From the NCBI RefSeq assembly GCF_018390635.1, contig NZ_JAHBGE010000042.1:1-64000 (forward strand): a stretch of 64,000 nucleotides of DNA, written 5' to 3'. The notes beneath the pieces are model-generated. The model did not search any database and was not told where the DNA came from. It saw only the letters and a list, made by a program, of their open reading frames with translations. How positions within the stretch are numbered: position 1 is the stretch's first letter; each line of letters begins with the position of its first letter. This DNA is from Ancylobacter lacus (GTDB taxonomy: Bacteria; Pseudomonadota; Alphaproteobacteria; Rhizobiales; Xanthobacteraceae). This document shows, in pieces, positions 1 to 64,000 of the stretch. The position numbers and the translations under genes are program-made.

Positions 1-170
1 AATGCTGGCCGGATGACGATTGGAAACCCGGCCGGATGAACGTCGGAATCTGCAAGTGCTTCAGCAATCTTTCCCGAGATCCGATTAGCCGCGCGCCGCG
101 AAGGATCATGTTGCACATGCGCGTAGATAGCCGTCGAGCGTGCGTTCGCATGGCCAAGGATGGCTCCTGA
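1..170 (-). pseudogene. C-terminal remnant of a tyrosine recombinase (phage-type integrase)
   Basis: Read on the minus strand, this stretch encodes ILGHANARSTAIYAHV followed by DPSRRAANRISGKIAEAL. This is the end of a tyrosine recombinase: the LGH box, the catalytic Tyr in the AIYAH context, and the closing helix. No stop codon is reached before the window edge, so the extreme C-terminus lies to the left. Upstream, at about 170-196, the similarity ends abruptly where the istA fragment begins on the other strand, so the N-terminal part is missing. It is a remnant, probably of an older mobile element cut by the IS21-type insertion or by a later deletion. It differs from the intact integrase at 5227-6522. 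Confidence 0.7.
7..50. repeat. Imperfect tandem direct repeat, about 21 bases x 2
   Basis: Two copies of a unit beginning GGCCGGATGA lie back to back (7-27 and 30-50), with scattered differences. Tandem sub-repeats of this size occur at the ends of IS21-family elements, so this may be an insertion-sequence end. It overlaps the coding tail of the integrase remnant, so it may also be fortuitous. No transposase fits it within the window. Confidence 0.3.
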
Positions 171-196
171 GCACGCCCACATCAGTTCAGCTATAG

Positions 197-1147
197 TACG
201 CCTTTTTCAAGGGCGCCTGCACACGCGGGATCTACGACAATATGAAAACCGCCGTGGAGACGATCTTCGTCGGCCGTGAGCGCGCCTACAACAGGCGCTT
301 CCTCCAGATGTGCGGGCACTACCTCGTCGATCCCGTGGCCTGCACGCCGGCGTCGGGCTGGGAGAAGGGGCAGGTCGAGAACCAGGTAGGGCTGGTGCGC
401 GAGCGCTTCTTCACACCACGCCTGCGGGTGAAGAGCTACGAGGAGCTGAACGCCTGGCTGCTCGACAGGACGATCGCCTTCGCCAAGGCGCACCGCCATC
501 CGGACCTGCGCGACAGGACGGTTTGGGAGGTGTTCGAGGGAGAGCGGCCGAGCCAGGTTCCCTATCGCGGCCGCTTCGACGGCTTCCACGCGGCGCCCGT
601 CTCGGTATCGAAGACCTGTCTCGTGCGCTTCGACAACAACCGCTACTCTGTCGCCGCCGGAGCCGTCGGGCGCCCGGCAGAGATCCGCGCTTATGCCGAT
701 AGGATCGAGATCCGGCAGGAGGGACGGATCGTCGGCGAGCATCCGCGCTGCTTCGGGCGGGACCAGACGATCTACGATCCCTGGCATTATGTGCCGGTCC
801 TGGCGAGGAAGCCCGGCGCTCTTCGCAACGGAGCGCCGTTCAAGGACTGGGTCCTGCCCGCACACCTGGATCGCGTGCGCCGCAAGCTCGGCACCACGCC
901 CGATGGCGGGCGCCAGATGGTCAACATCCTCACCGCGGTGCTGAGCGACGGCCTGCCTGCCGTGGAGGCCGCGTGTTCGGAGGCGCTCGGCGAAGGCGTC
1001 CACTCCGCCGACGTCATCCTCAACATCCTGGCCAGAGCCCGCGAGCCGGCACGCACGATGACCATCATGACCCCGGACGCGCTGCGACTTCGCCACGAGC
1101 CGGCGGCGGACTGTGCACGCTACGACAACCTCAGGAGAGCACTGTGA
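197..1147 (+). pseudogene. istA: IS21-family transposase IstA, C-terminal fragment
   Basis: The open frame starts at 197, just after an in-frame TAG at 194-196, and has no start codon of its own. The first residues include GIYDNMKTAV, which lies inside the DDE catalytic core of IstA, and GWEKGQVENQVG carries the conserved Glu region. About 316 residues remain of a protein usually near 500, so the helix-turn-helix and the first catalytic Asp are lost. The remaining C-terminal part is typical of IstA. Its TGA overlaps the istB start by one base (TGATG), the normal IS21 arrangement. The element cannot encode a full transposase and is probably immobile unless helped in trans. The junction with the integrase remnant at about 170-197 marks the break. 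Confidence 0.88.
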
Positions 1148-1875
1148 TGGAACGCTCCGAGATCCTCGGCGCCATGGGCGAGCTGAAGCTCTACGGCATG
1201 AAGGCGGCCTTCGACGAGATCATCTCCACGGCCGTGAAGCGTCAGCATGAGCCGAGCCGTGTCGTCGGCGATCTTCTCCAGGCGGATATCTCCGAAAAGC
1301 AGGCGCGCTCGATCAAATACCAGATCACGATCGCCAAGCTGCTGCTCGCCCGCGACGTCGACGGCTTCGTGTTCGACGACACGCCGATCAACGAGACGCT
1401 GGTGCGCGATCTCGCCTCCGGCAACTTCATCGCCCATCAGCGCAATGCCGTTCTGATCGGCGGCACGGGAACCGGCAAGACGCATCTGGCGATCGCCATC
1501 GCCCGGGCCTGCATTCATGCCGGTGCCCGGGGACGCTTCTTCAACGTCGTCGATCTCGTCAACAAGCTCGAGGCGGAAGGGCGAGCGGGCCGCCAGGGCC
1601 GCATGGCGGACTATCTCACTCGAATGGACTTCATCGTCCTCGACGAACTCGGCTATCTGCCCTTCGCCCAGTCCGGCGGCCAGCTCCTGTTCCACCTGAT
1701 CAGCCGGCTCTACGAGCAGACCTCGGTGATCGTCACCACGAACCTGGCCTTCGGTGAATGGCCCTCGGTCTTCGGCGACGCCAAAATGACCACCGCGCTC
1801 CTCGACCGCCTGACCCACCACTGCGATATCGTCGAGACCGGAAACGAGAGCTGGCGCTTCAAGAACCGCCTTTGA
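1147..1875 (+). CDS. istB: IS21-family helper ATPase IstB
   Basis: IstB is the AAA+ transposition helper that works with IstA on target DNA. The 242-residue product shows Walker [12 protein letters not shown], Walker [13 protein letters not shown], the conserved [11 protein letters not shown] stretch and the C-terminal [12 protein letters not shown] block, so it looks complete. The ATG at 1147 is chosen because it overlaps the istA stop (TGATG) and gives the usual family N-terminus, [15 protein letters not shown]. Longer in-frame starts upstream lie inside istA and are not credible. With IstA truncated, the protein has no functional partner in this copy. Confidence 0.95.
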
Positions 1876-1901
1876 GCTACCGTCCCATCACCGCACGCAA
1901 T

Positions 1902-1952
1902 GGGGGCCCTTTTGAACGCCGATGGGGGGGCCCGTTCCAACGCCGTTTGACA
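1902..1952. repeat. Right end of the IS21-type element with internal sub-repeats
   Basis: Just downstream of istB lie two related blocks: GGGGGCCCTTTTGAACGCC (1902-1920) and GGGGGGCCCGTTCCAACGCC (1925-1944). The second runs into TTTGACA and ends in CA at 1952. Multiple terminal repeats ending in CA are typical of IS21-family ends. Coding similarity to a GIY-YIG protein resumes immediately at 1953, which supports this as the element boundary. Confidence 0.6.
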
Positions 1953-2615
1953 GACTACGTCGCCGATCGGCGGCCATGCCTGGATTTCGACCGGTTTCGC
2001 GTCGCTTTTGAGTCGGTGCGCCTTGCTGTCGAGGAAGGAAGCCGGAAGCCGCAACCTTTCCATCAGGAGCGCGTCGAGCTCGGAGAGTTTTTCGTTCTCA
2101 AAGGGCAGCTCGTCCATGTTGCCGATGTGCGCGACGAACATCGGCGCAACGGCAAACCGGACGCACGCCTTCGCGTGATTTTCGACAACGAGACCGAATC
2201 GAACCTGTTGATGTCCTCTCTGGTGCGGCGTCTCTATGAGGATAAGGACGCCCGCCGGATCGGATTTTCAGGGGCAGGACCACTGTTCCAAGGAGCACAT
2301 ACCGGCTTCGTTTATGTGCTTCGCTCTCGTTCAAACCGTCCGGAGGTCCGTGGTCTCCTGAAGGTAGGAACGACGGCCGGAACCGTCGAGGACCGGGTGG
2401 CCCGGGCAGAGACGCAGGCGGCATTTCTGTTCGCGCCGGTTGAAATCATTGAGACCTACGAGCTCGTTGGATACTCGGCCAAGGAGGCTGAGCGCATGAT
2501 CCATGCGTCGCTTCGGCCGTTCCACGCCGCGCTAAGAGGGTGTTTGAGAAGGATTCCCAAGACGGGTTTTGCGTGATTCATAGGGCGTCGGATCAACGAG
2601 CCAAGCCGACACTCC

Positions 2616-3415
2616 ATGCCCCGGAAGAAGCCACCCGCACGGCGCCGCTACGACACTGACCTGACTGACGGACAATGGGATCTGATCGCGCGGCTGATCC
2701 CCGACGCGCAGGCGGGCGGGCGCCCCAGGAAGGCCACGTCGCGTGAACTGGTGAACGCCATCCTCTATTTCCTGCGGGCCGGCATGGGGTGGCGGCTTCT
2801 GCCTCATGACCTGCCGCCGTGGCAGACGGTCTATTATTATCTGCGCCGCTGGCAGCGCGAGGGCGTCTGGGAGCGCGTCCACCACACGCTCGTCATGGCC
2901 GACCGCGAGCGGTGCGGCAGATCAGCGTCGCCCTCGGCGGCGATCCTCGACAGCCAGTCGGTCCGCACCGCTGATCAAAAGGGGGTGCCAAGGGCTACGA
3001 TGCCGGCAAGAAAATCACCGGCCGCAAACGGCACATCCTGACCGACACCGATGGGCGCTTGCTCTGCGTGCGTGTTCACGCCGCCGATATCCAGGACCGC
3101 GACGGCGGCAAGCTGCCGCTGAAGGCCTCGCGCCGGCGCTACCCGTTCGTCGCCCGCGTCTTCGCCGATGGCGGCTATGCTGGGCGGCTTGTGACATGGG
3201 CGGCGGACAAGACCCACATCACCCTCGATATCATCCGCCGCGGCGCCAAGGCCAAAGGTTTCGAGGTCCTGCCGCGTCGATGGGTGGTGGAGCGCACCTT
3301 CGCCTGGATCTTCAAGAACCGCCGCCTCGTCCGCGACTACGAGCAGATCACCGCAGTCGCCGAAACCCTCATCACCATCGCCGCTTCAGCCACCCTGCTG
3401 CGCCGATGGCAGTGA
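2616..3415 (+). CDS. IS5-family DDE transposase made by -1 frameshifting
   Basis: Frame A (2616-3041) starts MPRKKPPARRRYDTDLTDGQ and carries the DUF4096-type N-terminal domain (LVNAILYFLRAGMGWRLLP, WQTVYYYLRRW) and the first catalytic Asp in ILDSQSVRT. The catalytic half lies in the -1 frame ending at 3415: YDAGKKITGRKRHILTDTDG, the second Asp in ADGGYAG, and Glu in VVERTFAW. The two frames join at an A4G5 tract (2977-2985), the usual way two-frame IS427-type elements make full-length transposase, about 266 residues. Both halves are free of stops and all three DDE residues are present, so the element looks potentially active. Confidence 0.93.
2977..2985 (+). other. Programmed -1 frameshift site of the IS5 transposase
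   Basis: AAAAGGGGG lies exactly where the transposase similarity moves from the 0 frame (TADQKG) to the -1 frame (AKGYDAGKK). Runs of A followed by G are typical slip sites of IS427-type transposases. Confidence 0.75.
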
Positions 3416-3621
3416 ACTAAGCCCCTTCTCAACCGCGCTCTAAAGGTCACAGGGCCAGATGGCCGCTCGTTCAACGCTACCGAGTGGTTTCGAACCGACA
3501 TTGAGACCGTGTTTCAGATGTTTTCACTCATGTTCGTGAGATGAAAATATTTAGCGCGGGATTAAAATATGATTATTATGCAAAATAATGAAAAGCTGTA
3601 CGGCACCATGGAATGCCGTGA

Positions 3622-5004
3622 CTAAAGACCTTGGTGGATGGCCCGCGCGACTGCGCCAACCAACCGATCGTCCAGGAAAAGCCCCAGATCGTGCAGCGTA
3701 CGTAGCCTTTGTTCAAATTCGGCATGGCTCGGCATCGCGTCGGGCTCGCGAGCAAGCGTTTGCAGCTCACGGCCGATAGATTGAATGCGCTCCATCCGAG
3801 CCCGCTCCTCCTCCGGACTGGGCCAGCCCAGCCCGTCCCGAGCCGCCTTGTCGGCATGTGCCAGCAGCCAGCGCGCCACCGCCTCCACGGCGTCGGCGGC
3901 GCTAGCGATGAGGCTGTAGCTAGTGCTCCGCCCGCCGGCCGGATCCCGTACCAGAACGCCTTTGCCGCACAGGTCTTCGATGTCGCGCGCGGCAGTGTCC
4001 TGCGAGCACTTGGCGAGCGTGGCATATTTGGACGAGGTCAGCTTGCCTTCGAAGCCGTCAAGCAGGCGGTTCACCACGAGGTGCTACCTCGGATTAAGGG
4101 CGCTCCTGGCATGAGCCTCCCAGAACCTCGCCTTGCGCAGAACCGTTGCCAAGGCCGCCTCTGCCCCTTGAAAGGCGCGGTCCAGGCATTCTAGGAACCA
4201 GGACAGCCACGCAGTGATGTCAAGGTCGCCCTTCTGCGTCCGCTCCAGGGTGTCGTAATAGGTCTTCCGTTCGATACGGATCTGCGCGGACATGCTGTAG
4301 AACCGCTGCGGCGAGCCCTCCGAGCGCGCCAGCGCCATGTCGGCGATGGCGCGGGCGATGCGTCTGTTCCCGTCCTCGAAGGGGTGGATGGTGACGAACC
4401 ATAGATGGGCTATGGCCGCGACGAGGACAGGGTCGATGCTGCAGGGTGCGTTGAACCACGCGAGGAAGGCCTGCATCTCGGCCGTAAGGCGTTCCGCCCT
4501 CGGCGCTTCGAAATGGACATGCTCGCGCCCGATCGGTCCGGAAACGACCTACATGGGACCAGCCTCCCCGGGGCGCCACGCGCCGACGGTGATCTTCACC
4601 AAGCCGCCGCGCCCGGTGGGAAACAGCGCGGCATGCCAGCCAAACAGCCGCTCCTCGTTAAGTGGGAGGCGGTAGTTCTGGGTCGCGTCCAGCATCATCT
4701 CCACGACCCCTTCGACATGGCGATCCACCGGGGCAAGCGCCCCGATATCCATGCCGAGGCGCCGCGCAATCGAGGAGCGCACTTGCGCGCGGTCGAGCCG
4801 CTCGCCCTCGATGTCGCTGGATTTGAGGACCTCTTCGGTCAGGGATCGCAGGACGGCTTCGCCACGGAGCTCGAAGCCGAGTCCTTCCATGCGGCCGACT
4901 AACCGTCCCTGGTGATGACGCACCGCGGCCAGCGGCGCGGTCAGCACCGCGTGATCCCAGCGAAACCGGGGCCAGTCTGGCAGCTCATGAATGTAATTTA
5001 TCAT
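3622..5004 (-). pseudogene. Fic family protein (DUF4172-Fic-winged helix) with two in-frame TAG codons
   Basis: One continuous frame of 460 codons from ATG 5004, interrupted only by TAG at codon 152 (4551-4549) and codon 307 (4086-4084). An N-terminal DUF4172 domain (MINYIHELPDWPRFRWD) includes the class II inhibitory motif SSDIEG (residues 62-67). The Fic core HPFEDGNRR starts at residue 207 with the catalytic His; the usual G/K before the last Arg is Arg here. Residues 309-350 form a winged helix (KLTSSKYATLAKCSQDTAARDIEDL). A C-terminal extension of about 100 residues follows. Both TAGs fall where relatives have Gln (GPMQVVSGP, and NPRQ before VVNRLLDG), so each is one C-to-T change from CAG. 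Fic proteins transfer AMP or related groups to target proteins. Unless ambers are suppressed, this copy makes only a 151-residue fragment without the active site. Confidence 0.85.
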
Positions 5005-5018
5005 TTTCCGCGCTCGAT

Positions 5019-5101
5019 GCGGAGAATGTGAGGGGCAATCTCCGCAAGCGCAAGAGGCAATATCCGCAATTTATGCGGAGAATGAGGTCAGCAATCTCCG
5101 C
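5019..5101. promoter_or_regulatory. Duplicated operator-like palindrome upstream of the Fic gene
   Basis: Two copies of GCGGAGA-N13-TCTCCGC lie at 5019-5045 and 5075-5101, with identical arms and identical 13-base spacers, 56 bases apart. A further half-site, GGCAATATCCGCA, lies between them. They start 15 bases upstream of the Fic start codon, on the promoter side. The Fic protein carries its own winged helix, so autoregulation is a reasonable inference; an unlinked repressor is the alternative. Confidence 0.6.
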
Positions 5102-5226
5102 GTCAGGCATGCAAACCCGGCGGGTTGGCGCCAACCGCGCTCCGCAACCCCCTGAAACTCGCTGGCCGACAGGACCTGTTTAATCGCACCGCTTCACCAT
5201 TCCGCCTGCGGCGCTCCCTGGTCTGC

Positions 5227-6522
5227 TCACCGGACGTTCTGCAACTGTCGCGTCCCACGCCGAGAAGGACGCGCGGCCGCCGCCTTGCCGTCGAGGATGT
5301 CGGCCATCTCGTCCGCGACGCGATCGGCCGCGAGCCGCAACGCCTCGTCGATATGGATATAGCGCTGCGTCACACCGCGCGCTGCATGGCCAAGGAGCGC
5401 CGCGATCGTCAATTCGGAAAAGCCGAGGTCGCCGGCGACGCTCGCAAAGGTGTGGCGCAGGGTATGTGGGGTGACGTCCTCCAGGCGCGCCATTGAGCAG
5501 AGGCGATCGAGCACGCGCACGATCCCGACGAAATGCCCTTCACCCCAGTCGGCCGGGAAGAAGAAGCGCGATCCGGCCTGTGGCTGAGCCAGCAGCAAGT
5601 CGACGGCGGCGCGGCCGATCACCCGCGTCTGCGCGCCGCTCTTCGTGTCGGGAAATCGGATCGAGCCATCCTCGTCATGGAGCCAGGCACGCTCCAAAGC
5701 GAGCCCCTCCATGCGGCGCAGCCCCGTCATCAGAAAGAAGCGGATCACCGCGAGGCCGGTCGGGTGCTCCCCCTCCTGCTCCGCGGCCCGCATCGCCTGG
5801 CCGAGCTTCTCGATCTCGGCACGACTCAGCCGGCGGTCGCGCGGCGTGCTGGCGAGGCGACGCACGCCGCGCGCCGGGTTGCTCTCGATCTTTCCCAGCC
5901 GGACACCGTGCTCGAAGATCGCGTGCAGAGTCGACATGGTCCGCGCAGCGACGCCCTCGCCGCCCGTCGCGGCACCGCCGCGACTGCCGGCGCGAGGCTT
6001 GGACGTCTTGCCCGCCGCGATGTCGGCCTGTGCCCCCTCGATATCGCCGAGCTTGAGCGCGCTGACCGCGCGCTTCCCGAGGAGCGGCCGGATATGCACG
6101 TCGATGCGGCTGCGATCCATGGCAAGCGTTGACGCTTTGATGGGCCGGCGTCTCTTACCGAGGATCCGGCCGGCCTCCGCCTCGGCCAGATACCAGTCGC
6201 ACACCTCAGCAACGGTGATGGCGTCACTGGCCGCCGCTTGCTTTTCCTCGAGAGGGTCGACGCCCCTGGCGATCCGGCCGAGGACGGTCTTCGCCTCGCG
6301 CCGCGCCTCTTCCAAGGTCATGACGCCGTAGCGACCGATCATGATGCGACGGCTGCGGCCTTGGGCGTTGCGATATTGGACGACGAAGGTCTTCAAGCCC
6401 GAGGCGACGACCTTGACGCCGAAGCCCCTGAGCTCCTGATCCCACTCGATCAAATACGAACCTTTGACCCCAACCTTCGAAGGTTTCAGAGCATCGACCG
6501 TCTGCTTCGTGAGCTTTGCCAT
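5227..6522 (-). CDS. Tyrosine-type site-specific integrase (P4-like)
   Basis: The 431-residue product has the P4-type arm-binding N-terminal domain (LTKQTVDALKP, GVKVVASGLKTFVVQYR, IGRYGVMTLEEARREA, residues 1-95), a SAM-like core-binding domain (about 105-220) and a catalytic domain. Catalytic residues are visible: Arg in TGLRRMEGL, His and Arg in HTLRHTFASVAG, the LLGHA box, and Tyr in TQRYIHID near residue 385. Length and motifs are complete. The ATG at 6522 gives the standard MAKLTKQTVDAL start. It reads away from the tRNA-Gly fragment about 200 bases upstream, the usual position for the integrase of a tRNA-targeted island. It is probably the enzyme that inserted the material to its left. 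Confidence 0.95.
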   Translation of the reverse strand: MAKLTKQTVDALKPSKVGVKGSYLIEWDQELRGFGVKVVASGLKTFVVQYRNAQGRSRRIMIGRYGVMTLEEARREAKTVLGRIARGVDPLEEKQAAASDAITVAEVCDWYLAEAEAGRILGKRRRPIKASTLAMDRSRIDVHIRPLLGKRAVSALKLGDIEGAQADIAAGKTSKPRAGSRGGAATGGEGVAARTMSTLHAIFEHGVRLGKIESNPARGVRRLASTPRDRRLSRAEIEKLGQAMRAAEQEGEHPTGLAVIRFFLMTGLRRMEGLALERAWLHDEDGSIRFPDTKSGAQTRVIGRAAVDLLLAQPQAGSRFFFPADWGEGHFVGIVRVLDRLCSMARLEDVTPHTLRHTFASVAGDLGFSELTIAALLGHAARGVTQRYIHIDEALRLAADRVADEMADILDGKAAAARPSRRGTRQLQNVR

Positions 6523-6724
6523 GATATATCAGCGTGTTAGCGGAACTTTGCTTACTTTATCACGGGTGGCCCGCCGGAGTAAGCAGAAAGTCAGCTTTTC
6601 AGGGCGCATTCAGGCGCGCCATCGGGGAGGTTCGGCGACGGAAATGAGGAAAAATATAATGTAATTACGGTAGTTTATACGATTCCAGCGCAATTCCTCG
6701 CAGTGTGGCGCAAGCGCCTGGGGC

Positions 6725-6772
6725 ACCTTGCCAAGGTTGGGGTCGTGGGTTCGAATCCCATCGCCCGCTCCA
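6725..6772 (+). other. 3' fragment of tRNA-Gly(GCC), probable island attachment site
   Basis: The anticodon loop TTGCCAA (GCC at 6730-6732) is followed by variable loop, T arm (GTGGG-TTCGAAT-CCCAT), the 3' acceptor strand CGCCCGC, discriminator T and encoded CCA at 6770-6772. The 5' half of the tRNA is absent: no GCGGGCG partner occurs upstream and the left side of the anticodon stem does not pair. Such a half tRNA next to an integrase is the classic product of island insertion. It leaves the original 3' end here and predicts an intact tRNA-Gly beyond the left window edge. A rho-independent terminator follows it. Confidence 0.8.
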
Positions 6773-6801
6773 AATTTTCCAATAAAATAAGATACTTAGC
6801 G

Positions 6802-6822
6802 AACGCCCTTCGGGGCGTTTTC
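6802..6822 (+). terminator. Rho-independent terminator after the tRNA-Gly end
   Basis: AACGCCC-TTCG-GGGCGTT is a 7-bp stem closed by a UUCG-type tetraloop and followed by TTC. It sits 30 bases after the tRNA 3' end and is probably its original terminator, which supports native chromosome from here rightwards. No gene is evident between 6823 and 7061. Confidence 0.75.
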
Positions 6823-7061
6823 TGCTTGGATTTGCCCTCGGACGCGACTTTCTGAGCAGAATCTATGCTCCCGGAAGAAAATTCCCGGATGCCATGGCGT
6901 GTGTTCGGCCGCTTTCCAAGCGGCGGCAGCGCCGCCGGCCTCGCGGCGCGCCTTGGCAAATTCGCGATCGGTGCGATGAAGCGCCCGAGCCTCGGCACGA
7001 AGGGTGACGTGAGCCCCTGATCCTCATGGGACGCTCTCCTGACCCGGAGGAGAAAAGGGGC

Positions 7062-7629
7062 TCACATCACGCAGCGCTTTTCGATCGAAAGTCGAGCGGT
7101 CGTCTCGGCGACGCGCTGGCCGAGATAGGCGGCGGTGCGCAAGTCGCTGTCGATGGGCGTGGTCTCCGCGGGCCCGTCGTCCGACTGGGCCATCGCACCC
7201 AGCCAGCTGCCGAGGCGAATAAGATCTTCCGGCGTCTTGCCCGGAAACAAGGTCGAGCCCCACCCAGATCATGCCGTGCTGGGCAGCGAAGAGGGCCAGT
7301 GAGACGAGCGCATTCAGCTTGTCGCCGTGGAGGGCACCGGAATTGGTGAAACCGGCCGCGATCTTGTTGCGCCAGCTCTGCGTTACCCAGGCCGTGCGGG
7401 TGGATTCTTCCATGAACTGTTTCAGGCGTGCCGAGATCAGGCCATTATAGGTCGGTGAACCGAAGATGATGGCGTCGCTCGCGGCCAGCGCCTCCCATTC
7501 GATCGAGCGCTCGGCGGCCGGGAACAGCGTCGCTTCGGCCCCCGGAACACGGGCGCCGCCCTCGGCGACGTGGTGGGCCAGTTTGGCCGTGTGGCCATAA
7601 CCACTGTCGAAAACAATTGCGATATTCAT
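7062..7629 (-). pseudogene. Flavodoxin / NADPH-dependent FMN reductase family protein, frameshifted
   Basis: Starts MNIAIVFDSGYGHTAKLAHHV, with the phosphate-binding loop of a flavodoxin fold, then AIIFGSPTYNGLISARLKQF and GFTNSGALHGDKLNAL, typical of WrbA-like FMN-binding proteins. After WVGLDL (about 7250) similarity moves to another frame, which continues FPGKTPEDLIRLGSWLGAMA and ends SIEKRCVM at 7062. One extra base near 7245-7250 explains the shift. The joined product of about 188 residues would be normal in length. It lies downstream of the hydrolase and LysR genes on the same strand, which may have been one regulated unit. Either a recent pseudogene or a base-call error; no other damage is seen. 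Confidence 0.75.
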
Positions 7630-7709
7630 GGAGATAGCCTTGGCGAAGCCTCGGGTAAGCATGACAGCGGCGCGCCCGCGGGCCATTGGCGGCGGGAGCG
7701 CTGTCCCCG

Positions 7710-8839
7710 TCAGGCCGCGAGGTTCTGATTGAAAAAGCGGGTGAGCTTGTCGAAGGGGATCAGGTCCACGCGGTCGTAGAGATCCACGTGGCCCGCTCCG
7801 GCGACCGAGACGAGCTCCTTCGGCTCAGCCGCCCGCTTGTAGGCGTCCTCGCTGAATTCGCGCGAATGCGCCTGGTCACCGCTGATGAACAGCATAGGGC
7901 GTGGAGAGATCGTCTCGATGTCGTTGAAGGGATAGAAGTTCATGAACTTCACATTGCTGGTCACGGTCGGTTTCGTCGTGCGCTGCGGCGAGGCCCCGGC
8001 CGGCGTGACCTCGCCACGCGGGGTGCGGTAGAAGTCATAGAATTCGCGCTGGATGGGGTGAGTGTCGGCGGTGAGCACAAGGTCAGTGCCGCCAGCCACC
8101 GCAATCTCGCCGCCCTGGAACTCCAGGTAACGCTGCTCGGCCGCCGCCGCGATGATCGCCTTGCGCTGCTCGAGCGTGAGGGAGTGGTTGAGCGCGTTAC
8201 GGTTCGCCGCCCCCATGTCGTACATCGAGACGGCGGCTACGGCGCGAAGGCGCGGGTCGATCTTGGCCGCGCTGATGGCAAAGCTGCCGGAGCCGCAGAT
8301 GCCCAGGACACCCATGCGGTCGCGGTCGACGAGGGGGCTTGTGCCCAGATAGTCGGCTGCGGCGCTGAAAGCTTCGGTGTAATGATCGGGCGAAACCATG
8401 TTGCGCGGCGCGCCGGCGCTCTCGCCCCAGAAGGTCAGATCGATGGCAAGGGTGACGAAACCCTGCTCGGCCATCTTCGTCGCGTAGAGGGTGGCACTCT
8501 GTTCCTTCACCGCGCCCATGGGATGGCTAACGATGATCGCGGGGCGGCGCACGTCTCGGTCTGGCCTCTTCGGCTGGATCAGGTTGCCGACCACGTCCAT
8601 CTGGTACTGGCTCTTGAAGGTGACCTTCTGGAGGGTGACCTTGTCGCCGGTGTAGAAATTCGCCGCCCCCGCGACATGTCCTGGGCCAAGGCGGCATCAG
8701 GATCGAGCATGACGGGCAGCCCGGCCGCGACCAGACCCGCGCCGGCGGCCTTGAGCATGCTGCGCCGATTCAGCCCGTCGGGCGCGGGGGATGCTGCACC
8801 AGGCACGGTGGTCGAAGATATGGGCATGTGGGTCTCCAT
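7710..8839 (-). pseudogene. Tat-exported alpha/beta hydrolase (dienelactone-hydrolase-like), frameshifted
   Basis: The N-terminal part (from ATG 8839, or 8827) has a twin-arginine-type signal, LNRRSMLKAAGAGLVAAG, ending near ALAQ. At 8666-8670 a run of five G on the coding strand sits where six would keep the frame. Downstream, the other frame continues NFYTGDKVTLQKVTF and then a complete hydrolase: IIVSHPMGAVKEQ, nucleophile elbow GICGSGSFA and a closing GAGHVDLYDR with the His. The elbow has Cys before GSG, like dienelactone hydrolase-type enzymes. The catalytic part alone has an internal ATG at 8600 but would lack export. The single-base change in a homopolymer may be a real mutation or a sequencing error. 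Confidence 0.75.
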
Positions 8840-8995
8840 CGCTGCGGAATGCGTTGGATGGAGTTTGGTAACGTATTCAGGAACCAGTAGCCCCTTGGCC
8901 TCGTTCGCCTTTATGAGCATTGTTTATCAATGAATGCCGGTTTCATCACGCAATACGAGGCGGCGGGGACAGCGGCGGCTTCGGTGGGTCGGGAG

Positions 8996-9889
8996 CTAGG
9001 CCCTATGGCGCAGGGCTTCCACCAATGCGACGAAGGCCGGCGAGGATTGCCGGCGGCTAGGGTAATAGAGATAGAAGCCGTCCCAATAGGCGCACCAGTC
9101 CTGCAACGCGGGAATCAAGCGGCCGGCGCTGATGTGATCCCGCGCGATCTCCTCGGGCACAAAGCCGAGGCCGCTGCCGGCAACGGCCGCGTCCAACACA
9201 TGGAAGATGTTGCTGAAGGCCAACTGGCCGTCGACGCGGATCTTCAACTCCCGGCCGTCCTTCTCGAACTCCCATGCCCAAAGGCCGCCCGACGTCTGGA
9301 GCCGGTAGTTGATGCAACGGTGCTGGACGAGTTCCTCAGGGTGCGAAGGCCGCGGATGCGCAGCGAAATAGCCGGGCGAACCCACCACGGTGAAACGAAA
9401 ATCCGGCCCGATGCGGGCGGAGATCATGTCCTTCGCAAGGTGCTCGCCCATGCGCACGCCGGCATCATAGCGCTCGGTGACGATGTCGGTCAGCGCGTTG
9501 TCCAGAATCAGCTCGACCTTGATGTCAGGGAATTTCGGCAGAAATTTCTGCAGTTTGGGCCACAGGACGCTGCTGATCGCATAGTCAGAGGCGGAGATGC
9601 GGATGGTGCCGGCGGGCTTGTCGCGGAGCGCGTTGAGGGCGTCCACGTGTGCTTCGATCTCGTCGAAATGCGGGGCGATACCGTCCAATAGGCGCTCGCC
9701 AGCCTCGGTGGGCGAGACGGCCCGGGTCGTGCGGGTGAGCAGGCGTACGCCGAGACGCTCTTCGAGCTGGCGGATGGTGTGACTCAGCGCCGACTGCGAC
9801 ACGCCCATGCGCGCGGCGGCGCGGGTGAAGCTACGATCGCGCGCGACGGCGATGAAGGCGAGCAGGTCGTTGATGTTCTCGCGCGCCAT
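8996..9889 (-). CDS. LysR-family transcriptional regulator
   Basis: A standard 297-residue LysR protein. The winged helix-turn-helix lies at residues 5-65 (LLAFIAVARDRSFTRAAARM, SQSALSHTIRQLEERLG), and a LysR substrate-binding domain follows from about residue 90 to the end. The PAGTIRISASDYAISSVLWP and GVRMGEHLAKDM stretches resemble regulators of quinone or aromatic-stress genes. It lies upstream of the broken hydrolase and flavodoxin genes on the same strand, with about 155 bases between, so it may regulate them. The effector is unknown. Nothing in the gene looks damaged, unlike its neighbours. Confidence 0.93.
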   Translation of the reverse strand: MARENINDLLAFIAVARDRSFTRAAARMGVSQSALSHTIRQLEERLGVRLLTRTTRAVSPTEAGERLLDGIAPHFDEIEAHVDALNALRDKPAGTIRISASDYAISSVLWPKLQKFLPKFPDIKVELILDNALTDIVTERYDAGVRMGEHLAKDMISARIGPDFRFTVVGSPGYFAAHPRPSHPEELVQHRCINYRLQTSGGLWAWEFEKDGRELKIRVDGQLAFSNIFHVLDAAVAGSGLGFVPEEIARDHISAGRLIPALQDWCAYWDGFYLYYPSRRQSSPAFVALVEALRHRA

Positions 9890-10153
9890 CCATGAACCTT
9901 CATCATGAAAGAAGACCTATTCTATCTCAGATGCGCAAGGTGGGAAGCTGCGTGCGGTCATTGGGGGCGATCCCGAGGTCACGACCGCATTACCAGCCAC
10001 AGCGGGCGGCGACGACGCGATTGATGACGAATGCTCATATCTCCATGCGCAACGGCGCTGCTAATTCGCCGCCGGAGGTGTCGTTAGTTTAACCGCCGGA
10101 ACAAGCCGCAGGTGCAGCTTTGCCGGGACGCGCTCGCGATGGAGAGGTAGGCC

Positions 10154-10618
10154 GTGACGAGGATGATGACGCGCCGGCGAGCGGTGCAGCTCGTCGCATC
10201 GGCTGTGGCCGCGCCGGCCATGGTCGTGCCCTGCCCGGCGCGAAGCGCAACAGCGGAGAGGCCGTTCATGCATGTCGATTTCGTCTTCAACGGGCAGGCC
10301 TTCACCGCGACGCTGGTCGACAGCCCCTCGGCACGCGACCTCGTGGCCATGCTGCCGCTGAATTTGGTGATCGACGACTATTCGACCAATGAGAAGATCA
10401 CCTATCTCCCGCGCAAGCTCACCGAGGCGGGCAGCGGCTCTTTTGCCGATGAGGCGCCCGGCGACCTCGCCTATTACGCGCCCTGGGGCAATCTCGTCTT
10501 CTATTACGCGAGCTACCGCTATTCGCCTGGGCTGATCCGGCTCGGGCGTCTTGAGGGCGGCGTGACGCCCTTACTGACCCGCGGCCGGTTCCCTTTATCC
10601 GCGACGGCGCGGCGCTGA
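10154..10618 (+). CDS. Secreted cyclophilin-like fold protein
   Basis: GTG 10154 is preceded by GGAGAGG at 10141-10147. The N-terminus MTRMMTRRRAVQLVASAVAA is an export signal of twin-arginine or Sec type, cleaved around residue 32. The mature part matches the small cyclophilin-like family: FTATLVDSPSARDLVAMLPL, KITYLPRKL, GDLAYYAPWGNLVFYY, and LIRLGRLEGGV, about 120 residues. Relatives usually occur next to flavodoxin or aldo/keto-reductase genes, and here a flavodoxin lies 2.5 kb away. The last residues, SATARR, look shorter and different from the family end, so the 3' end may be altered. The function of the family is unknown. Confidence 0.8.
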   Translation: MTRMMTRRRAVQLVASAVAAPAMVVPCPARSATAERPFMHVDFVFNGQAFTATLVDSPSARDLVAMLPLNLVIDDYSTNEKITYLPRKLTEAGSGSFADEAPGDLAYYAPWGNLVFYYASYRYSPGLIRLGRLEGGVTPLLTRGRFPLSATARR

Positions 10619-10876
10619 CACCGGCTGATGAATCGGCGCGTGCAGTGCGAACACAACCGGCTGATCCGTAGACCGCACGACGACCGACGGTAGCGGCTGG
10701 CCGTCCATTCATGAGCTGGGCTCATCGCGGCAAGCGAGGCTTGCTTCTAATACCTCGGACGACCACCGCGTAGATTCAGAACCAGATCAAACGCGCGCCC
10801 TGACCGGTCGCGGATGGACGGCGACCTCGTGCAGGTCGTGCCGCCGCGCCCGGCCTCGCGTCCTTTTACACGGAGA

Positions 10877-11329
10877 ATGACGGTGGATCTCACCATCAAC
10901 GGACAGACGCACAGCCTCGACATCGAGCCGGACACCCCGCTGCTCTGGGTGCTGCGTGACGAACTCGGCATGACCGGCACCAAATATGGCTGCGGACTCG
11001 CCCAATGCGGCGCCTGCACCGTGCTGGTGGACGGCCAGCCGACCCGCTCCTGCGTGACGCCGGTCGAGGCGGTCGCCGGTGGCCAGATCATGACCATCGA
11101 GGCGGTGACGCAGGATCCGGTGGGGCAGAAGGTCGTTGAAGCCTGGGTGTCGCAGCAGGTCGCGCAGTGCGGCTATTGCCAGTCCGGCCAGGTGATGGCC
11201 GCGACCGCGCTGCTCAAGCAGACCCCGAAGCCGAGCGATGAGGACATCGCCGCCGCCATGATCAATCTGTGCCGTTGCGGCACCTATAACGCCATCGCCG
11301 CCGCCGTCCGGCACGCGGCGCAGGCCTGA
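10877..11329 (+). CDS. [2Fe-2S] small subunit of an isoquinoline 1-oxidoreductase-type molybdenum hydroxylase
   Basis: The 150-residue protein carries two [2Fe-2S] clusters that pass electrons from a molybdopterin subunit. The plant-type cluster is in the N-terminal half (GCGLAQCGACTVLVDG, then RSC) and the second is in the C-terminal half (CGYCQSGQ and LCRCGTY). The ATG at 10877 gives the standard MTVDLTINGQ start; an upstream in-frame start only adds unrelated residues. The large subunit should follow and does begin 12 bases downstream, but it is cut short, so this subunit probably has no partner in this locus. Confidence 0.92.
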   Translation: MTVDLTINGQTHSLDIEPDTPLLWVLRDELGMTGTKYGCGLAQCGACTVLVDGQPTRSCVTPVEAVAGGQIMTIEAVTQDPVGQKVVEAWVSQQVAQCGYCQSGQVMAATALLKQTPKPSDEDIAAAMINLCRCGTYNAIAAAVRHAAQA

Positions 11330-11340
11330 GGAGCGGCACG

Positions 11341-12381
11341 ATGAACGAGATGAGCCCCATTCCCGCCGCCAAACCGGATGCCCTGCCGCTCAACCTTTCG
11401 CGGCGCCGCTTCCTCGGCGCCTCCCTGGGGGCGCTGGTGCTGGGCGTCGCCCTGCCGGCGGGCGGACGCGCCTTTGCCCAGGAAGCCCCTGCCGTCGTGC
11501 CGGGCACCCGGGTCAACGCCTATATCCAGATTCGCCCGGACAGCACGGTGCTGTTCCGCAGCGCCTTCATCGAGGGCGGGCAGGGCATCTTCACCGCCAT
11601 GGCGCAGATCGTCGGCGAGGAGCTCGATGTCGATCCCGCGCAGTTCGTGGTGGAAGGCGCGCCGCCCGGCCCCGACTACACGCTGATCGGGGGCTACCGC
11701 TTCACCGGCGGCAGCATGTCGGTGCGTATGAGCTACGAGACGATGCGCAAGCTCGGCGCCGCCGCGCGCCAGATGCTGCTGCAGGCCGCCGCGAAGCAAC
11801 TCGGCGTGCCGATGGCGCAGCTCTCGACGCAGCCCGGCCGGGTGATCCACGCCGCCTCGATCCGCGAGCGCGAGCACGGCACGCTGGAGCATCTGGTGGT
11901 GATGCCGGTGACGCCGGCCGAGATCATGGTGAGCAAGGTGTGGTCGATGGGTCTCGTCGTGCTGGCGGCGTCCGCCTTTTCCGTCGTGGTGGTGGTCCAG
12001 GGGCTGCTCGCGGTGCCGATCGAGGGCTCGGTGCCGCTGTTCCTGCTGGGCGCGGCGCTGCAGCTCTTCGCCACCACCAGCATGGGCATCTATCTCGCCA
12101 CGGTCGCGGGAACCATGCCGCAGTTCGGCCTGCTGCTCATGATGGTGCTGCTGCCGCTGCAGGTGCTGTCGGGAACCTCAACGCCGCGCGAAAGCATGCC
12201 GGAGATCATTCAGAACCTCATGCTGGCGGCGCCGAACACGCATTTCGTGATGCTGGCGCAGGGTGTGCTGTTTCGCGGCGCCGGCCTTGAGGTGGTGTGG
12301 CCCCAGATCGCGGCGCTGGCGGGCATCGGGACGGTGCTCTTCGTGCTCGCGCTGCGCCGCTTCCGCCGCTTCCTGCATTAG
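11341..12381 (+). CDS. Chimeric ORF: N-terminus of molybdenum hydroxylase large subunit fused to C-terminus of ABC-2 permease
   Basis: Residues 1-174 are the start of an isoquinoline 1-oxidoreductase beta-type subunit: Tat signal LSRRRFLGASLGALVLG, VNAYIQIRPDSTVLFRS, GYRFTGGSMSVRMSYETM, ending at PGRVIHAAS. From IREREHGTLEHLVVMPV onward the product is the second half of an ABC-2 type permease (YhhJ-like), with hydrophobic segments around VVLAASAFSVVVVV, LFLLGAALQLF, FGLLLMMVLLPLQVLSG and IAALAGIGTVLFVLAL. The frame passes the junction near 11855-11870 unbroken. The large subunit is normally over 700 residues, so most of it, any genes between and the first half of the permease are gone. Neither half can work as in its family. 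A deletion between unrelated genes or a mis-assembly would explain it. Confidence 0.85.
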   Translation: MNEMSPIPAAKPDALPLNLSRRRFLGASLGALVLGVALPAGGRAFAQEAPAVVPGTRVNAYIQIRPDSTVLFRSAFIEGGQGIFTAMAQIVGEELDVDPAQFVVEGAPPGPDYTLIGGYRFTGGSMSVRMSYETMRKLGAAARQMLLQAAAKQLGVPMAQLSTQPGRVIHAASIREREHGTLEHLVVMPVTPAEIMVSKVWSMGLVVLAASAFSVVVVVQGLLAVPIEGSVPLFLLGAALQLFATTSMGIYLATVAGTMPQFGLLLMMVLLPLQVLSGTSTPRESMPEIIQNLMLAAPNTHFVMLAQGVLFRGAGLEVVWPQIAALAGIGTVLFVLALRRFRRFLH

Positions 12382-12466
12382 GACATCCGCTTTCGTGCTG
12401 TCACCGGATGGGTCTATGTAACGGGGCGGGCACCCGGCGGGCGGGAGCCCGGTAGCGGAGGCGCCC

Positions 12467-13351
12467 ATGTCGCACCATCCCGAGATTCGCGTCGCCTTCG
12501 ACGCCGGCTGCACGCTGGCGGAGTCCCCGGTATGGGACGCGGCGAACCGGAGGTTGCTCTTTGCCGATATTCCGGCCGGTACCATCCACGCCTTCAGCCC
12601 GGCCAGCGGCGAGCACCGGCAGTGGCGCTTCGACCGCCCGGTGGGCAGCTTCGGCCTCGCCCGCAGCGGCCGGCTGGTGGTGGCGGTCGGCGGTGATGTG
12701 GTGCTGTTCGACCCTGCGACAGGGACGCGGGTGCTGCTCGCCACGGTGGAGGCGGATTTCCCGCGGCTGCGCCTCAATGACGGCAAGGTCGGCCCGGATG
12801 GGGCCTTCTGGGTCGGCACCATCCACGACGTCGAAAGTGCCAAGCGCGAGCCGATCGCGGCGCTGTTCCGCGTCGACCGCCACGGCACCGTGCGGCGGAT
12901 GATCGAGGGACTGAAGGTTTCCAACGGCCTCGCCTGGTCCCCGGACGGCCGGCAGATGTTCCACAGCGATTCGGCAGGGCCGTGGATCGATCGCTGGGAT
13001 TTCGATCCCGCGACCGGCGACATCGCCCACCGCACCCGGATCGCCACGCCGTCCAACGAAGAGGGCCGGCCGGATGGCGGGGCCTGCGATGCCGAAGGCC
13101 ATTACTGGAGCAGCGGCGTCTCCGCCGGCTGCCTGAACCGCTATGCCGCCGATGGCCGCCTGCTGGCGCGCATTCCGCTGCCCGTGCCGGCGCCGACCAT
13201 GCCCTGTTTTGCCGGGGAGGGGCTGCGCACGCTCTATGTCTCCAGCCTCAGGCGCAGTCCCGAGGCGCCGGCACCCTCGGGCGCCATACTGGAACTCGAT
13301 CCCGGCGTCGCGGGGGCCGAAGTGGCGCTGTTCGACGACGATCTGCCCTAG
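12467..13351 (+). CDS. SMP-30/gluconolactonase/LRE family sugar lactonase
   Basis: A complete 294-residue six-bladed beta-propeller of the regucalcin family, which hydrolyses sugar lactones in the cytoplasm with one divalent metal. The metal and active-site stretches are visible: CTLAESPVWDAANRRLLFADI with the metal Glu (residue 20), LNDGKVGPDGAFWVGT with the Asn-Asp pair, GLKVSNGLAWSPDG with the metal Asn, and RPDGGACDAEGHYW with the catalytic Asp. It fits a pentose or hexose oxidation step, but no sugar dehydrogenase is adjacent, so the substrate is open. It stands alone between the chimeric ORF and a CBS protein. Confidence 0.9.
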   Translation: MSHHPEIRVAFDAGCTLAESPVWDAANRRLLFADIPAGTIHAFSPASGEHRQWRFDRPVGSFGLARSGRLVVAVGGDVVLFDPATGTRVLLATVEADFPRLRLNDGKVGPDGAFWVGTIHDVESAKREPIAALFRVDRHGTVRRMIEGLKVSNGLAWSPDGRQMFHSDSAGPWIDRWDFDPATGDIAHRTRIATPSNEEGRPDGGACDAEGHYWSSGVSAGCLNRYAADGRLLARIPLPVPAPTMPCFAGEGLRTLYVSSLRRSPEAPAPSGAILELDPGVAGAEVALFDDDLP

Positions 13352-13532
13352 ATCGGCGGGGCCGTGGGCAGCCGTGGCTCTACTTGAGGGTGACCAAGCG
13401 GAATATCTGATCTTCGTGGTGGGAGCTGACCCTTCGTTAGATAAACGGTAGAATTGATGCCGATCAAGGAGCCTGCCTCGTCTCCTCCCTAGCCTGATGT
13501 TGCGTTCAGGCGCTTGCCGGTGGGAGGAAACC

Positions 13533-14225
13533 ATGCGCGTCCACGAGATCATGAGCTATCCCGTCATAACCGTGACGCCGGACGACACGCTGGTCGCGGT
13601 CGCGGAGAAGCTGGTGCGCCATCGCATCAGCGCGGCCCCCGTCGTCGATCCGGCCGGTCACGTCGTCGGTATCGTCAGCGAGGGCGACCTGCTGCACCGC
13701 GCCGAGACCCGCACCGAGCGCCGCCGTTCCTGGTGGCTCGAGCTGTTCACCAGCGGCGAGACACTGGCGCAGGACTACGTCAAGTCCCATGGCCGGCTGG
13801 CGAAGGACGTGATGTCCCGGCGGGTGCTGAGCGTGCATCCCGATTCCAGCCTCGCCGACGTCGCGGACCTGCTCGATCGGCGCGGCATCAAGCGGGTTCC
13901 CGTTCTGGACGGGGGCAAGCTGGTGGGAATCATCAGCCGGGCCGATCTCGTTCGCGCCTTCGTGGCGGCCAAGACGGGACGGAAGGGGCCGGAAGCCGCG
14001 CGTTCCGACGCGGATATCCAGATCGACCTCGACGCCGCGCTGCAGCGCGAGGCCTGGGCCAGCCCGCTGACGGTGGTCACCGCGGTGCAGGATGGCGTGG
14101 TGCAACTGCTCGGCCTCATCCGCTCGGCGGATGAGCGCGACGCCCTCGTTCTGCTGGCTGGCAACGTGCCGGGCGTCCGCCGGGTGGAGGACCGTCTCCA
14201 GTTTCGCGCCTTCGCCGAGATCTGA
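13533..14225 (+). CDS. CBS-pair and BON domain protein
   Basis: ATG 13533 follows GGGAGGA (13521-13527). Two CBS domains come first: about residues 7-60 (MSYPVITVTPDDTLVAVAEKL to VGIVSEGDLL) and 90-145 (MSRRVLSVHPDSSLADVADLL to VGIISRADLVRA). A BON domain follows at about 155-228 (DADIQIDLDAALQREAW, VVQLLGLIRSADERDAL, GVRRVEDRL). Such proteins are thought to sense adenylates through the CBS pair, and many are upregulated under low oxygen or stationary phase. Its position near the cbb3 and fnr genes is consistent with that, but no FNR box is visible upstream. The target is unknown. Confidence 0.9.
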   Translation: MRVHEIMSYPVITVTPDDTLVAVAEKLVRHRISAAPVVDPAGHVVGIVSEGDLLHRAETRTERRRSWWLELFTSGETLAQDYVKSHGRLAKDVMSRRVLSVHPDSSLADVADLLDRRGIKRVPVLDGGKLVGIISRADLVRAFVAAKTGRKGPEAARSDADIQIDLDAALQREAWASPLTVVTAVQDGVVQLLGLIRSADERDALVLLAGNVPGVRRVEDRLQFRAFAEI

Positions 14226-14235
14226 TGGCGCCCTG

Positions 14236-14261
14236 GCGCCCGAACCCGGAGGGTCGGGCGC
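14236..14261. terminator. Hairpin between convergent CBS-BON and alcohol dehydrogenase genes
   Basis: GCGCCCGA (14236-14243) pairs with TCGGGCGC (14254-14261) around a short inner CCC/GGG stem. It lies in the 45-base gap between two converging genes, where a bidirectional terminator is expected. There is no T run, so it may be rho-assisted. Confidence 0.5.
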
Positions 14262-14270
14262 TACCTGCCG

Positions 14271-15266
14271 TCAGCCGGTCATTCCCGGCACGAGGACCGC
14301 GGCGCCCTGCAGCCGTCCGGCGCGCAGATCCGCCAGCGCCTCGTTGGCCCGCGCCAGCGGATAGCGCGTCGTTTCCATCTTCAGGCCGATCTGCGGGGCG
14401 AGGGCGAGGAACTCGGCGCCGTCGCGGCGGGTGAGATTGGCGACCGAGAGCACCTGACGTTCACCCCACAGGATGCGGTAGGGGAAGGCGGGAATGTCGC
14501 TCATGTGGATGCCGCCGCACACCACCCGTCCGCCCTTGCGCACCGCCCGCAGTGCCGCAGGAACGAGCGCGCCCACCGGGGCGAAGATCAGCGCCGCGTC
14601 GAGCGTCTCCGGCGTCGGCTCGTCGGAGCCGCCCGCCCATGTCGCGCCGAGGCTGCGGGCGAAATCCTGCGTGGCCGTGTCGCCGGGGCGGGTGAAGGCG
14701 AAGACGCGGCGTCCCTGCCAGCGGCACACCTGCGCGATGATGTGCGCGGCGGCACCAAATCCGTAGAGGCCGATCGTCCGCCCTTCCCCGGCCATGGAGA
14801 GGCACCGCCAGCCGATCAGCCCGGCGCAGAGCAGCGGCGCCAGCGCCACCGCATCGGCCTGTTCCGCCATGGGAAATGCAAAGCGGGCATCCGCCACGGT
14901 GTGGGTGGCAAAGCCGCCATCGCGCGTGAAACCGGTGAAGACCGGGGAATCGCAGAGATTCTCGCGCTCTTCGGCGCAGTACGGGCACTGGCCGCAGCTA
15001 TGCCCGAGCCATGGCACGCCGACGCGCTGGCCGGGTCTGAGTCCGGTAACGCCGGGCCCAAGGGCCTCGATGCGGCCCACGATCTCGTGCCCGGGGATGA
15101 TGGGCAGCATTGGGTCGGGCAGGTCGCCGTCGACCACGTGCAGGTCGGTTCGGCAGACCGCGCAGGCCTCCACCTTCAGGCGGATTTCACCGGGCCCGGG
15201 CACCGGGTCCGGGCGGGTTTCCGCCCGCAGCGGCGTGCCCAGAGCATGCAGCACCATAGCGTCCAT
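14271..15266 (-). CDS. Zinc-dependent alcohol dehydrogenase
   Basis: An MDR-family zinc alcohol dehydrogenase of 331 residues. Catalytic zinc ligands are Cys in CAVCRTD and the GHEIVGRIEALG stretch. The structural zinc site is the four-cysteine cluster in CGQCPYCAEERENLC. The nucleotide-binding loop is GLYGFGAAAH, slightly unlike the usual GxGGxG. The ATG at 15266 is preferred because GGAGAG lies 6 bases upstream of it on the coding strand. It interconverts primary alcohols and aldehydes with NAD(P). A degenerate FNR-like site lies 55-68 bases upstream of the start, which would suit an enzyme used at low oxygen, and the cbb3 operon reads away on the other side. Confidence 0.92.
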   Translation of the reverse strand: MDAMVLHALGTPLRAETRPDPVPGPGEIRLKVEACAVCRTDLHVVDGDLPDPMLPIIPGHEIVGRIEALGPGVTGLRPGQRVGVPWLGHSCGQCPYCAEERENLCDSPVFTGFTRDGGFATHTVADARFAFPMAEQADAVALAPLLCAGLIGWRCLSMAGEGRTIGLYGFGAAAHIIAQVCRWQGRRVFAFTRPGDTATQDFARSLGATWAGGSDEPTPETLDAALIFAPVGALVPAALRAVRKGGRVVCGGIHMSDIPAFPYRILWGERQVLSVANLTRRDGAEFLALAPQIGLKMETTRYPLARANEALADLRAGRLQGAAVLVPGMTG

Positions 15267-15320
15267 AGCGTCTCTCCGCACCATGTGCGGCACAGAATGC
15301 GCGCGCCGCGGCGCCGTCGC

Positions 15321-15334
15321 TTGATGTGGCGCAA
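15321..15334. promoter_or_regulatory. Degenerate FNR-like site between adh and ccoN
   Basis: TTGATGTGGCGCAA matches 8 of 10 positions of TTGAT-N4-ATCAA. Its centre is about 60 bases upstream of the alcohol dehydrogenase start. It may serve that gene, or may be chance. Confidence 0.3.
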
Positions 15335-15417
15335 GCGTGGTTTTCCCGCGCTATCCCGATGAGCGGGCCTCGCCATCGCCCGATGTTCGGTACCCGGTCG
15401 CCACGCCGCAGTTTCGC

Positions 15418-15431
15418 TTGATTTCAATCAA
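15418..15431. promoter_or_regulatory. FNR/FixK box upstream of ccoNOQP
   Basis: TTGATTTCAATCAA is a perfect TTGAT-N4-ATCAA palindrome, the binding site of FNR, FnrN and FixK-type activators. It lies 79 bases upstream of the ccoN start. An FnrN-type regulator is encoded at 28933-29676, so activation of cbb3 oxidase at low oxygen is expected. Confidence 0.93.
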
Positions 15432-15509
15432 TGAGGCGAGAGGCAAGGTTCCCTAGGGGTTTTCCAGGACACACAGCGCCGCGGCGCGCGCTTGCTCCTG
15501 GAGAGCGGA

Positions 15510-17204
15510 ATGCAGACAGAGCTGAGCCTGGGTCAACCCGACCCCGCAGCCAAGGGACCGGCGGGTGGTCCCCAGAAGAGCATGACCTATGGGGAGGGCG
15601 GCCTCGCCTTCCTGTTCGCCATGCTGGCGCTCGGGGCGCTGGTGGTGGCCTCGGGCGCCGAAAGCCAGGCTTATGCCTTCCACGCCTATCTCTCGGCGCT
15701 GGCGAGCATCGTCTGCGTCTTCGCCATTCTCAACCGCTATGTCGACCGTCCGGCCGCCCGGCCGGCCCTCGAGATCGACGGCAAGCCGAACTACAATTTC
15801 GGCCCGGTCAAGTTCGCGACCATCGCGGCGATGGTCTGGGGCATCGCCGGCTTTCTGGTCGGCGTGATTATCGCCTTCCAGCTTGCCTTTCCGGTGTTGA
15901 ACCTCGACCTGCCGTGGACGGCCTTCGGCCGGCTGCGCCCGCTCCACACCTCGGCGGTGATCTTCGCCTTCGGCGGCAACGTGCTGATCGCTACCTCTTT
16001 CTACGTCGTGCAGCGCACCTGCCGCGCGCGGCTGGTGGGCGATCTGGCGCCGTGGTTCGTTGTGCTCGGCTACAACTTCTTCATCGTCATTGCCGGCACC
16101 GGCTATCTGCTCGGCATCACCCAGGGCAAGGAATACGCCGAGCCGGAATGGTACGCCGACCTGTGGCTGACCATCGTCTGGGTGACCTATTTCTGCGTCT
16201 TCATCGGCACGATCTGGCGCCGCAAGGAGCCGCACATCTATGTCGCCAACTGGTTCTATCTCGCCTTCATCGTGACCATCGCGGTGCTGCACCTCGGCAA
16301 CAACGCCACGGTGCCGGTCTCGGTGTTCTCGCCCAAATCCTACATCGTCTGGTCCGGCGTTCAGGACGCGATGGTGCAGTGGTGGTACGGCCACAACGCG
16401 GTGGGCTTCTTCCTCACCGCCGGCTTCCTCGCCATCATGTACTACTTCATCCCGAAGCGGGCCGACCGCCCGGTCTACAGCTACCGGCTCTCGATCATCC
16501 ATTTCTGGGCGCTGATCTTCCTCTACATCTGGGCCGGTCCCCACCACCTGCACTACACCGCGCTGCCGGACTGGGCACAGACGCTGGGCATGACCTTCTC
16601 GATCATGCTGTGGATGCCCTCCTGGGGCGGCATGATCAACGGCCTGATGACCCTCTCGGGCGCCTGGGACAAGCTGCGCACCGACCCGGTGCTGCGCCTG
16701 ATGGTGGTGTCGGTCGCCTTCTACGGCATGTCGACCTTCGAGGGTCCGCTGATGTCGGTGAAGTCGGTGAACTCGCTGAGCCACTACACCGACTGGACCA
16801 TCGGCCACGTCCACTCCGGCGCGCTCGGCTGGGTCGCCTACATCTCGTTCGGCGCCATCTACTGCCTGGTGCCGTGGCTGTGGAACAAGCGCGAGCTGTA
16901 TTCGCTCAAGCTGGTCAACTGGCACTTCTGGATTTCGACCATCGGCATCGTCTTCTACATCTCGGCGATGTGGGTGGCGGGCATCCTGCAGGGGCTGATG
17001 TGGCGGGCCTACACCTCGCTCGGCTTTCTCGAATACTCCTTCATCGAGACGGTCGAGGCGATGCACCCCTTCTATGTCATCCGTGCGCTGGGCGGCGTGC
17101 TCTTCCTGGTCGGCGCCCTGCTGATGGCTTTCAACATCTACATGACCATCCGTGAGCCGGAGGCCGCCTCGGCCGCCACTCCTTCCCTCGTTCCGGCAGA
17201 GTGA
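15510..17204 (+). CDS. ccoN: Cytochrome c oxidase cbb3-type subunit I, CcoN
   Basis: The catalytic subunit of the high-affinity cbb3 oxidase, holding heme b and the heme b3-CuB centre in the inner membrane. The 564-residue product has about 12 membrane segments. His ligands are visible in [48 protein letters not shown] and [11 protein letters not shown]. The ATG at 15510 is preceded by GGAGAG at 15500-15505; an upstream in-frame start at 15492 lies before that ribosome site. It is the first gene of ccoNOQP, 12 bases before ccoO, and sits behind a perfect FNR box. Confidence 0.97.
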
Positions 17205-17216
17205 GGAGGCCCGACC

Positions 17217-17969
17217 ATGGCAACCGTCACCCACAAGCAGTCGCTCTGGGCCAAGCACGCCTTCTTCGAGAAAAACTCGATCTGGCTGGTCTTCGGCATC
17301 CTGATCGTCATCGCCATCGGGGGTCTCGTCGAGATCGTGCCGCTCTTCTACCTCAAGAGCACGATCGAGAAGGTGTCCGGCGTGCGTCCCTGGACGCCGC
17401 TCGAACTGGCCGGCCGCAACATCTATGTCCGCGAGGGCTGCTACAACTGCCATAGCCAGATGGTGCGGCCGCTGCGCGACGAGGTGGAGCGCTACGGCCA
17501 CTATTCGCTCGCGGCCGAGAGCATGTATGACCGGCCGTTCCAGTGGGGCTCCAAGCGCACCGGCCCCGACCTCGCCCGAGTCGGCGGCAAGTACTCCGAC
17601 GAGTGGCAGCGCCAGCACCTCGCCAATCCCCGCTCGGTGGTGCCGGGCTCGATCATGCCCGGCTACCCCTTCCTGGCGGAGACGCCGCTGGACGCCGATC
17701 ACATCGCCGAAGACCTGAAGGTGAACGCCCTGCTCGGCGTGCCCTACAGCGAGGAGATGATCGCCGACGCGCAGGCCGACCTGCGCACCCAGGCCACCCA
17801 GGACGCCGACGCCACCGCGCTGCAGGCCCGCTATCCCGGGGCGCAGGCGCGCGACTTCGACGGCAACCGCACGACCATCACCGAAGCCGACGCCCTGATC
17901 GCCTATCTGCAGGCGCTGGGCACGATGGTCGACTTCAAGCTCTACGAAGACAAGGCGAATGTGCGCTGA
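17217..17969 (+). CDS. ccoO: cbb3 oxidase monoheme subunit II, CcoO
   Basis: Membrane-anchored c-type cytochrome that feeds electrons to CcoN. The 250-residue product has an N-terminal membrane anchor ([20 protein letters not shown], residues 21-40), one heme c site CYNCH at residues 75-79 followed by the family hallmark SQMVRP, and a Met ligand region in [10 protein letters not shown]. Length is standard. It lies between ccoN and ccoQ with very short gaps, consistent with one transcript. Confidence 0.97.
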
Positions 17970-17979
17970 GGGGGATGAG

Positions 17980-18135
17980 ATGAACGAGACCTATCGCGCC
18001 TTTGCGGAGTTCGCCCAGACCTGGGGGCTCCTCTATTTCGTCGGCATCTTCCTCTGCGTCCTCGCCTATGCGCTCTCGCCCAAGCGTCGCGGCGAGTTCG
18101 ACGCGGCCGCCCGCATGCCTCTCAGCGACGATTGA
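17980..18135 (+). CDS. ccoQ: cbb3 oxidase small subunit IV, CcoQ
   Basis: A 51-residue protein, MNETYRAFAEFAQTWGLLYF onward, with one membrane segment (LLYFVGIFLCVLAYAL) followed by SPKRRGEFDAAARMPL. This is the normal form of CcoQ, which stabilises the assembled oxidase. GGGGATGAG (17970-17978) precedes the ATG. It sits in the expected place between ccoO and ccoP. Confidence 0.95.
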   Translation: MNETYRAFAEFAQTWGLLYFVGIFLCVLAYALSPKRRGEFDAAARMPLSDD

Positions 18136-18149
18136 GCCGGGGACCCATC

Positions 18150-19028
18150 ATGGCTGAAGCCCATCACAACGAGGTCGATGCCGCCAGCGGCGTGTCCACT
18201 ACCGGGCACGAGTGGGACGGCATCCGGGAACTCAACAATCCGCTGCCGCGCTGGTGGCTGTGGACCTTCTATGCCTGCATCGCCTGGGCGGTGGCCTACT
18301 GGGTGGTCTACCCGGCCTGGCCGATGGTGAGCTCCTACACGTCGGGCGTGCTCGGCTGGCGCTCGCGCGATGCCGTGCAGGTCCAGCTCGCGGGCCTGCG
18401 GGCGCAGCGCGCGGTGTTCGCGGAGAAGCTGGAGGCGGCCTCACTCGATCAGATCGAGCAGAATCCCGAGCTCCTCGCCTTCGCCCGGGCGCAGGGCCGC
18501 GCCGCCTTCGGCGACAACTGCGCGCCCTGCCACGGCGCCGGTGCGGGTGGCGCGAAGGGCTACCCCAACCTGAACGACGACGACTGGCTGTGGGGCGGCT
18601 CGCTGGAGCAGATCCACGCGACCATCACCCATGGCGCGCGATCGACCGATGACGCCGGCCACCAGGGCAACATGCCCGCCTTCGGCACCGACGGCATCCT
18701 GCAGCGGCCGGACATCCTCGCGGCGGCGGACTATGTGCGCTCGCTGTCCGGCCTGCCGCCGGCGCCCGACGCCCAGATCGCCAAGGGCAAGGAGGTGTTC
18801 GAGGCCAATTGCGCCGCCTGCCACGGCCCGGAGGGCAAGGGTAACCAGGAACTCGGCGCGCCAAACCTGACCGACGGTATCTGGCTCTACGGTTCCAGCC
18901 GGGCCGATATCGTTGCCGACATCACCCATGGCCGCGGCGGCATCATGCCGGCCTGGGGCGGGCGGCTGGACGAGGGCACCATCAAGGCGCTTACCGTCTA
19001 CGTCCATACGCTGGGTGGCGGGAAGTAA
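18150..19028 (+). CDS. ccoP: cbb3 oxidase diheme subunit III, CcoP
   Basis: Diheme c-type cytochrome, electron entry to the oxidase. The 292-residue product starts with the cytoplasmic segment typical of CcoP (HEWDGIRELNNPLPRWWLW), one membrane anchor (residues 38-55), then two cytochrome c domains with CAPCH at 124-128 and CAACH at 221-225. Met ligand regions are GNMPAFG and GIMPAWGG. The ATG at 18150, 14 bases after ccoQ and preceded by CGGGGA, gives the family start MAEAHHNEVDAASG. Confidence 0.96.
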   Translation: MAEAHHNEVDAASGVSTTGHEWDGIRELNNPLPRWWLWTFYACIAWAVAYWVVYPAWPMVSSYTSGVLGWRSRDAVQVQLAGLRAQRAVFAEKLEAASLDQIEQNPELLAFARAQGRAAFGDNCAPCHGAGAGGAKGYPNLNDDDWLWGGSLEQIHATITHGARSTDDAGHQGNMPAFGTDGILQRPDILAAADYVRSLSGLPPAPDAQIAKGKEVFEANCAACHGPEGKGNQELGAPNLTDGIWLYGSSRADIVADITHGRGGIMPAWGGRLDEGTIKALTVYVHTLGGGK

Positions 19029-19078
19029 GCTCCGGCCTCCGAACGGGGCGCTCCGCTCCCCGACCCGACAGCCGCCCC

Positions 19079-19110
19079 GACCCCGCATTGTCCGAGATCA
19101 ATGCGGGGTC
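19079..19110. terminator. Perfect 12-bp hairpin between ccoNOQP and ccoGHIS
   Basis: GACCCCGCATTG (19079-19090), loop TCCGAGAT, then CAATGCGGGGTC (19099-19110). It lies 50 bases after ccoP and 44 before ccoG. There is no T run, so it may attenuate or protect the 3' end of the oxidase mRNA rather than end transcription. It would allow more ccoNOQP than ccoGHIS transcript. Confidence 0.6.
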
Positions 19111-19154
19111 GTTCCGTGCGTGGTGTTGTCGGCCCGCATGCCGGGAGATCTGAA

Positions 19155-20621
19155 ATGAGTGCCAGCCTTGAGGCGGCCGCCCCCGAAGCGGCGACCGCGA
19201 CCGAGGACGACGCCCCGCTCTACGCGGCGCGGCGGAAAATCTACCCCATCGCGGTGCACGGCCGCTTCCGCAGGATCAAATGGACGATCCTGATCGTGAC
19301 GCTGGGCATCTATTACCTGCTGCCCTTCGTCCGTTGGGATCGCGGCCCCGGCGCTCCCTCGCAGGCGGTGCTGATCGATTTCCCCAACCGGCGCTTCTAC
19401 TTCTTCTTCATCGAGATCTGGCCGCAGGAGATTTACTACATCACCGGGCTGCTGATCCTGGCGGCGCTGGTGCTGTTCTTCATGAACGCGGTGGCCGGCC
19501 GCATCTGGTGCGGCTATCTCTGCCCGCAGACGGTGTGGACCGATCTTTTTCAGGCGATCGAGCGGCTGGTGGAAGGCGACCCGCGCGAGCGGCGCGAGAA
19601 GCTCAAGCACGCCTCGCGCGGCCAGCGTGCGTTCGAAGCGGCGGCCAAGCATGTGCTGTGGCTGATGGTGGCATGGTGGACCGGCGGCGCCTGGGTGCTC
19701 TATTTCGCCGATGCGCCGACGCTGACCATGCAGTTGCTCAAGGGCCAGGGGCCACTGGTGGCCTATGCGTGGATCGGCATCCTCACCTTCACCACCTATG
19801 TGCTCGCCGGCCATATGCGCGAGCAGGTCTGCACCTATATGTGCCCGTGGCCGCGCATCCAGGCTGCGCTCACCGACGAATACGCCTTCAACGTCACCTA
19901 TCGCTACGATCGGGGCGAACCCCGCGGCTCCTTCAAGAAGACCGAGGCGCTGAAGCTCGCTGGCCTGCCGGGCGGAGATTGCGTCGACTGCAAGCAGTGC
20001 GTCGCCGCCTGCCCCACCGGGGTCGACATCCGCGAGGGTGCCCAGCTCGGCTGCATCCAGTGCGGCCTGTGCATCGATGCCTGCGACGCGATCATGACCA
20101 AGCTGTCGCGGCCGGCCGGGCTCATCGCCTACGACACCGAAATGAATGTGCGCGCCCGGCAGGAGGGAAAGCCCGAGCAGTACCGCGTGCTGCGGCCGCG
20201 CACGCTGCTCTACGCCGCGCTGATCGTGGTGATCGGCGGCATCATGGTGGGAACGCTCGCCACCCGTTCCAGTGAGAACGTGGCGATCATCCACGACCGC
20301 AACCCGTTTTTCGTGCTGCTGTCCGATGGCTCCATCCGCAACGCCTACACGGTGCGGCTGGTGAACAAGGAACTGGTCGAGCGTCGCTTCTCCATCGCGG
20401 TGGCGGGTGTGCCCGAAGCGCGGGTCGAGGTGATGGGCGAGCCCAAGGAGGGCGGCCTGCCGGTTGTGACCGTCGGTCCCGACCAGACCACCGAGGTCCG
20501 GCTGCTGGTTTCCACCCACACACGGCTGCCCGCCGCCGCTTCGCTGGATGTCGACTTCACCATCTCCGACCTCGCCACGGGCGCTTCGGCTTCCGCGCGT
20601 GACCATTTCAAGGGCCCCTGA
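19155..20621 (+). CDS. ccoG: cbb3 oxidase accessory protein CcoG (membrane polyferredoxin)
   Basis: CcoG (FixG, RdxA) is an inner-membrane iron-sulfur cupric reductase needed for CuB delivery to cbb3 oxidase. The 488-residue product has an N-terminal membrane region, the conserved CGYLCPQTVWTD near residue 119, a membrane part with CTYMCPWPRIQ, two [4Fe-4S] motifs (CVDCKQCVAACP and CIQCGLCIDAC), and a C-terminal IgG-like domain after a last membrane segment (LLYAALIVVIGGIMVG). The ATG at 19155 is preceded by GGGAGA (19143-19148). ccoH starts 12 bases after its stop. Confidence 0.96.
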   Translation: MSASLEAAAPEAATATEDDAPLYAARRKIYPIAVHGRFRRIKWTILIVTLGIYYLLPFVRWDRGPGAPSQAVLIDFPNRRFYFFFIEIWPQEIYYITGLLILAALVLFFMNAVAGRIWCGYLCPQTVWTDLFQAIERLVEGDPRERREKLKHASRGQRAFEAAAKHVLWLMVAWWTGGAWVLYFADAPTLTMQLLKGQGPLVAYAWIGILTFTTYVLAGHMREQVCTYMCPWPRIQAALTDEYAFNVTYRYDRGEPRGSFKKTEALKLAGLPGGDCVDCKQCVAACPTGVDIREGAQLGCIQCGLCIDACDAIMTKLSRPAGLIAYDTEMNVRARQEGKPEQYRVLRPRTLLYAALIVVIGGIMVGTLATRSSENVAIIHDRNPFFVLLSDGSIRNAYTVRLVNKELVERRFSIAVAGVPEARVEVMGEPKEGGLPVVTVGPDQTTEVRLLVSTHTRLPAAASLDVDFTISDLATGASASARDHFKGP

Positions 20622-20633
20622 GGAGCAACCGCC

Positions 20634-21116
20634 ATGGCCGCATCCGCCGTTGCCGGACGACCGATCACCGGACGCACGGTCCTTGCCATCTTCCTCGCCT
20701 TCTTCGGCGTGGTCTTCACCGCCAATTTCTTCCTGGTGCGGGCCGCGCTCGACAGTTTCGGCGGGGTAGAGACCGACAGCTCCTATAAGGCGGGTCTCGA
20801 CTTCAAGAACGATGAGATTGCCGCCGCGGCGCAGGCCGCCCGCCACTGGGAGGTCGATGCGCATGTCGATCGGGGCGCGTTCCGGCTGAAGGCCCTCTCT
20901 GCCGAGGGCCAGCCGCTGGCGGGGCTCGAACTGTCGGCCGTGCTGCACCATCCCTCGAACCGCCGGCTCGACGCGGTGATCGCCACCACCCCGACCGGCA
21001 CCGGTGCCTGGAGCGGCACGGTGGAGGCGGGGCCCGGCCAGTGGGACCTCGTCATCGAGTTGACGCGGGATGGCGAGCGCCTGTTCCGCTCCGTCAATCG
21101 CGTCGTGTTGAAGTGA
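20634..21116 (+). CDS. ccoH: cbb3 oxidase assembly protein CcoH (FixH)
   Basis: The 160-residue FixH-family protein has one N-terminal membrane anchor (TVLAIFLAFFGVVFTANFFL, residues 16-35). The conserved VETDSSYKAGLDF block follows, then a periplasmic beta domain (LELSAVLHHPSNRRLD, GTGAWSGTVEAGPGQWDL). CcoH binds early assembly intermediates and stays with the oxidase. GAGGAGC lies just upstream of the ATG. Third of the G-H-I-S order expected after ccoP. Confidence 0.95.
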   Translation: MAASAVAGRPITGRTVLAIFLAFFGVVFTANFFLVRAALDSFGGVETDSSYKAGLDFKNDEIAAAAQAARHWEVDAHVDRGAFRLKALSAEGQPLAGLELSAVLHHPSNRRLDAVIATTPTGTGAWSGTVEAGPGQWDLVIELTRDGERLFRSVNRVVLK

Positions 21117-21123
21117 GGCTGTG

Positions 21124-23346
21124 ATGGCCGGCCTCGCCGCCGCGCTTCCGGGCGCGCTTCCGCTGCCCGGTCCGCCGGTCCGGGACTTCTCCTCCTTCCT
21201 GCGCCCGGTGGAGGGCGGCGGCATCGCCATGGACTTTGCCGTGGAAGGCATCGATTGCGCCGCCTGCATCGCCGAGATCGAGGATGCGGTGGAAGCCGTC
21301 CCCGGGGTGAGCGAGGCACGGCTGAACTACACCACGCATCGGCTGGCGGTGAGCTGGCCCGGAGCCCCGGCGGCGGAGCCGGAGGCGGTGTTCGCCGCTC
21401 TCGCGCGGATCGGCTACAAGGCCCACCCTTTCGAATCGAGCAGCGCCGAGGCCATCGAGGCCGCCCGGGCGCGCCATCTGCTGCGCTGCCTGGGCGTCAC
21501 CGGCTTCGCGGCGATGAACATCATGCTGTTGTCGGTCTCGGTGTGGTCCGGCAATGTGACCGATATCACGCCGGAAACCCGTGACCTGTTCCATTGGCTG
21601 TCGGCGCTCATCGCGCTTCCGGCCTGCGCCTATGGCGGGCAACCGTTTTTCCAGAGCGCGCTGCGCGCCCTGCGCGCCCGCGCCCTCAACATGGACGTGC
21701 CGATCTCGCTGGGTGTGCTGCTGGCGCTTGGCGTCTCGGTGTACGAGACCCTGCACCACGCCGAGCATGCTTATTTCGATTCGGCGACCATGCTGCTCTT
21801 CTTCCTGCTGACGGGGCGCTATCTCGATCACGCCATGCGCCGCCGCACCCGGGCCGAGGCGGCGAATCTCGCCTCGCTCAAAGCGGACCTCGCCCGCCGC
21901 ATCGAGCCGGACGGAAGCGTCGTCGCCGTGCCCGCCAGCGCGGTGCGGCCGGGTGATATCGTGCTCGTGAGCGCGGGGGAGCGTGTGCCGGTGGACGGCG
22001 TGGTGTGTGCGGGCGCCGGTGCGGTCGACGAAAGCCTGGTGAGCGGCGAGACTCTGCCCCGTGCCGCGACGGTGGGCGGCCAGCTGCATGCCGGCAGCCT
22101 TCTGCACGACGGCGCCCTCCAGATCCGCACCACGGCGGCGGGAACGGGCACGTTTCTCGAGGAGATCGAACGGCTGCTGGAGCGGGCGTCCACCGCCCGC
22201 GGCGCCTATGTCAAGCTGGCGGACCGCGCCGCGCGGCTCTACGCCCCGGTGGTGCACGCCACGGCCGCGCTGTCCTTCGCCGGCTGGATGCTGGCCGGCG
22301 CTTCTCTGCACCAGGCGGTGCTCATCGCGGTCGCCGTGCTCATCATCACCTGCCCCTGTGCGCTGGCGCTGGCGGTGCCGGCGGTGCAGGTGGTATCCGC
22401 CGGAGCCTTGATGCGGCGCGGCGTGCTGCTGAACACCGGTGACGCGCTGGAGCGGCTTGCCGAGGTCGATGGCGTCCTGTTCGACAAGACCGGCACGCTC
22501 ACCCTGCCGGAGCCCAGCCTGGCCAATGCCGGCGAGGTGCCGGCCGACCTGCTCGCCGTCGCGGCGCGGCTGGCGCTCTCGAGCCGTCATCCGCTGGCCC
22601 GCGCGGTGGCAGCGGCGGGCAGCGGATCGCCGCTGGCGCAGGTCCGGGAGGTTCCCGGCGCCGGGCTTGAAGGCGAGCTGGACGGCGAGACGGTGCGCCT
22701 CGGCAGTCCGGCCTTCTGTGGCGTGGAGCCTCCGGCGGATGTTCTCGACGGTTCGGTGATGGCGGTGCGCTGGGGCGCCCGCACCGCCCTGCTGGCGGTG
22801 CGCCAGCAGCTCCGGCCGGACGCGCGCGCCACGGTGTCCCGGCTGCGGGCTATGGGCGAGACGCTCGGCATCCTCTCCGGCGATCGCGCCGCGGCGGTGG
22901 AGCCGGTGGCAAGGGAGCTGGGAATTGCCGACTGGAGCGCGGACCTGCGCCCGGCCGGCAAGATCGGCGAACTCGACGCGCGGGCCGAACGGGGCAGCCG
23001 GGTGCTGATGGTGGGCGATGGGCTCAACGACGCGCCCGCGCTCGCCCGCGCCCATGTCTCCATGTCGCCGATCAGCGCCGCCGACGTCACCAAGGCACAG
23101 GCCGACGTGGTCTTTCTCGGCGAGAGGCTGGCGCCGGTGGCGGAGGCCATGGCCATCGCCCGTCGCGCCCGTGCGCTGATGCGGCAGAATTTGTGGATCG
23201 CGGTGATCTACAATCTGTTCGCGGTTCCGCTCGCCATTGCCGGGCTGGTCACGCCGCTGGTGGCGGCGCTCGCCATGTCGGGTTCCTCCGCCCTCGTCAC
23301 GCTGAATGCGCTGCGCGCGCGGATGCCGGAAAGGGAAACGCCATGA
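21124..23346 (+). CDS. ccoI: Copper-exporting P1B-type ATPase CcoI
   Basis: CcoI (FixI, CopA2) pumps Cu(I) out of the cytoplasm to supply CuB during oxidase assembly. The 740-residue protein has an HMA metal-binding domain with GIDCAACIAEI (Cys 45 and 48), eight predicted membrane segments, the CPC transport motif in ITCPCALALAVP, the phosphorylated Asp in DKTGTLT, and the hinge GDGLNDAPALA. A GTG three bases earlier is an alternative start. The last four bases overlap the ccoS start (ATGA), indicating translational coupling. Confidence 0.96.
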   Translation: MAGLAAALPGALPLPGPPVRDFSSFLRPVEGGGIAMDFAVEGIDCAACIAEIEDAVEAVPGVSEARLNYTTHRLAVSWPGAPAAEPEAVFAALARIGYKAHPFESSSAEAIEAARARHLLRCLGVTGFAAMNIMLLSVSVWSGNVTDITPETRDLFHWLSALIALPACAYGGQPFFQSALRALRARALNMDVPISLGVLLALGVSVYETLHHAEHAYFDSATMLLFFLLTGRYLDHAMRRRTRAEAANLASLKADLARRIEPDGSVVAVPASAVRPGDIVLVSAGERVPVDGVVCAGAGAVDESLVSGETLPRAATVGGQLHAGSLLHDGALQIRTTAAGTGTFLEEIERLLERASTARGAYVKLADRAARLYAPVVHATAALSFAGWMLAGASLHQAVLIAVAVLIITCPCALALAVPAVQVVSAGALMRRGVLLNTGDALERLAEVDGVLFDKTGTLTLPEPSLANAGEVPADLLAVAARLALSSRHPLARAVAAAGSGSPLAQVREVPGAGLEGELDGETVRLGSPAFCGVEPPADVLDGSVMAVRWGARTALLAVRQQLRPDARATVSRLRAMGETLGILSGDRAAAVEPVARELGIADWSADLRPAGKIGELDARAERGSRVLMVGDGLNDAPALARAHVSMSPISAADVTKAQADVVFLGERLAPVAEAMAIARRARALMRQNLWIAVIYNLFAVPLAIAGLVTPLVAALAMSGSSALVTLNALRARMPERETP

Positions 23347-23498
23347 ACGTGCTGATCTACCTGCTGCCGATGGCGCTGGGGCTCGGTCTCGCCGGCCTGC
23401 TGGCTTTCCTGTGGTCGCTGCGCACCGGCCAGTATGACGACATGGAGGGCGCCGCGATCCGCGTGCTGAGCGACGACGATCTGCGGCGGCAGCCATGA
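23343..23498 (+). CDS. ccoS: cbb3 oxidase maturation protein CcoS
   Basis: A 51-residue protein, MNVLIYLLPMALGLGLAGLL onward, with one membrane segment followed by LWSLRTGQYDDMEGAA and a short acidic tail. This is the family pattern. CcoS is needed to insert heme b and CuB into CcoN. It overlaps both neighbours by four bases (ATGA with ccoI upstream; ATGA with the transporter downstream). Confidence 0.95.
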   Translation: MNVLIYLLPMALGLGLAGLLAFLWSLRTGQYDDMEGAAIRVLSDDDLRRQP

Positions 23499-24613
23499 CC
23501 CTCGGCTCATCGGTTCTCCGTGCGGGTCATCTCGCCTGCGCCTGCCCGGAGGATGTGGCGGGGCGGGCACGGCCGACGTCGGTGCTGACGCTGTCGCTCG
23601 GCTTCGCCCTGGTGACCCTGGCGCAGGCACTCACGCTGGGGGCGCTGCCATTGGCCGGGGCGATGACCGCGCCGCGGCCGGAGATGGCGGGCTGGCCGAC
23701 CGCGGCCTTCCTGCTCGGCGCGGCCTGCGCGACGCTGCCGGCGCTGCTGCTGGTCGACACGTTCGGACGCAGGGCCGCGCTCGCCATCGGCGCCGGTCTC
23801 GGCGTCGCCGGGGGGCTGGCGGTGGCGCACGCCCTGCTGGGACGGGCTTTTCCGCTGCTCATGGTGGGGGCGGTCTGGCTCGGGGCGGCGCAGGGATTCG
23901 GCATGTTCTACCGCCACGCTGCCGCCTTCGGCGCGGCGCCGGGGCGCGCCGCCGGCGCGGTGGGGCGGGTGCTCGGGGCCGGGGCGCTCGCGGGGCTGGG
24001 CAGCCCCTATCTCGTCACCGTCGCCGAGCGGCTCTCGCTGCCCTATACCCTGCTCGGCACCACGCTGCTGGCCGCCGCGGCGCAGCTCGGCGCGCTCGTT
24101 TTCGCCGTCGGCCTGCGCGAGGCCCGGCCTGCGCTGCCGGAGGAGGCGACGCCCGCCGCCGCCCTGCTGCCGCTGCGGCGCCTGCTGCTGCCGAGCCTCA
24201 CCGGTGCCGTGGCCTGGGCGGCCATGGCCTCCAGCATGGTCAGCGTGCCGATCGGCCTTGCCGGCTGCGGCGTTGCGGTCGCGGGAATCAGCGGCATCGT
24301 CGCCTGGCACGTCGTGGCGATGTATGGGCCGGCCCTGTTTGCCGGGCGCCTCGCCGCGTGGCTGGGGGTGCGGCTGCTGGCCGGCATCGGTCTTGCCGTG
24401 ACCCTTGCCGCCGCCATCGCCGGGCGGCTGGCCGGTGAGCCGGCCCTTCTCACGGCCGCCCTTCTGCTGACGGGTGCCGGTTGGGCCGTCACCACCGCCG
24501 CCGTGACCGGCTGGCTGCACGAAGCCGGCCGGCTGGACGGGCTTCGCCTTGCCGCCCATGACGGGTTGGTGCTGGCCGGGGCGGTCGCGGGGGCGGCGTT
24601 CAGCCTGATGTGA
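23495..24613 (+). CDS. ccoA: CcoA-like MFS copper importer for cbb3 oxidase biogenesis
   Basis: A 372-residue MFS-type protein with about 12 hydrophobic segments, starting in the ccoS stop (ATGA overlap), so it is coupled to ccoGHIS. It contains MASSM (Met 244 and 248) and HVVAM (His 272, Met 276). In Rhodobacter capsulatus CcoA the copper-binding motifs are MxxxM and HxxxM, 28 residues apart (233 and 261); the spacing here is also 28. This points to CcoA, which imports copper into the cytoplasm for the oxidase, rather than to a generic MFS drug pump. The motif match is seen directly; transport of copper is inferred. Confidence 0.82.
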   Translation: MTLGSSVLRAGHLACACPEDVAGRARPTSVLTLSLGFALVTLAQALTLGALPLAGAMTAPRPEMAGWPTAAFLLGAACATLPALLLVDTFGRRAALAIGAGLGVAGGLAVAHALLGRAFPLLMVGAVWLGAAQGFGMFYRHAAAFGAAPGRAAGAVGRVLGAGALAGLGSPYLVTVAERLSLPYTLLGTTLLAAAAQLGALVFAVGLREARPALPEEATPAAALLPLRRLLLPSLTGAVAWAAMASSMVSVPIGLAGCGVAVAGISGIVAWHVVAMYGPALFAGRLAAWLGVRLLAGIGLAVTLAAAIAGRLAGEPALLTAALLLTGAGWAVTTAAVTGWLHEAGRLDGLRLAAHDGLVLAGAVAGAAFSLM

Positions 24614-24645
24614 GCAGGCGGGATGCTGGAACGAACGGCGTTCTG

Positions 24646-25980
24646 TCAGGCCTCGTGATCGTCTCCCGTGATCAGCCGGGCGCCGCGCTGGCGGGTGACG
24701 TAGTTCCACAGCCAGTGGAACGCGACGGAGAGCCGGTTGCGGGCGCCGATCAGGAAATAGACGTGCACCACGCTCCAGAATAGCCAGCCCGGAAAACCCT
24801 TCAACTCCAGGCGGCCGAGCTTCACCACCGCGGCGTTGCGCCCGATGGTCGCGAGATCGCCGGCGTGGCTGTAGCGGAACGGGGCCGGTGGCTGCGTCCC
24901 CGTGACCCGGGCCTTGAGCAGCCGCCCGACATAGTGGCCCATCTGCTTGGCAGCGGGGGCGATGCCGGGAACCGGTTTCCCGTCCTGCTCGAACAGGGCG
25001 GTGTCGCCGATGGCGAACACGTCCGGCAGCCCGGGCACGGACAGGTCCGGCGTGACGCGAATCCGCCCGGCCCGGTCTGCGTCGGCGCCGATCCAGCCCG
25101 CCGCCGGCGAGGCCCGCACACCCGCGGCCCAGATGATGGTTTCGGAGAGAATCCGGCCATTCGGCTCGGTATCCACGCCGTCGCCGTCGCAGGAGGTGAC
25201 GCGCACATTCGTCAACACGTCGACGCCCATCGATTCCAGCCGCTCGCGCGCATAGTCCGACAGGGCGGGGGGCATGGTGGGGAGCACCCGCGGCCCCGCT
25301 TCCACCAGCAGGATGCGCGCGGTCCGCGGGTCGACCCGGCGGAAATCGTTTGGAAGGGCGTGGCGGGCGACTTCGGCGATGGAGCCCGCCAGCTCGACCC
25401 CGGTCGGCCCGCCGCCGATAATGACGAAGGTGAGAAAATGCCGCCGCTCCTCCGCGCTGTCGCACAGCTCGGCCCGCTCGAAGGCGATGAGGATTTCCCG
25501 GCGGATGCGGGTCGCGTCCTCGATCTTCTTCAGCCCCGGCGCTACCCGCGCCCATTCGTCATGGCCGAAATAGGAATGGGTCGCGCCGGTGGCCAGCACC
25601 AGATGGTCGTAAGGCACGCTCCCGGCACCGAGGAGCACGCGTCGTGCCGCCGTGTCGACGCCGGTCACGTCCGCCATCAGCACGGTGAGGTTGGCCTGTC
25701 CGCTGAGCACGCCACGTACCGGCCAGGCGATATCGGCCGGCGACAGGGCCGCGCTCGCGACCTGATAGAGCAGCGGCTGAAAGCAGTGATAGTTGTTGCG
25801 GTCGATCAGCAGCACGTCGGCGGGCGCACCCTTGAGCGCCCGCGCGGTCTCGACCCCGCCGAAGCCGGCGCCGATGATCACGATGCGGGGCCGCGACGGA
25901 CCGCCCGGCGGATTGGGGGCCTCGTTGTGGTCCGAAGTACCGGGCCGGTTTTCGATCCCGGAGCTGTCCATCTCGCTCAT
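24646..25980 (-). CDS. ndh: Type II NADH dehydrogenase (NDH-2)
   Basis: A single-subunit, non-pumping NADH:quinone oxidoreductase on the inner face of the membrane. The 444-residue product has an FAD-binding GAGFGG near residue 37, an NADH-binding loop IGGGPTGVELAG near 190, ETIIWAAGVRASPAA, the second FAD block FAIGDTALFE, and the C-terminal membrane-contacting stretch GFPGWLFWSVVHVYFLIGARNR. It faces the cbb3 genes convergently. A proline-rich, charged N-terminal extension of about 30 residues precedes the FAD domain. It would supply quinol for respiration without proton pumping. Confidence 0.93.
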   Translation of the reverse strand: MSEMDSSGIENRPGTSDHNEAPNPPGGPSRPRIVIIGAGFGGVETARALKGAPADVLLIDRNNYHCFQPLLYQVASAALSPADIAWPVRGVLSGQANLTVLMADVTGVDTAARRVLLGAGSVPYDHLVLATGATHSYFGHDEWARVAPGLKKIEDATRIRREILIAFERAELCDSAEERRHFLTFVIIGGGPTGVELAGSIAEVARHALPNDFRRVDPRTARILLVEAGPRVLPTMPPALSDYARERLESMGVDVLTNVRVTSCDGDGVDTEPNGRILSETIIWAAGVRASPAAGWIGADADRAGRIRVTPDLSVPGLPDVFAIGDTALFEQDGKPVPGIAPAAKQMGHYVGRLLKARVTGTQPPAPFRYSHAGDLATIGRNAAVVKLGRLELKGFPGWLFWSVVHVYFLIGARNRLSVAFHWLWNYVTRQRGARLITGDDHEA

Positions 25981-26046
25981 GCCCGTCCTCGCGCCGCCGG
26001 TATGTGATCGTGCTGTCGCTCCACACTAGCGCGGCGCGCGGCCCTG

Positions 26047-26211
26047 TCATCCATGCGCGGATATGAGGGTACGTGCGGCCAAAAGTCGATCGAAGGCGCC
26101 CGAGGTCTCGACCTCGTCCAGCACGAAGAACGAGGTGATGAAATAGCCGAGGGTGATGGCCGCAATCGCGGCCACCGCAACAATGAGCATCAGGCGGGCG
26201 GAAGGCGTCAT
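26047..26211 (-). CDS. Small single-pass membrane protein, unknown function
   Basis: A 54-residue reading frame starting MTPSARLMLIVAVAAIAAIT, with a membrane segment over residues 7-30, then DEVETSGAFDRLLAARTLIS. It fills the gap between ndh and the histidine kinase, and starts 66 bases upstream of ndh on the same strand, so the two may be co-transcribed. Codon use looks like that of real genes here. No family is recognised. A role beside NDH-2 is only a positional guess. Confidence 0.5.
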   Translation of the reverse strand: MTPSARLMLIVAVAAIAAITLGYFITSFFVLDEVETSGAFDRLLAARTLISAHG

Positions 26212-26391
26212 GGCTAAAGGGCTCCGGTGGTCTCAGTGGCGGGGGTGCCGCATTGACGCCTCCGGCGGCCAAAAGTTCACATCGACAGTGGCGCGCGCCG
26301 GTCCTCGTGTCCGCCGTGGCACTTTTTCGGCGATCGGGCATTGATGCCGAGGCCCGGCGCGTCGTCGCCTCGCCCCGTCGCGGAAGGACAC

Positions 26392-27981
26392 ATGGAACAG
26401 TCGGAAAGGCTCGCCGCCTCGCTCTCCGAAGAGGGACGCTATCGCCTGCTGGTCGAGGCGGTGGTGGACTATGCCATCTACATGCTCGACCCCGCCGGCA
26501 TCGTGACGAGCTGGAACCCGGGCGCCGAGCGGGTGAAGGGCTATGCCGCCTCGGAGATCATCGGGCAGCATTTCTCCCGCTTCTACACCGAGGAGGATCG
26601 CGCCGCCGGCCTGCCCGCGAAGGCGCTGGAGACGGCCCGCACCGAGGGCAAGTTCGAGAGCGAGAACTGGCGGGTGCGTAAGGACGGCTCCCGTTTCTGG
26701 GCCTATGTGGTGATCGATCCGATCCGGGCGCCCGATGGCGGCATCGTCGGCTTTGCCAAGGTGACGCGCGATCTGACCGAGCGGCGGGACGCCCAATTGG
26801 TGCTGGAGCGTACCCGCGAGGCGCTGGTGCAGTCGCAGAAGATGGACGCGCTGGGCCAGCTCACGGGTGGCATCGCCCATGACTTCAACAATCTGCTGAT
26901 GGCCGTGCTCGGCAGTCTCGAATTGATGCGCAAGCGTCTGCCGGATGACCCCAAGCTCCTCGCCTTGCATGAGAATGCGGTGAAGGGCGCCGAGCGCGGA
27001 CGCGCCCTGACCAACCGGATGCTTGCTTTTGCGCGACGCAAGGAAGCGGTGGCGGAGGCTGTGTCGGTTCCCGCGCTGGTCCGCGGCATGACCGAGCTGA
27101 TCCAGCGCTCGCTCGGGCCCGCCTACGACATCGAGCTGCGCTTTCCCCTTGTCGACCGGCCGGTGCTCTCGGATGCGAACCAGCTCGAGATGGCCTTGCT
27201 CAACCTCGTGGTGAATGCGCGCGATGCCATGTACGATGGCGGGCGTATCGTGATCGCGCTCCGGGAGGAGGCGGTGACCGGGCCGGACGACCGCCGCCTG
27301 CAGCCGGGGTCCTATCTCTGCCTCAGCGTCTCCGATACCGGCATCGGCATGGACGAGGAGACCCTGCGGCGGGCGGTGGAGCCGTTTTTCACCACCAAGG
27401 GCATCGGCAAGGGCACCGGCCTCGGCCTTTCGATGGTTCATGGCATCGCCGAGCGATCGGGCGGGCGATTCATGCTCCGCAGCCGTGCCGGCGAGGGTAC
27501 CGTCGCCGAACTGTGGTTGCCTGCCGCCGACCGGGCGGCGCTCGACGAGGAGGCACGGCCGGCGCCGCAACCCTCCGCACCGGCGGGGCTGGTGGTGCTT
27601 GCGGTGGACGATGATCCGCTGGTCCTCACCAACACCGTCGCCATGCTGGAGGATATGGGCCATGCGGCCCTTGCGGCCGAATCGGGCGCCGAGGCGCTCG
27701 ACCTGCTCCGCCGCACCTCCGGCATCGACGTCGTGGTGACGGATCAGGCGATGCCGCACATGACCGGGCTGCAGCTGGCGGCCGAGATCGCCAGACATTG
27801 GCCCGATCTGCCGGTGCTGCTGGCGACGGGCTACATGCCCGACCCCGACGGCGTGCCGCTCGACCTGCCCGTGCTCGAGAAGCCGTTCACCGAGGCCGAT
27901 CTGGCGGCGCGACTCGGCGCGCTGGTGCCGCCCCGTTCGGAACGGCTGATCAGCTTTGCCGGCCGGGTGCGACGGGGCTGA
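26392..27981 (+). CDS. PAS hybrid histidine kinase with receiver domain
   Basis: A cytoplasmic 529-residue sensor. Order: PAS domain (about 15-135; [37 protein letters not shown]), HisKA dimerisation helix with phospho-His in [11 protein letters not shown], ATPase with N box [10 protein letters not shown]1 SDTGIGM, F box [17 protein letters not shown], then a receiver domain (about 405-515) with VDDDP, phospho-acceptor Asp in VVVTDQAMP and LEKPF. No membrane segments. Kinases of this build answer to redox, light or energy signals. The ATG at 26392 (after GGAAGGACAC) begins the homologous part. No response regulator with a DNA-binding domain is adjacent. Confidence 0.92.
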
Positions 27982-27984
27982 TGG

Positions 27985-28647
27985 CTAGGCGGCGGTGAGG
28001 TACGGGCGGTAGAGCCGCAGGTCCTCGACGAAGCGTTGGTACTCGCGTTCCTTCGACGCCCGGTCGGGCAGGTGCAGCAGATGGTAGGGTGCACCGTCAC
28101 CAGCGCGGCCGGCTGCTGGTTTCCCCTGCTGATGGGCTGGCCGCGTGAGGAGCCCGCCGCGACGGCTCGGCCGAGCACCGCCCGCGCCGCCGTGGCGACG
28201 AGCGCGACCACGAGCCGGGGGGCGACGAGCGCCATCTCCTCCAGCAGCCATGGGTTGCAGGCGCGGATTTCACCGGTTGTCGGCTTTTGATGCAGACGCC
28301 GCTTGCCACGGGGGACGAATTTGAAGTGCTTCACCGCATTTGTGACGTACGCCCGCGCCCGATCGAGCCGGCTTCGCCAGGGCCCGATCGAAAAGAAGGC
28401 CGGCCGGCCCGATGAAGGGACGGCCGGCCAGGTCTTCCTGATCGCCCGGCTGCTCGCCGACAAACAGGAGGGACGCCCTCTCAGGCCCTTCGCCGAAGAC
28501 GGTCTGGGTTGCCGGGGCCCAGAGAGGGCGGGCCCGGCAGGCTCGTGCTTCGGCCCGCAGCCCGGCGAGCGTGCGGCTCTGCGGCTGCGCCGCGGCCTCC
28601 TGCTCGTCGGTGCGCGATGTGCGTTCGTGCTCGGCCGACACCTTCAC
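27985..28647 (-). pseudogene. udgX: UdgX-type uracil-DNA glycosylase, broken by two frameshifts
   Basis: Three pieces in different frames join into one UdgX-like protein. The first has TQTVFGEGPERASLLFVGEQ then PGDQEDLAGRPFIGPAG. The second, after a shift near 28368-28373, has YVTNAVKHFKFVPRGKRRLHQ, the family hallmark loop whose His links covalently to uracil-derived sites. The third, after loss of one base in a C run at 28087-28089, has HLLHLPDRASKEREYQRF and ends at 27985. In the N-terminal iron-sulfur motif, CRARPLW shows Arg where the second Cys is expected. Two shifts plus a lost cluster ligand argue for a true pseudogene rather than a sequencing error. It converges on the histidine kinase with 3 bases between. 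Confidence 0.82.
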
Positions 28648-28723
28648 CTTCGCGGCTTACACCCTTCTCAGGACGAAAAGCCGATGGATGGCAAAGGTTC
28701 CGTAGCACGGTGTCGGTGCTGCC

Positions 28724-28819
28724 TCAGGTTGAGCGATGGTCGACCCAGGCGAGGGTCGCGGCGAAGGCAATGAAGGCGAACACGACGCCGGTGAGGGTGA
28801 CGGCAGTCTCGAGGGGCAT
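28724..28819 (-). CDS. 31-residue single-pass membrane peptide under an FNR box
   Basis: Encodes MPLETAVTLTGVVFAFIAFA then ATLAWVDHRST: one hydrophobic helix with a short charged tail. A GGGAGA ribosome site lies 5 bases upstream of the ATG. A perfect FNR/FixK palindrome is centred 61 bases upstream of the start codon, on the correct side, and no other gene could use it in that direction before this one. The size resembles accessory peptides of terminal oxidases, but no family assignment is made. Confidence 0.65.
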   Translation of the reverse strand: MPLETAVTLTGVVFAFIAFAATLAWVDHRST

Positions 28820-28873
28820 GGCGATCTCCCAGGATTGAATGCCGCAGATGACGCCTCCGCCGCTTTCGTCGCC

Positions 28874-28887
28874 TTGATCACGATCAA
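28874..28887. promoter_or_regulatory. Second perfect FNR/FixK box, upstream of the 31-residue peptide
   Basis: TTGATCACGATCAA matches TTGAT-N4-ATCAA at all ten positions. It lies between the end of the fnr-type gene (28933) and the start of the small peptide gene (28819), both on the minus strand. The peptide is therefore the obvious target. Confidence 0.88.
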
Positions 28888-28932
28888 TCCGACACTGTCA
28901 CGCTCTGGCGACCCGTTGCGGGTGGTTGGACG

Positions 28933-29676
28933 TCATACCGGCAGCCCGGCCAGCGCCGTGAGGCCGGGGCGGTCGCATATTTCCACCCGATGCGCATCGG
29001 CGAGCTGGATGAGGCCGCGTGTCTTCAGCGCCGAGAAGCTGCGGCTCACCGTTTCGATCGTGAGGCCGAGATAGTCGGCGATGTCGGTGCGGGTCATCGG
29101 CAGGGCCAGCGGCGTCGCGGGCTGGCCGTTCTCCACCGCCCGGTCGGAGAGGCCGAGGAGGAAGCGGGCGAGCTTCTCGTTCGGGGTCAGCCGGCCGAGC
29201 ATGAGCAGATTGCCGCGCGCCTCGAGCAGCGCCTTGCGGGTGAGTTCATGGAGCCGGTCGCGCAGGCGCGGGTGCTGCTCCATGAGCCGGTTCATTTCGG
29301 GAACCGGGAAGGAGCATAACCGGCAGGCGGTGACCGCTTCGGCGGCCTGGGTGTGGACGTCTTCGCCCGAGAGCCCCAGATAGTCACCGGGCGTCACGAA
29401 GCCGGCGATCTGCCGCCGCCCGTCCGGCAGCGAGACCGATAGCCTGAGCATGCCGGAGGTGAGCGTATAGGCCCGGCTGCGCAGATCGCCTTGCTCGAAC
29501 AGGAGCTGATTGGGAGCAAGCGTGACCGTGCTCATGATGGTGGTGAGGATGCCGGTCTCCTCCGGGGCGAGGCCGGCGCAGACCGCGCGTGACTTCACCC
29601 CGCAGTCGGCACAGGCGCCCTGTGCCTGCCGCGTGCCGTTCAGGGGGAAGGGAATCATGTTCGATCGCACCTGCAT
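28933..29676 (-). CDS. FnrN-type oxygen-sensing Crp/Fnr regulator
   Basis: A 247-residue Crp/Fnr protein with the cysteines needed for an oxygen-labile [4Fe-4S] cluster: Cys 22, 25 and 33 at the N-terminus (CADCGVKSRAVC) and Cys 118 or 121 in ACRLCSF. The spacing is that of alphaproteobacterial FnrN rather than E. coli FNR. A cyclic-nucleotide-like beta barrel spans about 50-140, and the C-terminal winged helix has the recognition helix IETVSRSFSALKTRG (Glu, Ser and Arg as in FNR), which reads TTGAT half-sites. Two perfect target boxes lie in this window (15418, 28874). An ATG at 29658 is an alternative start that keeps all cysteines. It faces phosphoketolase divergently. Confidence 0.93.
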   Translation of the reverse strand: MQVRSNMIPFPLNGTRQAQGACADCGVKSRAVCAGLAPEETGILTTIMSTVTLAPNQLLFEQGDLRSRAYTLTSGMLRLSVSLPDGRRQIAGFVTPGDYLGLSGEDVHTQAAEAVTACRLCSFPVPEMNRLMEQHPRLRDRLHELTRKALLEARGNLLMLGRLTPNEKLARFLLGLSDRAVENGQPATPLALPMTRTDIADYLGLTIETVSRSFSALKTRGLIQLADAHRVEICDRPGLTALAGLPV

Positions 29677-29938
29677 GCCGGAACCGCCCGCTGGAGGACA
29701 CCGCCGCGGCCTTCAGGCCCTCCGGCGACGTCCGGATGCGCTAGGGCTAGCAGTCATCGAACCGTCGTTGATTGAGATGTCGCAAAGCGGCGCGTTTTTG
29801 CAGGTGATACCCGGGTCGTGTGCCCGATGAGGTGCGCTTTGTGGTGATCGCTGGCCGGATTGTCAGGCTGGGCCACCCGAAGCGGAGAAGAGCGCGAACC
29901 GGCCCGTCAGCGCGCGGGCGTCCACAACGGAGCCTGAG

Positions 29939-32341
29939 ATGACCGGAACCGACACCGATACCGCCTTCACACCCGCCGTGCCGCTGGAAGCGGAGGAAGC
30001 CCGGCTGATGAACGCCTGGTGGCGCGCGGCGAATTACCTTTCGGTCGGGCAGATTTATCTGCTCGACAATCCGCTGCTGCGCGAGCCGCTGGCGATGGAG
30101 CATGTGAAGCCGCGCCTGCTGGGTCATTGGGGCACGACACCGGGCCTGAACTTCATCTACGTCCATCTCAACCGCATCATCCGCCGCACCGGTGCGAACG
30201 TCCTGTTCATCGCCGGTCCCGGCCACGGTGCCCCGGGCGTCGTCGCCTCCACCTATCTGGAGGGGACCTATAGCGAGGTCTACCCCGACATCTCCGCCGA
30301 CGAGGAAGGGCTGCGCCGGCTGTTCCGCCAGTTTTCCTTTCCCGGCGGCATTCCCAGCCACGCCGCGCCGGAAACCCCCGGCTCCATCCACGAAGGCGGA
30401 GAACTTGGCTATTCCCTCGCTCATGCTTATGGCGCGGTGCTCGACAATCCCGATCTGATCGCGGCCTGCGTGGTGGGCGACGGCGAGGCCGAGACCGGAC
30501 CGCTGGCGACGAGCTGGCACGCCAACAAATTCCTGAACCCGGTCAGCGATGGCACGGTGCTGCCGATCCTGCACCTCAATGGCTACAAGATCGCCAACCC
30601 CACCGTGCTGTCGCGGATCGACCCGGAGGAGCTGGAAGCGCTCTTCATCGGGTATGGCCATGACCCCATCTTCGTCGAGGGCGACGACCCCGCCGTCATG
30701 CATGGGCGGATGGCCGCGGCCTTCGACCTCGCCTTCGGCCGCATCGCCGAAATCCGCCGGCTCGCGCGTGAGGCCGAGGCGGCCGGCGAGCCGCTGCCGC
30801 GCCCGCGCTGGCCCATGATCATCCTGCGCAGCCCCAAGGGCTGGACCGGGCCGAAGACCGTCGACGGCAAGAAGGCCGAAGGCTTCTGGCGCTCGCACCA
30901 GGTGCCGTTCGCCGACATGGCCAAGCCCGGCCATCTGGAACTGCTGGAGGACTGGCTGAAGAGCTACCGGATCGACGAACTGTTCGACGCCGACGGCCGG
31001 TTGCTGCCGGAGATCGCGGCGATGGCACCCGCCGGCGGCCTGCGCATGAGCGCCAATCCCCACGCCAATGGCGGGGTGCTGCGTCGGCCGCTCCGGCTGC
31101 CGGACTTCACCCGCTACGCGATCGAGGTTCCGCACCCCGGCGCGGTGGAGGCGGAGTCCACCTATGCCATGGGCCAGTTCCTCCGCGACGTGATGAAGGA
31201 GAACGCGGCGAGCCGGAATTTCCGCGTGTTCGGGCCGGATGAGACCGCCTCCAACCGTCTGCAGGCGCTGTTCGAGGTCACCGGCCGGGCCTGGGACGCG
31301 GCCACCCTGCCGGAGGACGACCACCTCGCCCGCGACGGGCGGGTGATGGAGATACTGTCCGAGCATCTGTGCCAGGGCTGGTGCGAGGGCTATCTCCTCA
31401 CCGGGCGGCATGCCCTGTTCTCCTGCTACGAAGCCTTCATCCACATCGTCGATTCGATGTTCAACCAGCACGCCAAATGGCTGAAGTCGGCCCGCGACGT
31501 GCCGTGGCGCATGCCCATCGCCTCGCTGAACTACCTCTTGACCTCCCATGTCTGGCGGCAGGACCACAATGGCTTCAGCCACCAGGACCCCGGCTTCATC
31601 GACCATGTGGTGAACAAGAAGGCCGACATCGTGCGGGTTTACCTGCCGCCGGACGCCAACACGCTGCTGCACGTGACGGACCATTGCCTGCGCAGCTGGA
31701 ACCGGGTGAACGTCATCGTCGCCGGCAAGCAGCCGGCGCCGCAATGGCTCGACATGGACGCCGCGGTGAAGCATTGCGAAACCGGCATCGGCATCTGGGA
31801 GTGGGCCAGCACCGACGGGGGCGGCGAGCCGGATGTGGTGCTGGCCTGCGCCGGGGACGTGCCGACGCTGGAGACGCTGGCGGCCGCCGACCTGCTGCGG
31901 GGCTATTTCCCCGATCTGAAGGTGCGGGTGGTCAATGTGGTCGACCTGATGACCCTGCAGCCGAGCAGCGAGCACCCGCACGGCCTCTCCGACCGTGAAT
32001 TCGACGCCCTTTTCACCACCGACAAGCCGGTGATCTTCGCCTATCACGGCTATCCCTGGCTCATCCACCGGCTGGCCTACCGGCGGACGAACCATGGGAA
32101 CATGCATGTGCGCGGCTATGTCGAGGAGGGTTCGACGACGACCCCGTTCGACATGGTGGTGCGCAACCGGCTCGACCGCTTCCACCTCGTCGCCGACGTC
32201 GTCGACCGGGTGCCGAAGCTCGCCACGGTCGGGGCCTATGCCCGGCAGGCGATCCGCGACAAGCTGGTCGAGCACGAGCGCTACATCCGGGCGCACGGCG
32301 TCGACCTGCCGGAGGTGCGCGACTGGACGTGGCCGCGCTGA
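29939..32341 (+). CDS. xfp: Xylulose-5-phosphate/fructose-6-phosphate phosphoketolase
   Basis: A thiamine-diphosphate enzyme that splits xylulose 5-phosphate or fructose 6-phosphate with phosphate to acetyl phosphate and an aldose phosphate. The 800-residue length is standard. Visible signatures: the N-terminal [27 protein letters not shown], the phosphoketolase signature [15 protein letters not shown] (about residues 152-166), ThDP-binding [13 protein letters not shown], and late [20 protein letters not shown]. The start has GGAGCC 5 bases upstream. No acetate kinase or phosphotransacetylase is adjacent. The 262-base gap to the divergent fnr-type gene holds a weak TTGAT half-site at 29766 but no full FNR box. 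Confidence 0.96.
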
Positions 32342-32351
32342 GCCGGCGCGA

Positions 32352-32390
32352 GCGCTATCCCGGGGCGGTCATTGCGTCCCGAGATAGCGC
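32352..32390. terminator. Long hairpin at the convergent end of xfp and the M32 peptidase
   Basis: GCGCTATCCCGGG (32352-32364) pairs with CCCGAGATAGCGC (32378-32390) with one mismatch and a 13-base loop. The right arm overlaps the last codons of the peptidase gene. A bidirectional terminator is likely, although no T run follows. Confidence 0.6.
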
Positions 32391-33862
32391 CGGGCCAGAT
32401 GGGCCTTGAAGACGCTGGCGTCGAGCGGCCGGCCGGTGGCGCGGGTCAGCAGCTCGTCGGTTTCGTAGCGCGAACCCTGGGCGTGGACATGGGTGCGCAG
32501 CCACCCCACCAGCGGGGTGAAATCGCCGCGGGCGAGACCGGGCAGCGCGTCCGGCTCCGCCCGGCAGGCGGCGTCGAAGAGCTGCGCCGCCGTCATCGCG
32601 CCCAGCGTGTAGGTGGGGAAATAGCCCCAGCCGCCGCTCGGCCAGTGAATGTCCTGCAGGCAGCCGAGGCGGTCGTCGGGCGGGGTGATGCCGAGCAGCT
32701 CCTGCAGGCCGGCATTCCATGCCGCCGGCAGCTCGGCCAGCGGCATGGCGTCGGCGATGAGCGCCTTCTCCAGCCGGTAGCGCAGGATGACATGGGCGGG
32801 ATAGGTCACTTCGTCGGCATCCACCCGGATGAAGCCGCGGGCGACCCGGGTGTAGCGCCGCCATACCGCCTCCGCCTCCCACGCCGGCCCGCTGCCGCCG
32901 AACGCCTCACGCATCAGCGGCGCGGCGAAGCTGATGAACTCGCGGCTGCGGCAGGCCTGCATCTCCATCAGCAGCGACTGGCTCTCATGCAGGCTCATGC
33001 CCCGCGCCTGCCCCACCGGCTGGCTGAGGAAAGCCGCCGGTCGGCCCTGCTCGTAGAGGGCGTGACCCGTCTCGTGGATCACCCCCATCAGCGCCTTGCC
33101 GAAATCGCCGTCGTCGTAACGGGTGGTGATGCGGACGTCGTCGTCGGCACCGCCACAGAAGGGGTGGGTCGACACGTCGAGCCGTCCCCGTTCGAAATCA
33201 TAGCCGAGCGCAGCCATGATCTTCAGGCCGAGCTGGCGCTGCGCCTCCACCGGAAACGGGCCTTCGGGCGCGGGCGGCTCCGACCGGCGGGCCTGCGCGG
33301 CGATCGCCTCCTCGGCAAAGCCGGGGAGGAAGCCGGCGAGATCGTCGAACAGCGCGTCGATCTTCGCCGAGCGCCCGCCGGGCTCGTAGTCGTTCAGCAG
33401 GGCGTCGTAGGCGGAGAGGCCCAGCTTCTCGCCCTTGGCGACGCCGGCCTCGCGCTGGAGGCGCAGCACCTCGGCGAGATAGGGCAGCAGCGCGGGGAAA
33501 TCGGCATCGGCGCGGGCCTGCCGCCACTTCATCTCGCAGGCGGAGATCGCCTTGCTGGACGCTTCCACCAGATCGGCCGGCAGGGCGGTCTGCACCGTCC
33601 AGACCCGCTTTATCTCCCGCAGATTGGCGCGGTCCCAATCGGAGAGCGTGTCGTCCTGCGCCGCGGCCTCCAGCCAGTCGCCGATGCGGGGATCGACCGC
33701 CATGCCGTGGCTCAGCACGCGCAGCAGCGCCAGACTCTCCGCCCGCGTTCCCGCAGCGCCCTTCGGCATCATCACGTCGCTGTCCCATTGCAGGATGCCG
33801 ACGGCGTTGGACATGGCGGCGATACGCCCGAAATGGGCGGTCAGCTCGGCATAGGCGCTCAT
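32369..33862 (-). CDS. M32-family metallocarboxypeptidase (Taq-type)
   Basis: A cytoplasmic zinc carboxypeptidase of 497 residues. The zinc motif is in MGVIHETGHALYEQG (HEXXH with the catalytic Glu), followed by the M32 stretches GMSLHESQSLLMEMQ with the third zinc ligand Glu, and VDADEVTYPAHVILRYRLE. N-terminal ILQWDSDVMMPKGAAG is also typical. The ATG at 33862 overlaps the stop of the threonine aldolase gene (ATGA), so the two are translationally coupled. A longer in-frame reading upstream only shadows the aldolase. Substrate in the cell is unknown; the family trims a broad range of peptides. Confidence 0.94.
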   Translation of the reverse strand: MSAYAELTAHFGRIAAMSNAVGILQWDSDVMMPKGAAGTRAESLALLRVLSHGMAVDPRIGDWLEAAAQDDTLSDWDRANLREIKRVWTVQTALPADLVEASSKAISACEMKWRQARADADFPALLPYLAEVLRLQREAGVAKGEKLGLSAYDALLNDYEPGGRSAKIDALFDDLAGFLPGFAEEAIAAQARRSEPPAPEGPFPVEAQRQLGLKIMAALGYDFERGRLDVSTHPFCGGADDDVRITTRYDDGDFGKALMGVIHETGHALYEQGRPAAFLSQPVGQARGMSLHESQSLLMEMQACRSREFISFAAPLMREAFGGSGPAWEAEAVWRRYTRVARGFIRVDADEVTYPAHVILRYRLEKALIADAMPLAELPAAWNAGLQELLGITPPDDRLGCLQDIHWPSGGWGYFPTYTLGAMTAAQLFDAACRAEPDALPGLARGDFTPLVGWLRTHVHAQGSRYETDELLTRATGRPLDASVFKAHLARRYLGTQ

Positions 33863-34932
33863 CGGGCGGCACCTTCTGATGCGGGATTTCCGGCGAGGGC
33901 GATCAGGCGGTCGACCTCCGCCTCGGCGGTGAGGAAGGAGCAGACGAAACGCACCAGCACCTCGTCGGGTCCGATCCCGCCGCCGTCCGGGCCGTCGCCC
34001 GGCCAATCGTAATAATGGGCGCCACTTGCCGTCAGCGCCTCGTGCAGCGGCCGGGGCAGGATGGCGAACACCTCGTTCGCCTCCGGCACCGTCGCGAGCC
34101 GCACGCCGGCCAGCGTCGACAGTCCCGCGGCGAGCCGTGCCGCCATGGCGTTGGCGTGGCGGGCATTTTCCAGCCAGAGCCCGTCGGCTAGGTAGGCCGC
34201 CATCTGCGCGCCGAGGAAGCGGCCCTTGGAGAGCACATGACCCGTGCGCTTGACGCGGAAGTCGAAGCGCTCGGCCAGCGCCGCGTTGAAGAACACCACG
34301 GCCTCGACGCCCATGGCGCCGTTCTTGGTAGCGCCGAAGGAAAGCGCGTCCACCCCCGCCTTCCAGGTGAGATCGGCCGGACGGGCGCCAGTCGAGGCCA
34401 CCGCATTGGCGAAGCGGGCGCCGTCCATGTGCAGGTGCAGGCCGTGAGCGCGGCAATAGGCGCCGATCTCCGCAATCTCGGCGGCGGTATAGACCGCGCC
34501 GAACTCGGTGGCCTGGGTGATCGAGACCGCCGCCGGAAGCTGCTGGTGGAAGCCGCGGACGAAGTTGCGGTGGACCCTCGCGATCGCCTCCGGCGTGATC
34601 TTCGCCGCTCGGCCCGACACCGGCGTCAGCTTGGCGCCGCCGGTGAAAAGTTCCGGCGCGCCGCATTCGTCGGTGTTGATGTGGGCTTCGCCGTGGCAGA
34701 ACACCGTGCCGTGCGGGGGCACGAGCGCGGACAGCGCCAGCGAATTGGCGGCGCTGCCCGTGGTCACCAGCGTGACGTGGACCTCGGTCTCGAAGAGGTC
34801 GGCCAGGGCGCGCCGGGCCGCGGCGGTGAAGGGGTCGGCGCCATAGGAGGCGACGGGCCCGGCATTGGCGGCCAGGATCGCATCGAGGATGCGGGGGTGG
34901 ACGCCGGAGGTGTTGTCGGATGCGAATTCCAT
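33859..34932 (-). CDS. ltaE: Low-specificity L-threonine aldolase
   Basis: A PLP enzyme of fold type I, 357 residues, that cleaves threonine or allo-threonine to glycine and acetaldehyde. It starts FASDNTSGVHPRILDAI, with the conserved phosphate-binding VTTGSAANSLAL, the aromatic-stacking His in CHGEAHINTDECG, the PLP Asp in LHLHMDGARFANA, and the Schiff-base Lys in DALSFGATKNGAMG. Its stop overlaps the M32 peptidase start by four bases. Diverges from the ABC exporter genes across a 175-base gap without recognisable operators. Confidence 0.94.
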   Translation of the reverse strand: MEFASDNTSGVHPRILDAILAANAGPVASYGADPFTAAARRALADLFETEVHVTLVTTGSAANSLALSALVPPHGTVFCHGEAHINTDECGAPELFTGGAKLTPVSGRAAKITPEAIARVHRNFVRGFHQQLPAAVSITQATEFGAVYTAAEIAEIGAYCRAHGLHLHMDGARFANAVASTGARPADLTWKAGVDALSFGATKNGAMGVEAVVFFNAALAERFDFRVKRTGHVLSKGRFLGAQMAAYLADGLWLENARHANAMAARLAAGLSTLAGVRLATVPEANEVFAILPRPLHEALTASGAHYYDWPGDGPDGGGIGPDEVLVRFVCSFLTAEAEVDRLIALAGNPASEGAAR

Positions 34933-35107
34933 CCCTCTTGCCTAGCCAAGCCGCGAGGCAAAGGCGAGCCCGTCGCGTTGCCGTGATGTCATTTTCCCGC
35001 CGTCCGCCGTCATGCAACGTGATGGGACGGCGTGCGTTTACCCTTAAACGTGGCGGCTGCTTCGCCTATGCCTGTTCCCCTTCCTGTTCCCACGCGTGGC
35101 CGAGCCC

Positions 35108-36048
<941 letters not shown>

Positions 36049-36052
<4 letters not shown>

Positions 36053-36810
36053 ACCTTCACGCCGTCCGCGCCATCTACCTCTTCGAGCTGCACCGCACCT
36101 GGCGCACGCTGTTCCAGAGCATCGCCTCGCCGGTCATCTCCACCTCGCTTTATCTCGTGGTGTTCGGCGCCGCGATCGGGCCGCGGCTGGCGGAGGTGGG
36201 CGGCGTGCCTTATGGCGCCTATATCGTGCCCGGCCTCATCCTGCTGGCGGTGCTGACGGAGAGCGTGTCCAACGCGTCCTTCGGCATCTATCTCCCGCGC
36301 TTCACCGGCACGATCTACGAAGTGCTGTCCGCCCCGGTCTCGGTCGCCGAGGTGCTGCTCGGCTATGTCGGGGCGGCGGCGACCAAGTCGCTGATGCTGG
36401 GTCTCGTCATCCTGGCGACCGCCCGGCTCTTCGTGCCCTTTTCAATCGCCCACCCCGTCGAAATGCTGGGATTCCTGATGCTGATCTCGGTGAGCTTCTG
36501 CCTGCTGGGCTTTCTGCTCGGCATCTGGGCGGATGGCTTCGAGCGGCTGCAGGTGGTGCCGATGCTGGTGCTCACCCCGCTCACCTTTCTCGGTGGCACG
36601 TTCTATTCCCTCGACATGCTGCCGCCGGTCTGGCGGACGGTGTCGCTGTTCAATCCCATCGCCTATCTGGTCGACGGTTTCCGCTGGACCTTCTACGGCG
36701 TCGCCGTCATCGACGTGCGGGTCAGCCTCGCGATCACCCTCGCCTTGCTCGCGGCCTGCCTCACGGCGATCGTGGTGATCTTCCGCACGGGCCATCGTCT
36801 GCGGGCGTGA
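36049..36810 (+). CDS. ABC-2 type permease (YadH-like)
   Basis: A 253-residue membrane protein with six predicted segments: [71 protein letters not shown] and [17 protein letters not shown]. The signature [17 protein letters not shown] before [14 protein letters not shown] is typical of ABC-2 permeases. The GTG start at 36049 overlaps the ATPase stop, so the two subunits are made together. It runs convergently into tamB with a 31-base gap. Confidence 0.92.
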
Positions 36811-36841
36811 GGCGCCGGGCGTTCCGCTCGACCGGGCTCCC

Positions 36842-39800
36842 TCAATAGTCCCACTGGGCGCCGACGCCGACGCTGGTGGAACCGTCGGAGCCGGTGGCGC
36901 CCTGCAGACGGATGCGCTTGGTGACGTCGACATCCACCGTCACCTGGCCGGAGCCGGGCGTCGTGCCCTGCCGCACGCCGAGATAGATGTTGTCGTTCAG
37001 CCGGCGCCCCAGCCCCAGCACGCCGCCATTGCCGGCGGCATTGGTGCCGACGTCGAGGCTGTCGACCCCCAGCGCCCGGCGCATCTGGTCCAGCGCGCCG
37101 GAGCCGCGGCCGGAGAACTGCGCGATGGTCTGCGCCACCTGCAGCGCCTGCCCTCCGGTGAGCGAGCCGGCCGAACGGCCGAACATCAGCCGGGCCAGAA
37201 CCTCGTCCTGCGCCATGCTGGGCGTGGAGCTGAAGGTCACCTGCGGCTGCGAGGCCGGGCCGCTCACCAGAACCTGTGCCGTCACATCGTTCGCGGTGGT
37301 CTCCGCGACGAAGTCGAGCTCGGGGTCGGGGCTGCCGGTGAAGGTGATGCGGCCGCGGGTGAAGGTGAGGCGCTGGCCGAGAATGTTGAACCAGCCGCGG
37401 CGCAGCTGGAAGCCGCCGAGGGCGACCGGCGCCCGGCTGGTGCCGGAGAGCTTTATGTCGCCGCCGAGCTCGGCGTCGAGGCCCATGCCGCGCACGAACA
37501 CGCTGTTGGGCGCCGAGACGGTGAGGTCGAGCGGGATGCCCCCGCCGGCTGCCGGCGGCGGCTTGCGGGCCTGTCGGGCGCCGGCGCGCGCCTTCGAGCC
37601 CGGGGGAACGTTGACATGCTTGACGTCCAGCGTGCCGACCCCGCCGGGCAGGCGCTCGGCGATATTGATGTCCAGCGTCTTCACCACCAGCCGCCCGGTG
37701 ACGCGCGGGGCCTGCGCCAGCGGCCCTTCCAGCGCGACCCGGCCTTCCGCCACGAGGCGGAGGAGATCGGTGGACACGAGGCCGGCATTGCGCAGGTCGA
37801 CGTCGATCCGGCCGGGGAAGCCGCCGGCGGGGTCCAGCGCCACGGTGCCGCGCGCCGAGATCGAGCCGCCATTGCGGGTGGCGGCGGTGAAGGAGGTGAC
37901 CGTCACCGAGCGGTCGGTTCCGGTCAGCACGCCCTCGATCCGCGACAGCGAGATGCCGGTGACGGCGTCGTTGAAGGTGGCGCCGGTGATGCGGATGGTG
38001 CCGCCGGCGCGGGGTTCGGCGGGGGTGCCGCGCACCGTGAGGTCGGCCACGGCGCGCCCGCTCACCTGCTGGGCGGAGGCGGCGAGAAGCGGGTTGAGTC
38101 CGGCCAGATCCAGCGTGCCGCGCACCGCAACATCAAGCTGGCCCTGCGAAATCGGCGCCGAGCCGGTGACGGTGACGCCCTGCAGGTTGCGCCCCGCGAT
38201 GGTGGCGCGGGTGTCGATGCGCCCACCGGCGAGCCGGCCTTCGGCGCGCAGCTGCAGCGGCCCGGTGCCGGCGCTGGCGAGCTGTGCGGCGGTGAACTGG
38301 GCGATGTTCAGCGTATAGGTGCCGGTCGGCACCGCCGCCGTGCCGGTGATGCGGGCATTGCCGCCTAGCGTGCCGGAGAGGTTGAGGCCGGGGCGGGCGA
38401 GGTCGGCGAGGGCGAGCGGCAGGCCGGTCGCGTCCACCGTCAGATCGATCTGCTCGCCGACCCGACCGGCGAGGGTGGTGCGGCCGCCGCCGCCGGCCAG
38501 CACCAGCCGGTCGATCGACAAGGTGCTGTTCGACCAGAGAAAATTGGCCGGGGCCGTGCTTGTGAGGGTCGCGCTGCCACGGGCGAGGCTGAGCCGGTCG
38601 AGCCGCAGCGCGACGTCGGTGCCGCGCCGCTCCACCCGGCCGGCGCCGGTGAGATTGACGTCGTTCACCACCCCATCGAGGGTGAAGCGGCTGCCGCTGC
38701 CGTCCGGCTGGGCGGTGAGGCGGGCCCGGCTGATGTCGAGCCCGGCGGTCGCGATGGCGGTGAGATCGGCGGTGCCGCCGACGATGGTGGCGCCCGCGGG
38801 ATCGAGCACGGAGAGGTCGAGACGGGCCCCGCCGATGCGGGTGCCGGCGGCCAACACATTGGCCGCATTGGCATTCAGCGCCGCGCGCTGGCGCCCGCCG
38901 TCACGGCTGAGGGTCAGGCGGCCATCGAGCCGGCCGCCGAGCTGGGTGAGGGCGAAGGGCGAAAGGTCTGCAAGATCGCCCGCGCTGATGGCCAGTTCGC
39001 CTGTCGCGATGGCATCCGTGCCAATCGTGACATCGCCTTTGGCGGTCGCCGAGCCGATGGCGATGGCGAGGCCCTGGAGACGGCGGGCGCCGTCGGCCTC
39101 GCTCGTCAGGCTGCCGCTTCCGGTGGCCGGGCGGTCGGCGACGCGGCCGTCGAGGCGGAAGCCGCCAGCCGGCAGGCGGGTGATGTCGGTGCCGTCGAAG
39201 CTCAGGCTAAGGCCTTGAATCTTCTGGCCCATTGCCGTTCCGGCAGGGATTGCGAGGCGGGCCTTCAGGCCGAGATTTTCCAGCGTCCCGGAGAAGGCGG
39301 CCTCTCCTTCCAGCGCGCCGCTCACCCGGGGGTCGAGCCGGGCGAGGTCGGCGAGGGAGAGCCGGGCGGCGAGGTCGGCGCGGTCGGGGGCGAGGCGGCC
39401 GTTGACGGTGGTGTCGAAGCCCTCCGCGGTGACGCGGAAGTCCTTGAATCGTATGGTCTTTTCGCCATCCCGCGCGAGCCCCCCGGCGATCGTCGCGCGC
39501 TGGCCGAGCAGGCCGTCGACCTGGGGGATGCCGGTGCGCAGCCCGTTGGTGGTGCCGGTGAGCTGAACCGCGGCACGGGAAAAATCGCTGCTGGCGTCGA
39601 GGGTTGCGTCGAAGGCGAGGGTGCCGGCGAGGGTTCGCCCGGCCAGCGGGCTGAGCGCGGCGAGGTCGAGCCGGGCCACCTTGGCCGCGCCGGCGATGGC
39701 GGTGGAATCGGCCCGCCCGTCGAACTGTGCGGTCAGTGCGGTGAGGTGGACGGTGAGTGCATCGAGTGCGATGGGACCGAGCGCCGGCCGCACCCCGGAG

Positions 39801-41143
39801 ACGGTGAAGCTGCCCTCGGTGCCGAGCGCGGCGGCGACCTTCGGGTCGGCGGCGGTAAGGCCCCCGGCGCGCCCTTCCAGGGTGAAGGGCAGGCTGCCGT
39901 CGGTGGCGGGCACCGTGCGGGCGGCGAGCGTCAGGGTGCCGGCGCCGTAGCCGGCGGCGGCGAGGTCGGCGGCCTCCAGGGTGGCGACCACCTCGGGGTT
40001 GGCGAGCGCGCCCTTCACGGTGCCGCTGGCCCGCAGCGTGCTCCACCGCAGCGCCGGGTCGAGCGGGGGCAGCAGCCCGGCGAAGGCGGCGGCGTCGCCG
40101 GCGGCGAGCGAGACAGTGAGGTCGGCGGTCAGGGCCTCGAGATCGAGCGAGCCGGAGAGCCGGGCGTCGAGCGCCGCGGAGCGGGCGGCGAGGCTCTCGA
40201 TCCGCACCCGCAGCGCCTCGTCGATGTCGGCGGTGCCGGCGAGGGTGGCGCGGGGCTGCACCAGCGGGGCGAGGGTGGGGGGCAGCAGCCGGCCGACATC
40301 GCTGTCGAGGTCGAGGCGGACGCGATAGCCCGCCGGGATCGCGCGGATGCCGGCCTTGCCGGTGACGGCGGCGACGTCGCCGGCCTTCAGGTCGATGTCG
40401 CCGTTCCAGGCGTCGATCGGGCCGGCGCCGACCACCCGGGCGGTCAGGGCCGGCAGGCCCTCGATGCGGGCGGCGCGGGCGACGAGGCCGCCGGCCGGCT
40501 CCTGCGCGGTGACGTTGACGTCGAGGATGCGCCCTTCCGGCCGGTAGGACAGCGCGCCATGGGCGCTGCCCGGCGCGTCCTGCCGTTCCAGCGCGAAGCG
40601 GGCGGAAAGGCCCTGCTGCAGCGAGGTGAGGTCGGCGGAGCCTTCCAGCGCGAGGCGCGCGGCGTGGCCGGCGACCGGCTCGGCCAGCTCGATGGAGCCG
40701 ATGGCGATGCGCCCCAGCCGCACCGGCAGGGCGAAGCCGCCGCCGGGCTGCGCCGGCGTGGCCGCGGCGGCGGGGGCCAGCACCGGCCGCCGCTCCACCG
40801 TGACCCGCGTGGCCTCCAGCCGGTCGATGTCGAGCCGGGCCCCGAGCAGGGCGAGCGGGCGCCACACCAGCGCCGCGTTCTCCACGGTGGCGAAGCGGCC
40901 GCCGGCATCGGCCAGCTCGATGCGCCCGATGGTGAGGTCGGAGGGCACGAAGCCGCCGATGTCGGTGATGGTGACGGCGAGCCCGTCCTGCGAGGCGAAA
41001 TGGCTCGCCACCTGCGCCAGCAGGCGCTTGCCGGGCGGGGTCTGCGCCAGCCCGAAGGCGAGGGCGGCGACCACAACCACCGTGAGCAGCAGCAGGCCGG
41101 CGACGGCGAGGAGACGGAGGAGGAAACCCGCGATCATGCCCAT
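36842..41143 (-). CDS. tamB: Translocation and assembly module protein TamB
   Basis: A very long inner-membrane-anchored, periplasm-spanning protein of 1433 residues. One N-terminal membrane segment (GFLLRLLAVAGLLLLTVVVV) is followed by a long series of beta-strand repeats rich in Asp, Gly, Ala and Leu, and the C-terminal DUF490/TamB domain (FNILGQRLTFTRGRITFTG, DPELDFVAETT, VDVDVTKRIRLQGATG) ending in an aromatic residue. It works with TamA in inserting outer-membrane proteins or moving phospholipids. Its ATG shares one base with the tamA stop (TGATG). The gene is intact, while tamA upstream is frameshifted. Confidence 0.95.
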   Translation of the reverse strand: MGMIAGFLLRLLAVAGLLLLTVVVVAALAFGLAQTPPGKRLLAQVASHFASQDGLAVTITDIGGFVPSDLTIGRIELADAGGRFATVENAALVWRPLALLGARLDIDRLEATRVTVERRPVLAPAAAATPAQPGGGFALPVRLGRIAIGSIELAEPVAGHAARLALEGSADLTSLQQGLSARFALERQDAPGSAHGALSYRPEGRILDVNVTAQEPAGGLVARAARIEGLPALTARVVGAGPIDAWNGDIDLKAGDVAAVTGKAGIRAIPAGYRVRLDLDSDVGRLLPPTLAPLVQPRATLAGTADIDEALRVRIESLAARSAALDARLSGSLDLEALTADLTVSLAAGDAAAFAGLLPPLDPALRWSTLRASGTVKGALANPEVVATLEAADLAAAGYGAGTLTLAARTVPATDGSLPFTLEGRAGGLTAADPKVAAALGTEGSFTVSGVRPALGPIALDALTVHLTALTAQFDGRADSTAIAGAAKVARLDLAALSPLAGRTLAGTLAFDATLDASSDFSRAAVQLTGTTNGLRTGIPQVDGLLGQRATIAGGLARDGEKTIRFKDFRVTAEGFDTTVNGRLAPDRADLAARLSLADLARLDPRVSGALEGEAAFSGTLENLGLKARLAIPAGTAMGQKIQGLSLSFDGTDITRLPAGGFRLDGRVADRPATGSGSLTSEADGARRLQGLAIAIGSATAKGDVTIGTDAIATGELAISAGDLADLSPFALTQLGGRLDGRLTLSRDGGRQRAALNANAANVLAAGTRIGGARLDLSVLDPAGATIVGGTADLTAIATAGLDISRARLTAQPDGSGSRFTLDGVVNDVNLTGAGRVERRGTDVALRLDRLSLARGSATLTSTAPANFLWSNSTLSIDRLVLAGGGGRTTLAGRVGEQIDLTVDATGLPLALADLARPGLNLSGTLGGNARITGTAAVPTGTYTLNIAQFTAAQLASAGTGPLQLRAEGRLAGGRIDTRATIAGRNLQGVTVTGSAPISQGQLDVAVRGTLDLAGLNPLLAASAQQVSGRAVADLTVRGTPAEPRAGGTIRITGATFNDAVTGISLSRIEGVLTGTDRSVTVTSFTAATRNGGSISARGTVALDPAGGFPGRIDVDLRNAGLVSTDLLRLVAEGRVALEGPLAQAPRVTGRLVVKTLDINIAERLPGGVGTLDVKHVNVPPGSKARAGARQARKPPPAAGGGIPLDLTVSAPNSVFVRGMGLDAELGGDIKLSGTSRAPVALGGFQLRRGWFNILGQRLTFTRGRITFTGSPDPELDFVAETTANDVTAQVLVSGPASQPQVTFSSTPSMAQDEVLARLMFGRSAGSLTGGQALQVAQTIAQFSGRGSGALDQMRRALGVDSLDVGTNAAGNGGVLGLGRRLNDNIYLGVRQGTTPGSGQVTVDVDVTKRIRLQGATGSDGSTSVGVGAQWDY

Positions 41144-43126
41144 CAGAACGCCTGCCCCAGACTGACATAGATGCCGTAGCCGGCATCATCGGGTTCGGGA
41201 TTCAGCGGGAAGGCCACGTCGAGGCGCAGCGGGCCCACGGCGGTGTAGTAGCGCAGGCCGATGCCCGCGGAATATTTGAGGCCGGAGAAATCCGGCGTGT
41301 CGGTGGCGTAGGCGGCGCCCATGTCGAAGAACGGCACCACGCCGATGGTCTCGGTGACCTTGATGCGCAGCTCGGCCGAGGCCTCGACATAGCTGAGGCC
41401 GCCCACGATGTCGCCGTCGGCGTTGCGCGGGCTGATGGACTGGTAGTCGTAGCCGCGCACCGAGCCGCCGCCGCCGACATAGAAGCGGCGCTGCGCCGGC
41501 ACGTCGTAGAGGTCGCTCACCCCGAAGATGCTGCCCGCCCCGACCCGGCCGGCGAGGATGTAGCGGCGCTCCTCGTCGAGGCCGTAATAGGTGGAGAAGG
41601 TGCCCTGCGCCAGCACCGGCCCGGCATCGGCGGCGCCGAGCTTGGCGAAGGGCTCCAGCGTCGCCGAAAGGCGGAAGCCGCTGGCGGGGTCGAGCGGGGA
41701 GTCCGTGGTGTCCCACTTCAGGTCGGCCGGCACGCCGATGACGTCGGCCGGGCCCTTGCCGTTGGCGTCCTCCACCGTGCCGGTTTCCAGATCGGCGCCG
41801 AGCTGCACGGAGAGCTGATCGTCCACATTGTGCCGCACGCCGGCGAGGAAGGTGGCGCCCTCGCGGACATAGGCGTTGGTCACCTCGCGCAGCACCGCGG
41901 CCTGGGCGACGAGGTCCTCCTGCGCGGTGATGATGCCGGGCTTGGTGAAGCTGGCGGCCAGCTTGTAGCCGAAGGGATCGGCGCTCGGCACCGCCTCCGG
42001 CTGGGTGCCGAACCACGAGACCTGGCCGTCGATGCGCAGCGTCTCCGCCCCGCCCCACAGGTTGCGGTGGCCCCAATAGACATTGGCCGCCGAGCCCTCG
42101 GTGTTGGAATAGGTGGCGGAGAAGCCGACATAGCGCGGCTCGCGCGGGGCCACCTCGATGAAGACCGGCAGCCGGCCCTGCGCGTCCAGCCGCTCGCCCT
42201 CGCGGATGCGGACGCTGGCGATGGCCTGATATTCCAGCAGCCGGCGCCGCAGCCGGTTCAGCCGCTCCGGCGAATAGGGCGTGCCGGGCGGGATCATGAT
42301 GCGGTCTTCGATGAAGCCGGGGGTGAGGAAGTCGGCCCCCGAGACGGTGAAGGTGCCGAAGGTCGCGCGCGGGCCGGTGTCGACCGACAGCGTCACGTTG
42401 AGCTTCTGGGTCTTGTGGTCGGCCACCACATCCTTGGAGACCACCTTGGCGAAGGGATAGCCCTGGTCGCGCCAGTGGTCCACCAGCCGTGCCTCGGCCC
42501 GCACCACATTGTCGGCCAGCGCCGGCTCGCCGGGCGCGATCCACAGCGCCGCCGGGGAGGGCGAGCCTTCCAGCGGCCGGCGGGTGCGGGCGTCGAGGAT
42601 GGCGATGGTGCCGAAGGTGAACTGCGGGCCGGTGGTCACCTCCACCCGCACCGGCACCGGGCCGCGCGCGCGCGGCCTCCACCACGTTGAAGATGTCGGG
42701 GGATTCCGGCGGCTTGCCGGCCAGCAGGATGCGGATGGTGCCGGCGTAATAGCCGGCGGAGTAGAGCGCGACGGTGATGCGGTCGTAATCCGCCAGCGCC
42801 CGGCGCACCAGCCCGGCGGCGCCGGAGGGCGGGCGCTGCTTCAGCGTCTCGAGATTGGAGAGGTCGCTGACCGCGCTGCGGGCGCTGCGGTCACCGCCCT
42901 TCACCTCGAGCGTGATCGCATAGGGGGTGGGATCGCTGACCGGGGCCTCGCGCTCGGCGATGCGGGCGGGATTGAACAGGTCGCGGATGGAATCGAGGAA
43001 GCCGGGCTGCTGGGCGGTTTCCTGGGCGGCGGCGGCGAACGGTATCAGGGTAAGAAAGACAGCCGTCGGCACGAGCGGCCCTGCCGGCCACCCCCACCTT
43101 GCGCCCCCTTTACGTCCTGCCCGCAT
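41143..43126 (-). pseudogene. tamA: Outer-membrane assembly protein TamA, interrupted by a frameshift in a GC-dinucleotide tract
   Basis: The N-terminal part (ATG 43126, GGAGAG just upstream) has a signal peptide (VPTAVFLTLIPFAAAAQ), then POTRA-like sequence (YAITLEVKGGDRSARSAVSD) up to DIFNVVEAARAR. At 42662-42676 a run of alternating C and G is two bases short, or one long, for the frame. Downstream, the other frame continues VPVRVEVTTGPQFTFG, the remaining POTRA domains and a surface-antigen barrel (VAPREPRYVGFSATYS, YYTAVGPLRLDVAFPL) ending in Phe. Joined, the protein is about 660 residues, normal for TamA. Dinucleotide slippage could be phase variation, a true inactivation or a sequencing error. 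The downstream part has no signal peptide of its own. Confidence 0.85.
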
Positions 43127-43481
43127 CGCTCTCCGCGTCAACTCCCCTGGAGGGTCCCTCCGGCCGCACGCCGGCCGGAAGGGCGATCGTCGAGGATGAT
43201 CCGCAGCTCATCCGATCCGGCCCCGCATCTCCCGGCTCCCGCAAGCCAATAACCGGGATTTACTGAGGAAACTCCTAAGGCATCGTTCAGGCCCATCCTA
43301 GCGGCATCCGTGCCGCAGGCCCACCCTTAACCGGGCCATCCCCCGCCAGATACCGCCGCGCCGTGGATTTGGCGCCACGCCGGCCCCCGCGCCTTCACGC
43401 AAAGGGCGTCACGGCGCGGTTTTGCGGGAACGGCAGGCCGGCGCCGGCGTTGCGCCCGGGTTGGTCTGTGCGGAGCGGCCC
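43127..43481. other. 355-base intergenic region between tamA and the GH13 pair
   Basis: Divergent promoter region. No reading frame, tRNA or clear operator is visible. A relatively AT-rich patch (about 43245-43285, including AATAACCGGGATTTACTGAG) is the most promoter-like part. Confidence 0.5.
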
Positions 43482-45149
43482 GTGATCCCCGATCTCTGGT
43501 ACAAAAATGCCATCGTCTACTGCCTCTCGGTCGAGAGCTTCATGGATTCGAACGGCGACGGCGTCGGGGATTTCCGCGGCCTGATGCGCCGGCTCGACTA
43601 TCTCCACGGCCTCGGCGTCACCGCGATCTGGCTGATGCCGTTCCAGGCCTCGCCGGGGCGGGACGACGGCTACGATGTCGCCGACTACTACAACATCGAT
43701 CCGCGCTTCGGCACGCTGGGCGACTTCGTCGAGTTCACCCACGGCGCCCGGCAGCGCGGCATGCGGGTGCTGATCGACCTCGTGGTCAACCATACCTCGA
43801 ACGAGCACCCCTGGTTCCAGTCGGCCAGGAGCGACCCCGCCTCGCCCTACCGCGACTGGTATGTCTGGTCGAAGAAGAAGCCGGCCAATGCCGGCGAGGG
43901 CGTGGTGTTTCCCGGGGTGCAGGAAACCACCTGGACCTGGGACGAGAAGGCGAAGGCCTACTACTTCCACCGCTTCTACGACCACCAGCCCGACCTCAAC
44001 ACCGCCAATCCCGAGGTGCAGTCCGAGATCCTCAAGATCATGGGGTTCTGGATCCAGCTCGGCGTTTCCGGCTTCCGCATGGACGCGGTGCCCTTCGTCA
44101 TCGCCGAGAAGGGCGCCCATGTCTCCGGCACGCCGAAGGAGCATTTCGGCATGCTCCGGGTGTTCCGCGAGTTCCTGCAGTGGCGCAAGGGCGACAGCAT
44201 CATCCTCGCCGAGGCCAACATCCTGCCGCGCGACGACATGAAGTATTTCGGCCGCGACGGCGACCGGATGCAGATGATGTTCAACTTCCAGGTCAACCAG
44301 ACGCTGTTCTACGCGCTGGCCACCGCCGACACCTCGCTGCTCGCCAAGGCGCTGAAGGCGACGCGGCCGGGCTATCCCACCGCGCAATGGGGCCTGTTCC
44401 TGCGCAACCACGACGAGCTCGATCTCGGCCGGCTCTCGCCCGCGGAACGGCAGAAGGTGTTCGACGCCTTCGGGCCGGAAAAGAGCATGCAGCTCTACGA
44501 CCGCGGCATCCGCCGCCGGCTGGCGCCGATGCTGAAGAACGACCGCCGGCTGATGGAGCTGGCCTACAGCCTGATGTTCACCCTGCCGGGCACCCCGGTG
44601 CTGCGCTATGGCGACGAGATCGGCATGGGCGACGACCTCTCGCTGCCCGAGCGCTACTGCGCCCGCACCCCGATGCAGTGGTCCGGCGAGGCGCAGGGCG
44701 GCTTCAGCGACAGCCCCGACACCTTTCTGCCCACCGGCGCCGAGGGGCCCTATGGCTACCACACCGTCAACGTGGCGGAGCAGCGGCGCGACCCCGGCTC
44801 GTTCCTGAACTGGACCGAGCGCATCATCCGCATGCGGCAGGAGCTGCCGGAGATCGGCTGGGGTGATTACGAGGTGCTGGACCTGCGCGACCGCCGGGTG
44901 CTGGGCCTGCGCTATTCCTGGCGCAACAACGACGTGATCGTGCTGCACAATTTCGATCCCGAGGGCCGCACCGTGAAGCTGCGCAGCGGGGTGGCGGCGG
45001 GCGACCAGGACCGGCTGGTCAACCTGCTCTCCGACGATCATTCCACCCCGGCGGAGGACGGACGTCATCACGTCACCCTCGAGCCCTATGGCTACCGCTG
45101 GTACCGCGTCGGCGGGCTGGACTACGTGGTCAGGCGCAGCGAAGTGTGA
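43482..45149 (+). CDS. GH13 alpha-amylase family protein, trehalose-synthase-like
   Basis: A cytoplasmic 555-residue (beta/alpha)8 glucan enzyme. GH13 regions: DLVVNHTSNEHPWF, the nucleophile Asp in SGFRMDAVPF, acid Glu in IILAEANILP and Asp in FLRNHDELDLGRLS. The order and the NHDELDLGRL and YCARTPMQWS stretches resemble TreS (maltose to trehalose isomerase) more than amylases. The GTG at 43482 is chosen because GGAG lies 8 bases upstream and the product then starts VIPDLWYKNAIVYCL, the family start. The second GH13 gene follows after 6 bases. No maltokinase domain or gene is nearby, so TreS-only function is inferred. Confidence 0.85.
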   Translation: MIPDLWYKNAIVYCLSVESFMDSNGDGVGDFRGLMRRLDYLHGLGVTAIWLMPFQASPGRDDGYDVADYYNIDPRFGTLGDFVEFTHGARQRGMRVLIDLVVNHTSNEHPWFQSARSDPASPYRDWYVWSKKKPANAGEGVVFPGVQETTWTWDEKAKAYYFHRFYDHQPDLNTANPEVQSEILKIMGFWIQLGVSGFRMDAVPFVIAEKGAHVSGTPKEHFGMLRVFREFLQWRKGDSIILAEANILPRDDMKYFGRDGDRMQMMFNFQVNQTLFYALATADTSLLAKALKATRPGYPTAQWGLFLRNHDELDLGRLSPAERQKVFDAFGPEKSMQLYDRGIRRRLAPMLKNDRRLMELAYSLMFTLPGTPVLRYGDEIGMGDDLSLPERYCARTPMQWSGEAQGGFSDSPDTFLPTGAEGPYGYHTVNVAEQRRDPGSFLNWTERIIRMRQELPEIGWGDYEVLDLRDRRVLGLRYSWRNNDVIVLHNFDPEGRTVKLRSGVAAGDQDRLVNLLSDDHSTPAEDGRHHVTLEPYGYRWYRVGGLDYVVRRSEV

Positions 45150-45155
45150 GGTTCC

Positions 45156-46751
45156 GTGGGTATCGACGACAGCGCGTGGTGGCAGCGCGGGGCGATCTAC
45201 CAGATCTATCCCCGCTCCTTCTTCGACAGCAACGGCGACGGCATCGGCGACCTCGACGGCATCCGCCGCAAGCTCGGCCATCTCGTCGAGCTGGGGGTGG
45301 ATGCGGCGTGGATCTCGCCGTTCTTCCCCTCGCCGATGGCCGATTTCGGCTATGACGTCGCCGATTACTGCGGGGTGGACCCCCTCTTCGGCACGCTCGC
45401 GGATTTTGACGCGCTGATCGCCGAGGCCCACCGGCTGGGGCTGCGCATCATCCTCGACTTTGTGCCCAACCACACCTCCGACCAGCACCCCTGGTTCCTC
45501 GAAAGCCGGCAGGGCCGGGAGAGCGCGAAGCGGGACTGGTACATCTGGCGCGACCCCGCCCCGGACGGCGGGCCGCCCAACAACTGGATGAGCAATTTCG
45601 GGGGCAGCGCCTGGGCCTTCGACGCGGCCTCCGGCCAGTATTACTACCACGCCTTCCTCAGGGAGCAGCCGGACCTCAACTGGCGCAACCCGGCGGTGCA
45701 GGACGCCATGATGGAGGCCCTGCGCTTCTGGCTGGAGCGCGGGGTGGACGGCTTCCGCGTCGACGTCATCTGGCATCTGGTCAAGGACGCCCTCTTCCGC
45801 GACAACCCGCCCAATCCCGGCTATGGCCCCGGCCAGCCGGACATCAACCGCTTCCAGCAGATCCGCTCCACCGACCAGCCCGAGGTGTTCGACATCATCG
45901 CCCGCATGCGGGCGACGCTGGCGGCCTATGGCGACCGGGTGCTGATCGGCGAGATCTACCTGCCGGTCGAACGGCTGGTGGCCTATTACGGCGAGCGGCT
46001 GGAGGGCGTGCACCTGCCCTTCAACTTCCAGCTCATCGCCGCGAGCTGGCACGCCCGCGGCCTCGACGAGATGATCGACGAATATGAGCGCGCCATTCCC
46101 GAGGGCGGCTGGCCGAACTGGGTGCTGGGCAACCACGACCAGAAGCGCATCGCCGGCCGGCTCGGCGCGGCGCAGGCGCGGGTGGCCGCGATGCTGCTGC
46201 TGACCCTGCGCGGCACCCCCACCATCTATTACGGCGACGAGCTCGGCCTGCCCAACGTGCCGGTGCCGCCGGAGCTGGCGCAGGACCCGTGGGAGAAGAA
46301 CGAGCCGGGCCTCGGCGTCGGCCGCGACCCCGCCCGCGCGCCGATGCGCTGGAACGACAGCCCGCGCGCCGGCTTCACCACCGGCACGCCCTGGCTGCCG
46401 ATCGGCCCGCAGCCGGAGCTGAACGTCGCCACCGAGGCGGCCGACCCGCGCTCCATGCTGGCGCTGCACCGCCGGCTGCTGGCGCTGCGCCGGGCACACC
46501 CGGCGCTGGCGGTCGGCGGCTATGAGCGGATCGAGGCCGAGGGCGATCTTCTCGCCTATCGCCGCCGCGAAGGCGGGGAGGTGCTCACCGTGGTGCTGAA
46601 CCTGTCGGCCCGCGAGGAGAGCCTCGACCTGCCCGCCCCCGCCGGCGGCTGGCGCTGCCTCGTCTCCACCGGCCTCGACCGCGAGGGCCCCGAACCGGCC
46701 GGCCCGCTGCGCCTGCGCCCGGACGAGGGGGTGGTGCTGGCGGAGGGGTAG
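45156..46751 (+). CDS. GH13 alpha-glucosidase (oligo-1,6-glucosidase type)
   Basis: A 531-residue cytoplasmic enzyme hydrolysing alpha-glucosides. It shows IYQIYPRSFFDSNGDGIGDL, region I DFVPNHTSDQHPWF, nucleophile Asp in GFRVDVIWHLVKD, acid Glu in VLIGEIYLP and the third catalytic Asp in VLGNHDQKRIA. Valine after the nucleophile motif (RVDVI) fits enzymes acting on alpha-1,4 bonds or mixed specificity. The GTG start follows the first GH13 gene by 6 bases, with GTGAGG as ribosome site, so the two form an operon for maltose, trehalose or sucrose use. No sugar transporter is adjacent. Confidence 0.92.
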   Translation: MGIDDSAWWQRGAIYQIYPRSFFDSNGDGIGDLDGIRRKLGHLVELGVDAAWISPFFPSPMADFGYDVADYCGVDPLFGTLADFDALIAEAHRLGLRIILDFVPNHTSDQHPWFLESRQGRESAKRDWYIWRDPAPDGGPPNNWMSNFGGSAWAFDAASGQYYYHAFLREQPDLNWRNPAVQDAMMEALRFWLERGVDGFRVDVIWHLVKDALFRDNPPNPGYGPGQPDINRFQQIRSTDQPEVFDIIARMRATLAAYGDRVLIGEIYLPVERLVAYYGERLEGVHLPFNFQLIAASWHARGLDEMIDEYERAIPEGGWPNWVLGNHDQKRIAGRLGAAQARVAAMLLLTLRGTPTIYYGDELGLPNVPVPPELAQDPWEKNEPGLGVGRDPARAPMRWNDSPRAGFTTGTPWLPIGPQPELNVATEAADPRSMLALHRRLLALRRAHPALAVGGYERIEAEGDLLAYRRREGGEVLTVVLNLSAREESLDLPAPAGGWRCLVSTGLDREGPEPAGPLRLRPDEGVVLAEG

Positions 46752-46835
46752 GCCGCGAGGATTGCTCTTAATTTCTACCTGTGCGTGTTCTACCATCCTC
46801 CGTCCATGAGCCGGGGGGCGAGGATGGGAGAAGGC

Positions 46836-47333
46836 ATGCGGTTGCCGCCATGTGGCGGGGAAAGGCATATCGGCTGGGCATCGCGGTGGAGGTTGGCGCC
46901 GGCCGGAGCCGGCCTCTTTCTGCTTCTTGGGCTGGCGCCAGCGACAGCCTGCGACGAACTGGCCGGCCGGCTGCTACGCAAGGCGCTCGAGCCCGCCATC
47001 GCCCATGTTGGCTGCGGTGTCGTGGATCGCGCTGGCGTGGACAATCCCAACCATTCGCTTCGCTCCATCTGCTATTCGTCCGGCGGCGAAGTGTCGACGC
47101 TGGAGGTGACGGCCCATCTGGAATGCCGCACCAGCGATCAGGCGTTTTTCCAGGTGACGGTCGCCGAGGATGTCCGCATGTCGGCCGGTGTGCGCGGCGC
47201 CGACTGCCGGCTCACGGATTTTCACCTCAACGCCGGCGGCGTATTGGGGCAGGCCTTGATCGGGCTGCTGAATCCGGCGGGAGCCCTGCGCGGCCAGCTC
47301 CAGGCCGAACTCGACCGGTTGTGCCGCCCATGA
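46836..47333 (+). CDS. Exported cysteine-containing protein, unknown function
   Basis: The start at 46836 (GGGAGAAGGC just upstream) gives a 165-residue protein with an export signal: positively charged start, then PAGAGLFLLLGLAPATA, cleaved before CDELAG. If cleaved at that Cys it could be a lipoprotein, but the lipobox is weak (PATAC). The mature part has six cysteines (CDELAG, VGCGVV, ICYSS, LECRT, ADCRLT, LCRP), suggesting disulfides in the periplasm. A longer GTG start at 46785 is possible. The next gene starts in its stop codon (ATGA), so they are coupled. No family is recognised. Confidence 0.7.
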   Translation: MRLPPCGGERHIGWASRWRLAPAGAGLFLLLGLAPATACDELAGRLLRKALEPAIAHVGCGVVDRAGVDNPNHSLRSICYSSGGEVSTLEVTAHLECRTSDQAFFQVTVAEDVRMSAGVRGADCRLTDFHLNAGGVLGQALIGLLNPAGALRGQLQAELDRLCRP

Positions 47334-48052
47334 GCCGCGAGCACCTCACCCTTCTGTGGAAATGGCTCGCTCTCGGGCTGCTGCTTTATGTGCTGGCCGG
47401 CGTCGTCACCGTGCAGGGCGGGGGCGATATCTTCGGCGGCAAGACCGGGGCCAGCCCGGAGAAGGACGGCAACGCGGTCGTCGCCTACATGACCGTCGTG
47501 CTCGGCGCGCCGCTGTTCTGCCTGTCGATGCTGGTCGCGCTGCTGTACGCGCGCCGCCACGGCACGGCGTGGCACGAACGGGTCCCGGTGCTGCTGCTGG
47601 AGGGGCTGCGCACGGGGAGCTGGGAGGGGCGCGTCTTCCAGGGTGCCGTCATCTTCGTGCTCGTGCTGCTGCCGCTCTACGGAATCGGCCATTCGATCCG
47701 CATCGCGAATGACGGGCCGATCTGCGAGCAGGTGCCGGACGGCTCGCCGCCGGGTACCGAGGCCCGCTTCTGGCCCGGCGGACACTGGACGATCCTCGAC
47801 CTTCCCGACCCCATCGAATACGCGCCCGGACGCCGCGAGCAGCTCCGGCTGGTGAAGGACGAAGCCGCCGCGAAGATCTGCAAGAGCGGGTTTCAGCTCG
47901 ACTGGTACACGTTCTGGTTCATGGTGGTGTTTCCGGGGGCGGGGATGGCGCTGCTGCTGCTGTGGATCGGCATGCTGTTCCGCCCCGCCGGCCGGAAGCG
48001 CGCTCCTGCCGATCCCGGTGACGCGGTGGCGGGCTGGCACCAGTCTGGCTGA
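47330..48052 (+). CDS. Membrane protein of unknown function, coupled to the preceding exported protein
   Basis: A 240-residue protein with four predicted membrane segments: residues 8-29 (LLWKWLALGLLLYVLAGVV), 52-72 (YMTVVLGAPLFCLSMLVALL), about 103-120 (GAVIFVLVLLPLYGIGHSI) and about 200-222 (FWFMVVFPGAGMALLLLWI). Between the last two is an extracytoplasmic domain with two cysteines (ICEQVPDG, KICKSGF). The ATG at 47330 overlaps the upstream stop by four bases. The pair probably acts together at the envelope. No family is recognised. Confidence 0.75.
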   Translation: MSREHLTLLWKWLALGLLLYVLAGVVTVQGGGDIFGGKTGASPEKDGNAVVAYMTVVLGAPLFCLSMLVALLYARRHGTAWHERVPVLLLEGLRTGSWEGRVFQGAVIFVLVLLPLYGIGHSIRIANDGPICEQVPDGSPPGTEARFWPGGHWTILDLPDPIEYAPGRREQLRLVKDEAAAKICKSGFQLDWYTFWFMVVFPGAGMALLLLWIGMLFRPAGRKRAPADPGDAVAGWHQSG

Positions 48053-48073
48053 AGGCGTGGTGCCGGCGCGACC

Positions 48074-48115
48074 CCGCCATGGGGCTCCCGCCATGGGGCT
48101 CCCGCCGCGGGGCTC
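48074..48115. repeat. 14-base unit repeated three times in tandem
   Basis: CCGCCATGGGGCTC occurs at 48074-48087 and 48088-48101, and CCGCCGCGGGGCTC at 48102-48115. It lies in the 267-base gap after the membrane protein gene. No gene is seen in the gap. Confidence 0.8.
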
Positions 48116-48319
48116 GCCCATGCCCGGGCGGTTGGCCTCGGCGATGCGGCGTGAAGGCCGCGAGGTCCCGCCTCGGCCGTGTCCGGGCCGGGACGAGGCG
48201 GCTCTGCGCCATGGCCCGCCCCCGACCTGGGGCCTCGCACCCCGAGCCGGAACCCCGGCTTTCCGCCCCGCGTTAGCGCGGGCGGGCGTTCCTGCCCGTG
48301 GGGCAGGAGGCTAGAGGGC

Positions 48320-49321
48320 ATGACGTCCCGCCGTGACCACGCCGGGCGAGGGCCCGCCGACATCCGCATCGGGCTTTCCGGCTGGACCTATGCGCCGTGG
48401 CGCGGCGCCTTCTACCCCGCCGAGCTGCCGCAGCGGCGCGAGCTGGCCTATGCCGCCGCCAGCTTCCGCTCGCTGGAGATCAACGGCACCTTCTACGGCC
48501 TGCAGAAGCCGGAGGCCTATGCCCGCTGGGCTGAGGAGACGCCGGAAGATTTCATCTTCGCGGTGAAGGCGCCGCGCTTCATCACCCATGTGAAGCGGCT
48601 GCGCGAGCCGGAAGCGCCGCTCGCCAATTTCCTCGGCTCCGGGGTGCTGCGGCTCGGCGCCAAGCTGGGGCCGATCCTCTGGCAGTTCCCGCCGAACTTC
48701 GCGTTCGAGGAGGAGCGGCTCGCCGCCTTCCTCGCCCTGCTGCCGCACGACACCGAGGCCGCGCTGGAGCGCGCCCGCCGGCACGACGCCCGGCTGAAGG
48801 CGCCGTGGCTCGCCATAGAGGGGCCGCGCCGGCTGCGCCACGCGGTCGAGATCCGCCACGAGAGCTTTCGCGATCCCCGCTTCCTCGCCCTGCTGCGCCG
48901 GCATGGCGTGGCGCTGGTCTGCGCCGACACGGTGGCGTGGCCGCGGCTGATGGACCTTGCCGCCGACTTCGCCTATTGCCGGCTGCACGGCTCGGACGAG
49001 CTCTACCGCAGCCGCTATGCCGACGAGGCGCTGGACCGCTGGGCGCTGCGGGCTTCCTGCTGGGCGCGGGGCCTGCCGATGCGGGACGGCGATTTCATCG
49101 CCCCCGAAGATTCGGCCCCCGACGACCCCGGCCCCGACGACCTTGCGACTGCGCGCCCGCGCGACGTGTTCGTCTATTTCGACAACACCGACAAGCTGCA
49201 CGCGCCGGAGGACGCCCGCCGGCTGATGCGGCGGCTGGGGCAGGAGGTGGTGGCGCCCGATGCCGGGGCCTTCCTCGCCGCCGGCCCGGCGGAGGAGCCC
49301 GCCGCCTCACGCCCGACGTGA
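48320..49321 (+). CDS. DUF72 family protein (YecE-like)
   Basis: A TIM-barrel-like DUF72 protein of 333 residues. Typical stretches are IRIGLSGWTYAPWRGAFYP, SLEINGTFYGLQKPEAYARW, FIFAVKAPRFITHVKRL, LGPILWQFPPNFAF, HAVEIRHESFRDPRF and DVFVYFDNTDKLHAPEDA. The ATG at 48320 follows GCAGGAGG (48304-48311). The family is widespread and its reaction is not established. The Asp- and Pro-rich insert (about 257-275, SAPDDPGPDDLATA) is longer than in many relatives. It starts a short plus-strand run with PfpI and cytochrome b561. Confidence 0.88.
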   Translation: MTSRRDHAGRGPADIRIGLSGWTYAPWRGAFYPAELPQRRELAYAAASFRSLEINGTFYGLQKPEAYARWAEETPEDFIFAVKAPRFITHVKRLREPEAPLANFLGSGVLRLGAKLGPILWQFPPNFAFEEERLAAFLALLPHDTEAALERARRHDARLKAPWLAIEGPRRLRHAVEIRHESFRDPRFLALLRRHGVALVCADTVAWPRLMDLAADFAYCRLHGSDELYRSRYADEALDRWALRASCWARGLPMRDGDFIAPEDSAPDDPGPDDLATARPRDVFVYFDNTDKLHAPEDARRLMRRLGQEVVAPDAGAFLAAGPAEEPAASRPT

Positions 49322-49398
49322 TCGGCCGGCGGGGAACCCCGCGCCAGGGCGGGCGTTCGCCCTGAGGGGATGCGGGGGCCGACGTTCAGGAGACAGAC

Positions 49399-49974
49399 AT
49401 GCCGAATATCCGCGAGGCCCGGATCCTCATCCTCGCCACCCACGGCTTCGAGCAGAGCGAGCTGATGGTGCCGCGCGACGCGCTGCGCAAGGCCGGCGCC
49501 ACCGTCGAGCTCGCCACCCCGGACGGCCAGCCCATCCGCGGCTGGAACGAGAAGGACTGGGGCGACACCGCCGAGGCCGATCTGAAGATCGCCGCCGCCG
49601 ACCCCGCCCGCTACGACGCGCTGGTGCTGCCGGGCGGGGTCATCAACCCCGACCAGCTACGGGTAAACCCCGACGCGATGAAGGTGGTGCGCGCCTTCCT
49701 CGACAGCGGCAAGGTGGTGGCCGCGGTCTGCCACGGGCCGTGGCTGCTGGTGGAGGCCGACGCGGTGCGCGGGCGCAACGTCACCTCCTTCCCCTCGATC
49801 CGCACCGACGTGGTGAACGCCGGCGGCAACTGGGTCGACCGGGAGGTGGTGGCCGACCAGGGCATCGTCACCTCCCGCTCGCCGGCCGACCTGCCCGCCT
49901 TCGTCGCCAAGATCATCGAGGAGGTCGGCGAGGGCCGCCACGAGCGCCGCGACGCCGGCCGCAAGGTCGCCTGA
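49399..49974 (+). CDS. DJ-1/PfpI family protein (YhbO/glyoxalase-III type)
   Basis: A 191-residue class I glutamine-amidotransferase-like protein. The nucleophile elbow is VVAAVCHGPWLLVEADAVRG with Cys then His; the acidic partner Glu lies in ATHGFEQSELMVP. The block NWVDREVVADQGIVTSRSP closes the fold. Relatives act on glyoxal-modified proteins or hydrate glyoxals under stress. GGAGACAGAC upstream provides the ribosome site for ATG 49399. Length and motifs are complete. Confidence 0.92.
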   Translation: MPNIREARILILATHGFEQSELMVPRDALRKAGATVELATPDGQPIRGWNEKDWGDTAEADLKIAAADPARYDALVLPGGVINPDQLRVNPDAMKVVRAFLDSGKVVAAVCHGPWLLVEADAVRGRNVTSFPSIRTDVVNAGGNWVDREVVADQGIVTSRSPADLPAFVAKIIEEVGEGRHERRDAGRKVA

Positions 49975-50178
49975 CGCGGGCGGCGCGCCGCGCAGCGAGG
50001 CCCGGCCCCGGCCGGGCCTTTTCCGCGCAACGTGCCGCCTCTTTCGCGAACCCCGCGCCGGGCGCGCGGCATCGGCCGGCGCCGGGCCGGCGAAGGTACG
50101 GTTTCCGTGCGGAACGGAAACGGGGTATGGAACGGTTCCAGGGTGCGGGCGGGACCGCGCCCGACCGGAGCCGCCGCC

Positions 50179-50661
50179 ATGACCGACCGCTACGATGCCG
50201 TCGCCCGCTTCCTGCACTGGGCGATCGTGCTTCTCATCATCGTGCAGTTCTCCAGCGCCTGGAGCTGGGACATCTTCGAGAAGGGCACCACCGGGCGCTT
50301 CGTGCTGTTCCAGTTCCACCTTTATTCCGGCTACAGCATCCTCGCCCTGGCGCTGCTGCGCATCGTGTGGCGGCTGACCCACCGCCCGCCGCCGCTGCCG
50401 GCGGGCTCGTCGCGGCTGGTCGAGATCGCCTCCCACGCCGTGCACGGTCTGCTCTATCTCGCCATCGTGGTGCAGCCGCTCCTCGGCATCGTGATGATCA
50501 CCGCCTTCGGCAAGAGCCTCGGCCGCTGGCCCGGCGAGGCGCATGAGCTGGTCGCCGACGGGCTGCTGGTGCTGGTGGGGCTGCATGTGGCCGGGGCGCT
50601 GTTCCACCAGTTCGTGCTGCGCGACCGGCTGATCGAGCGGATGCTGCCGGCCCGGCGCTGA
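50179..50661 (+). CDS. Cytochrome b561 family protein
   Basis: A 160-residue diheme b-type cytochrome with four membrane helices. His ligands are visible in VARFLHWAIVL, FQFHLYSGYSIL, ASHAVHGLLYLAIV and LVGLHVAGALFHQFVL, at the positions typical for bacterial CybB-like quinol:acceptor proteins. The ATG at 50179 is preceded by GGAG (50167-50170). It may move electrons between quinol and periplasmic acceptors. It lies next to the siderophore locus, but nothing ties it to iron reduction. Confidence 0.92.
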   Translation: MTDRYDAVARFLHWAIVLLIIVQFSSAWSWDIFEKGTTGRFVLFQFHLYSGYSILALALLRIVWRLTHRPPPLPAGSSRLVEIASHAVHGLLYLAIVVQPLLGIVMITAFGKSLGRWPGEAHELVADGLLVLVGLHVAGALFHQFVLRDRLIERMLPARR

Positions 50662-50696
50662 GCGCTATCGCCTCCCGGCCGCGCGGGGCACGCGCC

Positions 50697-51635
50697 TCAG
50701 AGCGGGCCGCCGGCGGCGAAGCGCAGCGCGCGCGACATCGCGGCGGGCAGCACCGAGGCGTGGTCCTCGCCCGCCAGCACGGCGCAGGCGAGCACCGCCT
50801 CCGGCCCCAGCGCGGCGCGCGCGGCCTCGGCGTAGCGCCGCGTCGCCGCCACCATGCCGCGCCGGGCGCGACGGGCGGCGATGGCCGTGGCGCCGGGCGC
50901 GCCCTCCTGCCAGGGTGCCAGCCCCTCCTCATATTCCCCCACCATCAGGGCGAGGCGCGCGCGCGCGCCGCGCTCCCGCGCCGCCAGCCCGGCCAGCAGC
51001 GCCGGTTCGTCCCACCAGAGCGAGGGGCTGACCGCGACATGGCTCGCGAACAGCTCCGGCGCGCGGGTGAACACCTCCAGCACGAAGGCCCCGCCCAGCG
51101 AATGGCCGAACAGCGTCCGCCGCGCGGGATCGAGCGGCCAGCGCCCGGCCAGCACCGGCAGCAGCCGCGAGCGGATGAAGCCGAGGAAGGCGGCGCTGCC
51201 GCCGGTGCCGGGCAGCCCCTCCAGCCCCTCCGGTGCCAAACCCGCCTCGGCTGCCTCCCGCGGCGGGCCGGCGCTGAAGTCGAAGCGGCGGCGGGCGCGG
51301 TCGTGCGGCGCCTGCGTGGGGTAGCCGATGCCGACGAGGAGCGTGGGGCCGACGCCGGTGGCGGCCGGGCGCACCGCGGCGCGCCGCGCGGTCTCCGTGA
51401 AGGTGGCGAAGCCGGCATTGGCATCCAGCATGAACAGGGCGGGCCAGCCCTCCGGCGGCGGCGGCTCCGCCGGCTCGGCGACGAAGATGCGCCAGGGCCG
51501 CGCGGCGGCGCGGCGTGCGGACGCGTCCGCTTCCGTCGCGCCGGGTTCCGTCCCCTCGTCCGGGCCGAGATCGAAGCGCAGCGCGCCCGGCAGGTGCACC
51601 GGCGCGGTGGGGGGCAGGGCGGCGGGCAGGACCAT
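50697..51635 (-). CDS. Siderophore-esterase-like alpha/beta hydrolase (IroE/PfeE type)
   Basis: A 312-residue putative esterase. It has the esterase-family start FMLDANAGFATFTE, nucleophile elbow FGHSLGGAFVLEVFTR (Ser), VSPSLWWDEPALL, and the catalytic His in LAGEDHASVLPAAMSRALRF. The SPSLWW and GEDH blocks are typical of IroE and related enzymes that open the trilactone of catecholate siderophores. No signal peptide is evident, so it would act in the cytoplasm after uptake, or in the periplasm by an unseen route. It diverges from the FecCD permease gene, across a region with a possible iron-responsive site. Confidence 0.82.
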   Translation of the reverse strand: MVLPAALPPTAPVHLPGALRFDLGPDEGTEPGATEADASARRAAARPWRIFVAEPAEPPPPEGWPALFMLDANAGFATFTETARRAAVRPAATGVGPTLLVGIGYPTQAPHDRARRRFDFSAGPPREAAEAGLAPEGLEGLPGTGGSAAFLGFIRSRLLPVLAGRWPLDPARRTLFGHSLGGAFVLEVFTRAPELFASHVAVSPSLWWDEPALLAGLAARERGARARLALMVGEYEEGLAPWQEGAPGATAIAARRARRGMVAATRRYAEAARAALGPEAVLACAVLAGEDHASVLPAAMSRALRFAAGGPL

Positions 51636-51795
51636 GCCACGGCTCCGGGGTCAGGCGGGAGCGGTTCGCGTCCTCATCCGGCGAGGCGGGCGAGGCAGGC
51701 GCGGCCGCCGCTCCCGCGGCGTGGATCGAACCGTGCTCTAGCCGGCCGGCAAGCGGCTGGAAAGCGCTTTCGCGCCGGTGCAGGCAGACTGGAGC

Positions 51796-51808
51796 TTTTC
51801 TAAATTAT
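51796..51808. promoter_or_regulatory. Possible iron-responsive operator upstream of fecCD-type genes
   Basis: TTTTCTAAATTAT is an AT-rich island in very GC-rich sequence. It holds a TTCTAAA half-site like that of the Irr-type iron control element of alphaproteobacteria. The partner half is poor. It lies 75 bases upstream of the permease start, in the divergent promoter region. Confidence 0.35.
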
Positions 51809-51882
51809 CTCGGCAGGACAACGGGTTGACCCATCTGCCGCGCTCATGCATGAACCGGCCTGCCCCTCGCGCGGACGATGCG

Positions 51883-52941
51883 ATGACCGAAACCTCCCAC
51901 CATGCCGCGACGCTCGCCGCCTATGCCGCCCTGCTGCGCCGGCGGGCGCTGCTGGTGGCGGCGCTGGCGCTGGCGGTGGCGGCGGCGCTGGTTCTGGACA
52001 TCGCCACCGGACCCTCCAGCCTGAAGGTAAGCGAGGTGCTGCGGGTGCTCATGGACCCCGCCGGGGCGGAGCTGCCGGCGCGGGTCATCGTCTGGCAGGT
52101 GCGGCTGCCGGCGGCGCTGATGGCGGTGCTGGTCGGGGCCGCGCTCTCGCTGGCCGGCGCCGAGATGCAGACCATTCTCGACAACCCGCTGGCGAGCCCC
52201 TTCACCCTCGGCGTCTCCTCCGCCGCCTCCTTCGGCGCGGCGCTCGCCCTGGTGCTCGGCCTCGGCGTGCCGGGCCTGCCGGCGGAGTGGTTCGTGCCCG
52301 CCAACGCCTTCGTCTTCGCCTTCGCCTCGGTGCTGATGCTGCAGGCGCTGGCGCGGCTGCGCGGCGCCGGGGTGGAGACGCTGGTGCTGTTCGGCATCGC
52401 GCTGGTGTTCACCTTCAACGCGCTGGTGGCGCTGGTGCAGTTCGTCGCCAGCCAGGAGGCGCTGCAGCAGCTGGTGTTCTGGAGCATGGGTTCGCTGGCG
52501 CGGGCGAGCTGGGGCCGGCTCGGCCTGCTGGCGCTGGCGGTGGCGGTGGTGCTGCCCTTCTCGCTGCGGGCGAGCTGGAAGATGACGGCGCTGCGGCTGG
52601 GGGAGGACCGCGCCCGCAGCTTCGGCATCGCGGTGGAGCGGCTGCGCTTCCTCTCGCTGCTGCGGGTCAGCCTGCTGGCGGCCTCGGCAGTGGCCTTTGT
52701 CGGCACCATCGGCTTCATCGGGCTGGTGGGGCCGCATATGGCGCGGCTGCTGGTGGGGGAGGATCACCGCTTCCTGCTGCCGGCCAGCGTGCTGACCGGG
52801 GCGCTGGTGATGTCGCTCGCCTCGGTGGCGAGCAAGGTGCTGGTGCCCGGCGCGCTGCTGCCGGTCGGCCTCGTCACCGCGCTGATCGGGGTGCCGGTGT
52901 TTCTCGGCCTCATCCTCGCCCGCCGGGAGCGCGGGACATGA
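51883..52941 (+). CDS. FecCD-family iron-siderophore ABC permease
   Basis: A 352-residue inner-membrane permease with about ten segments, of the FepD/FecD type. Typical stretches: VWQVRLPAALMAVLVGAALS, GAEMQTILDNPLASPFTLGVSS, the cytoplasmic coupling region LRLGEDRARSFGIAVERLR, FVGTIGFIGLVGPHMARLLVG, and VPGALLPVGLVTALIGVPVF. Only one permease gene is present; such transporters can be homodimers. An ATG at 51850 is a possible longer start. Its last bases overlap the ATPase start (ATGA). With the adjacent DHB operon it should import the cognate ferric siderophore. Confidence 0.92.
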   Translation: MTETSHHAATLAAYAALLRRRALLVAALALAVAAALVLDIATGPSSLKVSEVLRVLMDPAGAELPARVIVWQVRLPAALMAVLVGAALSLAGAEMQTILDNPLASPFTLGVSSAASFGAALALVLGLGVPGLPAEWFVPANAFVFAFASVLMLQALARLRGAGVETLVLFGIALVFTFNALVALVQFVASQEALQQLVFWSMGSLARASWGRLGLLALAVAVVLPFSLRASWKMTALRLGEDRARSFGIAVERLRFLSLLRVSLLAASAVAFVGTIGFIGLVGPHMARLLVGEDHRFLLPASVLTGALVMSLASVASKVLVPGALLPVGLVTALIGVPVFLGLILARRERGT

Positions 52942-53720
52942 GCGAGGCGGCGGCGCTGGCGGTGCAGGGGTTGAGCGCCGGCTATGGCGGGCGCGCCGTC
53001 CTGGCGGGGCTGTCGCTGCCCCCGGTGCGGCCCGGCACGCTCACCGGGCTGATCGGGCCGAACGCGGCCGGCAAGACCACGCTGCTGCGGGCCCTCGCCG
53101 GGCTTGTGCCGGCGAAGGGCTCGGTGCGGCTCGGCGCGGTCGAGCTCGCGCGGCTGGACGGGCCGGCCCGCGCCCGCCACGTCACCTACATGCCGCAGAG
53201 CCTGCCGCAGCGCTCCGGCCTCACCGTGCTCGAATCCGTGCTGGCGGCCGGGCGCGCCTCGGCGGCGGCGCTGCCGGAGCGCGCCGCCCGGCTCCACGCG
53301 CTGGAGACGCTGGAACGGCTCGGCATCGCCGACCTCGCCCTGCGCAGCCTCGCGGCGCTGTCCGGCGGGCAGCGCCAGCTCGCCAGCCTCGCCCAGTGCC
53401 TGGTGCGCGCGCCCGCCCTCCTGCTGCTCGACGAGCCCACCAGCGCCCTCGATATCCGCCACCAGCACGGGGTAATGCAGCTCGCGGCGGAGGTGGCGGC
53501 GGAGCGCGGCATGGTGGTGCTGGCGGTGCTGCACGACATCGCGCTGGCGAGCCGCTGGTGTGCCCGCCTCGTCGTGCTGGCGGAAGGCGCGGTGGTGGCG
53601 GACGGGCCGCCGGAGGCCGCGATCACCCCCGCGCTGCTGGCGCGGGTCTATGGCGTGCAGGCGCGGGTGGAGCGCTGCTCGCGGGGCCAGGTGCAGGTGA
53701 TGGTCGACGGCCTCGCCTGA
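52938..53720 (+). CDS. Iron-siderophore ABC transporter ATP-binding protein (FecE/FepC type)
   Basis: A 260-residue ATPase. Walker A GPNAAGKTTLLRAL (Ala replaces the usual Gly in NGAGK), Q loop TYMPQSLPQRSG, signature LSGGQRQLASLAQCLV, Walker B LLLLDEPTSALDIRHQ and switch His LAVLHDIALASRW are in order. The ATG at 52938 lies in the permease stop, so permease and ATPase are made together. It runs convergently into entA with a 78-base gap. Confidence 0.94.
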   Translation: MSEAAALAVQGLSAGYGGRAVLAGLSLPPVRPGTLTGLIGPNAAGKTTLLRALAGLVPAKGSVRLGAVELARLDGPARARHVTYMPQSLPQRSGLTVLESVLAAGRASAAALPERAARLHALETLERLGIADLALRSLAALSGGQRQLASLAQCLVRAPALLLLDEPTSALDIRHQHGVMQLAAEVAAERGMVVLAVLHDIALASRWCARLVVLAEGAVVADGPPEAAITPALLARVYGVQARVERCSRGQVQVMVDGLA

Positions 53721-53798
53721 GGCCGGCGCGGACAGGGACGCGACACCCGGCGGGCGTCGCTGGATGTCACCCCCGGGCGCGGGCCGTCCGCCGGCCGC

Positions 53799-54569
53799 TC
53801 AGCCCCGCAGCGTCGCGCCGCCATCGACATAGAGGTCGGCCATGGTGATGTGGCCGGCGCGGTCCGACAGCAGGAACAGCACCGCCTCCGCCACATCCTC
53901 CGGCGTCGCCAGCTTGCCGAGCGGGATGCCGGTCCTGAACGCCTCCGGCTGGCCGGCGATGACGCGGGCGGCGCCGCCGGCATCCGCCCACATGCCGGTC
54001 TGCATCGGGGTCAGGGTGGAGCCCGGCGCCACGATGTTGCAGCGGATGCCGTGGGGCGCCAGCTCCAGCCCGAGGCAGCGGGTGAACATGGTGGCGGCGG
54101 CCTTGGAGGCGGCATAGGCGGCCATGGCGTGGCGGGGTATGCCGGCGGCGTTGGAGCCGACCGTGACCAGCGCCCCGCGCCGGCGCGGCACCATGTGGCG
54201 GGCCAGCGCCCGGCCGAGGCGAAACACGCCGCCGGCGTTGATGTCCATCACCCGCGCCCATTCCGCCTCGTCGAGCTCGGCGATGGTGCGGGTGGACAGC
54301 ACCCCGGCGACGCTGGCGCCAAGCTCGATCGGGCCGATCTCGGCCTCGATCCGCCCGACCAGCGCCTCGACCGCCGCGCCGTCGCGCATGTCCAGCGGCG
54401 CGGCAAGCACCCCCTCGCCCAGTTCCGTCGCGAGGCGTCGCACGGCGGCGGCGTCGATGTCGGTCGCCACCACCCGCGCCCCCTCGGCGAGGAGCGCCCG
54501 CGCCACGGCGGCGCCGATGCCGCCGCCGGCCCCGGTGACGAAGGCGATCCGCCCGGCGATGCCGCTCAT
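53799..54569 (-). CDS. entA: 2,3-dihydro-2,3-dihydroxybenzoate dehydrogenase
   Basis: A short-chain dehydrogenase of 256 residues that oxidises 2,3-dihydro-DHB to 2,3-dihydroxybenzoate with NAD. The cofactor loop is VTGAGGGIGAAVAR, the NNAG-equivalent is ASVAGVLS, and the active-site Ser, Tyr and Lys lie in VTVGSNAAGIPRHAMAAYAASKAA. The stretch NAAGIPRHAMAAYAASKAA is characteristic of EntA/DhbA. The ATG at 54569 overlaps the synthetase stop (ATGA). It is the last gene of the siderophore operon. Confidence 0.95.
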   Translation of the reverse strand: MSGIAGRIAFVTGAGGGIGAAVARALLAEGARVVATDIDAAAVRRLATELGEGVLAAPLDMRDGAAVEALVGRIEAEIGPIELGASVAGVLSTRTIAELDEAEWARVMDINAGGVFRLGRALARHMVPRRRGALVTVGSNAAGIPRHAMAAYAASKAAATMFTRCLGLELAPHGIRCNIVAPGSTLTPMQTGMWADAGGAARVIAGQPEAFRTGIPLGKLATPEDVAEAVLFLLSDRAGHITMADLYVDGGATLRG

Positions 54570-57500
54570 GCGCATGAGGTGAGGTCCTGTTCGTGGGTAA
54601 GCGCGGCCTGCCCGTCCGCGACCGTGGCGCGCTCGCGCGCGGCGAGGGCGGCGGACAGCAGCGGGGCGATCCGCGCGCTCGCCGCCGGCCCGGTGAGGTG
54701 GGCGTGCAGGGCGGGGATGTCGTGCACCTCCAGCCCGGCGGCGTAGGGCCGCCACATCTGCGGGTCCAGCGCCCGCTCGCGGTGGTCCAGCGCGGCGCGG
54801 AAATGGGTGAGCGGGCCGGGATAGCGCCGGTGGTGGTGGCCGCGCACCAGCCGGTTGTTGCCGGCCACCACGCGCACCACCCCGTCGAGCGCTGCCGCCG
54901 GCAGCCGCGCCAGCGGGCTGTCGGTGGCGCGCAGGAAGGCGAGCACGGCGGGGCGGGTGAGCGCCAGCGCCGGCAGCCGGTCGGGGTCGTGGCCGGCGAT
55001 GGCGAGCAGCGCCTTCAGGGCGCCGTCCTCGCCGGGGTCCGGCTCGGCGCGCCAGACGTCGCAGGGATAGGCGTCGAGCAGCGCCACCGCCCCCACCGCC
55101 ACGCCCTGCGCCGCCAGCCGCGCCGCCACCGCCTGGGCGAGGATGCCGCCCACCGACCAGCCGGCGAGGTGCACCGGCCGGGCGGCGCTGGCGGCCCGGA
55201 TGCGGCCGGCATAGTCCGCCGCCAGCGCTTCGAGGCTTTCCGCCACCGGCACCGCCGGGTCGAGCGCCGGCGCCTGCAGGCCATAGACGGTGCGCCGCGG
55301 CGCCAGCGCGCGGGCAAGCCCGCCATAGCACCAGGCGATGCCGCCGGCGGGATGGATGACGAAGAGCGGCGGCAGCCCCGGCTCGCCCTCCACCAGCCGG
55401 ATCAGCGGGTCGAGCCCGGCGTCGCTCAGGCCCTCCTGCTCCATCAGCCGGGCGAGGCCGGCGACGGTGGGGTGGGCGAACAGCGCGCCGAGGCCGGGGT
55501 CGCGGCCGAAGCCGGGATCGCCGCCGGCGCCTTCGCGCAGCTTCAGCAGCAGCCCCACCGCGTCGAGCGAATCCCCGCCCAGCGCGAAGAAATCGTCCTC
55601 CGGCCCCGGCAGGGCGCCGAGGCGGAGCTGTTCGGCGAACAGCGCGGCGATGCGAGATTCGATCGCGCCCGCCAGCGGCCGGGACTCGAGGCCCTGCTGC
55701 GGCGGCGCCGGCAGGGCGGCGCGGTCGAGCTTGCCATTGGCGGTCACCGGCAGCGCGGCGAGCGGCACGATGGCGGCGGGCATCATCGCCTCCGGCAGCC
55801 GCCGGGCGAGGGCCTCGCGCAACCCGGCCAGCGTTCCCGCGCCCGGCGCGCTGCCGGTGTCGGCGGGCGTCCCGGCCTCGCCCGGCGCGGGCACGACATA
55901 GGCGACGAGCCGCAGCGTGCCGCCGGCATCGGGGCGGGCGAGGACCACCGCCGCGCGCAGCCGCCCGGTCGCCATCAGCGCCGCCTCGACCTCGCCGAGC
56001 TCGACGCGCACGCCGCGGATCTTCACCTGGTGGTCGGCGCGGCCGAGGAACACGACCGCGCCGTCCTCCGCCCGCACCCGGGCGAGGTCGCCGGTGGCGT
56101 AGAGCCGTTCGCCGGGGAGGAACGGGTCGGGGCGGAAGCGCTCGGCGGTGAGGTCCGGCCGGCCGAGATAGCCGCGCGCGAGCTGCACCCCGCCGAGATG
56201 CAGATGCCCCGCCACGCCCGGCGGCGCCGGCCGGCCGTGCGCGTCCAGCACCAGCAGGCGGGTGTTCCACACCGGAAAGCCGATCGGCACCGGCACCGAG
56301 CGGTCGTCCGGCCCGGCCGGCCAGAACGAGACATCCACCGCCGCCTCGGTGGGCCCGTAGAGATTGTGCAGCTCGCCGGTGAGCGTCTGGTGGAAGCGGT
56401 CGCGCAGCGCCGCCGGCAGCTCCTCGCCCGAGCAGAACACCCGCCGGAGGGCGAGCCCGCGCGCCGCCGGCTCGGCGAGGAAGGCCGCCAGCATGGAGGG
56501 CACGAAGTGCAGGGTGCCGACGCCGTGGCGGCGCACCAGCGCGGCGAGCGCGACCGGGTCGCGATGCGCCTCCGGCGCGGCGATGACCAGCCGGGCGCCG
56601 CAGATCAGCGGCAGGAAGAACTCCCACACCGAGACGTCGAAGGTGGCGGGGGTCTTCTGCAGGATCACGTCGGCCGGGCCGAAGCCGTACTGCGCCTGCA
56701 TCCAGAGCAGGCGGTTGACGATGGCGCGGTGCTCAATGACGACGCCCTTCGGCTCACCGGTGGAGCCGGAGGTGTAGAGCACATAGGCGGCATCGCCCGG
56801 CTGCGGCGGGGTGGTGGCCGCGGTGGATGGCGCCACCTCGGCCCAAAGCTCCGGCGGCAGCACCGGCACCTGCGGCTCCAGCCGCGCCCGCGCCGTGCCC
56901 TCCGCCAGCGCCAGCCTGGGCCGGGCGGAGGCGAGGATGCGCGCCAGCCGCGCCGCCGGCTGGGCGAGGTCGAGCGGAAGATAGGCCGCCCCCGCCCGCA
57001 GCACCGCGACCAGCGCCACCATCAGCTCCAGCGAGCGCGGCAGCGCCACCGCGACGAGGTCGCCCGGCCCGAGCCCCGCGGCGGCGAGCTGGCCGGCGAG
57101 CGCGGCGGAGCGGCGGTCGAGCGTGGCGTAATCCATGCTCGCCGCGCCGAAGACGAGGGCGGTGGCGGCGGGATCGGCCCGCATCCCCGCCTCGATCAGC
57201 GCGGCGAGCGTGGTGTCGGGTACCGGGTGGGCGGTGGCGTTGAGGTCGTGGACGAGGCGCCGGGTCTCCTCCGGCGTCGCGGTGGGGATGTCGGCGAGCC
57301 GCGCGGCGGTTCCCGACGCGGCGAGGAAGGCCTCCAGCCGGCGCGCGAGCGCGGCGGCCTCTCCGGCGGCATAGAACGCCGGCGCGGCGTCGACCTCCAG
57401 CCGGATGGCGCCGTCCGCGCCGTGGCGGCGGAAGGTGAAGCCGATATCGTCCACCGGGCCGGTGCTCAGCACCTCCAGCCGGGCCTCAAGCCCGGCGAAG

Positions 57501-58615
57501 CGCGGGGTCTCGTCGAAGGGCAGGATGTTCACCAGCGGGCCATGCAGGCGCTGGTGGCCGCCGACCAGACGCAGGTCGCGGCGGAGCTGCTCGGAGCGGT
57601 AGCGGCCATGGCGGCGCGCCCGCAGCAGGTCGCGGCCGGTGGCGGCGAGGAAATCCGCCAGCGGGGCGCTCTCGTCCGGCCTCACCCGCAGCGGCAGCAC
57701 GTTCATCAGCATGCAGGCGGCGCGGGCGGCGGGGCTGCCGAGCCGGCCCATATGCGGCACGCCGAGGATGATCTCCGCCGTGCCGGTGTGCCGCCGGCAG
57801 AAGGCGGCGGCGAGCGCGGTGGCGACGTCCGGCCAGGGCAGGCCGGTTTCGGCCGCCCGCGTGTCGAGCGCGGCGCGGGCGGCGGCCCCCAGCTCGACGC
57901 TGGCGCGGTGGAACGGCGGCGCACCCGGCGGCGGCGCGGCGGGGGCGGCGGTGGCAAGGCTCGCTGCGGCGGTGGCGAGGCTCGCCGCGTCCGGCCGGTC
58001 GGCGAAGGCGGCGCGCCAGAAGGCGGCGTCGGCCTCCCGCTTCGGCCCGGCGCGGTAGGCGGCATCCTCCGCCAGCGCCACCGCGAAGGGGGTGAGCGGC
58101 GCTCCCGCCGGCTCGCCGGCCACCGCGGCGTTGTAGAGTTCCGCCACCCGCCGGGTCAGCAGGAGGATGCCATAGCCATCGATGGCGAGGTGATGGATGC
58201 GCAGGTGCCAGACGTGGCGCCCCTCGCCCAGCCGGTACAGCGTGGTGGCGGCGAGCGCCTCCCGCAGGGGATCGACCGGGCGGGCCATCTCGGTGGCGAT
58301 GCGCGCCGTCGCCGCTGCGAACGGGTCGGTCGCGGCGGCGAGGTCGACCTCCACAAGCGCCGGCCGCCGGGCCGGGTCCACCGCCTGCCGGGGCCCCTCC
58401 GAGGTGTCGACGAAACGCAGGGCGAGCGCCTCCGCCTCCGCCAGCGCCTGATTCACCGCAGCCGCGAAGGCGGCGCGGTCGAGCGGGCCGCGCAGCTCGA
58501 CATACTGGCCGGTGTTGAACAGAGGGTCGTGCGGCGCGCGGCGCTGGGCGAACCACAGCCCCTCCTGCGCCTCGGCGAGGGGCAGCAGCGTCGCGTCGTC
58601 GTCGGCGGGCGCCAT
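54566..58615 (-). CDS. entF: EntF-like nonribosomal peptide synthetase (C-A-T-TE), serine-activating
   Basis: A 1349-residue single module. Condensation domain (about 10-430) with HHLAIDGYG; adenylation domain (about 455-960) with YVLYTSGSTGEPKG; carrier domain with phosphopantetheine Ser in FFALGGDSLDAVG (about 1010); thioesterase (about 1080-end) with GWSVGGILAQ. Against EntF, the pocket positions read D, V, W (FDVSVWEF), H (LHFVPSML), F and S (VFCSGE), L (NLYGPTEA), V and D (AAVDVS), the serine code. It should condense DHB with serine and, through the TE, oligomerise and release. A GTG at 58636 is an alternative start. Stop overlaps entA (ATGA). No MbtH-type partner is in the window. Confidence 0.95.
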   Translation of the reverse strand: MAPADDDATLLPLAEAQEGLWFAQRRAPHDPLFNTGQYVELRGPLDRAAFAAAVNQALAEAEALALRFVDTSEGPRQAVDPARRPALVEVDLAAATDPFAAATARIATEMARPVDPLREALAATTLYRLGEGRHVWHLRIHHLAIDGYGILLLTRRVAELYNAAVAGEPAGAPLTPFAVALAEDAAYRAGPKREADAAFWRAAFADRPDAASLATAAASLATAAPAAPPPGAPPFHRASVELGAAARAALDTRAAETGLPWPDVATALAAAFCRRHTGTAEIILGVPHMGRLGSPAARAACMLMNVLPLRVRPDESAPLADFLAATGRDLLRARRHGRYRSEQLRRDLRLVGGHQRLHGPLVNILPFDETPRFAGLEARLEVLSTGPVDDIGFTFRRHGADGAIRLEVDAAPAFYAAGEAAALARRLEAFLAASGTAARLADIPTATPEETRRLVHDLNATAHPVPDTTLAALIEAGMRADPAATALVFGAASMDYATLDRRSAALAGQLAAAGLGPGDLVAVALPRSLELMVALVAVLRAGAAYLPLDLAQPAARLARILASARPRLALAEGTARARLEPQVPVLPPELWAEVAPSTAATTPPQPGDAAYVLYTSGSTGEPKGVVIEHRAIVNRLLWMQAQYGFGPADVILQKTPATFDVSVWEFFLPLICGARLVIAAPEAHRDPVALAALVRRHGVGTLHFVPSMLAAFLAEPAARGLALRRVFCSGEELPAALRDRFHQTLTGELHNLYGPTEAAVDVSFWPAGPDDRSVPVPIGFPVWNTRLLVLDAHGRPAPPGVAGHLHLGGVQLARGYLGRPDLTAERFRPDPFLPGERLYATGDLARVRAEDGAVVFLGRADHQVKIRGVRVELGEVEAALMATGRLRAAVVLARPDAGGTLRLVAYVVPAPGEAGTPADTGSAPGAGTLAGLREALARRLPEAMMPAAIVPLAALPVTANGKLDRAALPAPPQQGLESRPLAGAIESRIAALFAEQLRLGALPGPEDDFFALGGDSLDAVGLLLKLREGAGGDPGFGRDPGLGALFAHPTVAGLARLMEQEGLSDAGLDPLIRLVEGEPGLPPLFVIHPAGGIAWCYGGLARALAPRRTVYGLQAPALDPAVPVAESLEALAADYAGRIRAASAARPVHLAGWSVGGILAQAVAARLAAQGVAVGAVALLDAYPCDVWRAEPDPGEDGALKALLAIAGHDPDRLPALALTRPAVLAFLRATDSPLARLPAAALDGVVRVVAGNNRLVRGHHHRRYPGPLTHFRAALDHRERALDPQMWRPYAAGLEVHDIPALHAHLTGPAASARIAPLLSAALAARERATVADGQAALTHEQDLTSCA

Positions 58616-58619
58616 GGTC

Positions 58620-58910
58620 TCAGCGCCGGGCGGCACGGGCGGCCATCCTGCCTTCGACGAGACGCCACCACCCCGCCAGCGTCGGGCAGGCGGCGAATTC
58701 GGAGAATTCGAGGTCGAGCCCGCCGGCGCTCCAGCCGAGCACGAGGTTCATCGCCCGCATCGAATCGAGCCCGAGGTCGAGCAGGCTGTCGTCGTCGCCG
58801 ATCGCCTCCGGCGTCTCGTGCAGCATGGCGGCGATGTCGGCGCGCAGGCTCTCGCGGGTGAGCGGGGCGGCGGGGGCCTCGAAGCGGCGGATGGCGGCGG
58901 GGTCGATCAT
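58620..58910 (-). CDS. Stand-alone aryl carrier protein
   Basis: A 96-residue carrier protein with phosphopantetheine Ser in LLDLGLDSMRAMNLVLGW, resembling the C-terminal ArCP half of EntB ([38 protein letters not shown]). It holds 2,3-dihydroxybenzoate, loaded by EntE, and presents it to the EntF condensation domain. In most enterobactin-type clusters this domain is fused to isochorismatase; here it is a separate gene whose ATG overlaps the isochorismatase stop (ATGA). Confidence 0.93.
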   Translation of the reverse strand: MIDPAAIRRFEAPAAPLTRESLRADIAAMLHETPEAIGDDDSLLDLGLDSMRAMNLVLGWSAGGLDLEFSEFAACPTLAGWWRLVEGRMAARAARR

Positions 58911-59548
58911 GACAGGCACTCCAGCAGGCGGGCGGTCGGCAGCGGCACCCCGCACACCGCCGCGACATAGGCGAGCGCGCCGTCATGGGCGGCGCGCGAG
59001 AAGTCGCCGAGCGCGTCGGCGGCCATGAAGGGTTCGATGTCGCGCATGAACGCTTCGGCGGCGGTGAGCTGGCAGCCGATATGGGCGTAGACGCCGGTGA
59101 TCACGAGCTGGTCGCGGCCGCGGGCCCGCATCAGCGCTTCGAGGTTGCTGCGCTGGAAGGCGGAGTAGCGGTGCTTCACCAGCACGATGTCGGAAGGCGC
59201 CGGGGCGAGGGCGGCGAGGATCGCCTGGTGCTCCGGCGCGCGGCTCATGCCCGGCCCCCACAGCTCGGCCTGGAGGCCGCGGTCGCGCCGGTCCTGCGCG
59301 CCCTGCTGCGCGGTGTAGAACACCGGAACCCCGGCCGCCCGCGCCGCCGCCGCCAGCCGGGCGATGTTGCCCACCATCGGCGCGAGCGGGGCGGCCTCCG
59401 GCGCGAAGACGCGCAGGAAATAGTTCTGCATGTCGTGGATCAGCAGCGCCGCCCGCTGCCGCTCCAGCCGGAACGCGGCGCGCGGGGCGGGCAGCTCCTC
59501 CGCGCGGGGCAGCGCGTAGGGCGGGATGGTCGGCAGCGCCATGTTCAT
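58907..59548 (-). CDS. entB: Isochorismatase without carrier domain (EntB N-terminal half)
   Basis: A 213-residue enzyme that hydrolyses the vinyl ether of isochorismate to 2,3-dihydro-DHB and pyruvate. It shows the EntB start [16 protein letters not shown], catalytic Asp in [15 protein letters not shown], Lys in [20 protein letters not shown], and [20 protein letters not shown] before [12 protein letters not shown]. Length ends where EntB would continue into ArCP; the carrier follows as its own gene. It overlaps entE upstream and the carrier gene downstream, each by ATGA. Confidence 0.95.
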
Positions 59549-61233
59549 GCGCCTCCGGCGGGGGCGGGCGCGGCGGTGTCGGCCGGCGTGTCATCGGCGG
59601 TCCCGCGCGCCAGGAAATCCGCCCGCAGCCGGGCGCGCAGCTCCCTGCGGCTCACCTTGCCGACCGCGGTGGTGGCGAAGCCCGGCACGAACACGATCTG
59701 GTCCGGCACCTTGAAATCGGCGAGGCCGCGCCCGCGCATGAACGCCTTCAGCGCCGCCGGCCGCGGCGGCTCGCCCCCGGCGATGACGAAGGCGCAGCTC
59801 CGCTCGCCGAGGAAGGCGTCGGGCAGCGAGACCACGGCGGCGTCGAACACCTGGGGGTGGGCGAGCAGATGGTCCTCGATCTCCTCGGCGGAGATTTTCT
59901 CGCCGGCGCGGTTGATGTGGTCGCTGGCGCGGCCCTGCACGACGAGATGGCCATCCGCCCGCCGCAGCACCACGTCGCCGGTGCGGTAATAGCCGTCGGG
60001 CGTGAAGGCGCGGGCATTGGCGGCGGGGTCGTTGTGGTAGGCGCGGATGGTGTAGGGCCCGCGCGTGAGCAGGTGGCCCGGTTCACCCTCCGCCACCGGG
60101 TTGCCGGCGTCGTCCAGCACCAGCACCTCGTCCGCCGGGCTGATCGGCCGGCCCTGGGTGGTGACGATCACCTCCTCGGGGTCGTCGAGCCGGGTGTAGT
60201 TCACCAGCCCCTCCGCCATGCCGAACACCTGCTGCAGGGTGCAGCCCAGCACCGGGCGGACCCGGCGGGCCGCCTCCGGCATGAACTTCGCCCCGCCGAC
60301 CTGAAGCACCTCCAGGCTGGAGAGGTCGTGGCCGCTCGAAGGCGCGGCCTGCAGCCAGAGCAGGGCCAGCGGCGGCACCAGCCCGGTGAGGGTGACGCGC
60401 TCGCGCGCGATCAGCGGAAAGGCGGTGGCCGGGGCGGGCGAGGGGCACATCACCACCGTGCCGCCGGCATGGAGCACGCCGAGCACGCCGGGCGAGCTCA
60501 TGGGGAAGTTGTGCGCCACCGGCAGCGCCGCCAGATACACGCTCTCCGGCGTCAGCCGGCAGATCTCCGCGCTGGCCCGCACGCTGTAGAGATAGTCGTC
60601 ATGGGTGCGGGGGATGAGCTTGGACAGCCCGGTGCTGCCGCCCGATATCTGCAGGAAGGCGACCTCGTCCGGCGCCGGATCCGGGGGCAGCGGCCCGGCG
60701 GCCGGGGGCAGGGCGTCGAGCGCGGCGAACGGCCCGGCCTCGCCGATGACGACGACATGGGCGAGGCCGGGGCACGCGCCCCGCACCGCCTCGGCCAGCG
60801 GGCGGTGGTCGAAGCCTTCGTGGCGGTCGGCGAGGATGTAGCCCCGCGCCTCGCTCTTCTGCGCGAGGTGGACGATCTCGACCTGCCGGTGCGCCGGCAG
60901 CGCATAGACCGGCACCAGCCGGGCGCAGAACAGGCCGAACATCACGCTCAGGAAGTCCGGGATGTTGGGCACCTGCACCACCACCCGGTCGCCCGGCGCC
61001 AGCCCGAGCGCGAGCAGGCCCCCGGCGATCCGCTCGGCCCGGGCGCGCAGCTCGGCATAGCTCCAGCGCTGGTCGGCGCCGACCACGGCGGTGCGGTGGG
61101 CGAAGCGCGCGGCGCGGTCGCGCAGCAGGGCCGGGAAGGTCTCGCCGGTCCAGTAGCCGGCGGCGCGATAGGCGGCGGCGAACGCGTCCGGCCAGGTCTG
61201 GCGCAGCGGGAGCATCGGGCGGGGCGGGTTCAT
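59545..61233 (-). CDS. entE: 2,3-dihydroxybenzoate-AMP ligase
   Basis: A stand-alone adenylation enzyme of 562 residues that activates 2,3-dihydroxybenzoate and loads it on the aryl carrier protein. It has the P-loop [20 protein letters not shown], the aryl-acid pocket region [16 protein letters not shown] and [33 protein letters not shown], hinge [20 protein letters not shown], and the C-terminal catalytic Lys in [23 protein letters not shown] is typical of EntE/DhbE rather than benzoate-CoA ligases. The start overlaps the entC stop (ATGA). It has a short Ala/Pro-rich tail after residue 540. Confidence 0.95.
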
Positions 61234-62462
61234 GGCAGGGGCTCCCCGGCGCGGAGGCGGCCGGTCTCGTCGACGCCGAGGGCGTCGAGCAGCGCGGCGA
61301 ACTTGGCGGCGGTCTCCTCGGCTTCGGCCTCGGGGTCGGAGCCGGGCACGATGCCGGCCCCGGCGTAGAGGCGGGCGGTGCGGCCGGCGATCTCGGCGCA
61401 GCGGATCGCCACCCACCAGCGGCCGTCGCCGGCGGCGTCGCACCACCCCACCGCGCCGGAATAGAAGCCGCGCGGCGCCGGTTCGAGCTGCGCGATGGCC
61501 CGGGCGGCGGCGGCGCGCGGCGCGCCGCACACGGCGGGGGTGGGGTGCAGCCGGGCGGCGAGGACGAGGCTCGGCAGGCCGGGGTCCTTCAGCTCCCCGG
61601 CGATGCGGGTGCCGAGATGCCACATGCTGGCGGTGGCGAAGAGCGTGGTGCCCTCCGGGGTGCCGAGCGTGCGGCACAGCGGTGCCAGCTCGTCGAGAAC
61701 GGCCTCGGCCACGGCGGCGTGTTCGCGCCGGTCCTTGGCGGAGGCCAGCAGCGCGCGGGCGGCGTCCGCGTCCGCCGCCGGATCGTCCGGCCGCCGCCGG
61801 GCCGAGCCGGCCAGCGGGTGCGAGGCGACGCGGGCGCCGGATTTCGCCAGCAGCAGCTCCGGGGTGGCGCCGACCAGCTCGCGCGGCGCCGCGTCCGCCC
61901 CGGCGGCCGGCAGCGGCACGCGGAAGGCGGTGACCGCGGGGTCGCGGGCCAGCCGGTCGAGCAGCGCGGCGGCGTCGATCGGGTGTTCCGTCTCCAGCCA
62001 CAGGGCGCGGGCCAGCACGATCTTGCGCAGCCCGGCGGGGTCGTGCGCCTCGTCCGCCATCCGCGCCAGCGCCGCCGCCACCGCCGCGCGGTAGCCGGCG
62101 ACATCCGGCCGGGGCGTCGCCCGGCAGGCGCCCAGCGCCGGGGCGGGGGGATGCCGTGCCGCCTCGGTGGCGGCCGGGGTGGCGGGCCGGGCGAGGGTGG
62201 CGGGCTCATAGAGATGCGCCGGCGCCGTCGCCTCATAGGGCAGGGCGCCGACCAGCAGGCCCGGCCCCCCGCCGTTCTGGGCGAAGAAGCGGGCGAGCCG
62301 GTCCTCCAGCGTCCCGCCGGCCGCGGGCAGGCTGCGCCGGCAGCCCTGCGCCGCCAGCGCCTCCCGCGCGCCGCGCAGCACGAAGCTGGGCGCGAGCGCG
62401 ACCTCGGGCGCGGGCCGTGACGAAGGCGCATCGCTGCGGGCGGGCTGGTGGTTCATCTCCAT
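61230..62462 (-). CDS. entC: Isochorismate synthase
   Basis: A chorismate-utilising enzyme of 410 residues, first step from chorismate to isochorismate. It shows the conserved [43 protein letters not shown], the helix with [32 protein letters not shown], and the C-terminal magnesium region [25 protein letters not shown] with [18 protein letters not shown]. The GTP-like core is standard; the N-terminal 120 residues vary as usual. Start may be 62462 or 62456. It follows the propeller gene by 25 bases on the same strand. Confidence 0.94.
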
Positions 62463-62487
62463 TCCCCGGATTCTGCCACGACTGGCG

Positions 62488-63663
62488 TCAGGGCGTGACC
62501 AGGGTCACGGTGTCGCCGTAGGGGTCGATCATCGGCGCCGGGCGCGGGCCGCCGGGACCGCCGGCCGGCGGCGCCGCCGGGGCGCCGGGCGCGGCCGCGA
62601 CCGGCTGGGGCGCCGGGGCGGCACCGGCCGGGGCGCCGCCTTCCGCCGTCGCGGGGCGCGGCGGGCGCATGGCGGTCTTCACCTTGTTGGAGACGTAGAC
62701 CCGGCCGCTGGCGGGATCGAGCGCCACGGTGTTGGGCATCGAGCCGGTGACGACATGGGCAAGGACCTTCAGCTCCTTGCCGTCGACGATGCTGAGATAG
62801 CCGCCGCGCCGGTTGGCGACGAAGACGAGGTTGCGGGCGGGATCATAGGTGACGCCCAGGGCGCCTTCCCCGGTGGGGATGGTGGCGAGCAGGGTGCCGT
62901 CCTTCGCGTCCAGCACGGTGAGGTCGTTGCTCTCCTGATTGGCGACGAACAGCCGGCCGCCCGCCGCGTCATAGGCGAGGTTGATCGAGCCCTTGCCGCC
63001 GGAGGGGAAGGAGCGCACGAGCTTGCCGGCGGCAAGGTCGATCTCGTGGATCTGGTTGCTCTCCAGCGCGGTGGCGAAGAGGCGTCTGTTCGCCGCGTCC
63101 AGCGCGAGGCCGCCGACCCCGCCCGGCAGGTCGCCGATGGTGCCGGCGAGCTTCCGGCCGGCGCCGTCGAGGATCCAGATCTCGCTCGGCGCGTCGCGGC
63201 GGCCGAGCACGCTGACATAGGCGCGGTCGGCGTCCTCGTCGACGACCACCTCGCGCACATGGGCCTTGTCGCCCTGCTTGATCTCGGCCGCGACCTTGCC
63301 GGTGGCGAGGTCGATGACGGCGACGCTGCCGGTGCGGGTCTGGGTGGCGAACAGCGTGCCGGTGCGGCGGTTGATGCCGAGGCCGAAGCCGGGGTCGTCG
63401 CCCAGCTCGATGGTCTGCTTCACCGCCAGCGTGACGGGATCGAGGCCGAGGATGCGCCCGGCGGCCTCGCCCCGCTTGCCGGCGGCGGCGACATAGACCA
63501 GCTCCTTGCCGGCGACGATCTCATAGAGCCCGTCTCCCGGCTTCACCGACGTCACCACCGCCGGTTCGGCAAGGGCGGAGCCGGCCAGCAGCGCGAGGGC
63601 GAGGCCGGCGAGCAGGCCGGTGCGGGCAGGCGCGCGGCGGGCGGGGGAAGCGAAGGCGGGCAT
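62488..63663 (-). CDS. Secreted YVTN/YncE-like beta-propeller with Pro/Ala-rich tail
   Basis: A 391-residue exported protein. The ATG at 63663 follows AAGGAG by 9 bases; a second ATG (63672) overlaps that site. The signal peptide is TGLLAGLALALLAGSALA. A seven-bladed propeller of NHL/YVTN type follows, with repeats such as LVYVAAAGKRGEAAGRILGL, DRAYVSVLGRRDAPSEIWIL, GRLFVANQESNDLTVLDAKD, NLVFVANRRGGYLSIVDG and GRVYVSNKVKT. The last 65 residues are Pro/Ala/Gly rich. Such propellers are often found beside siderophore receptors and binding proteins, but their role is not known. Here it lies between the FecB-like gene and entC, probably in one operon. Confidence 0.88.
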   Translation of the reverse strand: MPAFASPARRAPARTGLLAGLALALLAGSALAEPAVVTSVKPGDGLYEIVAGKELVYVAAAGKRGEAAGRILGLDPVTLAVKQTIELGDDPGFGLGINRRTGTLFATQTRTGSVAVIDLATGKVAAEIKQGDKAHVREVVVDEDADRAYVSVLGRRDAPSEIWILDGAGRKLAGTIGDLPGGVGGLALDAANRRLFATALESNQIHEIDLAAGKLVRSFPSGGKGSINLAYDAAGGRLFVANQESNDLTVLDAKDGTLLATIPTGEGALGVTYDPARNLVFVANRRGGYLSIVDGKELKVLAHVVTGSMPNTVALDPASGRVYVSNKVKTAMRPPRPATAEGGAPAGAAPAPQPVAAAPGAPAAPPAGGPGGPRPAPMIDPYGDTVTLVTP

Positions 63664-63700
63664 CGGCAGCATCTCCTTGGGAGCGGAAAGGGGCGGGCGG

Positions 63701-64000
63701 TCAGTCGAGGTCGATCCAGTCCGGGCCGCGCAGGGGAATGGCGAGGAAGCGGGCGTTGATCTCCTGCCGCACCGCCTCGGCCTCGGGTTCGCCGAACAGT
63801 TCGGGCCGCAGCCAGGCGGCGAGCACCTGGACCGTGAGCACGTCGAGCGGGGAGTTGAGGATCTGGTGCGACAGGCCGTGGACGCGGTGGTCGCGCATCG
63901 CGGCGAGCGTGGCGAAGCCGGGCCGGGCGGCGAGGCCGGCAAGGGTGCGGCGGGCCTCGTCGGCGGTGAATTCCGGCCCGATGGTCAGGCCCGCCGTGCC
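63701..64000 (-). CDS. Iron-siderophore ABC substrate-binding protein, C-terminal part (cut by window edge)
   Basis: The visible 99 residues end DWIDLD at 63701. They match the C-terminal lobe of FecB/FepB-type proteins: FATLAAMRDHRVHGLSHQIL, NSPLDVLTVQVLAAWLRPEL, FGEPEAEAVRQEINARFLAI. The start codon and N-terminal lobe lie beyond the window. It is the periplasmic partner for the FecCD/FecE genes at 51.9-53.7 kb, although those are on the other strand. It precedes the propeller gene by 37 bases. Confidence 0.9.
   Translation of the reverse strand, partial: GTAGLTIGPEFTADEARRTLAGLAARPGFATLAAMRDHRVHGLSHQILNSPLDVLTVQVLAAWLRPELFGEPEAEAVRQEINARFLAIPLRGPDWIDLD

Follow-up and report, generated by a model that had tools for sequence, protein, structure and literature searches.

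CydX, a single helix of about 30 residues, is a small subunit of cytochrome bd, and CcoQ/FixQ and CcoS are small single-helix proteins of the cbb3 oxidase system. At class II FNR promoters the FNR box is centred at −41.5. The 36-residue CcoM of Pseudomonas stutzeri is described, in the available portion of the source (PMC10433244), as a cbb3 subunit essential for adapting to oxygen limitation; the proteome in the same portion has the cbb3 subunits more abundant aerobically and not under oxygen limitation, a pattern that warns against taking such a regulon as a measure of oxidase supply. Core FNR, FixK and DNR regulons have been predicted for 87 alphaproteobacteria (Dufour et al. 2010, PMC2908626), and the FNR list, as far as it is available, names cbb3 subunits, fnr, oxygen-independent coproporphyrinogen oxidase, UspA and OmpW (PMC2908626).

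A sequence-only reading of the 64,000-nucleotide stretch of DNA analysed here (the window) had pointed to a 31-codon frame with a ribosome site, set about 61 bases downstream of a perfect TTGAT-N4-ATCAA site and next to an FnrN-type gene, and each of these elements was found in place (Table 1). The frame reads on the minus strand from an ATG at 28819 to a stop codon at 28724-28726, and the centre of the box lies 61.5 bases upstream of the A of the ATG. The neighbouring gene encodes a CRP/FNR protein whose top NCBIfam model is FnrL, at 152 bits and under the model's cut-off of 300. Downstream of the peptide, overlapping short frames (about 27831..28647, minus strand) have, by eye, the appearance of a disrupted uracil-DNA glycosylase-type gene.

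Table 1. Features of the peptide locus, with the cbb3 operon of the window for comparison.
Feature	Position	Strand	Basis
31-codon gene, single-pass membrane peptide MPLETAVTLTGVVFAFIAFAATLAWVDHRST	28724..28819	-	Frame, family relatives, helix prediction
Predicted 20-nt leader	28820..28839	-	Inferred: start 41.5 bases past the box centre, with the −10 alignment
Shine-Dalgarno sequence GGGAG	28826..28830	-	Sequence; 6 bases (28825-28820) ahead of the ATG
Predicted −10 element TCATCT, poor match	28846..28851	-	Position from the family promoter alignment
Perfect FNR-type box, TTGATCGTGATCAA on minus, TTGATCACGATCAA on plus	28874..28887	-	Pattern scan
FNR-type regulator gene, directly upstream of the peptide, presumed regulator	28933..29676	-	Model search
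Perfect box ahead of cbb3 oxidase operon (comparison)	15418..15431	+	Pattern scan
ccoN, first cbb3 operon gene (comparison)	15492..17204	+	ccoN model match at 15789-17177

The window contains four FNR-type boxes at no more than one mismatch, against a mean of 0.23 and a maximum of 2 in shuffled sequences. Three of them are perfect (13454, 15418 and 28874). The cbb3 operon with a perfect box, to which the peptide had been linked, is indeed present; its box is not "the other" perfect one, as had been stated, because a third at 13454 precedes a CBS-domain gene (product assigned by eye). CBS-domain and alcohol dehydrogenase-like genes (by eye, 13454..15293) and a phosphoketolase gene (model match, 29939..32341) share the window, and all three product types occur in the predicted FixK list, in the part of it available (PMC2908626). 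Elsewhere in the window, a 54-codon frame with one hydrophobic stretch (MTPSARLMLIVAVAAIAAITLGYFITSFFVLDEVETSGAFDRLLAARTLISAHG, 26047..26211, minus strand) lies beside an NADH dehydrogenase-like gene, and two frames at the left end (242..1875, plus strand) resemble, by eye, an IS21-type transposase pair.

Relatives of the peptide were sought by protein sequence alone, and the box played no part in the searches. Among related genomes, 35 of 61 gave a match at a deliberately loose threshold (E <= 10); 29 of the 30 loci returned from these 38 matches, the window's own included, are recognisably related peptides, and the single unrelated one (L030) was rejected as a family member. Profile matches were obtained in 72 of 297 genomes of the order (E <= 0.05) and, with a rebuilt profile, in 85 of 385 genomes of the class (E <= 0.1), the weak tails of both lists being mostly chance and left out of the relatives. 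As the class search scored at most 19 candidates per genome, absences of the peptide in the class are unreliable. In the phylum draw 35 of 398 genomes matched (E <= 0.02), and the convincing matches (short frame, mostly with the box) fall in the window's class; many matches above about E 0.003 in the class and phylum lists sit in long frames. Outside the class, one locus was inspected in each of 8 of the 13 matching genomes, and none combined a box with a short family-like frame. A plasmid search with a 43-residue relative gave no match.

Family members are mostly 29-46 residues long, and no library or structure that we searched describes them. The window peptide has no significant Pfam or NCBIfam match; the best values for members (E 0.023, 0.0041 and 0.0082, from tables that print no cut-offs) are scattered over unrelated models touching at most 4 of 47 members each, and PDB searches returned only insignificant matches (E 0.63 and above). 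Literature searches (CC0, CC BY and CC BY-SA papers, part of the results) yielded no paper on the peptide, and it is not mentioned in the available portions of PMC6515984, PMC5082802 and PMC10117765. The regulon lists of PMC2908626, in their available part, hold no entry identifiable as the peptide, though one FNR and three FixK "hypothetical protein" entries might be it. Conservation, on which the sequence-only reading had staked its proposal, is borne out by a frame that recurs across many alphaproteobacterial genera. Judged by these comparisons of sequence, the window peptide belongs to a family of alphaproteobacterial micropeptides that so far has no name.

Because the searches used only the protein, the box serves as an independent test of the family. 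We scored the pattern TTGA(T/C)N4(A/G/C)(T/G)CAA with its centre 50 to 80 bases ahead of the start codon; the pattern was fixed after the sequences had been seen, and its background rate comes from scoring that same pattern on the same loci. Sixty-five of the 85 distinct loci from the three protein searches carry the box at −80 to −50, where 0.2 are expected. The counts by search are 27/30 for the related genomes, 23/26 for new loci of the order and 15/29 for the class, whose 29 loci include several non-members; a further 3 of the 29 have a box farther out, at −81 to −103. Among the 20 returned loci that lack a box at −80 to −50, 14 are short frames (<=70 residues).

A set of 81 regions was chosen for closer study, made up of the window, 20 of the 38 related-genome matches, 40 of the 78 listed order matches (picked by best score, then short frame) and 20 of the 29 other class loci. 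Sixteen of the 81, the window among them, come from the window's genus. The box is present in 68 of the 81 regions (0.1 expected), representing 26 of 35 genera and 17 of 19 families, and adding any TTG-N8-CAA at −85 to −50 raises this to 75 regions and 32 genera, with 0.5 regions expected from the loose pattern. The class regions were picked after their promoters had been seen, and the nine left out comprise eight lacking a box and one whose box is at −81; this choice favours the box, for which reason all loci were recounted as returned, giving the 65 of 85 above. Many genus mates of the window carry TTGAC-N4-CGCAA rather than the perfect palindrome. Control of the peptide gene by FNR/FixK-type regulators, which the sequence-only reading had proposed, is strongly supported by this distribution.

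The arrangement of the promoter points the same way. When 74 promoters were aligned on the box, an A was found 30.5 bases past its centre in 42 and a T 34.5 bases past it in 53. If the box centre is placed at −41.5, the conserved A and T become positions −11 and −7 of a −10 element, with a predicted transcription start some 20 bases ahead of the ATG, so that the family promoters have a predicted −10 element at class II spacing; the full TA-N3-T form appears in only 11 of the 74 at each of the two best offsets. A G stands 8.5 bases past the box centre, just outside the half-site, in 69 of the 74. A scan for consensus sigma-70 promoters found nothing at the window copy, and this result and the poor −10 element there are compatible with an activator-dependent site, yet are no evidence for one.

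One alternative is that the box drives a small RNA in which the frame is incidental; the conservation of box and spacing at loci whose peptide has diverged would suit it. The coding sequence argues otherwise. In 22 same-genus genes of 43 codons, a set that excludes the shorter window copy and whose compared pairs are not independent, dN/dS is about 0.38, indicating purifying selection, and pairwise differences at codon positions 1, 2 and 3 number 2282, 1656 and 3768, the third position varying most. Relatives across the class were, moreover, found through the protein sequence itself. We regard the small RNA as highly improbable, and the gene as very probably real, conserved and under FNR-type control, judging from frames and promoters.

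The one clear membrane helix claimed for the peptide is confirmed by both predictions made: its best 19-residue hydropathy is 2.18 (residues 6-24), and AlphaFold2, run on the single sequence, gives one helix over residues 2-30 (pLDDT 95.9). Each of the 47 aligned members reaches a hydropathy of 1.79 or more over some 19-residue stretch. Net charge is negative in the N-terminal flank of 42 of the 47 and positive in the C-terminal flank of 38 (neutral in that of the window copy), a family charge pattern that, with the positive-inside rule, suggests an N-out orientation. Along the helix, Phe is invariant at position 19 and positions 16 (Phe) and 23 (Leu) are almost invariant, with A20, A24 and W/Y/F25 also frequent. 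The product is almost certainly a one-helix peptide of the inner membrane.

Size and a single hydrophobic helix are also what a type I toxin-like peptide would present, and 1 of the 47 members touches the PepG1 model at a non-significant E of 0.2. Most carriers, however, have one match per genome in the order and class searches, and the box that is conserved is of the activator type; a toxin thus seems a very remote prospect. A broader alternative is a general low-oxygen membrane effector, acting on a protease, a transporter, a kinase or the membrane itself in the manner reported for small stress peptides such as YohP. The peptide is kept in genomes with differing oxidase sets and in scattered neighbourhoods, as such an effector might be, whereas the conserved aromatic and small residues of the helix suggest a specific binding face and not an effect on the bulk membrane. 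We give this explanation appreciable weight, somewhat short of an even chance.

Recurrence of the frame and box beside fnr, which had been proposed as a check in related genomes, was observed only in part: frame and box recur, but only 12 of the 80 regions other than the window (three of them in genome G206) have an FNR-type gene directly upstream on the same strand. In one region (L168) such a gene lies directly downstream on the other strand, and in 67 of the 80 there is none beside the peptide. Genes for cbb3 occur in the fetched stretch of 5 regions (L033, L113, L118, L124 and L168) and are absent from that of the other 75, and they follow the peptide within 3 kb in only two genomes of the 80 regions, G206 and G251, both of genus g33 (6-9 Mb genomes) in the window's family. 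The order in G206 is FNR-type gene, box and peptide, followed by ccoN directly (L124) or past one frame (L113), and in G251 (L118) a hemN-like gene and one frame separate the peptide from ccoN. G206 has three copies of the unit of FNR-type gene, box and peptide (L113, L124 and L126), two of which front cbb3 operons. The neighbourhoods are otherwise scattered, which indicates that box and peptide form a unit and not a fixed operon member. A link to phosphoketolase was dropped, as only one of the 80 regions (L031) shares that gene with the window.

Whether the partner is cbb3 can be judged from the gene content of carriers. The gene ccoN is present in 16 of 19 class-draw genomes with peptide and box, compared with 156 of all 385 genomes drawn (Fisher p 1.2e-4). 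This enrichment is confounded by the size and completeness of the genomes, some carriers being incomplete drafts, and by the presence of FNR. In the order, 34 of the 72 matching genomes were tested, of which 25 have ccoN and 9 lack a match at E <= 1e-60; the six genomes tested from family f35 are all among these nine. Among class carriers ccoN is present in 17 of 22 and absent from 5; two of them, G455 and G641 (the latter 86% complete), match neither ccoN nor cydA.

A strict cbb3 subunit, an alphaproteobacterial CcoM that binds CcoN/CcoP and is useless without them, would account for this enrichment, for the cbb3 genes found near the peptide in a few regions and for a CcoM-like layout of an own box ahead of a short one-helix frame. 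The ccoN-less carriers make such a subunit unlikely for the family as a whole, and we consider it improbable, the more so as no relationship to CcoM emerged. Homology had been suspected by eye from a W-x-D near the C-terminal end and an A-F in mid-helix, and it failed the profile, hhalign and shuffle comparisons: hhalign of the family against CcoM gave a probability of 9.9, indicating no homology, the family profile had no PDB match up to E 10, and the mean family score against the CcoM helix was reached by 29 of 200 shuffles of that helix. When the window peptide by itself was scored against CcoM, 70 of 2000 shuffles did as well, which is too weak a result for a pairing that had been picked by eye.

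The likeness to CcoM is one of design. CcoM (PDB 5djq chain N) has 36 residues, one helix, an acidic residue near its N-terminus and a basic C-terminus, and the peptide family shares its approximate size, single transmembrane helix, charge pattern and promoter layout. CcoM also has its own FNR/ANR-type box, at −71 to −77 in 16 of 16 closest homologues (L215-L230), a count given without a background rate. In five remoter homologues (L231, L232 and L234-L236) a near-box ends in CAG or CAT and not CAA. The two differ in distribution: in the phylum draw of 398 genomes strong CcoM matches fall outside the window's class and convincing matches to the peptide family inside it, and the family occurs in genomes without ccoN, so it does not strictly co-occur with cbb3. 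That the peptide works like CcoM is plausible by analogy; that it is CcoM is unsupported.

The remaining small subunits compare less well. CydH/YnhF is likewise a single-helix oxygen reductase subunit of about 30 residues (29 in chain 6rko H), but the NCBIfam CydH model touches only 2 of the 47 members (best E 0.53), and no CydX model is among the listed Pfam and NCBIfam matches of members. Nor does the family co-occur with cytochrome bd as CydH or CydX would: cydA is matched in 12 of 21 class carriers and lacking in 9, and cytochrome bd was rejected as a general partner. The Pfam FixQ model touches 1 of the 47 (E 0.12), and the peptide differs from CcoQ/FixQ and CcoS also in the 75 of 80 regions without a cbb3 gene in the fetched stretch. 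The promoter type is the shared feature with the described alphaproteobacterial FNR/FixK regulons, which use the same type of box in the part of the regulon study available (PMC2908626).

Other heme-copper oxidases are present in most of the ccoN-less carriers searched for them. Subunit I was found in all seven searched of the nine such carriers in the order and in 4 of the 5 in the class. In one of these genomes (G146) there are nine box sites, of which one is that of the peptide, one lies at the start of an OmpW-like frame and at least five are inside frames. A perfect box there (L281, G146:C13:57559) precedes the likely ATG of a cyoA-like frame by about 65 bases, nearly the spacing seen at the peptide genes. 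Downstream of this frame come a COX1 gene and two more frames, an order like that of a cyoABCD operon; all these names but COX1 were assigned by eye. G177, likewise without ccoN, has no perfect box within 3 kb of its three COX1 genes.

The suggestion that the peptide is oxidase-associated therefore has a mixed outcome. The shared promoter type, ccoN downstream in two genomes, the ccoN enrichment and the CcoM parallel speak for it, and the order carriers without ccoN, with f35 throughout the six genomes tested, speak against it. A low-oxygen terminal oxidase is our leading guess for the partner, and a tentative one that we would put below an even chance.

Taken as a whole, the data are best explained, with a modest balance of probability in favour, by an FNR/FixK-controlled micropeptide that tunes a low-oxygen respiratory membrane protein. 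The peptide gene would form its own transcription unit under an FNR/FixK-type regulator, which at low oxygen would bind the box at about −41.5 and recruit RNA polymerase to the conserved −10 element as at class II promoters, giving, from the promoter alignment, a leader of about 20 bases. The product would insert as one helix, most likely with its acidic N-terminus outside and its C-terminus inside, as the family charge pattern suggests. Residues F16, F19, A20, L23 and W/Y/F25 may contact a larger membrane protein in the respiratory chain used at low oxygen, packing against it and so stabilising or tuning it, by analogy with what is thought for CcoM and the cbb3 oxidase of Pseudomonas. The leading candidate for this partner would be a terminal oxidase under the same regulator, cbb3 where it is present and another heme-copper oxidase in lineages without ccoN.

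A bolder version holds that a single ancient micropeptide of the alphaproteobacterial FNR regulon serves whatever oxygen reductase the regulator controls. In most lineages this would be cbb3, and after loss of cbb3 a heme-copper quinol oxidase; the helix would be a portable module for oxidases, evolving together with the regulator and not with one enzyme, and the gammaproteobacterial CcoM would be an independent solution to the same task. We think this version unlikely as it stands.

The micropeptide favoured here would matter beyond the window. Although one of the best-studied oxygen switches controls it, this conserved protein is missing from the Pfam and NCBIfam family libraries searched, its length of only about 30 residues being the probable reason, and the combined signature of promoter and peptide makes the family easy to find. 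If the peptide binds a terminal oxidase, it would fill a gap in what is described of low-oxygen respiration, both in rhizobia-like bacteria and in many other alphaproteobacteria; if it does not, it would be a new low-oxygen membrane effector. In either case, our findings suggest an overlooked small component of the low-oxygen machinery of alphaproteobacteria.
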